Shown here piece by piece: positions 1 to 38,574 of a stretch of DNA of 38,574 bases (positions are counted from its first letter, which is position 1; every line of letters begins with the position of its first letter). The translations under genes and the position numbers were made by a program. Source of the stretch: Actinomycetota bacterium. Its GTDB lineage: Bacteria > Actinomycetota > CADDZG01 > WHSQ01. Where the stretch lies: positions 1 to 38,574 of the forward strand of contig JACCXF010000318.1 in assembly GCA_013697295.1 (NCBI GenBank), given 5' to 3'. The notes under the pieces are model-generated. The model was given only the letters and a program-made list of their open reading frames with translations, made no database searches and was not told the origin of the DNA.

Positions 1-2
1 CT

Positions 3-113
3 TTCATGCAGGGCAAGTTGAAGATCTCGGGGAACATGATGAAGCTCATGCAGCTTCAGAACGTGTTCAACGCGATGCCGAAGGCGGCCGCCGGAGTCGA
101 GGTCGAGTACTGA
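3..113 (+). CDS. C-terminal fragment of SCP2 sterol-binding domain protein (5' truncated by window edge)
   Basis: Frame reads FMQGKLKISGNMMKLMQLQNVFNAMPKAAAGVEVEY*, resembling the C-terminal QGKLKISGNMMKLMQL pattern of SCP-2 sterol transfer proteins. Confidence 0.6.
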   Translation, partial: FMQGKLKISGNMMKLMQLQNVFNAMPKAAAGVEVEY

Positions 114-130
114 GATCCCTGTAGGGATAC

Positions 131-160
131 AAAGGCCTCCTCCCGGGGGCCTTGGTCTTT
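131..160. terminator. Likely bidirectional intrinsic terminator between convergent SCP2-like gene and rlpA-like gene
   Basis: aaaggcctcctcccgggggccttggtcttt: GGCC stem with flanking A-run and T-run, located between two convergent stops. Confidence 0.5.
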
Positions 161-167
161 CTCGAGG

Positions 168-545
168 TCAGTTGTGCAGCACGACGGCGCGGACCCGGGC
201 GGTTCCGGCACGGACGAAACGGAGTTTCTTCGCCGCACCGCGAGAGAGGTCCAGGATGAAATCGTCATCTCCGAAAGGCCCGCGATCCTTGACGGTCACG
301 GTCACGCGCCGCCCGTTCCTGACGTTCTTCACACGGAGGCGGGTGCCGCAGGGAAGGGTGCGGTGCGCGGCAACCATCTTGTCGTGCTGGTACCTGCCGC
401 CGCAGGCCATCGTCTGTCCGACGTACTGGCTGGAGTAGTAGTAGGCCCTGCCTCGCAGCACACGGTGATGTGCGAGGGCTGCCGACGCGACGGTGAGCGC
501 GAGGACCAGGCCCATCACGATCCCAATACGCCTGATACGCCACAC
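168..545 (-). CDS. RlpA-like double-psi beta-barrel domain secreted protein
   Basis: N-terminal signal-like segment; GRAYYYSSQYVGQTMACGGRYQHDKMVAAHRTLPCGTRLRVKNVRNGRRVTVTVKDRGPF matches the RlpA/DPBB pattern. GTG start. Confidence 0.85.
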   Translation of the reverse strand: MWRIRRIGIVMGLVLALTVASAALAHHRVLRGRAYYYSSQYVGQTMACGGRYQHDKMVAAHRTLPCGTRLRVKNVRNGRRVTVTVKDRGPFGDDDFILDLSRGAAKKLRFVRAGTARVRAVVLHN

Positions 546-560
546 CTCCAGAGAGTCGCC

Positions 561-589
561 GCAAACAAAAGGAGCCCCCAGCAGGCTCC
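561..589 (-). terminator. Intrinsic terminator downstream of MFS transporter gene
   Basis: Minus strand GGAGCC-TGCTGGG-GGCTCC followed by TTTTGTTTGC. Confidence 0.65.
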
Positions 590-623
590 GGCTCGTGACC
601 CTAGTTACCCGCCTGGGGATCCG

Positions 624-1935
624 TCAAACGGGACTTTTCGCGCTCTCTGAGGGAGTCATAGAGGGTCGAGCCATGGTCTCGGGCGTCCGGAGGACCAACA
701 GGAGAGCGGCGAGGATCGGAAGCGCCGCGATGGCGAACGAGCCTCTGAACCCGAAGGCATTCGTCGTGATCCCGGCGATGATCGGCCCCAGAGCGAACCC
801 GAGGTCGCCGGAGAACCTGAAGATGCCCACCGCCGTCCCCGAGTTCCCCTCGGGCGTCACGTCCGAGAGCATCGCTCCAGGCGGCACTCCGGCGAAGCCT
901 GAGAAGATCCCCAGAACGGCCATCGCGACCGCCATCGCCCACACGGTAGTGACCCAGCCGGCCACGGCGATCGTGACGGCGAGGCCGACCAATGCGGGCA
1001 CCATGACCGCTTTCCGGCCCCGGCTATCCGCCAGGCTGCCGGCCGGGTAGAGGACGGCGAACTCCGTGGCGAGCGCGACCCCGAAGACGGCTCCGATCCC
1101 CAGGGTGGACATCCCGACCGCGTCCTTGCCGATCAGCGGTACCAGAGTGTCGAAGACCCCGGCCACGAACCACATGTACGCGAAGTTCACGACCATGACC
1201 GTCTTGAAGGCGGGCGTCCTGAGCATCTCGACGATGCGCGCCTTGCTCCGCCTGATGGCCGGCACCTCTCGGGCGGCGCGAGCCTCCTCGGCGACCGAAG
1301 GTTCGCAGCGTTCCGAATTGACCGGCGCGGGAACGAAGCGCAGGTAGACGGCTACCGCGAGTAGGAGCAACACCGAGTACGCCAGCAGGGGGCTGGCGAT
1401 CCCGAACCGGTCGGCGATGAACCCGCCGGCGAAGCCCCGTGATGATCCCGACGTTGAAGGCCCCGTAGAAGAGGCCGAGCGTGCGCGCCATCCGGTCCTT
1501 CGGCACGACCTTCAGCAGGTAGCTGTAGTTGGACGCGAAGACGACGGCGGATCCGGCTCCCCCTGCGGCCCAGAAGATCGTCGCCAGCGCGAAGTTGGGA
1601 GCGTTGGCGGTAAGCAGGGCGCACAGCGCGAGGAAAGTCATTCCAAGCGTCGCCGCACGGCGCTCGCCGTAGCGATCGATCAGAGGGCCCGCTACCAGAT
1701 CGAATGCCAGTCGGGCGGCGGCGAAGGCCGAGATCATCCCCCCGGCCGCGGCATAGCCGACCCCGAAGGACCGCGCGAAGAGCGGCAGTATCGGAGCGAC
1801 GACACCGAAGCCCGCCATCAATACGAAGCAGACGAGCATGACCGTCCCGACGTCCGGCGACCTCAGGATCGAGCGAACGTCGGCGCCTCGCACGTCCTCT
1901 TGCTGAACCTCGCCGTTTGAACCCGAAGAACTCAC
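624..1935 (-). pseudogene. MFS transporter, interrupted by an apparent frameshift near 1435-1438
   Basis: ORF 1024-1935 encodes the N-terminal MFS half (…LFYGAFNVGIITG) and ORF 624-1373 the C-terminal half. An intermediate frame reads GFAGGFIADRFGIASPLLAYSVLLLLAV, joining them after a single-base shift at a CCCC run. Confidence 0.7.
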
Positions 1936-2002
1936 CAGGAGATTATGAGACGTGGATGATCACCCTCAGTGCACCGAAGCCGAACCGACGCTAGGAGTCC
2001 GC

Positions 2003-2263
2003 ATGCTCGAGAACGCGCTCGCCATCGCCACCGGATCGTGGGCCCTGGTCATGGCCGCGTCGCCGGCGCTCCAGATCCGACGGATCGTGCAACGTCGTTC
2101 GTCCGACGACGTCTCGATCCCGTACTTCCTCGTTCTTCTGGTGGGATTCACCCTGTGGGCCCTCTACGGCGTCTCGAAGAACGATCCCGTGCTGATCATC
2201 CCGAACTCGGTAGCTTTCTGCGTCGCCGTCGCAACGATCGTCATCGCTCGCAAGTACCGTTGA
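2003..2263 (+). CDS. SemiSWEET family (MtN3/PQ-loop) small sugar transporter
   Basis: 86 aa with three hydrophobic segments: SPALQIRRIVQRRSSDDVSIPYFLVLLVGFTLWALYGVSKNDPVLIIPNSVAFCVAVATIVIARKYR, typical of SemiSWEET. Confidence 0.8.
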   Translation: MLENALAIATGSWALVMAASPALQIRRIVQRRSSDDVSIPYFLVLLVGFTLWALYGVSKNDPVLIIPNSVAFCVAVATIVIARKYR

Positions 2264-2294
2264 GATTCTCCGGATCGGCGCGGACTCGACTGGA

Positions 2295-2711
2295 CTACGA
2301 GGTCAGTAGTCCGATGCCGAGCCCGGCGACACCGAGGGCCAACGAAGCCGCTCCGGCGTAGAGCAGGACGATCCAGCGGTTCGGCTCCGTCGCCCCACGG
2401 CCCGCGGACGAGAAGAAGAACCCCACAGGCATGAGGATCGCCGCAAGCGGGATCGCGCTACGGCCCAGCGTGGCAGTCAATCCCGAGAGTCCCGCAGCAT
2501 CCACGAGCACCAGACACACCAGCGAAAGCGTCACGAGAACGCCGGCGTGCGCATGCCCCGCGCGCGCGAAGGCCAGTTGGAACTCGGTGCGGGGTTCCCG
2601 GCCCGTCACGATCTTCAAGACGTACAGACCGCCGAACTCGATGGCGACGATCGATAGCAGCAAGACCCCAGCGGTGGTGCGCCCGTCCGTTGTTAGCAGG
2701 GTCGCGTCCAT
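2295..2711 (-). CDS. Small multi-pass membrane protein, unknown function
   Basis: From MDATLLTTDGRTTAGVLLLSIVAIEFGGLYVL…; about four hydrophobic segments. Start chosen at 2711; the ORF extends upstream. Confidence 0.6.
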   Translation of the reverse strand: MDATLLTTDGRTTAGVLLLSIVAIEFGGLYVLKIVTGREPRTEFQLAFARAGHAHAGVLVTLSLVCLVLVDAAGLSGLTATLGRSAIPLAAILMPVGFFFSSAGRGATEPNRWIVLLYAGAASLALGVAGLGIGLLTS

Positions 2712-2863
2712 TCGCCTCCCTCTCTCGGTAGCCTTCGGTTCGGTCCTCATCCACAGTGTCGTTCTAAATCGCCGCGGTGTGGGAGAGAAACACCTTAGGT
2801 CTAGCGCTCGGATGGCCAGCTCCGCCCACTGCCACCTGTGCCTCGTGGATCTGCTTGGCTGGT

Positions 2864-3445
2864 TTAAGAGATCGCCATGGGCCCTGTCGTCCCGGTGATC
2901 CTCCATCGACCGTTGGACGATCTGAGAACGTACGTCATCCATTGCCCGCACAGGCCCCCGCACCAAAGTGAGTTCGACACCTCCACCCTCGAGCCTTGGC
3001 CATCGATCGAGCCCACCGACAGGATCACCCCCATCCCCTCGATCCCGGCATCCATCCCTTTGTCGCCCATGCGTTGCGCCCTGGCCCCGGAGATGAAGGT
3101 GATCGGAGGTAGCGCTCGAAGCTCTTTCCTCAGACCCTTGCGAACCTCCTCACTGAATGGTTGCGCGATCGTCCACATCTTGCGCCAGCGCGCGCCGTTG
3201 CGCACGACCCCATCCAGTACATAAACGTGATCGAACGGAGATAGACCGCGCCCGAACGTATGGTCCTTCATGATCAACCGGCGGAGAACCGTTCCGTAGA
3301 CCTCGATGCTCCGGAGCTCCGCCCGACTGGGTCCGACGTTCGCGGACGGGTCCAGGCTCTCGGCCGGCGCGGGCAAGGTACGAGGTTGATCCGTGCACGC
3401 CGGCAGCAGCAGTCCGACAAGAAGGAGCGCCGGGATCTTGTTCAT
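2864..3445 (-). CDS. Putative lipoprotein, unknown function
   Basis: MNKIPALLLVGLLLPACTDQP lipobox; 193 aa; no family recognised. Confidence 0.65.
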   Translation of the reverse strand: MNKIPALLLVGLLLPACTDQPRTLPAPAESLDPSANVGPSRAELRSIEVYGTVLRRLIMKDHTFGRGLSPFDHVYVLDGVVRNGARWRKMWTIAQPFSEEVRKGLRKELRALPPITFISGARAQRMGDKGMDAGIEGMGVILSVGSIDGQGSRVEVSNSLWCGGLCGQWMTYVLRSSNGRWRITGTTGPMAIS

Positions 3446-3546
3446 GTCCCTGAGACGGTTCGGCTCGGTCTCTTGTTCCGATCGGCTGAAGAATACGCGG
3501 CGGCTAACCTAGGCTCCCCCTGAAGCGAGGAAGAGGAGTGAGTCCC

Positions 3547-4143
3547 ATGCGCATCGTGATCATGGAGTTCATGAGCTTGGACGGCGTCGTGCAGGCGCCA
3601 GGCGGACCCAACGAAGACACCGACGGTGGCTTCGCCCACGGCGGCTGGTCACACCCATTCTTCGATCCGGAGGTGGTGGGCGGCGCCTACGACGAGGCGA
3701 TGACCGGGACCAAGGCGCTGCTGTTCGGGCGCCGCACGTGGCAGACGATGGCCGCTGCGTGGCCCGGGCGAGCCGGCGACCCGTTCGCCGACAAGATGAA
3801 CGCTATCCCGAAGTACGTCGTGTCCGAGACGTTGGGCGACGACGAGCTGACGTGGAACAACACCACGCGCATCCCCGGCAATGAGGCCCTTGCCCGCATC
3901 CGGGAGCTGCACGAGTCCGGCGGCGGCGACCTGTTGGTCATGGGGAGTGCATCGCTCGTGCGCACCCTTCTGGGCCAGGGCCTGGTCGACGAGCTCCGGC
4001 TCATGATCGAGCCGGTGATCCTCGGCGGCGGCAAGACGATCTTCCCCGACGACGGGGCGCTGCGGACGCTCGAGCTGGTCTCCACGGTCACCAGCGCCAC
4101 GGGCGTGCACGTGGGCACCTACCGGTCGGTCGCGGAGGGGTAG
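3547..4143 (+). CDS. Dihydrofolate reductase / RibD C-terminal domain family protein
   Basis: MRIVIMEFMSLDGVVQAPGGPNEDTDGGF…LLFGRRTWQTMAAAWP…DLLVMGSASLVRTLLGQGLVDELRLMIEPVILGGGKTIFPD. Confidence 0.85.
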   Translation: MRIVIMEFMSLDGVVQAPGGPNEDTDGGFAHGGWSHPFFDPEVVGGAYDEAMTGTKALLFGRRTWQTMAAAWPGRAGDPFADKMNAIPKYVVSETLGDDELTWNNTTRIPGNEALARIRELHESGGGDLLVMGSASLVRTLLGQGLVDELRLMIEPVILGGGKTIFPDDGALRTLELVSTVTSATGVHVGTYRSVAEG

Positions 4144-4283
4144 GTTGGGGCGACGGCGCTCCACACACCTGCGATCAAGCTCGCGGCGGCTGTTCGCCCG
4201 GTGCAACGAGCACCGTGCGAGAACTGGATCTCGGCTAATGGGCAGAGTCCCCGGTCGGGCTCTGTCCTGGTTCGGCACCGGAG

Positions 4284-4356
4284 TGGAGCGGATCGGGATC
4301 GAACCGACGACCTCCTGCTTGCAAAGCAGGTGCTCTACCAATTGAGCTACCGCCCC
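4284..4356 (-). tRNA. tRNA-Ala (anticodon TGC), no encoded CCA
   Basis: Minus strand GGGGCGG TAGCTCAATTGGTAGAGCA CCTGC TTTGCAA GCAGG AGGTC GTCGG TTCGATC CCGAT CCGCTCC A; complete cloverleaf. Confidence 0.95.
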
Positions 4357-4540
4357 ATAGAATCCTCAGTCTAGCTTCGTAGACGTTCGAGAGGCAGACC
4401 TGGCCCTCAATCAGTTGGCGGTTGGGCTGTCGAGCAGTAGCCGTGTCCGGTTCGTAGGTGGCTGAGTAGGGAATATAGCCTTGTAGAGGGTGTTTTCACC
4501 TTCGAAGGCATCAATAACTGAATCCAGGAGGCGGTAGGTC

Positions 4541-4864
4541 GTGTCAGAGATGCAGGCAGTCGGCGACAAGGACTTCAACGAGGTCGTGCTGACCTCGGAC
4601 ACTCCCGTGGTGGTCGACTTCTGGGCAGAGTGGTGCGGCCCGTGTCGCCTCGTTCACCCCGAGCTCGAGAAGATCGCCCAGGAGTACGAAGGCAAGATCA
4701 AGGTCGTCAAGCTGAACATCGACGAAGCTCCGACGGTAGCGGCGAAGTACGGGGTCATGAGCATCCCGACGATCGCCCTATTCGCCGACGGTGACATCAA
4801 GGCTCAGGTCGTGGGCGCTCGTCCGAAGGACGACATCGTTATGGGTCTGGGCCTCAACGCCTAG
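4541..4864 (+). CDS. trxA: Thioredoxin
   Basis: VVDFWAEWCGPCRLVHPELEKIAQEYEGKIKVVKLNIDEAPTVAAKYGVMSIPTIALFADG; WCGPC active site and cis-Pro IPT. GTG start preceded by AGGAGG. Confidence 0.95.
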   Translation: MSEMQAVGDKDFNEVVLTSDTPVVVDFWAEWCGPCRLVHPELEKIAQEYEGKIKVVKLNIDEAPTVAAKYGVMSIPTIALFADGDIKAQVVGARPKDDIVMGLGLNA

Positions 4865-4888
4865 GCGCCGCTCAGTCACATCGGATCG

Positions 4889-4912
4889 TGGGGGCCTCCG
4901 GGCCCCCATTTT
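4889..4912 (+). terminator. Intrinsic terminator downstream of trxA
   Basis: TGGGGGCC-TCC-GGGCCCCCA-TTTT hairpin and T tract. Confidence 0.8.
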
Positions 4913-4961
4913 CGTACGCCAGGACAGCTTGGGGCGGCGGGTAGGATGCCGTTCCGCTTCG

Positions 4962-5036
<75 letters not shown>

Positions 5037-5038
5037 CC

Positions 5039-5659
5039 GTGACGAACGAACTCGAGCTCCTCGATTGGAAGCGGCGTGCGTTCGAGCTCTACGCAGCCGT
5101 GCGCGCCCAGCCCGACGGCGCGAGGGCGTGGTCGATCTGGCGAGAGCAGCGAGACGACCTGTTCGCTCATCATCCGCAATCTCCGATCCCCGAGAACGAG
5201 CGCGCCGGCTTCACCGGTCTGGAGTACTTCGACTACGACCCGGACCTGCGCGTCATCGCGGATGTGCGCGCCGCCGAGACCGAGCACTTCGAGATCCCCA
5301 CCAGCGGTGACGACACCATGGGGTTCACGCGCGTCGGACTCGCGGCCTTCGAACTCGCGGGCCAGTATCTCTCGTTGGAGATGTACTGGCTTGACGGGTA
5401 CGGCGGGGGTTTGTTCGTCCCTTTCGCCGACGCCACCAGCGGGGACGAGACCTATGGCGCGGGCCGCTACCTGCTGGACACGATCAAGGGCTCCGACCTC
5501 GGGAGCGAGGGCGACGACCGTCTGATCCTGGACTTCAACTTCACCTACAACCCATCGTGTTCCTACGATCCCCGTTGGGTCTGTCCGCTGGCCCCCCCGG
5601 CCAACCGGCTAGAGGTGCGGGTCCGCGCCGGTGAGAAGCACACCGAGAAACCGACCTAG
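5039..5659 (+). CDS. DUF1684 domain protein
   Basis: VTNELELLDWKRRAFELYAAVRAQPDG…FDYDPDLRVIADV…DFNFTYNPSCSYDPRWVCPLAPPANRLEVRVRAGE; NPSCxYDxxWxCPLxPxxNxLxVxVxAGE motif of DUF1684. Confidence 0.85.
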   Translation: MTNELELLDWKRRAFELYAAVRAQPDGARAWSIWREQRDDLFAHHPQSPIPENERAGFTGLEYFDYDPDLRVIADVRAAETEHFEIPTSGDDTMGFTRVGLAAFELAGQYLSLEMYWLDGYGGGLFVPFADATSGDETYGAGRYLLDTIKGSDLGSEGDDRLILDFNFTYNPSCSYDPRWVCPLAPPANRLEVRVRAGEKHTEKPT

Positions 5660-5661
5660 AC

Positions 5662-5699
5662 GCACAAGGGCCCGCCACGTAGGCGGGCCCTTTTGTGCG
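5662..5699. terminator. Bidirectional intrinsic terminator between convergent DUF1684 gene and OpuC SBP gene
   Basis: GCACAAGGGCCCGCC-ACGTA-GGCGGGCCCTTTTGTGC, long near-perfect hairpin. Confidence 0.85.
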
Positions 5700-5716
5700 C
5701 TTTAGATGCGCTCTGC

Positions 5717-6682
5717 TTACTCCGCCGCCTTCGCTAGATCGCTAACAGCCGACAGACCGAACTCATCGGCCGTCTCCTGGGTCACGACGAACGCGTTCGT
5801 GTCGTTGGCCGCAGACGGCTCCAGAAGCGTGAGCCCGTCCTTCTCTACCAACGGCTGCAACAGGTCGACGTTCTCGGTGGGCTCCCCGCTCGCCGCGGCA
5901 TCGGGGTCGAGGAAGAGAAGCAGTGAGCCAAGGTACTCGGGCGCGACCTGGATCTCGCCGCTCTTGAGAGCGGGATAGAGGATCTCGCGCGACCGCAGGT
6001 TGGTCTGGCGATTCACGGTGTAGCCCGCTTGCTCGAGCACCTGCGCGTACATCTCGGCAACGATCTGGTTCTCGGCGAACGCAACCGCGCCGACGGTGAT
6101 GTCCCCGGATCCACCGCCCCCCTCAGCCGAGATGCCCTCATCCTCGAGGAAACCGGCGGCGACATCCGCGGGATCGTCTTGGTCGATCTCGACGCTACTG
6201 TTCAGCTCGATCATAGTCTCGGTCGTGATCGCAGCGGACACGTCATTCAATGCTCCTTCGACCGTGTCGTCGAGCGCATCCTGCCGGATGAGCGGCGTGA
6301 TGCTCTCCGCGGTTTGCAAACCCTTGTCATCCTCGAGGGCTACGAATTCGTTCGCCTTGATGGCGCTCGAGGTCGAGAACAGCAGGCCGACATCGATCCG
6401 ACCCGCCTTCAGTGCGTTCACAGTTTGAGGACCACCTACGTCGAGAGGCTGGAACTCTTCGAACTCGATGCCATACGTCTCTTCAAGTCCCGGGATGCAG
6501 AACGGTCTATCGGGACACTCCGGCGGGCCGCCCAGGATCATCGAGCTGGCTACCGGTTCACCACTGCCTCCTCCTCCAGAGGAGTCTCCTTCGTCGTCGC
6601 TCACTCCCGACCCGCACGCGCCCAGTAACAGCAGCAACGTGAGCAGGGCCGCCCCATGAGCGTTCTTGCGGAAACTCCGCAT
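5717..6682 (-). CDS. OpuC/ProX-type glycine betaine/osmoprotectant ABC transporter substrate-binding lipoprotein, lobe order apparently circularly permuted
   Basis: Lipobox LLLLLGACGSG. First half ILGGPPECPDRPFCIPGLEETYGIEF…VALEDDKGLQTAESITPLIR resembles the usual C-lobe. After linker AEGGGGSG, second half DITVGAVAFAENQIVAEMYAQVLEQAGYTV…GEIQVAPEYLGSLLLF…NDTNAFVVTQETADEFGLSAVSDLAKAAE* resembles the usual N-lobe. Confidence 0.85.
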   Translation of the reverse strand: MRSFRKNAHGAALLTLLLLLGACGSGVSDDEGDSSGGGGSGEPVASSMILGGPPECPDRPFCIPGLEETYGIEFEEFQPLDVGGPQTVNALKAGRIDVGLLFSTSSAIKANEFVALEDDKGLQTAESITPLIRQDALDDTVEGALNDVSAAITTETMIELNSSVEIDQDDPADVAAGFLEDEGISAEGGGGSGDITVGAVAFAENQIVAEMYAQVLEQAGYTVNRQTNLRSREILYPALKSGEIQVAPEYLGSLLLFLDPDAAASGEPTENVDLLQPLVEKDGLTLLEPSAANDTNAFVVTQETADEFGLSAVSDLAKAAE

Positions 6683-6821
6683 GGGTTCCCTCCCATCATC
6701 TGTAGGCAAGGCGGTTCGCCTCGCTCCCGACCAAGCGGCAACATTACCTGCGTGGCCGGACAATCGACCCAGGGAACGACGCGATCTTCAAACACCGAAC
6801 CAGATCGAGAAGCGTCGACCT

Positions 6822-7565
6822 TCAGGACGCGGAACCGGCCTCCGAGCCGATAGCCGGGCCCGGCAGGACGCGCCTTCCACCAGCCGATCGCTGCGAACGG
6901 GTCTTGGGCGTCACTACGCGTTCGAGCAAGCCGAACCCGACCTCGGTGGCCACCGCAAGAAGAGCAACCAACAGGGCGCCTCCAACGATCTGCGGGTCGT
7001 CCCCCACCGAGAACCCATCAACTATGAAGCGGCCGAGCCCGCCCCACCCCGCCACCGCCCCCAGCGTCGCCGTTGCAACCACCTGAACCGCTGCGAGGCG
7101 TAGGCCGGAAACGATCAACGGGGTTGCCAGCGGCAGCTCGAGACGAGTGAGCACCTCTCCCTCCCGCATGCCCATGCCGCGTGCCGCCTCGACTGTGTCC
7201 GCGTCGACACCTTTAACCCCTACATAGGTATTCGCCAGGATCGGGGGAATGGCAAGTAAGAACAACGCGATGAACGTGGGCCAGAAGCCGATGTTCCCCG
7301 GCCAGTTCAGCGTGAACGTGTAGGTCAAGCCGAGGATCCCGAAAGAGGGAAGTGCCCGGCCAAAGTTCCCGACGGTCACCGCTACGAACTCGAATCTCCT
7401 CTTGTGACCGATGTACACGCCTGCGGGAAACGCGATCAGGGCGCCTAGGATCGTCGCCTGAGCCGACATCTGGATGTGTTCCCACAGACGGACCGGGATC
7501 CCGGCCGAGCCCGACCAGTTCTCGGCTGCCGTCAGCCACGTCCACACGGCCCCGAACAGGTCCAT
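6822..7565 (-). CDS. OpuC-type osmoprotectant ABC transporter permease
   Basis: Multi-TM protein with EAARGMGMREGEVLTRLELPLATPLIVSGLRLAAVQVVATATLGAVAGWGGLG EAA-loop signature. Confidence 0.85.
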   Translation of the reverse strand: MDLFGAVWTWLTAAENWSGSAGIPVRLWEHIQMSAQATILGALIAFPAGVYIGHKRRFEFVAVTVGNFGRALPSFGILGLTYTFTLNWPGNIGFWPTFIALFLLAIPPILANTYVGVKGVDADTVEAARGMGMREGEVLTRLELPLATPLIVSGLRLAAVQVVATATLGAVAGWGGLGRFIVDGFSVGDDPQIVGGALLVALLAVATEVGFGLLERVVTPKTRSQRSAGGRRVLPGPAIGSEAGSAS

Positions 7566-8245
7566 CAGATCGTCGCCCTCCGCTCCCTGTGAGCCCAGGG
7601 CGTCACCAAGCGTTCGACCCGGACGAGGAGAAAGTCCACCAGGACCGCCAGTCCCAGCGAGAGGATCGAGCCGAGGAGGGAGGCGGTCGGGAAGTTGCGG
7701 TCGATGCCCATCAAGATGAAGAACCCAAGTCCGCCCTTTCCGATCAGGGCGGTGACCGTGACCAGACCGATCGTGGTTACCGTTGCGATCCGGATCCCGG
7801 CGATGATCACCGGCGTCGAAAGAGGAAGCTCAACGCGCCACAGGAGCTCCGATCGCGAATAGCCCATCCCAAGCGCCGCTTCGCGCGCATCGGAAGGCAC
7901 TCCGCTCAATCCGGAGACGACACCGCGGATCAGGATCAATAACGTGTAGCTCACTAACCCGATCTCCGCAGTCAGGACACTGAGACGCGTGTACGGGACT
8001 AAGAAAGCGAACAGGGCGAGGCTCGGGATTGTGTAGAGCAGTCCGGTCACCGCCGCTATGGGTCCGTAGCTCCTGCGATGTCTGTGGGCGAAGATCGCGA
8101 GAGGGAACGAGATGAGCATCCCTATCGCTACTGCAAGGAAGGTCAGGTAGGAATGCTCGATCAACCGCGTCCACACATCGTCCATGTGGTCGGCGATCCA
8201 CCCCCAGTCGATGTAAGGCTGGCCCTCGACCTGAGCCCGGATCAA
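7565..8245 (-). CDS. OpuC-type osmoprotectant ABC transporter permease
   Basis: LLYTIPSLALFAFLVPYTRLSV…DAREAALGMGYSRSELLWRVELPLSTPVIIAGIRIATVTTIGLVTVTALIGKGGLG. Confidence 0.85.
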   Translation of the reverse strand: MIRAQVEGQPYIDWGWIADHMDDVWTRLIEHSYLTFLAVAIGMLISFPLAIFAHRHRRSYGPIAAVTGLLYTIPSLALFAFLVPYTRLSVLTAEIGLVSYTLLILIRGVVSGLSGVPSDAREAALGMGYSRSELLWRVELPLSTPVIIAGIRIATVTTIGLVTVTALIGKGGLGFFILMGIDRNFPTASLLGSILSLGLAVLVDFLLVRVERLVTPWAHRERRATI

Positions 8246-9336
8246 GTCACGATCTCCTTCGAGATCTTCTCGAGAGTCAGTATGCCCTTGTACCGCTGGC
8301 CCTCGGTGGCAACGACGGCCACCTGGGTGCGAGACGTGACGATCGAATCGAGCGCTTCTCGAAGCGTGCTCTCGCCGGTCACGTAAGCACTGAAGGGGCG
8401 GGGATCAACGTCCGACACCCGCTCGGCCTTCTCGAGGCCGGAACGATCGACCCATCCCAGCAACTCCCCGTCCTCGACGACGCTGATCCAGTCGAAGTCG
8501 AACCGGGCCAACTCCTCGAGCGCGTCCTTGGAGCTCGAGCCGGGCGCCGTTACCGGCCCATCTTCGACCCGGATCTCCTCCACCTTCATCAAGGCCAGGC
8601 GCTTCAGGCCCCGTTCGACGCCCACGAACTTCCTGACGAAATCGTTGGCCGGTTGGCGCAAGATCTCCTCCGGCGTGGCGAATTGCTCGATCTTTCCTCC
8701 CACGTTCAGGATCGCTATCCGATCCGCGATCTTGATCGCCTCATCGATGTCGTGCGTCACGAAGACGATGGTCTTCTGCAGCCTCCGTTGGATATCCAGG
8801 AACTGATCCTGGAGGCGCTCGCGCACGATGGGATCAACCGCGCCGAACGGCTCGTCCATTAGCATCACGGGTGGGTCGGCCGCGAGGGCTCGGGCAACCC
8901 CTACCCGCTGACGCTGACCGCCCGAAAGCTCGCTGGGATAACGCTCGAGCATCCGCTCGTCGAGATCGAAGATGGACACGAGCTCGCTGATGCGCTCTTC
9001 GATCCGTCCTCCCTCCCAGCCCTCTAACTTCGGAACGGTTGCCATGTTCTGCGCAACCGTCCTGTGAGGCAGGAGGCCGATACTTTGGATCACGTACCCG
9101 ATCCCGCGTCGCAAGCGCACGGCGTCCTGCTCGAGGACGTCCGTGCCATCGACGAAGATGTGACCCGAGGTTGGTTCGACCAACCTGTTGATCATCTTCA
9201 TCGTGGTCGTCTTCCCACATCCCGACGGACCCACGAGGACCACGGTCTCTCCATCGGCCACTTCCATCGAGAGACCCTCGACCGCAGACTGATCCGTCGA
9301 GTCGAACCTCTTGGTCACGTCTTCGAGCCGGATCAT
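8242..9336 (-). CDS. Osmoprotectant ABC transporter ATP-binding protein with C-terminal CBS-like region
   Basis: Walker A GPSGCGKTTTMKM, signature LSGGQRQRVGVARAL, Walker B VMLMDEPFGAVDP; C-terminal CBS-like FDWISVVEDGELLGWVDRSGL…TQVAVVATEGQRYKGILTLEKI. Start chosen at MIRLEDVTKRF. Confidence 0.9.
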   Translation of the reverse strand: MIRLEDVTKRFDSTDQSAVEGLSMEVADGETVVLVGPSGCGKTTTMKMINRLVEPTSGHIFVDGTDVLEQDAVRLRRGIGYVIQSIGLLPHRTVAQNMATVPKLEGWEGGRIEERISELVSIFDLDERMLERYPSELSGGQRQRVGVARALAADPPVMLMDEPFGAVDPIVRERLQDQFLDIQRRLQKTIVFVTHDIDEAIKIADRIAILNVGGKIEQFATPEEILRQPANDFVRKFVGVERGLKRLALMKVEEIRVEDGPVTAPGSSSKDALEELARFDFDWISVVEDGELLGWVDRSGLEKAERVSDVDPRPFSAYVTGESTLREALDSIVTSRTQVAVVATEGQRYKGILTLEKISKEIVT

Positions 9337-9429
9337 CGCCTCGGGCACCGGGCTCCCTTCTCGGGGTGGATCGTCGGGGCGACATCCTATGGGCGAAGCT
9401 GCTCGGGCCGCAGACGGCCCCCATCTATA

Positions 9430-9579
9430 GTGAGCATCGTGGCAGGGAAAGTCGTTCGGGCTCTTGGCTTGGCAGCACTCGCAGCCGTTGGGGTGTGGTG
9501 GGGACGCCTGATCGCGCACTCGAAGGATCCGGCGCCGGAGGGGCGCTGGCGCGAGATCTCCGACGACGCGTTCGAATGA
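9430..9579 (+). CDS. Small single-TM protein, unknown function
   Basis: GTG-initiated VSIVAGKVVRALGLAALAAVGVWWGRLIAHSKDPAPEGRWREISDDAFE*, immediately upstream of and co-oriented with the next CDS. Confidence 0.45.
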   Translation: MSIVAGKVVRALGLAALAAVGVWWGRLIAHSKDPAPEGRWREISDDAFE

Positions 9580-9583
9580 TGCT

Positions 9584-10690
9584 GTGAACGTGCTTCTACT
9601 CGGCGCGACCGGCGCCGTTGGCAGGCGGGTCGCCGGCGAGTTGGCGCGCTCCGACGCCGTTACCCGCCTCGTCGTCTCATCGCGGAACAGCGCGGACCTC
9701 GAGGCGGTCGCGCACAACCTCGGTGGCGTCGACCGCGGGGTATTCCACCTCGAGCTGGATGCATCGGACGAGCATGGCCTGGCTCTGGCCGGCCGGGAGT
9801 TCGACGTCATCGCTTCCTGCACCGGGCCTGCGTATCTCTACGAAGAGACGGCCGTCTCGTCTGCGATAGCGACGGGCACTTCATACGTTTCCCTGTGTGA
9901 CGACGCTGCGACGGTGCAGGCCCTCGTCGAGTCCTCGGACTCAGCGGCTACTGCGGGCGCGACGATCGTCTCCGGATGCGGGTTGAGCCCCGGCCTCACC
10001 AATTTCATGTGCCGCCTGGCCGCTGCCCAACTCGACGAGGTGGACGAGATCGCGATCCAAGTCGCTCGCTCCACAGCTGATGCCGCTAGTCCAGCATCCC
10101 TTCGATCGCTCGTGCGAACCGTGGCCGGGGGGCCGCCTCCGTCGTCCAGGGGGCCGGGGGACCCGGGCTCAGCGACACCGCGCCCATCGTTCTTTCCGCC
10201 CCCTGTGGGATGGGTCGAGACCTTCGGATACGACCACCCCGAGCTCTTGACGCTGCGCCGTTCGTTCCCTGGCGTTCGATTGGTGGAGTTCCGCGCGGGC
10301 CTGGCCGAGAGGGCGGCCATGGACATAGTGCGTGCGCTCGCCGCCGTGAGCGGGTCCGAGGGCTCTGGAGGGAAGTCGACCGTCGCGTCCGAGGTGTTGC
10401 GCCGGATTCTCGAGCGGATGCCGGCCCGAGGTGCCGAGTGGGCAGCCGCTCGAGTGGATGTCGAGGGCCGCCACGAGGGAAGGCCCCTATCGATCAGCTA
10501 CGGGATCGTCGACCACCTCACGAACCTCGCGGCCTTACCGATGGCTCAGGCCGCGCTCGCTCTAGGAACCGGTGACACGGCGGCCCCGGGTGTCCACGCG
10601 CCGGATGAGGTCTTCGGAGCAAAGCCATTCCTACGGGCTCTGAGTCACAGAGGGCTCCGCATCGCTCGGCTAGAGCCCTACGAGGTTTAG
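9584..10690 (+). CDS. Saccharopine dehydrogenase-like / trans-acting enoyl reductase family protein
   Basis: MNVLLLGATGAVGRRVAGELARSDAVTRLVVSSRN Rossmann start; YLYEETAVSSAIATGTSYVSLCDD; GCGLSPGLTNFMCRLAA. Confidence 0.8.
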   Translation: MNVLLLGATGAVGRRVAGELARSDAVTRLVVSSRNSADLEAVAHNLGGVDRGVFHLELDASDEHGLALAGREFDVIASCTGPAYLYEETAVSSAIATGTSYVSLCDDAATVQALVESSDSAATAGATIVSGCGLSPGLTNFMCRLAAAQLDEVDEIAIQVARSTADAASPASLRSLVRTVAGGPPPSSRGPGDPGSATPRPSFFPPPVGWVETFGYDHPELLTLRRSFPGVRLVEFRAGLAERAAMDIVRALAAVSGSEGSGGKSTVASEVLRRILERMPARGAEWAAARVDVEGRHEGRPLSISYGIVDHLTNLAALPMAQAALALGTGDTAAPGVHAPDEVFGAKPFLRALSHRGLRIARLEPYEV

Positions 10691-10693
10691 AGA

Positions 10694-11344
10694 CTAGTCG
10701 TCTCGCTCCGAGAAGGTCATGTCGATACCGCCGGCCACATCCGAAGCCAGGTTATAGATGAACGCCAGGAGCAAGTTCAAGAGGGAACCCAGGACCACCA
10801 GCGTGAACCCGATGAGCAGGGTCCACTTCTCGAGAAAGCCGAGCGTGATCCGGAAGTTCTGTTCGAGCTCGAAAGCCGTCTGGACATCTTCGATCGTTCG
10901 GAATAGACCGGCGGACTCGAGCAGCCAGTAGATGACGGCAACGAACACCAGGCCGACCACCAGGCAGCACGCGTAATAGACGAACGACAGCTTGAGGACG
11001 CTGATGGGGTCAACGTGGCGGAGGGTCCTCTTGACTCGCCGCACGGTGGGCCGGTAACGAGGAGAAGGGCTTGCGTAACGCCCTGAGGGAGCTTGGCGCG
11101 GGATGACGTCGGTCCTCACCGGGCGCGGCGCCACGCCACTGTCGCTCTGGGTCCTGGAGGTGGTGCGCTCCGGGGTTCGGCGCGGCGAACGTCCCGTCGC
11201 TACCGCTTCGACCCTTTCGGGAGGGACTTCGTCCACGGGGTCGAACAATGGTCCGGTCGCCTCGGGCTGGACGTGGCCGCCGGTTGCCGAAGAAGCCGGG
11301 GTACCGGCGCTCCAGACTCCCGACCGCTCGTTACTACTGGCCAT
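10694..11344 (-). CDS. DUF3566 domain membrane protein
   Basis: C-terminal VDPISVLKLSFVYYACCLVVGLVFVAVIYWLLESAGLFRTIEDVQ…NLLLAFIYNLASDVAGGIDMTFSERDD; located downstream of gyrA as in many Actinobacteria. Confidence 0.85.
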   Translation of the reverse strand: MASSNERSGVWSAGTPASSATGGHVQPEATGPLFDPVDEVPPERVEAVATGRSPRRTPERTTSRTQSDSGVAPRPVRTDVIPRQAPSGRYASPSPRYRPTVRRVKRTLRHVDPISVLKLSFVYYACCLVVGLVFVAVIYWLLESAGLFRTIEDVQTAFELEQNFRITLGFLEKWTLLIGFTLVVLGSLLNLLLAFIYNLASDVAGGIDMTFSERDD

Positions 11345-11511
11345 CGCTTTCTCCCTTGACGCCCGACCTTGGCATTCAGTATGGGCGAACGCCGGCGATC
11401 CCGCTAGCAATGGGGCCTGACGATCCGGGCTCTCAGAGCGGGTCATTCCTACCCTTCGGCGGTCCCAAGGCACTCTTTAGACGCTGCCGCACCGCCAACG
11501 AGTTCGCCCGA

Positions 11512-14046
11512 TCAGGTCGGTAGCTCGCCCTGAGCCTTTTCTTCTTCTTCGTCTTCGTCGACGGTCACCGACGGCGCTATCGCCGACACGGTCATGTCGG
11601 CGGAGAGATTCATGATCCGAACGCCGGTTGCCGGACGCCCCTGCCGTGAGATGTTCTTCACCGCCACACGGATGACCTGACCGTCGCTCGAGATGAAGAA
11701 CACCTCGTCTTCGAGGGCGACGGAAACGGCGCCGACGATCGGGCCCCTTGGTTTCGTCAACTTAGCGGCGATAACCCCTTTGCCTCCACGGCCCTTGCGC
11801 GGGAACTCCGGAAGCTTCGTCCGCTTGCCGTAGCCGAACTCGGTCACCACCAGAAGGTCCGAAGTCTCGTCCCGTGTCACGACCTCGCACGCGACCACTT
11901 CATCGTCAGGGTCGAGCTTGATGCCGATCACTCCCGTCGCGGTGCGACCCATCGGGCGAACGTGATCCTCCTTGAATCGGATCGCCTTGCCCTTCTTCGT
12001 GATCAGCAAGACGTCGTTGTCGCCGGCCGTTGGACGAACCCGCACGACTTCGTCGCCGTCCTTCAGGTTCAGGGCGATGATGCCCTCCTTGCGCGATGAG
12101 TCGTACTCCTGGAAGAGTGTTTTCTTGACCATGCCGCGCTTCGTCGCGATCAGCAGGTAGCGGTTCGTCTCGTAATCGCGCGTGTCGATCACTGCGGCGA
12201 CGCCATCCTCGGGGCGCATGGGCACGACATTCACCACGGCGGTGCCTCGAGCCGTCCGGTCCCGCTTCGGGATCTCATGTGCCTTCAGGCGATAGACCCT
12301 GCCCGTGTTCGAGAACAACAGGAGATAGGAGTGCGCGGTCGTCGCGATGAGGTGGTCGACGATGTCCCCCACTTTGAGGGCTGCTCCCCGAACCCCCCGG
12401 CCCCCACGGCCCTGACGCTTGTAGGTGTCGAGTGGCACCGTCTTGACATAGCGGTCCCGCGATACGGACACCACGAGATCTTCGTCCGCGATGAGGTCTT
12501 CGATGTCGAACTCGCCCTCGTCGGGGACCAGGCGAGAACGGCGCGCGTCGGCGAACTTCTCTTTGACTTCCTTCAGCTCGTCCGCGACGATCCGACGCAC
12601 CTTCCCGGGGTCGGCCAGGATGCCCTTCAACTCCGCGATCGTCTTCTGCAGCTCGGCATGTTCCTCGCGCACCTTGTCCTGTTCGAGGGCGGTGAGTCTG
12701 CGAAGTGGCATGTCGAGGATGTGTTGCGCCTGAATCTCAGTGAGAGCGAACCGGGCGATCAAGCCGCCACGTGCCTCCTCGACGTCTGCCGCGGCACGGA
12801 TCAGTTCGATGATCTCTTCGATGTTGTCGAGGGCGATGATGAGCCCCTCGAGGATGTGTGATCGCTCCTCGGCCTTCCGCAGGCGATAGCGCGTCCGGCG
12901 CACGGTAACTTCCACCTGGTGAGTGATGTATGCCTCGATGACCTGAGCCAGATTGAGGGTGCGCGGGACCCCGTCATCCAACGCCAGCATGTTGACGCTG
13001 AAGTTCTCTTGCAGCTGGGTGCGTTTGTAGAGTTGGTTCAGCACCACCTGAGGGATCGCGTTCCGCTTCAGATCGATGACCATCCGGATGCCCTCACGTG
13101 AGGATTCGTCCCGCAGGTCCGCGATGCCTTCGAGTCGCTTCGTCACCACGAGCTCGGCGATCTTCTCGGTCAACCGAGCCTTATTGACCTGGTACGGGAT
13201 CTCGGTCACGACGATCCGGGGGTTCCCTCGTGGCCCTTCCTCCACCTCGCAGACCGCCCGCATCTTGACCGAGCCGCGGCCGGTCGTGTAGGCGTCCCTG
13301 ATCCCCTGACGACCGAGGATGAGGGCGCCGGTCGGGAAGTCCGGCCCCTTCACGTGCTTCATCACGGCCGAGAGCGTCTTCTCCTTGTCCTCCGCGAGCT
13401 CTGGGTTCTCGAGGATCTCGACCACCGCGTCTATGACCTCGCCGAGGTTGTGTGGAGGGATGTTCGTGGCCATTCCGACTGCGATCCCGCTGGACCCGTT
13501 CACCAACAGGTTCGGGAAGCGCGCCGGAAGAACCAACGGCTCGTTCTCATAGCCATCGTAGTTCGGAGCGAAGTCGACCGTCTCTTCGTCGATGTCACGC
13601 AGGAGCTCCATCGCCAGGCGGGACAGCCTGCACTCGGTGTAACGCATGGCGCCGGGCGGGTCGCCATCGATCGAGCCGAAGTTTCCCTGTCCGTCGATGA
13701 GCTCGTACCTGGTCGAAAAGTCTTGCGCCAAGCGGGCGAGGGCGTCGTAGATCGACTGGTCACCGTGCGGGTGGTACTTCTTCATCACGTCACCGACCAG
13801 CGCGGCGCACTTCCGGTGCTGGCGGTCGGGACGCAAACCGGCCTCGAGGCCGGCGAACAGGACCCGTCTGTGCACCGGTTTCAAACCATCTCGCACATCG
13901 GGAAGTGCGCGGCTAACGATGACCGACATCGCGTACTCGAGGAACGAGTACTGAACCTCCTCTTCGAGGCTTATCTCGGAGATGCCGATCCCATTACCCG
14001 AGGCGGCTTCATCGTGCAGTTTGTCTTGAAAGGGTTCGTCAGGCAT
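11512..14046 (-). CDS. gyrA: DNA gyrase subunit A
   Basis: EVQYSFLEYAMSVIVSRALPDVRDGLKPVHRRVLFAG…GNFGSIDGDPPGAMRYTECRLSRLA; GyrA-box-like QGRGGRGV. Confidence 0.98.
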   Translation of the reverse strand: MPDEPFQDKLHDEAASGNGIGISEISLEEEVQYSFLEYAMSVIVSRALPDVRDGLKPVHRRVLFAGLEAGLRPDRQHRKCAALVGDVMKKYHPHGDQSIYDALARLAQDFSTRYELIDGQGNFGSIDGDPPGAMRYTECRLSRLAMELLRDIDEETVDFAPNYDGYENEPLVLPARFPNLLVNGSSGIAVGMATNIPPHNLGEVIDAVVEILENPELAEDKEKTLSAVMKHVKGPDFPTGALILGRQGIRDAYTTGRGSVKMRAVCEVEEGPRGNPRIVVTEIPYQVNKARLTEKIAELVVTKRLEGIADLRDESSREGIRMVIDLKRNAIPQVVLNQLYKRTQLQENFSVNMLALDDGVPRTLNLAQVIEAYITHQVEVTVRRTRYRLRKAEERSHILEGLIIALDNIEEIIELIRAAADVEEARGGLIARFALTEIQAQHILDMPLRRLTALEQDKVREEHAELQKTIAELKGILADPGKVRRIVADELKEVKEKFADARRSRLVPDEGEFDIEDLIADEDLVVSVSRDRYVKTVPLDTYKRQGRGGRGVRGAALKVGDIVDHLIATTAHSYLLLFSNTGRVYRLKAHEIPKRDRTARGTAVVNVVPMRPEDGVAAVIDTRDYETNRYLLIATKRGMVKKTLFQEYDSSRKEGIIALNLKDGDEVVRVRPTAGDNDVLLITKKGKAIRFKEDHVRPMGRTATGVIGIKLDPDDEVVACEVVTRDETSDLLVVTEFGYGKRTKLPEFPRKGRGGKGVIAAKLTKPRGPIVGAVSVALEDEVFFISSDGQVIRVAVKNISRQGRPATGVRIMNLSADMTVSAIAPSVTVDEDEEEEKAQGELPT

Positions 14047-14052
14047 GTCTAC

Positions 14053-15996
14053 CTAAATGTCGAGGAAACGGATGTCTTTCGCATTGCGCTGGATGAACGT
14101 CTTGCGGGCGTCAACGTCCTCGCCCATCAGTGTCGAGAAGATCTCCTCGGCGAGAGCAGCGTCCTCCATGGTCACGCGCAAGAGCCTGCGGCGTTCCGGA
14201 TCGAGGGTCGTGTCCCACAGCTCGGAGGGATCCATCTCCGAGAGACCTTTGAAGCGAGCGGCTTCGATCTTCGCCCCGTTCGATTGCGTGCGATAGACAT
14301 CGAGCTGCTCGTCGTTGAGGAAGTAGAGCACTTTGCCTTTGTGCTTTACGCGGTAGAGAGGAGGCTGGGCGACATAGACGTAACCGGCGTCGATCAGCTC
14401 CGGCATGTACCGGAAGAAGAACGTCAGCAACAGCGTCTTGATGTGCGACCCATCCACGTCCGCGTCGGCCATGGAGATGATCTTGTGGTACCTGCACTTG
14501 GTGAGATCAAATTCCTCGCCGATGCCGGTGCCCACCGCCGTGATGATCGCCTGAACCTCTTTGTTCTCGAGGATCTTCGCCAGCCGGGCCCGCTCGACGT
14601 TGAGAATCTTCCCCCGCAAAGGCAGGATCGCCTGAACCGCGCGATCGCGCCCCTGCTTCGCGGTGCCCCCGGCGGAGTTCCCCTCGACGATGTAGAGCTC
14701 AGCCTCGGCCGGATCCCGGGTCTGGCAGTCGGCCAGCTTCCCGGGGAGGGTCGACGACTCCAGCAGTGATTTGCGCCGCACGAGATCGCGCACCTTGCGC
14801 GCTTCGAGGCGGGCGCGCTGGGCGGACAACGCCTTGATGCAGATCGCTCGAGCATCGCCCGGATGCTCCTCCAAGAACTCGCCGAATCGCTGGTTCATCG
14901 AGGTCAACACGAAGGAGCGGATCTCGGTGTTACCGAGCTTCGTCTTCGTTTGCCCTTCGAACTGCGGGTCACGCAGTTTCACCGAGACGATGGCGGTCAA
15001 CCCCTCGCGAACATCCTCGCCCGTCAAAGGATCGTCTTTCTCTTTCAGGATCCCTTTCGCTCGAGCGTAGGAGGTGATGACTCCCGTCAAGGACCTGCGG
15101 AAGCCCTCCTCGTGCATGCCGCCCTCATGCGTGTTGATGTTGTTGGCGAACGTGAAGACCGACTCGTTGTACGAGTTCGTCCACTGCATCGCTACCTCGA
15201 GCTCGTGGTTCTCGCCCTTCGCCTCGAAATAGACGACACGTTTGCTAACCGCATCACGGGAGGCATTGAGGTGTTTGACGAAATCCACGATCCCGCCGGT
15301 GTAACGAAAGACTTCCTTGGCCTCGGGCTCGACGCGCTGGTCGATGAGCTGAATCTCGAGACCCTTGTTCAAGAACGCCATCTCGCGCATTCGCTGCACC
15401 AGGGTATCGAACTTGAACTCGCGCTCTTCCGTGAAGATCTCGGGGTCCGGCCAGAAGGTAACCGTCGTTCCCGTGCGCTTGATCGGCCTGACCTTTTTCA
15501 GAGCTGCTTGGCGGGCTCCCCGCCGGTACTCCTGTTGCCACAACTGACCCTCGCGCGCGACCTCGACCAGCAAGCGCTCGGACAGCGCGTTGACGACCGA
15601 CACCCCGACGCCGTGCAGACCACCGGACACCTGGTATCCCTTGCCACCGAACTTGCCGCCGGCGTGAAGGGTGGTGAGGACGACCTCGACCGCGGGTTTG
15701 CCCTCGCCCTTGACGGTATCCACGGGGATGCCCCGGCCGTTGTCCGAAACGCGGCACCCGCCGTCGGGGAGCAACTCGACCTTGATGCGGTCGCAATAAC
15801 CGGCCATCGCCTCGTCGACGGCGTTGTCCACAACCTCGTATATGAGGTGATGAAGCCCGCGCAACCCGGTGGATCCGATGTACATGCCGGGTCGCTGGCG
15901 AACAGGATCGAGGCCCTTGAGGACCGTGATGTCCTGCCCGGTGTAAGACGGTTTCCCGCTGGTTCTGGACGCGGTTGCCGGTGCCTTAGCCGAGGT
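14053..15996 (-). CDS. gyrB: DNA gyrase subunit B (5' end uncertain: no canonical start codon upstream of MYIGSTG)
   Basis: VLKGLDPVRQRPGMYIGSTGLRGLHHLIYEVVDNAVDEAMAGYC…EGNSAGGTAKQGRDRAVQAILPLRGKILNVERARL…DADVDGSHIKTLLLTFFFRYMP. The frame is open from the in-frame TAG at 16009-16011. Confidence 0.95.
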   Translation of the reverse strand, partial: TSAKAPATASRTSGKPSYTGQDITVLKGLDPVRQRPGMYIGSTGLRGLHHLIYEVVDNAVDEAMAGYCDRIKVELLPDGGCRVSDNGRGIPVDTVKGEGKPAVEVVLTTLHAGGKFGGKGYQVSGGLHGVGVSVVNALSERLLVEVAREGQLWQQEYRRGARQAALKKVRPIKRTGTTVTFWPDPEIFTEEREFKFDTLVQRMREMAFLNKGLEIQLIDQRVEPEAKEVFRYTGGIVDFVKHLNASRDAVSKRVVYFEAKGENHELEVAMQWTNSYNESVFTFANNINTHEGGMHEEGFRRSLTGVITSYARAKGILKEKDDPLTGEDVREGLTAIVSVKLRDPQFEGQTKTKLGNTEIRSFVLTSMNQRFGEFLEEHPGDARAICIKALSAQRARLEARKVRDLVRRKSLLESSTLPGKLADCQTRDPAEAELYIVEGNSAGGTAKQGRDRAVQAILPLRGKILNVERARLAKILENKEVQAIITAVGTGIGEEFDLTKCRYHKIISMADADVDGSHIKTLLLTFFFRYMPELIDAGYVYVAQPPLYRVKHKGKVLYFLNDEQLDVYRTQSNGAKIEAARFKGLSEMDPSELWDTTLDPERRRLLRVTMEDAALAEEIFSTLMGEDVDARKTFIQRNAKDIRFLDI

Positions 15997-16180
15997 CTTT
16001 CTCCTTATCTAGAGGGGCCGAAGCGTGGCCGTGGCCCTCGTGAGAGATCTTTGATCTGCGTTCCACTCATCGCACCTTGAGGCGCGCGGCTGAAGGCCGC
16101 TGTGAAGTGGGTTCACGTTGGCCCAATAATAGCATCTACCAGGGAGTTTCCGGTTTTTCGCGGGGCTGTTTGGAGGGTGT

Positions 16181-16618
16181 TCAACGGGCCTCCTCGTGCC
16201 GTCTCGACCACGCGTCGCGAGCGCGCTCGAGTGCCGACCTCGGGTCCTCCTGACCGACCTCCGGGCGGCGGCGACCGACCGGTTCGTAGACCTGTCGTGG
16301 CTCAGGACCAGACGATGCGATCGCGCCGGGTGCGGTCCAGACGCGTACCTCCGCGACGAGCTCTTTCCCGGCCACCTGATTCGCCGCTCGTTTGATCTCT
16401 TGTCCCAGGTATCCCACTTCCGTCGCCCACGTCGGAGAGTCGGTCCGGATCCTCAGCACGCCCTCTCGAAGCGAGGTGGGTTCCGCGTGTGCGGCGACCG
16501 TGTCACCGACGATGTCGTTCCATCGTGACCACACGAGGCCGGTCTCGACCGCACCGCCCATGCCTAACCGCGCGCCGGCGCCCTGGAGGAGATCCTTCAG
16601 CCTCTGGGGGTTACTCAT
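16181..16618 (-). CDS. DUF721 (DciA-like) family protein
   Basis: Between recF and gyrB; WNDIVGDTVAAHAEPTSLREGVLRIRTDSPTWATEVGYLGQEI typical of DUF721; overlaps the recF 3' end by 4 nt. Confidence 0.85.
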   Translation of the reverse strand: MSNPQRLKDLLQGAGARLGMGGAVETGLVWSRWNDIVGDTVAAHAEPTSLREGVLRIRTDSPTWATEVGYLGQEIKRAANQVAGKELVAEVRVWTAPGAIASSGPEPRQVYEPVGRRRPEVGQEDPRSALERARDAWSRRHEEAR

Positions 16619-17775
16619 CCGGCCCTCAATTGACCCGACACGACTTCGATGACGTTACCGCTGCCGGCTGCTTCGATCGCTCCCGGCTCGGCGGAAGTGA
16701 GCACGGCTTGTCCGGCGGCGCGGACGGCGTCGCTCAACCACGTTCGGCGGCTCGGATCCAGTTCCGAGAAGACGTCGTCGAGCAACAGGATGGGCTGCTC
16801 ACCAAGGACCTCGGCGAGGAGGTCGAACTCGCCGAGCTTCAGGGCCAGAGCCGACGTGCGTTGCTCGCCCTGCGAGGCGAACAAGCGCGCGTCCAACAAA
16901 CCGGCGTCGCTCCCTTCGGAGGCGAGTTGGATAACCACGTCGTCACGCTGCGGCCCCACCAATGACATCCCCCGCTCGAGTTCTTTGCCGCGGATCTTCT
17001 CGATGCTCTCTCCTAGTTCCGACGCGAGAACACTCTGATCGATCCCGCGTGGGTGCGCCAGCGACTCCATGACCAGGTCGCCGGTCAGCCACGAACTGTC
17101 GTAGGTGAGGTGGATCTCCCCCCCTCCGGCGATCCCCTCGTACCGCTTCGCCACGAACGGCATCAGGTCCGCCAGCACACTCAGGCGAGCGGCCGTGAGT
17201 GCCGCGCCGGCGCGGCACAGAGCCTCATCCCATACCTCGAGAGTCTCCAGCACCTGTTTTCCGGCCGCACGCGGCGCGCTCTTCAACAGCGCGTTCCTTT
17301 GCTTGAGTGTTCGCTCCCATTCACGACGAAGCCCGTCGCGCGTCGGGCGAACCTTCACTACCAAGTCGTCGAGGAACCGTCGTCGGCCTTCCGGAGAACC
17401 CTTGATAAGCGAAAGCTCGTCCGGACCGAAGAAGACGCTGACGATCAATTCGCTCAGCGAGCCGAGACCGGGGGCCGGCGCCTTGTTGATCAAAGCGCGC
17501 GTTCCCCGGCCGGGACGGATCTCGAGGTCGGCCTCGATCCGGCGTTCACCGCGCGCGACCTCTGCATGGAGAAGAGCTCGTTCCGCACCTTCTCGAACGA
17601 GAGACGAGTCCGGGCCACGTGGCGACCCAAGCCCGCTGAGGCAATAGATCCCCTCCAGTAGGTTCGTCTTCCCCTGAGCGTTCCGGCCCACGATCAGGTT
17701 GAGCCCAGGGTCGAACTCCGCCCTGGCTCGCGTGTAGTTGCGGAAGTCCTCGAGGACGAGGCGGTCGACTCGCAA
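16615..17775 (-). CDS. recF: DNA replication and repair protein RecF
   Basis: MRVDRLVLEDFRNYTRARAEFDPGLNLIVGRNAQGKTNLLEGIYCLSG…LLLDDVFSELDPSRR. Confidence 0.97.
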   Translation of the reverse strand: MRVDRLVLEDFRNYTRARAEFDPGLNLIVGRNAQGKTNLLEGIYCLSGLGSPRGPDSSLVREGAERALLHAEVARGERRIEADLEIRPGRGTRALINKAPAPGLGSLSELIVSVFFGPDELSLIKGSPEGRRRFLDDLVVKVRPTRDGLRREWERTLKQRNALLKSAPRAAGKQVLETLEVWDEALCRAGAALTAARLSVLADLMPFVAKRYEGIAGGGEIHLTYDSSWLTGDLVMESLAHPRGIDQSVLASELGESIEKIRGKELERGMSLVGPQRDDVVIQLASEGSDAGLLDARLFASQGEQRTSALALKLGEFDLLAEVLGEQPILLLDDVFSELDPSRRTWLSDAVRAAGQAVLTSAEPGAIEAAGSGNVIEVVSGQLRAG

Positions 17776-17782
17776 TTCCCCG

Positions 17783-18913
17783 CTAGGAGAGCCTCACCGG
17801 CATGAGTAGGTAGGTGAAGCTCTCGTCGTTCTCGGCTCTGAGGATCGCCGGCTTCAGTCCATCTCCGGTCTCGAGAACGAGTCGCTCGCCCTGGATCGCG
17901 GAACCGCCGTCGTGGAAGAACTGGGGGTTGAACGCCATCACCATCGGCTCGCCCTTGTACTCGGCGTCGATCACCTCTTGCCCCTCACCAACATCGGGTG
18001 TATGTGCCGAGATCTCGAGCTCGTCGCCGAGCTGCATCTTCACGGGCATGTTGTTCTGCGCGAGCAAGCCGACCCGCTTCACGACTTCGAGGATCGCCTC
18101 ACGATCGACCGTCAGTTTGTTCTGGTAGCCCTCGGGGATCAGCTGGCGGTACTTCGGGAACTCGCCTTCGATGAAACGCGACCCGATCACGAGTTGCTCG
18201 GAGGAACCCTCCGGCGGCTCGACCGTGAAGACGATCAGGTTCTCCTTGACCTCCGCTCGCACCAGCCCTCCGGATTGAAGCGCACGGGCCAGCTCCGCCA
18301 GCGTTCTCGCCGGCAGTACCACGTTGCGCGCGTCCGCGGTGCCTCCTTCCACCGCGATCGTCCGCACCGCCAGCCGGTAGGAGTCGGTGGCCGCGAGGGT
18401 CAGGTTCCCCGATTCGATCTCCCATAAGACACCCGTTAGCACCTGGCGGCTCTCGTCGCCCGACGCGCTGCGCACGGCTTGGGAAAGAGCGATCGCGAGC
18501 GCGCTCCCGTCGACCTGGACGCTGATCGATCCCTCTTCCTCCTTGCGCTCTTCGAAGGGCAACGCCGGGTAATCATCCGGTGCGAGGGCCTTGACGCGGA
18601 ACTGCCCGCGCCCCGAGCCGATCTCGAGCTCACCGTCCCCCGTTGCGAGGCTCACCTGCCCGGCGGAGAGACTCCGCGTCATCTCGCCGAACAACCTGCC
18701 GGGAACGATCGCCTTGCCGGGCTCATCAACCCCGGCGCGAAACGCAGTCTCCATCGTGAGCTCGAGGTCCGTGGCGGCGACGCGGACCTTGCCCTCTTCG
18801 GTTGCTTCGATCCGGAGTCCCGATAGGACCGGCAGGGTGGCGCGGTTCGAGATCGCCCGCGACGCGAACTGCACTGCCTCGAGAAGATCGTCTCGCTCAC
18901 AACGGAACTTCAT
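17783..18913 (-). CDS. dnaN: DNA polymerase III beta sliding clamp
   Basis: MKFRCERDDLLEAVQFASRAISNRATLPVLSGLRIEA…ESFTYLLMPVRLS; position between dnaA and recF. Confidence 0.97.
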   Translation of the reverse strand: MKFRCERDDLLEAVQFASRAISNRATLPVLSGLRIEATEEGKVRVAATDLELTMETAFRAGVDEPGKAIVPGRLFGEMTRSLSAGQVSLATGDGELEIGSGRGQFRVKALAPDDYPALPFEERKEEEGSISVQVDGSALAIALSQAVRSASGDESRQVLTGVLWEIESGNLTLAATDSYRLAVRTIAVEGGTADARNVVLPARTLAELARALQSGGLVRAEVKENLIVFTVEPPEGSSEQLVIGSRFIEGEFPKYRQLIPEGYQNKLTVDREAILEVVKRVGLLAQNNMPVKMQLGDELEISAHTPDVGEGQEVIDAEYKGEPMVMAFNPQFFHDGGSAIQGERLVLETGDGLKPAILRAENDESFTYLLMPVRLS

Positions 18914-19171
18914 TTCGTGCCTCCGATCTCGTAACCCCGCGTCTCTACTCTAGAGGGGTTGTTTTCAACGGGGTTGGTTTCTAGTAAATAGATCTTTCTC
19001 TCTGTAGTACTAGTAGGGGCTGTGGAAACGGTGGACAACCAATGTCGGGGCTGGTAGAGGCCTGGATCGGGTTCTGGATAAGCAGGGGACACAGGGTCGC
19101 GTAATCCCCAGGGCCGAGTCGCCGAAGCCGGCGAGGGTCCTTTGTCCACGGGTTCGAGGAGGTCATCGGAG
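18914..19171. other. oriC: Putative oriC (dnaA-dnaN intergenic region) with DnaA-box-like sites and AT-rich unwinding element
   Basis: AT-richer GGTTTCTAGTAAATAGATCTTTCTCTCTGTAGTACTAGTAG (18976-19016), then TGTGGAAAC (19021-19029), GGTGGACAA (19030-19038), TCTGGATAA (19073-19081), TTGTCCACG (19142-19150) and TTATCCCCG at the dnaA stop. Confidence 0.8.
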
Positions 19172-20593
19172 TTATCCCCGTGTGGCCCGTTGACGGATGC
19201 GCGTAGTGAGCTCCCTGACCTGTTCGTAGGCACTTTCTCTTTCTTGCATCTGATGGCGGATCTTGTTGGTGGCGTGCACCACAGTGGAGTGATCCCGACC
19301 GCCGAAACGCTCACCGATCTTGGGGAGAGAGAGATCGGTGAGCTCGCGACAGATGTACATCGCGACCTGGCGAGCGTTCACCAGGGGCCGGGACCGCGAG
19401 GACGATCGGATCTCGTCGGGCGTGAGATCGAAGTACTCGGCGGCGAGGCTGATGACGAGGTCGGGGGTCACGCGGGCCTCGGCGGAATCCGGCAATAGAG
19501 ACTGAAGCACACCGTGAGCTAGTTCGAGCGTCACCTCAGAGCGGGTGAGGGATGCGTACGCGGCGACTCGGATGAGCGCTCCTTCGAGCTCGCGGATGTT
19601 GGTTTGGATGCGGCTCGCGATGAACGACAGGACATCGGCTGGAACGGTGAGCCGCTCTGTTTCTGACTTGCGTTGGAGGATGGCGAGACGGGTTTCGAGA
19701 TCGGGCGGCTGGATGTCGGTGATGAGGCCCCACTCGAAACGCGTTCGAAGGCGTTCCTCGAGCGTGGAGATCTTCTTCGGAGGACGATCCGAGCTGATCA
19801 CGATCTGGCTCGTGGGGTGCAAGGCATTGAACGTGTGGAAGAACTCCTCCTGGGTGCGCTCCTTGCCCTCGAGGAACTGGATGTCATCGATGAGAAGAAG
19901 GTTCGCCGCGCGATACCGGCGGTGGAAATCGGGGATCGTGCGTCGCTGAAGAGCGAGGATGAACTCGTTCATGAACTGCTCGGTTGACACGTAGCGGACG
20001 ACCAAGCCCCCGTGGAAGTCACCGACATACCGGCCGATCGCGTGGAGTAGGTGTGTCTTGCCAAGGCCTGCTCCCCCGTAGATGAACAACGGGTTGTAAG
20101 CCTGGGCGGGGGCTTCGGCGACCGCCAGTGCGGCGGCATGAGCGAAGCGATTGGACGAGCCGATCACGAAGGAATCGAAGTTGTACTTCGGGTGGAACGT
20201 GGACGAGTCGTCGAGGGACGGAAGTGGATCGGGTGACGTCGGGGGCACCGAGTCCACGAGGACCTGCTCGTGGTCGTCGTCTGCGTTGGCGTCGCCGGCC
20301 ACTAGAACCACGTCGAGGTCGCGGCCGGCGGCGCGCGAGATCTCTTCACGCAGCAGGCCGAGATACCGGGCTTCAACGGACTCCTTCGCGAACGGGTTGG
20401 AGACCTCGAGAACGAAGGTGGCCCCGTCGATCCCTTGAGGTCGAGCCCCCCTGAACCACAGGGCGAAGTTGCCCTGCGAAAGGTGCGCCTTCACCCGTTC
20501 CGAGGTGCGCCTCCAGATATCGTCGGCATCCTTGCCGGAGCCCGTTGTGATCTGTGTGTCGTCCTGCGCGTCCGCCCCGGTCAGACTGCTCAC
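19172..20593 (-). CDS. dnaA: Chromosomal replication initiator protein DnaA
   Basis: [55 protein letters not shown]…[20 protein letters not shown] start at 20593 (TTG one codon upstream also possible). Confidence 0.97.
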
Positions 20594-20624
20594 CAAGGAG
20601 TCCCCCCCTCGCTGTCGCTTCGCT

Positions 20625-20751
20625 GTTATCCACAGGCGGCATGGCCCGCGGACCTTCGTGTCCCGAGCGCGGTCCTGAGGATCGTCGGGCGGGGAGCGGG
20701 TGCCGAGCAACGCGCACCGAAGTCAACAGAGATATCCACACCTGTGGACAA
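20625..20751. promoter_or_regulatory. DnaA-box cluster in dnaA-rpmH intergenic region
   Basis: TTATCCACA perfect (20625-20633); ATATCCACA (20732-20740) and TGTGGACAA (20743-20751) head-to-head with a 2-nt spacer. Confidence 0.75.
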
Positions 20752-21042
20752 TGCCGTCTTCTGCAGCACACGTCGGTTCGCCGAGAGTATCGGGGGGAAG
20801 TGCCGCAACCCCGCCCCCCTCGGGGGCCGGGCCTGAGACAGTGACCATCCTACGCGGCCCCTCGTCCCGCCCGTCAAGGGGAAGCGAGCATTTCCTGCGC
20901 ACCGCCCCCCGAACGGCGGTTTAATGGGAGAAACGCGATGCCGCTATACTTCGCCGGCACCTCCAAACGCCCCCGTGATTTCGCGACCATGCAATTCGGG
21001 TCGGCGCGGTGGGTTGATCGTCGAGCCTCGGGACGTGACTTT

Positions 21043-21180
21043 ATGACAAAACGTACATACCAGCCCAACACCAGGCGTAGGAAGCGCAAGCATGGTTTTC
21101 GCGCCAGGATGAAGACGCGTGCTGGACGGGCGATCCTCAAGAACCGGCGAGCCAAGGGTCGCTCCCGGTTGTCCGCCTAG
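21043..21180 (+). CDS. rpmH: 50S ribosomal protein L34
   Basis: [45 protein letters not shown]. Confidence 0.98.
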
Positions 21181-21200
21181 GCGGGCGACTTCCCGGTCCC

Positions 21201-21527
21201 ATGAGATCGATCCCGAGGCTCAGAACGGCTGCCGACTTCAATCGCGTCACCAGCTCCGGACGCCGCTCCCGGCGCGACGGGCTGGTCGTGTTCGCGGCCT
21301 CGGCCCCCGGCACGCGGGTTGGGTTCGCGATACCGCGGTCGGCGGGCACCGCGGTCGAGCGGAATCGGGCGCGTCGCCGGCTGCGAGTGCTGGCCGCGAA
21401 GCACCTCGGGCCCGGCTTCGACGTCGCCGTCCGCGCCGAGTCGTCGGTGGTGACCGCCTCCTTCCAAGAATTGGAAAGTTGCTTGGCTGGGGCCCTGCGG
21501 GAGCTCGGAGCGGGAGCGCCTTCATGA
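21201..21527 (+). CDS. rnpA: Ribonuclease P protein component
   Basis: LRTAADFNRVTSSGRRSRRDGLVVFAA…VGFAIPRSAGTAVERNRARRRLR; between rpmH and yidD. Confidence 0.95.
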   Translation: MRSIPRLRTAADFNRVTSSGRRSRRDGLVVFAASAPGTRVGFAIPRSAGTAVERNRARRRLRVLAAKHLGPGFDVAVRAESSVVTASFQELESCLAGALRELGAGAPS

Positions 21528-21760
21528 CCCCGCCGGCACGGCTTCTGGCCGGCGCTATCGCCCTCTATCGTCGCTTCGTCTCGCCCTTCCTGCCGCCCAG
21601 CTGCCGCTATGAGCCCAGTTGCTCGGCGTACGCCCTCGAGGCGATCCGCCTCCACGGGGCAGTACGGGGCTCGGTCATGGCGCTGCGGCGGGTCGCCCGG
21701 TGCCATCCGTGGGGCCCCGGCGGCATCGATAGGGTTCCCGTGCGACGGGCCGCGCCGTGA
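21524..21760 (+). CDS. yidD: Membrane protein insertion efficiency factor YidD
   Basis: MTPPARLLAGAIALYRRFVSPFLPPSCRYEPSCSAYALEAIRLHGAVRGSVMALRRVARCHPWGPGGIDRVP; ATGA-type overlap with rnpA. Confidence 0.96.
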   Translation: MTPPARLLAGAIALYRRFVSPFLPPSCRYEPSCSAYALEAIRLHGAVRGSVMALRRVARCHPWGPGGIDRVPVRRAAP

Positions 21761-22695
21761 CCGAATACTTCAAGATCTTCGGAACCGCCCTGGCCGGTTT
21801 CTACGCCCTGATCCCGAGTTTCGGGCTGGCGATCATCTTGCTCACGATCCTCGTTCGGATCGTGCTGCTCCCGCTCTCGATCAAACAGACGAAGTCGATG
21901 CGCGAGATGCAGCGGATCCAGCCCGAGATCAAGAAGCTCCAAGCCAAGAACAAGGGCAACCGCCAGAAGATGAACGAAGAGCTCATGGCCCTCTACAAGG
22001 AGCACGGGGTCAACCCGCTGGGGGGCTGCGCTCCGCTGCTGCTGCAATTCCCGGTGCTGATCGGGCTGTTCTACGTCATCCGGGACCCGGAGAAGTACGT
22101 GTCGGCCGCCACGAGCCTGGCAGGAGATCTCACGAGCCAGAAGCTCGCCGTCCATCAGTTCCTCGGTATCCGCCTCGACTGCTCGTCGTCCGCCGCCATC
22201 TCCGGCGCCGACCCCTCGAGCGTCGGCCAGGTGTGCGGCAGCGGCGTGGTCTCGGCGTTGCCCTACCTCGTGTTTGTCCTGCTGATGGGCTTCACTACCT
22301 ACTACCAGCAGAAACAGATGCAGGCTTCGAGAGGCCCGGGCGATCAGCAGCAGCAGCAGATGCAGATGATCATGCGGATCATGCCCCTCATGCTGATGTT
22401 CTTCGCCTTCACGTTCCCGACCGGGGTCGTCCTGTACTGGCTCACCACGAACGTCTGGACGATCGCCCAACAACGCCTGATGATCCACGGCCGCCCGTCC
22501 TGGCTGGGGGGTTCTCCGGACGCAGCCCCCGCCCCCGTGCCGAAGAAGATCGCGCCCCAACCGGGGAAGGGGAACTCGAAGAAGGCGGCGCTCCAGCCCG
22601 GGGAATCGAAGAAGGTACCTCCGAAGCGCGCGGCATCGGGTGGCAAGTCATCGGGCGGGACCCGCCCGTCTCCGAACAGGAAGAAGAAGCGATGA
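21757..22695 (+). CDS. yidC: Membrane protein insertase YidC
   Basis: SFGLAIILLTILVRIVLLPLSIKQTKSMREMQRIQPEIKKLQAKNKGNRQKMNEELMALYKEHGVNPLGGCAPLLLQFPVLIGLFYVI. Confidence 0.97.
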   Translation: MTEYFKIFGTALAGFYALIPSFGLAIILLTILVRIVLLPLSIKQTKSMREMQRIQPEIKKLQAKNKGNRQKMNEELMALYKEHGVNPLGGCAPLLLQFPVLIGLFYVIRDPEKYVSAATSLAGDLTSQKLAVHQFLGIRLDCSSSAAISGADPSSVGQVCGSGVVSALPYLVFVLLMGFTTYYQQKQMQASRGPGDQQQQQMQMIMRIMPLMLMFFAFTFPTGVVLYWLTTNVWTIAQQRLMIHGRPSWLGGSPDAAPAPVPKKIAPQPGKGNSKKAALQPGESKKVPPKRAASGGKSSGGTRPSPNRKKKR

Positions 22696-23342
22696 GCGAT
22701 ACGGGGACGCCGCTGGAACCCGAGTCGAGCTCCGAAGCGGTGCCGACCGCCGATGGAGCCGCTGGCGAGCAGGTTGTCACCGGATCCACGTCGCCTGCGG
22801 AGGCCGGATCCACAGCACCGGAGGAGGTCGGATCGACAGCGCCGGCGGGGGCCGAACCGACCGAACCGGCCCAGTCCGAGGAACCGGCAAGCCTCGACGA
22901 CATCGCCGCGACGGCCCGGGAGTTCGTTTCGGGATTGCTCGAGGCCTTGTCCCTCGAGGCGACCGTGGACGCGTCGGTCGAGCCGGATCGTGCCGTGATC
23001 GAGGTGAACGGCACCGACCTCGGGGTGCTGATCGGCCGTAGGGGGCAGACCCTGGACGCCCTTCAGGAGGTCACCCGTACCGCGGTCCAGCGCCGGCTCC
23101 GCTCGCGCGTCCGGCTCTTGGTAGACGTCGAGGGCTACCGCTCGCGCCGCCGAGCCTCGCTGGCCGAGTACGCCACCGCCATGGCCACGCGCGCCAAGGA
23201 GCGGGGGACCGAGATCGAGCTCGAGCCCATGAACGCCTACGAGCGAAAGATAGTCCACGACGCCGTGGCGGACGTCGACGGCGCCTCGAGTTTCAGCGAG
23301 GGCGAAGAGCCCCAGCGGAAAGTGATAGTCCGCGGCGAATAG
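22692..23342 (+). CDS. khpB: KhpB/Jag family RNA-binding protein (KH and R3H domains)
   Basis: FVSGLLEALSLEATVDASVEPDRAVIEVNGTDLGVLIGRRGQTLDALQEVTRTAVQRR… R3H ATAMATRAKERGTEIELEPMNAYERKIVHDAVADVDGASSFSEGEEPQRKVIV. Confidence 0.93.
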   Translation: MSDTGTPLEPESSSEAVPTADGAAGEQVVTGSTSPAEAGSTAPEEVGSTAPAGAEPTEPAQSEEPASLDDIAATAREFVSGLLEALSLEATVDASVEPDRAVIEVNGTDLGVLIGRRGQTLDALQEVTRTAVQRRLRSRVRLLVDVEGYRSRRRASLAEYATAMATRAKERGTEIELEPMNAYERKIVHDAVADVDGASSFSEGEEPQRKVIVRGE

Positions 23343-23400
23343 CGGTGTAAATCGAGAAAACATCCCTGACCAGGGAAAACTCTCCGATTACGCGGCCCTC

Positions 23401-23919
23401 GTGAGGCGCTGGGCCCCCCACCTGGATCTCGTCTCGCCGAGAGACCTGGAGCGCTTCGAGGATCGCCACATCGCCGACAGTCTCCGCCTCGTGCCGCTGA
23501 TGGACGACCTGCCGGAGGGCCCCTGTATCGACGTCGGCTCCGGAGCCGGGCCCCCGGGCATCCCGCTGGCCATCGTCCGCCCCGAGCGCCACTGGCGGCT
23601 CCTGGAGCCACGCACCCGCCGTGCGGGCTTCCTGGAGGAGGTGGTTCGGTCCCTGGGCCTGGCCTGCGAGGTGCTCCATCTGACCGCCGAGGCTGCGGCC
23701 GAAGAGGACCGGCTCCGGAGGGCCCACGTGCTTGCGACCGCCCGGGCCCTGGCGCCGCCCCCTGCGGCTGCCCGGCTGATCGAGCCGCTGGTGCACCCGG
23801 GGGGGATCGGCGCGATCTTCGTGGGCCCCGACGCCGAACTTCCCGCGAGAGCCGCTTTATGGACCACCGGGGTTGCTATCATCCGAATAGAGTCCCCCGA
23901 ACAGGGAATATCTGGATGA
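23401..23919 (+). CDS. rsmG: 16S rRNA (guanine(527)-N(7))-methyltransferase RsmG (5' end uncertain)
   Basis: HIADSLRLVPLMDDLPEGPCIDVGSGAGPPGIPLAIVRPERHWRLLEPRTRRAGFLEEVVRSLGL; between jag and parA. Confidence 0.9.
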   Translation: MRRWAPHLDLVSPRDLERFEDRHIADSLRLVPLMDDLPEGPCIDVGSGAGPPGIPLAIVRPERHWRLLEPRTRRAGFLEEVVRSLGLACEVLHLTAEAAAEEDRLRRAHVLATARALAPPPAAARLIEPLVHPGGIGAIFVGPDAELPARAALWTTGVAIIRIESPEQGISG

Positions 23920-24905
23920 CAACCACCACGAAGAGTGTCCCGGAAGCCGATGCCTGGAAACTCCTGGAACAACGGCCTCTCCCTTCGGACCGCGCCCGCA
24001 TCATCTCGATCTCGAACCAGAAGGGCGGCGTGGCCAAGACGACGACCGCCATCAACCTTGGCGCCGCTCTAGCGCTCGAGGGCCTGCGTGTGCTCGTTGT
24101 GGATGTGGATTCGCAGGCCAATGCCACGACCGGTCTCGGTCTCGACCACCGGTCGCTCGAACGGTCGACCTACGATCTGCTCATCGAAGGCACGCCTCTG
24201 GCCGAGATCGCCGTGCCGACCTCGGTGGATGGGTTGCACTGCGCGCCGGCCTCACTCGACCTCGCGGGCGCCGAGGTAGAGCTCGTTGCGATGACCCAGC
24301 GAGAGCTTCGACTTTCGGAAGCCTTACGAGACGCGCGTGGCGAGTACGACTTCGTATTCATCGACTGTCCCCCGTCGCTCGGCCTCCTGACGCTCAACGC
24401 CCTTGCTGCGGCCGAGGATCTGATCGTTCCGGTGCAGTGTGAGTACTACGCCCTCGAGGGCCTGGGACAACTGCTGGGTAACGCGGAGCGCGTACGACGC
24501 GCGCTGAACCCGGGTTTGCGGATCGCAGGGTTTCTTCTGACGATGTACGACGCGCGCACGAAGTTGTCCAGTCAAGTTGCCGACGACGTGCGAAGTCATT
24601 TCGGTGATCTCGTTCTCGCAACCGTGATCCCGCGCACCGTCCGTTTGTCCGAAGCGCCGTCTTTCGGAGAACCGGTGGTGACTTTGGATCCGACCTCGCG
24701 CGGATCGATCGCGTATCGTCTCGTCGCGCGCGAGCTGATCGCTCGTTACGGGTTGGAGCAACGCGTCGTCAAGAAGCGGCCGGAGAACGCACCTGTGCCG
24801 GCCACCCCCGGCCCGGGTGGACGAGGCTACGGCGTCGTTGCGCCCGAGCCCGAGGGCCTCGACCGAGCGTGGCCGCGAACGCAACCGTGGATCGCAGCTT
24901 CGTGA
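23916..24905 (+). CDS. parA: Chromosome partitioning ATPase ParA/Soj
   Basis: IISISNQKGGVAKTTTAINLGAALALEGLRVLVVDVDSQANATTGLG deviant Walker A; ATGA overlap with rsmG. Confidence 0.96.
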   Translation: MTTTTKSVPEADAWKLLEQRPLPSDRARIISISNQKGGVAKTTTAINLGAALALEGLRVLVVDVDSQANATTGLGLDHRSLERSTYDLLIEGTPLAEIAVPTSVDGLHCAPASLDLAGAEVELVAMTQRELRLSEALRDARGEYDFVFIDCPPSLGLLTLNALAAAEDLIVPVQCEYYALEGLGQLLGNAERVRRALNPGLRIAGFLLTMYDARTKLSSQVADDVRSHFGDLVLATVIPRTVRLSEAPSFGEPVVTLDPTSRGSIAYRLVARELIARYGLEQRVVKKRPENAPVPATPGPGGRGYGVVAPEPEGLDRAWPRTQPWIAAS

Positions 24906-25801
24906 AGCGCAAGGGCGGTCTCGGGCGCGGCCTCGACGCGTTGCTTCCTCCGCAGACAGCCGCTACGGACGAGGCCGATCCCAGGCTGCGACACGTTCCA
25001 CCGGAGTCGATAAGCGCCAACCCCAGACAACCCCGAACGGTCTTCGACGAGGAGTCGATCGCCGAGCTGGCAGCATCGATCGGTGAGTTGGGCTTGCTCC
25101 AGCCGCTCCTGGTTCGCCCGACGGAGGATGGTGGCTACGAGCTGATCGCGGGCGAACGTCGACTCCGCGCCGCGCGTCGCGCCGGTCTGGTTGAGGTGCC
25201 GGTCGTGATCGTCGAGACGGACGACCGTGGATCTCTGGAGCGAGCACTCGTCGAGAACGTTCACCGCGAGGATCTGAATCCGATCGAGGAAGCGGCCGCA
25301 TACCGACAACTGCTGGACGAAGGTGGTTTGACGCAGCAGGCGCTCGGCGAACGTCTCAACCGTAACCGCGTCACGATCAACAATGCCCTGCGTTTGCTCG
25401 ACCTTCCGACGTCCATCCAGCGGCTTCTCGTCGAACGTCGCATCACCGCGGCGCACGGTCGGGCTCTCCTGGCGCTCGATCGCAGTCCTTTCACCGAGCG
25501 GCTGGGGCGTCGCGTTGCGGAGGAAGGCCTGTCGGTCCGCGACACCGAGGAGCTCGTCCGGAAGTATCAGTCGATGGCGTCCGGGTCGGACACTCCTGCG
25601 CTAGCTCGCCCTCAGAACGCCCAGCTGATCGAGGCCCAGCGACGGCTAACCGATCATCTTCAGACACGCGTCAGGGTCGATCAGTCCAAACGCAAAGGGA
25701 AGATCGTCGTGGACTTCAATTCACCGGATGAGCTCGCGCGGCTTACGTCCTTGATCCTCGGGCACGACCCCACGAACGTGTCGACGGTCGTCCCCGACTA
25801 G
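24902..25801 (+). CDS. parB: Chromosome partitioning protein ParB/Spo0J
   Basis: KRKGGLGRGLDALLPP…ANPRQPRTVFDEESIAELAASIGELGLLQPLLVRP…LIAGERRLRAARRAGLVEVPVVIV…ENVHREDLNPIEEAAAYRQLL; GTGA overlap with parA (in-frame alternative GTG at 24869). Confidence 0.96.
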   Translation: MKRKGGLGRGLDALLPPQTAATDEADPRLRHVPPESISANPRQPRTVFDEESIAELAASIGELGLLQPLLVRPTEDGGYELIAGERRLRAARRAGLVEVPVVIVETDDRGSLERALVENVHREDLNPIEEAAAYRQLLDEGGLTQQALGERLNRNRVTINNALRLLDLPTSIQRLLVERRITAAHGRALLALDRSPFTERLGRRVAEEGLSVRDTEELVRKYQSMASGSDTPALARPQNAQLIEAQRRLTDHLQTRVRVDQSKRKGKIVVDFNSPDELARLTSLILGHDPTNVSTVVPD

Positions 25802-26881
25802 TCACTCCTCGACCTCGTAGTAGTCGCGGATCGCATTCGTGATCGCATCCGCAAGGACGCTTCGAAAATCCGCATCTTCAAGCATCTTCGCGTCGGCGGG
25901 GTTACTGATGAACAGCGGCTCGATCACAACCGCCGGCATGCGCGTCTCTCTCAGGATCCGATAGGCGCGGGCGTGGCTCCGGCAGTTGCGCAAGCCCATC
26001 TCCACCAGTCGCTCCTGCACCTTGTCGGCCAGCAGCTCGCCGCCTTTCGATCGGGGGAAGTAGTAGGTGGACGCCCCTTCGGCAACCTCGACATCGTGAG
26101 AGTTGAGATGCAGGGAGACGAAGATCTCTGCGCCGAGAGTGTTAGCGCGGGTGGCCCGCTCGGTCACTCCGGGAGCCTCGGTCTCGGTTCTCGTGAATCG
26201 CACGCGTGCCCCGGATGAGGCGAGCTGTGCGGCCAGCCGGTTGGCGAGCTCCCAGCAAAGGTCCGCCTCGGACGCGCCCAGAGGATTCACCTCGCCTTTG
26301 TCGTCACCGCCGTGACCGGGATCGATAACTACGACGGTTCCGTCGAGGCCTTTGCGTTCCGTCCGCTCGAGTTCTTCTCGCAGAGGGGCGGCCGTCGACG
26401 GACGATCGGCCCGGAGCCCACTGAGAGCGGCGTTCGACCGGCCCCCGAAGATCCCGTCTTCCGCGATCCCGTACTCACGCTGAAACGCACGCACCGCGCG
26501 ATCGGAGTCGCGCCCGAAGATCCCGTCTTCGCGTCCGGCGTCGAAACCCAGGGCGTTCAGGCGAGCCTGAAGGGCAAGGACGTCGTCGCCGCGCAGAAGC
26601 GGGATCCGCAGATAGAGGACGCGATCTCCCAGCCTCCAGCCTGCCTCTACGAGTTCGCTCCAGGTGTCCCGCCCAACGATGCCGTCTGAGTTGATGTTCC
26701 GCTGCTGTTGGAAGAGGCGCACCATCTGCTCGGTGCCGGGGCCGAAATAGCCATGCACGTCATCGATGCGGAACCCAAGGGCTCGGAGCCGCGCCTGAAC
26801 GTCCGCCACCTGTTCGGATCGGTCGCCCCCTCGGATGATCGACGGGCCGGCTGTGGCGCCGGCGAAGCCAGCCGGGGTCAT
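25802..26881 (-). CDS. N-acetylmuramoyl-L-alanine amidase (Amidase_3) with two N-terminal peptidoglycan-binding repeats, CwlM-like
   Basis: Two PG-binding-1 repeats (QVADVQARLRALGF…GPGTEQMVRLFQQQRNI; DVLALQARLNALGFDAGREDGIFGRDSDRAVRAFQREYGI), then VVIDPGHGGDDKG…SLHLNSHDV…VVIEPLFISNPAD. Confidence 0.92.
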   Translation of the reverse strand: MTPAGFAGATAGPSIIRGGDRSEQVADVQARLRALGFRIDDVHGYFGPGTEQMVRLFQQQRNINSDGIVGRDTWSELVEAGWRLGDRVLYLRIPLLRGDDVLALQARLNALGFDAGREDGIFGRDSDRAVRAFQREYGIAEDGIFGGRSNAALSGLRADRPSTAAPLREELERTERKGLDGTVVVIDPGHGGDDKGEVNPLGASEADLCWELANRLAAQLASSGARVRFTRTETEAPGVTERATRANTLGAEIFVSLHLNSHDVEVAEGASTYYFPRSKGGELLADKVQERLVEMGLRNCRSHARAYRILRETRMPAVVIEPLFISNPADAKMLEDADFRSVLADAITNAIRDYYEVEE

Positions 26882-27456
26882 CGGCCTGCCTCCGTCGCAG
26901 CTCGATAGAGGCGCTTCACCAGGGGATAAGGGTTCACCCAGGTGCCGTCCGCTTCCTGGATGCCCAGATGCAGATGGTAGGTGAACTCATCCGCGTGTCC
27001 CGCGTCGGCTCCGTACCCCGTGTTACCCACGAGGCCGATGGCCTCGCCCGCATCGACCGACCGACCGATCTGCATCCCGGCGGGGAACTCGCGCAGGTGC
27101 GCGTAGAACCAGTACCGCCCGTCCGCCCCCCTGATGCCGATCCGCCAGCCCGAATAGAAGGTCCAGCCGACCTGCTCGACGACTCCCTCGATCACGGCCC
27201 TCACCGGCGTCCCGGGTTCCGCGAAGATGTCGGTTCCTTCGTGCACCCCGATCTGCCGCCAGGTCCCGGCGATGAAGCGCATCCGGGGAGCGTGCCAGTC
27301 GTTGGTGAAGTTGATCACGGAGAACCAGTCGGTTCGCTCGACGGGGAACTCGGCGCCGCGCAAAGGCCCGGCGGGCGCCGTCCGAGCAGGTTGTGCGATC
27401 ACCGGAGCGACGGCAACCCACGTGAGGGTCAGGGCGAACAGCATCCTTCTGGACAT
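26878..27456 (-). CDS. M23 family metallopeptidase (secreted)
   Basis: Signal peptide; GVHEGTDIFAEPGTPVRAVIEGVVEQVGWTFYSGWRIGIRGADGRYWFYAHLREFPAGMQIGRSVDAGEAIGLVGNTGYGADAGHADEFTYHLHLGI; HxxxD and HLH-type M23 motifs. Confidence 0.88.
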   Translation of the reverse strand: MSRRMLFALTLTWVAVAPVIAQPARTAPAGPLRGAEFPVERTDWFSVINFTNDWHAPRMRFIAGTWRQIGVHEGTDIFAEPGTPVRAVIEGVVEQVGWTFYSGWRIGIRGADGRYWFYAHLREFPAGMQIGRSVDAGEAIGLVGNTGYGADAGHADEFTYHLHLGIQEADGTWVNPYPLVKRLYRAATEAGR

Positions 27457-27493
27457 CGTCGTGAGACTACGACTGAGTTGAGGGGGGGAAGGT

Positions 27494-28435
27494 TCAGGCT
27501 AGGCGAGCGGCCTCGAGGTAGCGCTCGGCGTCGATCGCGGCCATGCAGCCCATGCCGGCCGCTGTGACGGCCTGCCGGTAGCGGAAGTCGACGACATCGC
27601 CCCCCGCGAATACGCCTTCGACAGAGGTCTGCGTCCCGCCTTCAGGAGTGACGATGTAGCCGCCTACGAGATCCAGGCTGCCCTCGAAGAGCGAGGTGTT
27701 CGGGATGTGTCCGATCGCTATGAAGACGCCGCCGACGGCGAGCTCCTGCTCGTCGCCGGACTTGGTGTTCTTCAACCGGATCGCCTCGACCTTGCCATTC
27801 CCCGCAATCTCGACCGGGACCGAATCCCAGATGAAGTCGATCTTTTCGTTGTCGAAGGCCCGCTCCTGCAAGATCTTCGAGGCGCGCAATCGATCCCGGC
27901 GGTGAACGACCGTGACCTTGGAGGCGAACTTGGTGAGAAAGGTTGCCTCCTCCAGGGCCGAGTCGCCGCCACCGATGACCGCGAGCTGTGCTTCCTTGAA
28001 GAAGAAGCCATCGCAGGTTGCGCAGGTGGAGACTCCGTGGCCGAGTAGTTCGCGCTCGCCCGGGACTCCCAGCATCTTCGCCGAGGCTCCTGTCGAGATG
28101 ATTAGGGAGTGTGCCTTGAACGACTCTCCGCCGGTTGTCACTTCGAAAGGTCGCTTCGAGAGGTCGACGCCGGTGACGTTGTCCGTCAGGTACTCGGTTC
28201 CGAAACGAGCAGCCTGCTTGCGCATACGTTCCATGAGCTCTGGGCCCATGATGCCGTCGATGAATCCGGGGTAGTTCTCGACATCGGTCGTGAGCATCAG
28301 CTGACCGCCAGCTTCGATGCCTTCGATCATGAGTGGGTTGAGGTTGGCGCGCGCGGCGTACACCGCGGCAGTGAGCCCTGCCGGGCCCGATCCGATGATG
28401 ATGAGCTTCTTCGCGTCTTCAGTCATGTCGTTCAC
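27494..28435 (-). CDS. trxB: Thioredoxin reductase
   Basis: LIIIGSGPAGLTAAVYAARANLNPLMIEG…GVSTCATCDGFFFKEAQLAVIGGGDSALEEATFLTKFASKVTVVHRRD; CATC redox centre. Confidence 0.97.
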   Translation of the reverse strand: MNDMTEDAKKLIIIGSGPAGLTAAVYAARANLNPLMIEGIEAGGQLMLTTDVENYPGFIDGIMGPELMERMRKQAARFGTEYLTDNVTGVDLSKRPFEVTTGGESFKAHSLIISTGASAKMLGVPGERELLGHGVSTCATCDGFFFKEAQLAVIGGGDSALEEATFLTKFASKVTVVHRRDRLRASKILQERAFDNEKIDFIWDSVPVEIAGNGKVEAIRLKNTKSGDEQELAVGGVFIAIGHIPNTSLFEGSLDLVGGYIVTPEGGTQTSVEGVFAGGDVVDFRYRQAVTAAGMGCMAAIDAERYLEAARLA

Positions 28436-28484
28436 CTCACTTTACTGAACGCCCGGAAGGCCATCTGATTCCGCGCCCTGGATA

Positions 28485-29333
28485 TCAGCGCTCGATGCGG
28501 CCCGACAGATAGGAGATCGGGAAGTCGCATCCGCCTCCGCGGATCCACGCGTAGATCATGTACGAATCGAGCCGCTCGTGGCCGGCCGGGCTGGCATCCC
28601 AGGCAAAGCCCAGGACCAGCACCTCTCGGCCCCCCAGCTCCGCCAGGGCACCGTAATAGGGCACCGGGCTCAACGAACCGCTGGTTCCTTCCACGGAGGT
28701 GAGGCACTCCTCGACCTGATCCCGCACGGACGGGGGGGCGGCCTCGGCGAGTCCTCCCGTCAGATCCGCAACGGCGGTCTCCTCTTGTTCGCTCCCGTTC
28801 GCCGCGTACAGCAGGGCGAATGCCCTGCGCGGTCCCCGCTCGCCGAGCGCCTGGAGTTGTCGGTCGCTGACCCGGCCGAGGTTCCGGTCGAACCGCACCG
28901 CTCGCAGCAGACTCGAGTTCTCGTCCGAGGCGACGCCTTCCGGTGCAGAGTCCGCTGTGCCGGCACCTTCTGCGCCTCCATCATCGCTCCCACTCAAGCC
29001 GCCTTGGAATCCGAAGTAGCCTCCGACGACCGCGATCACGATCAGAGCCGCCGCTCCCAGGGCCGCGTACAGACGGCGCGGTCCCCGGCCCCTCGATCCT
29101 GCGGCTCCGGACATGACCCCCGCTTCGATCCCGCGCCGCAGGCGCGACCGCTCGAGATCGTTCATGGCCTCGGGCTCGTCATCCGTGAGCGCCCGAACCG
29201 AGGCCAGCTCACTGCGGCAGGCGTCGCACGAACTCAGATGCGCCTCGACCTCCTGAGACCGACCGGGTTCGAGCCCACCGAGGGTGTAGGCGCGCAGATC
29301 CTCGCTCACGTGTTCTGTCGGGTCGCTTTTCAT
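28485..29333 (-). CDS. Anti-sigma factor with N-terminal zinc-finger-like domain
   Basis: LRAYTLGGLEPGRSQEVEAHLSSCDACRSELASV…, HxxxCxxC ZAS motif, one TM (LYAALGAAALIVIAVVGGYFGF); overlaps the sigma gene by 4 nt. Confidence 0.85.
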   Translation of the reverse strand: MKSDPTEHVSEDLRAYTLGGLEPGRSQEVEAHLSSCDACRSELASVRALTDDEPEAMNDLERSRLRRGIEAGVMSGAAGSRGRGPRRLYAALGAAALIVIAVVGGYFGFQGGLSGSDDGGAEGAGTADSAPEGVASDENSSLLRAVRFDRNLGRVSDRQLQALGERGPRRAFALLYAANGSEQEETAVADLTGGLAEAAPPSVRDQVEECLTSVEGTSGSLSPVPYYGALAELGGREVLVLGFAWDASPAGHERLDSYMIYAWIRGGGCDFPISYLSGRIER

Positions 29334-29895
29334 GTCATCTCTTTCGACGTGCGGCCCTCGGGCTCTTGTTCCAACAACCCGGCGAGAAGGCGCCGGCCGC
29401 GGCTGATCCTTGACTTGACCGTTCCGACAGGCACTCCCAGCCGAAGGGCTATCTCCTCGTACGGGATGCCTCCAACATCGTGCATGACGACCGCCTGCCG
29501 GTACTCCTCGGCCAGCTCGTCCAGAGCCCGAGCGAGATCGAGGCGCGTGAGCGCGAGATCCTCATCCGAAGGGCCGGTCTGAACGGGCTCGGGCAGGGTC
29601 TCGGTCGGCACGGGAGAACGCTTCTTTTTTCTCAATAGGTCACGGCACGCGTTGACGCCGATGCTGTAGAGCCACGTGCCGAAAGCCGATTCCCCGCGAA
29701 ACATCTTTGCCCGGCGGAACGCGGAGATAAAGGTCTCCTGGGTGGCCTCTAGTGCATCCGAGCGATCGCCGGTCATCCGCAGGGCCAGGGCGAAGATGCG
29801 GTCCTCGTGGCGAACAACGAGGGCCGTGAAGCTCGCCTCGTCCCCGTCGAGGAAGCGGGCTAGGAGCTCGCCGTCGGAGACGGTGTCACTCGCCA
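29330..29895 (-). CDS. ECF-type RNA polymerase sigma factor (SigM-like position)
   Basis: DGELLARFLDGDEASFTALVVRHEDRIFALALRMTGDRSDALEATQETFISAFRRAKMFRGESAFGTWLYSIGVNACRDLLRKKKR…GIPYEEIALRLGVPVGTVKSRISRGRRLL. TTG start proposed, overlapping the kinase stop. Confidence 0.9.
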
Positions 29896-31388
29896 ACGAA
29901 CCGGACCTCGGAGATCGCCGCGCTACCGCCGCTGCCTCCGGGGAGGCTGGTGATCCAGACGAGCCAGTAGCGGCCCTCGGTTCCCTCCGCCTCGACCTCG
30001 ACCTGGCCGTCGACATCCGAGGCGGCCCCGACCGCGTTGTAGCCGCCGGCGTCACTTGCCTCCTCGTCCGAGGTCTTGAGCTCGAGGGAGCCTGCCGACC
30101 CCGATATCTCCACGGAGCTCACCGAGCGCGTGTCCCCCAGGTCGAATAGGAGACCGACGCCCGGCTTCCCGAGTAACTCGAGCGAAGCGTTGTACCCCTC
30201 TGTCGTCCAGGCCGTACCGGGATCTCCGTCATACGCCAAAACAACGTCGTCGGGATGCTCGCTCTCGTCCCCGGAGGGATCGAAGTCCGAGGCGCTTGCG
30301 ATGTCGAGCTCACCGCCGCCTCCGCCGCCGGGCTCCTCCTGCGACCCGCCGCCTGTATCTGGATCGGTCTGGTCGTCGATCAGGCGTGGAACGAACAGGA
30401 TCAGCAGGATCGCCGCGACTATCAGCAGGACCACCGGAAGGAAGCTGCGGGCCTCTCGAGCGACGCCGCGGCTGGGCGGCGAGGAGGGCCGAGCCGGCTG
30501 GGCCGCGGTGGTCTGACGTGCGAACGCCGTGGTCTGAGAACTGCTCCGCCCCGCAGCGCTCTCCAAGGCCCTCTTCATCGACTCGGCGGATTCGTACCGG
30601 TCATCGGGGTCCTTCTGAAGCGACTTCATGACGACGGCCTCGACCGGACGGCTGATGCCTGCGCGGACGCTGCGCGGCGCGGGCGGCTCCGCCCGGGCGT
30701 GTTTCATGGCCACTGCGATCTGGCTCTCCTCGACGAATGGCGGCCTGCCGACGAGCATCTCGTAGAGCACCACTCCGAGGGAGTAGAGATCGGAGCGAGC
30801 ACTCGGTTCCTCACCCTGCACCTGCTCCGGCGAGAGGTATGTCACGGTGCCGAGGATCGATCCGGTGGTCGTGATATCAACATCTCCGAACGCCGCCTTT
30901 GCGATCCCGAAGTCCGCGACTTTGAGGGTCCCGTCAGAGGTCAACAAGACGTTCGCGGGCTTGATATCGCGGTGGACGACGCCGTTCGAGTGGGCATAGG
31001 CGACCGCATCACAGATCCCACATGCGATACCAGAAGCTCGCTGGGCGTCCAGCGGGCCGTGCTGCTGGATGACGTCCGTCAAGGTCCCGCCGGCGCAATA
31101 CTCCATGACGATGTAGTTCCTGGGAACGTCGTCTTCGGATCTTTCGCTGCCCGTGTCATAGATGGAGACGATGTTCGGATGGGACAGGCGGGCTGCCGCC
31201 AGCGCCTCGCGACGGAACCGTTCGAGGAATTCCTCGTCCTCAGCGAGATGAGGGTGCAGGACCTTGACCGCCACGGTTCGGGCCAGTACGTCGTCCCTTG
31301 CCTGCCACACAGTGGCCATGCCACCGGACGCGATGGGACTCTCGAGCACGTATCGGTCTGCGAGAGTGATGTTGGTGTCGGGTGTCAC
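29886..31388 (-). CDS. Ser/Thr protein kinase, PknB-like catalytic domain, one TM and C-terminal discoidin-like extracellular domain
   Basis: VAVKVLHPHLAEDEEFLERFRREA; VVHRDIKPANVLLTSDGTLKVADFGIAKA; SPEQVQGEEPSARSDLYSLGVVLYEMLVGRPPF; TM SFLPVVLLIVAAILLILFVP; C-terminal AYDGDPGTAWTTEGYNASLELLGKPGVGLLFDLGDTRSVSSVEI. Confidence 0.92.
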   Translation of the reverse strand: MTPDTNITLADRYVLESPIASGGMATVWQARDDVLARTVAVKVLHPHLAEDEEFLERFRREALAAARLSHPNIVSIYDTGSERSEDDVPRNYIVMEYCAGGTLTDVIQQHGPLDAQRASGIACGICDAVAYAHSNGVVHRDIKPANVLLTSDGTLKVADFGIAKAAFGDVDITTTGSILGTVTYLSPEQVQGEEPSARSDLYSLGVVLYEMLVGRPPFVEESQIAVAMKHARAEPPAPRSVRAGISRPVEAVVMKSLQKDPDDRYESAESMKRALESAAGRSSSQTTAFARQTTAAQPARPSSPPSRGVAREARSFLPVVLLIVAAILLILFVPRLIDDQTDPDTGGGSQEEPGGGGGGELDIASASDFDPSGDESEHPDDVVLAYDGDPGTAWTTEGYNASLELLGKPGVGLLFDLGDTRSVSSVEISGSAGSLELKTSDEEASDAGGYNAVGAASDVDGQVEVEAEGTEGRYWLVWITSLPGGSGGSAAISEVRFVGE

Positions 31389-31397
31389 CAGATCAGA

Positions 31398-31793
31398 CTA
31401 TTGTGTAGGCGCCTGTCCGTTCGAGCGCGCGACGCCCCAATCCTCTGTAGCTCCGAGGCGGGAGATGAGCAGAGTGCTAGCGCTCCGCTTCAGGGTCACG
31501 TGGAAGATGTCGGCCTCGCGGTCGTATCGAACGGCGACCAGCTTCGCGTCTGCTTCCCTCGCCAGGGCGCGGGTAGCTCTCTCGATGATGAGATCGTTGG
31601 TCTCCGGCAGAGCTCCGTCCTGAATATCCGTAGCGATCTCTAGAGCGATCTCATTGGCCTTTGAGTCGAGGCCGAAATAATTGACGGCCAAGGCGCCGGC
31701 CTCGAACGCCAGAACTCCGAGGATAGCGAGGATCAGGATCATCTTGGCAAGCCAGTCGATAACGACGCCGCGCTCGTCTGTAAGGGAAACCAT
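31398..31793 (-). CDS. Small single-TM protein, unknown function
   Basis: MVSLTDERGVVIDWLAKMILILAILGVLAFEAGALAVNYFGLDSKANEIALEIATDIQDG…; conserved-looking context between kinase and murJ. Confidence 0.6.
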   Translation of the reverse strand: MVSLTDERGVVIDWLAKMILILAILGVLAFEAGALAVNYFGLDSKANEIALEIATDIQDGALPETNDLIIERATRALAREADAKLVAVRYDREADIFHVTLKRSASTLLISRLGATEDWGVARSNGQAPTQ

Positions 31794-31825
31794 GTCTTCC
31801 TTATCGGCGCCCCGGGGGGCGGTTA

Positions 31826-33430
31826 TTAGCTCGACTTTCGACCCAGTCGCCTGGAGGCGATCCCCCTCACGAGATTCAATTCTTCCACCTTCAGTGCGGC
31901 TGCGAGCCCCAGGTAGGTCACCACTCCGACCACGACGGGAGCAACGACCGCAGCCACCTGGCCCCCGAATTCCTCGGTGGGGAAGATGCTCTCCGCCCCT
32001 CGTGAGGCCAGCCACACGAGGAGCCCCATGCCGGCGGCTGCGACCCCTATCCGAAGGAAGCTCCTCAGGATCCTGTGCCCATCGATGCCTCCGACCTTGC
32101 GACTGAGGTAGCGCCCCTGCAGCGTCACGCCGAACGCGTAGGCGACTGCGTGCCCGGCCGCCAGCCCGCGCACGCCGAACCACACGTACATCGGGATGTT
32201 GATGGCGGTGTTCAGGGCCACGGCTGCGCAGTTGATGAGAAACGGCGTCTTCGTGTTGTGCATCGCGTAGAAAGCGCGGAGGAAGAGCTGAAAGAGAGAG
32301 AAAGGGACCAAGCCGAGAACGAAGAAGCGGAGCACCGAAGCGACGAGCTCGGTCGAGCGCTCGGAGACGACTCCGCGTTCGAGAAGACGCACGATGGGTT
32401 CACCGAGAACGAAGTAACCCACTGCGGCGGGGAGGATCAGCAAGAAGGTCGCGCGCACGCCAACCGAGAGCCGCGACCGAAACCCGTCCCACCGTTCGTG
32501 CACCGCGTCCTCGCTCATGCCGGGTAGCAGGGCGGTTATGACCGAGACCGCGAAGAGGCCGTGCGGAAGCATGAAGAAAGTGAACGCGGTGATGTAGGCG
32601 GAGTAGTTGCCTACTTCGCTGCTCGCAAGGATCTGAGCGACGAAGTATCCGATCTGATTGACGACGACGTAACCGAGGACGAAGACGGAGAGCTTCGCCA
32701 GCTTTCGGACGGATGGGTGACGCAGCGCCACGGTGAGTCGATAACGGCCCAGCCCGCGAAGGAATGGAAGCTGCGCCAGAGCCATGAGTGCCACTCCGGC
32801 GGTGGTGCCGAGGCCTATCAAGAGCAGTTGACCGGTGGTGATCTCCTCGAGGGTCACCTTTCCATAGGCTTGGTGGAACGCGATGAAGATCGCGATCACC
32901 GCGAGATTGTTCAACACCGGGGTGTACATGGGAGCGCCGAATCGCTTGTGCGCGTTGAGCAATCCGGCCGTCATCGCAGCCAGTCCGTAGAAGATGATCT
33001 GAGGGATGAACAGTCTCAGGAGGAAGCTCATGGCCGGCTGCGCCACGGCCGCTTGGGCGTCGTCCAGCCGGTAGGTGTAGATGTCTGCGATCAGGGGCGC
33101 TGCGAGCATCCCGAGGATCGCGATGGCCGTAAGCGCTACCAGCGACACGTTGATGATGGCGCTCGCTACTTGCCATGCGCGCTCTCGACCCTCTTTCTCG
33201 AGGAGCTCGACGAATACCGGAACGAAGACCGAGGTCAGGATCCCGCCAAGGACCAACTCGTAGATGATGTTTGGAGCAGTGTTCGCGAAGTTGTATGTGT
33301 CTGCGAGCCCTCCGGTTTCCGTCACGATACCGAGCGTCGCCGTTATCGCCGCAAGCCTCAGAAGCCCCGTTGCGCGCGACAACACAGTGCCGATCGACAT
33401 CACCGCGGTCGCACGTGCTAGGGACTTCAA
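31826..33430 (-). CDS. murJ: Lipid II flippase MurJ/MviN
   Basis: GTVLSRATGLLRLAAITATLG…DTYNFANTAPNIIYELVLGGILTSVFVPVFVELLEKEGRERAWQVAS; ends without a cytoplasmic kinase-like extension. Confidence 0.95.
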   Translation of the reverse strand: MKSLARATAVMSIGTVLSRATGLLRLAAITATLGIVTETGGLADTYNFANTAPNIIYELVLGGILTSVFVPVFVELLEKEGRERAWQVASAIINVSLVALTAIAILGMLAAPLIADIYTYRLDDAQAAVAQPAMSFLLRLFIPQIIFYGLAAMTAGLLNAHKRFGAPMYTPVLNNLAVIAIFIAFHQAYGKVTLEEITTGQLLLIGLGTTAGVALMALAQLPFLRGLGRYRLTVALRHPSVRKLAKLSVFVLGYVVVNQIGYFVAQILASSEVGNYSAYITAFTFFMLPHGLFAVSVITALLPGMSEDAVHERWDGFRSRLSVGVRATFLLILPAAVGYFVLGEPIVRLLERGVVSERSTELVASVLRFFVLGLVPFSLFQLFLRAFYAMHNTKTPFLINCAAVALNTAINIPMYVWFGVRGLAAGHAVAYAFGVTLQGRYLSRKVGGIDGHRILRSFLRIGVAAAGMGLLVWLASRGAESIFPTEEFGGQVAAVVAPVVVGVVTYLGLAAALKVEELNLVRGIASRRLGRKSS

Positions 33431-35559
33431 GCGGGCGTCGTCTCGGTCGGCTGCCCGTTGACACCGCGCTTGCGCCGTTGCACAGCGCGTAACGCATAGA
33501 AGATGACCACGAACAGGAGGGCCGCGATCGTCAAGCCCAAGGCGACCCGATTCAGCTCCGTGGAACGGATGTAGATGCGCTTCTGGGTGACGGGCGATCC
33601 TTCCGGCGTCTCAACGAGGGCGTCCATCGCGAAGGTTCCGCTGGATTGCGCGGTCGCTTGGCGCTGGATGATCCTGTTGCCGGGGGGGATCGTCTCGGTG
33701 AAAGCCTCGTCTTCGAACCGGAGCTGCTGAGAAGCAAGCCTGAAATCGAGCGTGACTCTGTAGCCCGTATTGTTCGAGACGACGAAGGACACGGGGCCTT
33801 CTCTTGACGTGAGGGTGATCGCGTCCCGCCCGCTCATCCTGATCTTTGAGAACTCGTCCGACACTTCCTCGGCTGCGCGCGTCGCGTACTCCCGCCCCTC
33901 TTCCAGGCGAGAAGCATCGACCCACCACGACCGGCTTTGTGCGACGAGGAGGTTGCGTCGCAGTCGAACCAGGAGATCCTCCGGAGGACCGATCGATTTG
34001 AATTGCTCGACCACCGCCTGCGTTTCGGAGACCTGTGCGTAGTAGCTCTCGTCTGGTTGAAGGCTGGAGTCGGGCAGGTTGGGCACGACCCCCCGGACCT
34101 GCGGTCGCGTCCGCCGGAGACCTTCGCTGGGCGTAAGCGTGCGGAGCCAGGGAGCCGAGGCCAGCCCTCGGAAGAGTCGTCGCGAGAGGCCCGGCCCTGG
34201 ACGCCAGCCGGCGGGGATCGTTGCCTGGATGACCCGGTCGCGGACTCCCGGAAGTTCCTCCCGGATCATGGCCGTCTCGGCGAAGAAGCGTTGCAGCATG
34301 ACCTGCTTCTCGCCCTCTCGCTCCAATGCGCTGAGACGAGCCTGGAGGTTGCCGTCGGCGACGTAACCGACGGCTTCCTCCGCTTCGGATCGGACGCGCA
34401 CGGGACACGTGAATGACGGCGATTGCTCCGGACAACCGTTGAGCGGGTTGTCGGACCCTTCGAGTGAATCCGGCGAGAAGAAGGTTCGCGCGGCGATGCC
34501 GCTGATCCGTAGATCGTCGAGCGCTCCGGCGTCGAGCCTGCCCCCCGGCGGGAACAACCAGCGGGCGTTGATAACGGAGTCCGCGTGATCGGCCATCACC
34601 TGTTGACCGGTGCTCACCTGCCGGTCCGCGCTTTCGAGCTCGCTCACCAGAGCGGGCAGGTCCGGGAACGAATAGGGGACCAGCAGGGGCTGGACGCCCG
34701 CCGAGTCCAGGGTGTCGGTGAGGTCATCGAGCCAGGCGGCCGCGGTTCGAGCCTCGATCGAATCCTCCGGGACCTCCTCGACCTCGGTTGCGCTGGAGAC
34801 CCTCGTGTAGCCGTCGGCCATGTCGGCGATCTCCTCGACCAGCCTGGGCGTGGGCGCAAGACCCAGGTGGAGGTCGCCGGATTCCTCTTGGATCGCGTTC
34901 AACAATCCATCGAGCCAGCCGTCGAGCCGCAGCCCGGTTTCGAGGGGCCATCCACCGCTCGAAACGTCCTCGTGATAGTTGCCATCGGGCGCCCTCGCCG
35001 GAACATCATTGAGCGGCACGACCGGAACAAGAAGCAATCTGATCTCCGGCTCGCTTGGGTAGTAGATGAGTTGGGTGTGTTGTTCATCGAGTGTCTCGCC
35101 GGTGGTCGGATCCAGAACGGCGATCGTGAGCGGATACACGCCGGCCTCCCCCGGACCCAGGGGAAACAGCGCGGAGATCGGATCCTCCAGCCGGACCGAC
35201 TCGGTCCCACCCGGGCCGATGGCGCGCTGGAACTCCTTCGGGAACGCGTAAGTGGGTCCAAATCCTCCATCGAAGCTTTCCTCGAGCGAGGTGCGGCTCG
35301 TCAGACGTTCGTACCGGATCAGTTGAAGGGTGAAGCCGGTGAGCTCGGCCACGCCGTCGTTCTTGATCCGCATCTTGATGTCGAGGGGCCCAGAGTCGTC
35401 GTGCCACGGTGGCTGTCGGGTGAGGACTAGGCGAACCGGCGTCTCGATTAGGTCTCCCTGAGCGGCGACCGGTGTCCCGGCACCGGCTAGGGAGACGAGG
35501 GCGAGGGCGACAACGGCGAGCGCGAAACGACGCGGGGCGCGGCTAGAGATGAGTGACAT
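33427..35559 (-). CDS. DUF6049 family secreted/membrane-anchored protein (Rv3909-like position)
   Basis: N-terminal signal segment, large extracellular region, C-terminal TM VALGLTIAALLFVVIFYALRAVQRRKRG; directly upstream of murJ with 4-nt overlap. Confidence 0.75.
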   Translation of the reverse strand: MSLISSRAPRRFALAVVALALVSLAGAGTPVAAQGDLIETPVRLVLTRQPPWHDDSGPLDIKMRIKNDGVAELTGFTLQLIRYERLTSRTSLEESFDGGFGPTYAFPKEFQRAIGPGGTESVRLEDPISALFPLGPGEAGVYPLTIAVLDPTTGETLDEQHTQLIYYPSEPEIRLLLVPVVPLNDVPARAPDGNYHEDVSSGGWPLETGLRLDGWLDGLLNAIQEESGDLHLGLAPTPRLVEEIADMADGYTRVSSATEVEEVPEDSIEARTAAAWLDDLTDTLDSAGVQPLLVPYSFPDLPALVSELESADRQVSTGQQVMADHADSVINARWLFPPGGRLDAGALDDLRISGIAARTFFSPDSLEGSDNPLNGCPEQSPSFTCPVRVRSEAEEAVGYVADGNLQARLSALEREGEKQVMLQRFFAETAMIREELPGVRDRVIQATIPAGWRPGPGLSRRLFRGLASAPWLRTLTPSEGLRRTRPQVRGVVPNLPDSSLQPDESYYAQVSETQAVVEQFKSIGPPEDLLVRLRRNLLVAQSRSWWVDASRLEEGREYATRAAEEVSDEFSKIRMSGRDAITLTSREGPVSFVVSNNTGYRVTLDFRLASQQLRFEDEAFTETIPPGNRIIQRQATAQSSGTFAMDALVETPEGSPVTQKRIYIRSTELNRVALGLTIAALLFVVIFYALRAVQRRKRGVNGQPTETTPA

Positions 35560-35576
35560 GTGGGGGACAGCATAAG

Positions 35577-35605
35577 AAAGGCCCCCTCCTAGCGTGGAAG
35601 GGGGC
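35577..35605 (-). terminator. Intrinsic terminator downstream of the KGG-repeat gene
   Basis: Minus strand GCCCCCT-TCCACGCTAGG-AGGGGGC followed by CTTTCTT. Confidence 0.65.
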
Positions 35606-35626
35606 GCTAGATCCGGGTCGAGGCCG

Positions 35627-35821
35627 TTACTTGGAGCCCCCGATGCGGCCGATCTTCTGATAGAACTCCGACCCGTATCGCTGTTTGGTGGTCTCGCCAC
35701 CTTTCTTGCCGCCGATCCGGCCGATGCGGCCGAAGTGCTCGTCGCCGTATCGATCTTTGGTGGTTCGTCCACCTTTGCGGCCCGCCTCGGCTCTCGACAT
35801 CTTGGTGCGCTTCTCTTCCAT
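35627..35821 (-). CDS. Small hydrophilic Gly/Lys-rich KGG-repeat protein (general stress / plant Em-like)
   Basis: MEEKRTKMSRAEAGRKGGRTTKDRYGDEHFGRIGRIGGKKGGETTKQRYGSEFYQKIGRIGGSK; two tandem KGGxTTKxRYGxEF/HxxxIGRIGG units. Confidence 0.8.
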   Translation of the reverse strand: MEEKRTKMSRAEAGRKGGRTTKDRYGDEHFGRIGRIGGKKGGETTKQRYGSEFYQKIGRIGGSK

Positions 35822-36005
35822 CCGACGGCCTCCCCACGGGTCAAGTGCTGCTTGATTCGTCCTGCTCTACCTACCCATGGGAAGGGCGGACGAAAACGGC
35901 CAGGAGCCTTTTCCGGTCCCCACTTTGGAACTTAATAGGGCCCTGGGGGGTGCCGATGAAGAGAGGGTACGCCCACCCACTCACGCCGCAAGGGGCCATC
36001 ATTTG

Positions 36006-37112
36006 ATGAACGAGAAACCAGTCGCCCAGAAGCGCAACGTCCACGATTTCCTCCGGTTCGTTGTGGACAAGAAGGCGTCGGACCTCCACGTGAAAGCGGG
36101 GGGTCCCCCCTACGTGCGGGTCAGCGGGCGCTTGTCGAAGACCGACTTCCCCGCCATGTCGTCCTCGGATTGCGAACGAGCGGCTATGGAGCTGATGGAT
36201 GAGGCTCAGGCCAAAGCGTTCAAAGAGCGGGGAGAGATCGACTTCGCTTACTCCGAGCACGGCCTGGGGCGTTTCCGCGTCAACGTGTTCCTCCAGCGTG
36301 GCAGCGTGGCGGTAGCCGCCCGTCGCGTCCTTCCGGGTAGTCCTGGGTTCGACACCCTCGGCCTGCCTCCGTCCGTGAAAACGCTGGCGGATGAGCAGCG
36401 CGGCCTTGTGCTCGTCACCGGGCCCACGTCCTCCGGCAAGACCACCACTACCGCCGCGATGATCAACCACGTCAACGCCACTCGCTCGTGTCACATCCTG
36501 ACGATCGAGGATCCGATCGAGATCCTGCATGCTGATCGGCAGGCGATCGTCAACCAGCGCGAGATAGGCCACGACACCGAAGACTTCGCCACAGCGATGC
36601 GCGCAGCGATGCGCCAGGATCCGGATGTCATCTTCGTTGGCGAGATCCGCGACCCCGAGACGGTAAAGGCCGCTCTCCAGGCGTCCGAGACCGGTCACCT
36701 CGTCATCTCCACCTTGCACACCACCGACGTGTCCGAGACCGTGAACCGCATCATCGACTTCTTCCCCCCGCACCAGCAGAAGCAGATCAGGGTTTCTCTC
36801 GCAGGCTCTCTCAAGGGCATCGTCTCGCAACGCCTGGTGCCTAGAGCTGATGCTCGTGGACTGGTTCCCGCCGTCGAGGTGCTCGTGATGAACGGTCGCA
36901 TCCGGGATCTGATCCTGAACGCCGAGCAGACGCACATGATCCACGACATCGTTGCCGAGTCCGACTTCTACGGGATGCAGACGTTCGATCAAGCCATGCT
37001 CTACCTCTATCGAGCGGGCCTGATCACCCTGGACGAAGCCATGACCGCCGCCACCAACCCGCACGACTTCCAGATCGCGCTCCGCCAAGAGGGACTTCAG
37101 CCGATCTCATAG
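36006..37112 (+). CDS. pilT: Type IV pilus twitching-motility ATPase PilT
   Basis: VVDKKASDLHVKAGGPPYVRVSGRL; Walker A GPTSSGKTTTTAAM; ASP-box-like DVIFVGEIRDPETVKAALQASETGHLVISTLHTTD; GRIRDLILN. Confidence 0.94.
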   Translation: MNEKPVAQKRNVHDFLRFVVDKKASDLHVKAGGPPYVRVSGRLSKTDFPAMSSSDCERAAMELMDEAQAKAFKERGEIDFAYSEHGLGRFRVNVFLQRGSVAVAARRVLPGSPGFDTLGLPPSVKTLADEQRGLVLVTGPTSSGKTTTTAAMINHVNATRSCHILTIEDPIEILHADRQAIVNQREIGHDTEDFATAMRAAMRQDPDVIFVGEIRDPETVKAALQASETGHLVISTLHTTDVSETVNRIIDFFPPHQQKQIRVSLAGSLKGIVSQRLVPRADARGLVPAVEVLVMNGRIRDLILNAEQTHMIHDIVAESDFYGMQTFDQAMLYLYRAGLITLDEAMTAATNPHDFQIALRQEGLQPIS

Positions 37113-37158
37113 GCTGGCTGTATGCGCCACCTCGGTCGGCTAAACGTAGGCTGGGGGC

Positions 37159-38574
37159 ATGTCCCGACCTGAAAGTGAATCCGCGCGCGCCGCGTTCTCG
37201 GAGTTGCTGAAGCCTGGATCGCCGGTGCTCGGCCTGGCGGAGCGATTCCGTGCCGCATCGCAAGAGCTCTTCCTGGTTGGGGGGACCGTGCGGGATGCGT
37301 TTCTCGGCCGTCCGCACGAGGATCTTGATTTCGCTACCGACGCTCCTCCGGAGCGGACCCTTGAACTCGTTAAGCCTGAGGCGGAGGCGACCTGGCTGCA
37401 AGGGATGAAGTTCGGCACTGTGGGTGCTCGGATCTCTGGTTTGCATATGGAGATCACTACTTTTCGCACGGAGACATACGCGCCGGAGTCCCGTCATCCA
37501 GAAGTGGCGTTCGCTCCCACGATCGACTCCGACCTGTCCCGCCGAGACTTCACGGTCAATGCGATGGCTCTGCGGCTGCCCGAGAAAGAGGCCGTCGATC
37601 CGTTCGGCGGGTTAAGCGACCTGGACGCGCGCTTGCTTAGGACCCCGATCGAGCCGAGCGCCTCCTTCACGGACGATCCATTGCGGATGCTGCGCGCTTT
37701 TCGGTTCGCCTCCCAGCTCGACTTCAAGGTTCACGAGGAAGTGCTAACCGCGATCTCTGCACTTCGAGAGACATTGGCCTCTGTGTCAGCGGAAAGGATC
37801 CGAGATGAGTTCACGCGACTCATCATGGGAGGCAAACCCGGAATCGCATTGCAGCTTGCCGACCGGACCGGGATCGCCGAACTGTTCCTTCCCGAACTCT
37901 CGGCGCTGAAGTTGGAGCAAGATCCGGTTCACCAGCACAAGGATGTTTTCCTCCACACCCTTGCCGTCGTCGAACGAACGAGACAAGACGACGAGGAGCT
38001 GCGACTTGCGGCCCTCTTGCACGACATCGGAAAACCCAAGACCCGGCGGATCGAGCCCGCCGGGGTCACCTTCCACCACCATGAAGTAGTGGGGGCCGAG
38101 ATGGCCGCGAAGCGGTTGCGAGCCCTTCGGTTTCCGAACGAGACGGTGCTTGTGGTGAAGGAGCTGATCCGCCTCCACCACCGGTTCCATACCTACAGGC
38201 TGGGATGGTCGGATTCTGCGATCAGACGTTACGTGCGCGATGCGGGTCCCCTGCTCGGGAAGCTCAACGATCTCGTGCGCGCCGACTGCACCACTCAGAA
38301 CCCAGCCAAAGCTCGTGAGCTTGCCCGTCGGATGGACGAGCTCGAAGAGCGGATCAAACTCCTAGCCGAGCAGGAAGAGCTCGCCCGCATCCGGCCCCAG
38401 CTCGACGGTGTCCAGGTGATGGCTTACCTAGGCATGGAGCCGGGACCCGTCGTCGGCGAGGCCCTCCGCTTTCTGTTGGAGGTTCGGCTCGACGAAGGGA
38501 TCCTCGGCGAGGACGAGGCCTTCAGGCGACTCGACGCCTGGGCGCGGGACCGCGGGCTGGACCCCCCGGGGCTC
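37159..38574 (+). CDS. pcnA: CCA tRNA nucleotidyltransferase / poly(A) polymerase family with HD domain (3' truncated by window edge)
   Basis: LFLVGGTVRDAFLGRPHEDLDFATDAPPE…DLSRRDFTVNAMAL…FTDDPLRMLRAFRFASQL…HKDVFLHTLAVVERT…LAALLHDIGKPKTR. Open to the window end and therefore absent from the ORF track. Confidence 0.93.
   Translation, partial: MSRPESESARAAFSELLKPGSPVLGLAERFRAASQELFLVGGTVRDAFLGRPHEDLDFATDAPPERTLELVKPEAEATWLQGMKFGTVGARISGLHMEITTFRTETYAPESRHPEVAFAPTIDSDLSRRDFTVNAMALRLPEKEAVDPFGGLSDLDARLLRTPIEPSASFTDDPLRMLRAFRFASQLDFKVHEEVLTAISALRETLASVSAERIRDEFTRLIMGGKPGIALQLADRTGIAELFLPELSALKLEQDPVHQHKDVFLHTLAVVERTRQDDEELRLAALLHDIGKPKTRRIEPAGVTFHHHEVVGAEMAAKRLRALRFPNETVLVVKELIRLHHRFHTYRLGWSDSAIRRYVRDAGPLLGKLNDLVRADCTTQNPAKARELARRMDELEERIKLLAEQEELARIRPQLDGVQVMAYLGMEPGPVVGEALRFLLEVRLDEGILGEDEAFRRLDAWARDRGLDPPGL

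Follow-up and report, generated by a model that had tools for sequence, protein, structure and literature searches.

Permutation is already known among glycine-betaine binding proteins: that Bacillus subtilis OpuAC is permuted relative to ProX was published in 2008 with CPSARST (PMC2395249). A tethered example is also on record, Treponema pallidum MglB-2 (Tp0684), which was proposed to be a 'Type Ic' binding protein and a natural permutant, with tethering put forward by its authors as a cause (PMC4990184). The gene described here lies at 5717–6682 of the window (the whole stretch of 38,574 nucleotides that was analysed, to which all positions refer), and its product shares its half order with OpuAC (2b4l, 2b4m, 3chg, and 5nxx) and its sequence family and fold with A. 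fulgidus ProX (AfProX, 1sw1) and OpuC/OsmF/EgtU-type proteins, to which both of its halves match. MglB-2 resembles it in being a permuted, tethered ABC binding protein but has a Type I fold, binds a sugar, and stems from an unrelated event in which only the first three strands of one lobe were moved, with a fourth crossover. We consider it very probable that the window gene encodes a functional substrate-binding protein that is anchored to the membrane and serves an OpuC/OsmF-type (ProV-class) importer, and that this protein is a true circular permutant with a two-lobed fold, one that likely originated by duplication.

The coding sequence, on the minus strand, is a single intact open reading frame for 321 amino acids that starts with an ATG at 6682, preceded by GGGAGGGAACC, and ends with a TAA stop codon at 5717–5719. 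All of its parts, like its partner genes, are on the same strand. A predicted signal peptide (residues 1–23; 6614–6682) ends in the lipobox LGAC (residues 20–23, with Cys23), which was read by inspection and from which lipidation is predicted, and is followed by a linker containing SGGGGSGEP (residues 24–44; 6551–6613). Next comes the half found at the C-terminus of normal proteins (residues 45–184; 6131–6550), corresponding to positions ~117–256 of PF04069. A junction, SAEGGGGSG (residues 185–193; 6104–6130), joins this old C-terminus to the old N-terminus, and the protein is completed by the half that normal proteins carry at their N-terminus (residues 194–321; 5720–6103; AfProX ~6–135). The motif GGGGSG occurs twice, after the lipobox and at residues 188–193 between the old C- and N-termini. 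Upstream of the gene are two ABC permease genes (BPD_transp_1; 6822–7565 and 7565–8245) and a gene for a ProV-type ABC ATPase with a CBS domain (8242–9309, with a provisional start codon). The ATPase scored 356.9 bits against TIGR01186 (cut-off, 326.6), and the binding-protein gene is, as judged from this predicted gene content, part of a complete ProV-class ABC importer operon. The CBS domain of the ATPase matches PF00571, as in ionic-strength-sensing OpuA-type ATPases. Downstream, a hairpin seen by eye at 5668–5697 received no terminator score in a terminator scan.

The first-pass annotation had proposed a circular permutation, and the proposal is borne out by Pfam, by sequence matches to PDB chains, by un-permutation, by relatives, and by fold comparison. 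In a genome-wide search, the halves of PF04069 (OpuAC) were matched in swapped order with E values of 1.8e-25 and 3.5e-21, residues 194–321 corresponding to model positions 2–113 and residues ~45–184 to the second half of the model. Un-permuting the sequence in silico, as had been suggested, turned two PF04069 stretches with 163.9 bits into one end-to-end match to positions 2–256 with a higher score of 179.5 bits, above the cut-off of 21.2 across the whole domain, as expected for a member of the family. Alignment to AfProX left no gap between the two pieces, with residues 45–184 matching 135–273 and residues 191–320 matching 4–135, so that each part was present once, the two parts were complementary, and nothing was missing. 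The linear order of a standard OpuC binding protein, which was to count against permutation, was seen in neither the ProX nor the PF04069 matches; instead, complementary halves occur once each in swapped order with the original termini joined. The nearest normal-order relative, L067 (CALAEC010000138.1, from an uncultured actinobacterium), has a single PF04069 match (2–256) and the same operon, and once rotated it shows 68% identity across 268 residues. Against the NCBIfam OsmF equivalog model NF049931, the window protein scored 96.2 bits in two stretches, compared with the >400 bits required.

An AlphaFold2 model, obtained with a 129-row alignment of permutants and separate halves of normal-order relatives, had a pLDDT of 97.6 and a pTM of 0.92 and predicts that the complete binding-protein fold is retained; an earlier model from a 6-row alignment was poor (pLDDT 51) and was set aside. 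The first-pass annotation had equated the two halves with the two lobes and had placed the break at the hinge, and neither point holds. In the type II binding fold each half feeds both lobes, and the permuted protein keeps its two inter-lobe crossovers, NDTNAFVV and LFSTSSAI...FVALEDD, unbroken. With the lobes assigned from type II topology, we take the cut to fall within lobe II, after the SDLA helix and ahead of the MILGG strand, a placement with which the predicted secondary structure is consistent. The new termini would thus open inside lobe II and the old termini would be bridged by the short glycine-rich linker, such that lobe I would now be one continuous segment, lobe II would be split, and the lipid anchor would have moved from lobe I to lobe II. 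The protein would form an ordinary two-lobed clam, and since neither the hinge crossovers nor the pocket residues have been lost, closing on the ligand as usual is expected.

The pocket columns hold the same residues in the normal-order and permuted groups, and binding is therefore probably unchanged. Among the positions of the four cage tyrosines of AfProX, which we take to be Tyr63, Tyr111, Tyr190, and Tyr214, the window protein keeps Tyr63, has Phe for Tyr190 and Asn (N296) for Tyr111, and is acidic at Tyr214; two of the four are non-aromatic in normal-order relatives as well. Because this aromatic cage is only partly present in either order, the ligand can only be guessed at, most plausibly one of the compatible solutes or some other small zwitterion.

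A likely route to the permuted gene is an in-frame tandem duplication after which the first N-terminal half and the last C-terminal half were lost. Normal-order relatives often carry a glycine-rich linker right after the lipobox (GEDGSGGGGGGGGGEDRGT in L067), and the inner GGGGSG precedes the N-terminal half exactly as that linker does in normal proteins. The inner motif would be a relic of the post-lipobox linker of the second copy, two glycine-rich linkers being the pattern expected from a tandem duplication whose outer halves were lost. Most permutant junctions are short and contain glycine, and terminal overlaps are mostly between −3 and +8 model positions. No intermediate, either a tandem or a 1.5-copy gene, was found among the genes surveyed.

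When the profile of normal-order proteins was doubled, at 266 positions per copy, permutants aligned to it in one pass, and at least three cut sites were distinguished within the same Actinomycetota subfamily: ~125 (CP1, the type of the window protein), ~158 (CP2), and ~190 (CP3) of 266, with the CP3 cut adjoining the crossover from lobe II to lobe I. The survey covers Actinomycetota, and its genome counts are lower bounds given that scoring was confined to the best candidates in each genome. CP3 was present in ~102 of 299 sampled genomes of one taxonomic order and CP1 in 13 or 14, counts that were read from matched ranges with representatives only verified by the doubled profile. Another order yielded CP2 in ~14 of 299 genomes and CP1 in 7 or 8, and a third contributed two more CP1 genes. 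A tblastn search with a CP3 protein matched an annotated mycobacterial plasmid gene (H23) in a single piece across the junction. One gene, L080, is CP2 by position but begins at a contig end and is probably CP1; another candidate, L011, was dropped as a normal-order protein with a chance motif match.

Several features of individual permutants were also apparent. Two genes (L193:2121–4070 and L194:1927–4005) encode a CP1-type domain fused to PF01471 (peptidoglycan-binding) and PF01522 (polysaccharide deacetylase) domains; no ABC partner genes were detected near them, and their products are possibly cell-wall enzymes with a predicted solute-sensing domain. Many CP3 proteins (L082, L185–L188, L190–L192, and L204) have a cysteine just before the new N-terminal strand and a second at the old CP1 seam (SDLAxxC), a pair that is missing from the other CP3 branch (L170, L195, and L203) and that could possibly form a disulphide anchoring the new N-terminus. 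Tandem CP3 binding-protein genes lie beside one importer in L192 (2573–3925 and 3929–5185), and searches suggested such a pair also in G737, G767, and G817.

As to why permuted genes spread, we give an even chance to selective neutrality, in which the fold tolerates permutation and the new order drifts to fixation after a tandem duplication; being a reading of why the form spread, it is compatible with the explanation preferred here. Pocket residues and operon are unchanged, and natural permutants usually keep function, both as neutrality would have it, but the reuse of one seam (CP1, also in OpuAC) suggests at least a structural bias, as does the fact that about 100 of the 299 genomes from one order have kept CP3. 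The CP1 seam may also coincide with the point at which a pair of pseudo-equivalent halves were once fused, via duplication and domain swapping, when such proteins originated (for background, see PMC9815098), and such an ancestral half-unit seam may account for the recurring cut. A more tentative proposal is that Actinomycetota OpuC-type proteins permute repeatedly and adaptively, with CP1 (at the half-unit seam), CP2 (at the next lobe-II strand), and CP3 (beside the hinge crossover) re-siting the lipid anchor, to lobe II or the hinge, in a way that tunes docking or closing of the tethered receptor. If true, this would amount to a natural permutation scan of one protein.

Trees were built on rotated sequences, and the changes of order counted on them are undirected, with gain and loss not distinguished. 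A quick tree of 115 proteins needed 12 changes among four states, or 11 between normal and permuted order, at least 7 of the latter on starred branches. In a careful tree of 57 proteins, from which L142 and L130 (present in the large tree) were left out for their incomplete or divergent ends, 9 changes were needed in all and at least 7 normal/permuted changes fell on starred, that is, well-supported, branches; starred branches imposed every one of the 6 changes required for CP1 alone, and CP3 formed one clade (support 95/93). The expectation that the permuted versions would form a single clade beside this permease/ATPase set was thus not borne out. On these sequence-based trees, the order changed several times, at three or more cut sites. 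One ancient CP1 permutation in Actinomycetota, followed by repeated reversion and later shifts to CP2 and CP3, is the alternative, and we regard it as unlikely. The change counts are silent on gain versus loss, and grouping the window clade with the G268/G298 family clade was not rejected (AU p = 0.064), so these two might represent one event; nevertheless, placing all clean CP1 genes in a single clade was rejected (p = 5e-5), as was placing all permutants together with one origin (p = 1.7e-81). Given that every ProX/OpuC chain in the PDB that was matched over both halves has the normal order, many reversions to that same order are less economical. It is simpler to take the normal order as ancestral; some of the changes may be reversions.

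The cut of OpuAC equals that of the window protein, lying between the last helix of the N-terminal half and the first strand of lobe II. When folds were searched in an order-dependent way, B. subtilis OpuAC supplied all of the five best PDB matches (E values of 1e-11 to 1e-10, TM scores of 0.53–0.59, spanning 288 columns), with AfProX at an E value of 3e-6 and TM scores of 0.37–0.40. Identical order and the leading place of OpuAC in this search are what would be seen if the window protein were a divergent OpuAC, from a family that always had this order, yet such shared descent is highly improbable. Identity to OpuAC is only ~14–16%, and in a profile search of the PDB, AfProX was matched with an E value of 1e-44, compared with 0.007 for OpuAC. 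The affinity for ProX/OpuC chains is thus stronger by tens of orders of magnitude, which places the window protein on the ProX/OpuC/OsmF side and OpuAC on another branch of the family; this placement is by profile E values, OpuAC being outside the trees. The nearest normal-order relative is also 68% identical after rotation, as noted above, and the window clade sits among normal-order proteins. The permutant profile runs through the junction in one stretch on 2b4l, weakly (at that same E value of 0.007), whereas ProX/OpuC/EgtU chains, which have the normal order, give two swapped stretches. The window protein has thus reached an OpuAC-like order within the ProX/OpuC side of the family. Residues 104–255 of the L. 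lactis OpuA binding domain (3l6g) match the N-terminal ~150 residues of OpuAC 2b4l, and the order therefore differs even between these two OpuA systems.

The same half order was present in five genomes of the same family (G001, G009, G010, G011, and G013; 45–76% identity) and in named public Actinomycetota metagenome-assembled genomes (L060–L064), and six such permuted genes were found among 24 genomes of the host's class. On contigs that were long enough, permuted genes share the ATPase-permease-permease-binding protein layout with normal-order relatives, the exceptions including the L193 and L194 fusions. Although the host genome is a 358-contig draft, a mis-joining of half genes or tandem copies in assembly or gene calling has a negligible probability, given that the order is conserved across these five independent genomes (one with 6 contigs), that genomes consisting of a single contig, G683 and G210 among them, also contain CP1 or CP3 permutants, that the contig carries no other PF04069 half, and that the gene has one open frame, a signal peptide, and an operon around it. 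A separate paralogue of the host, L001, has the normal order and shows 44% identity once rotated, and a third, weak PF04069 relative in that genome (G000:C108:886–1296) covers model positions 73–222 only.

The novelty of the exact form, which the first-pass annotation had asked to be checked, is limited, since OpuAC has the same order. Permutants within the ProX/OpuC subfamily, with several cut sites and repeated origin among close normal relatives, were not found in the searchable literature, which leaves most subscription journals outside it. For annotation, the warning is that standard scoring returns these proteins as two fragments without noticing the changed order. Biosensors derived from this family, of which the SnFR acetylcholine and nicotine sensors are examples, might profit from naturally permuted scaffolds. 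As a rule, a natural permutation is known as one old event separating distant proteins. The subfamily described here has 68%-identical relatives in both orders, several changes, at least three cut sites, and matching operons, which makes it testable why cut sites recur and whether tandem duplication is the route, as well as what effect attaching the lipid anchor to the opposite lobe would have on a tethered binding protein, a question akin to the proposal made for T. pallidum MglB-2.
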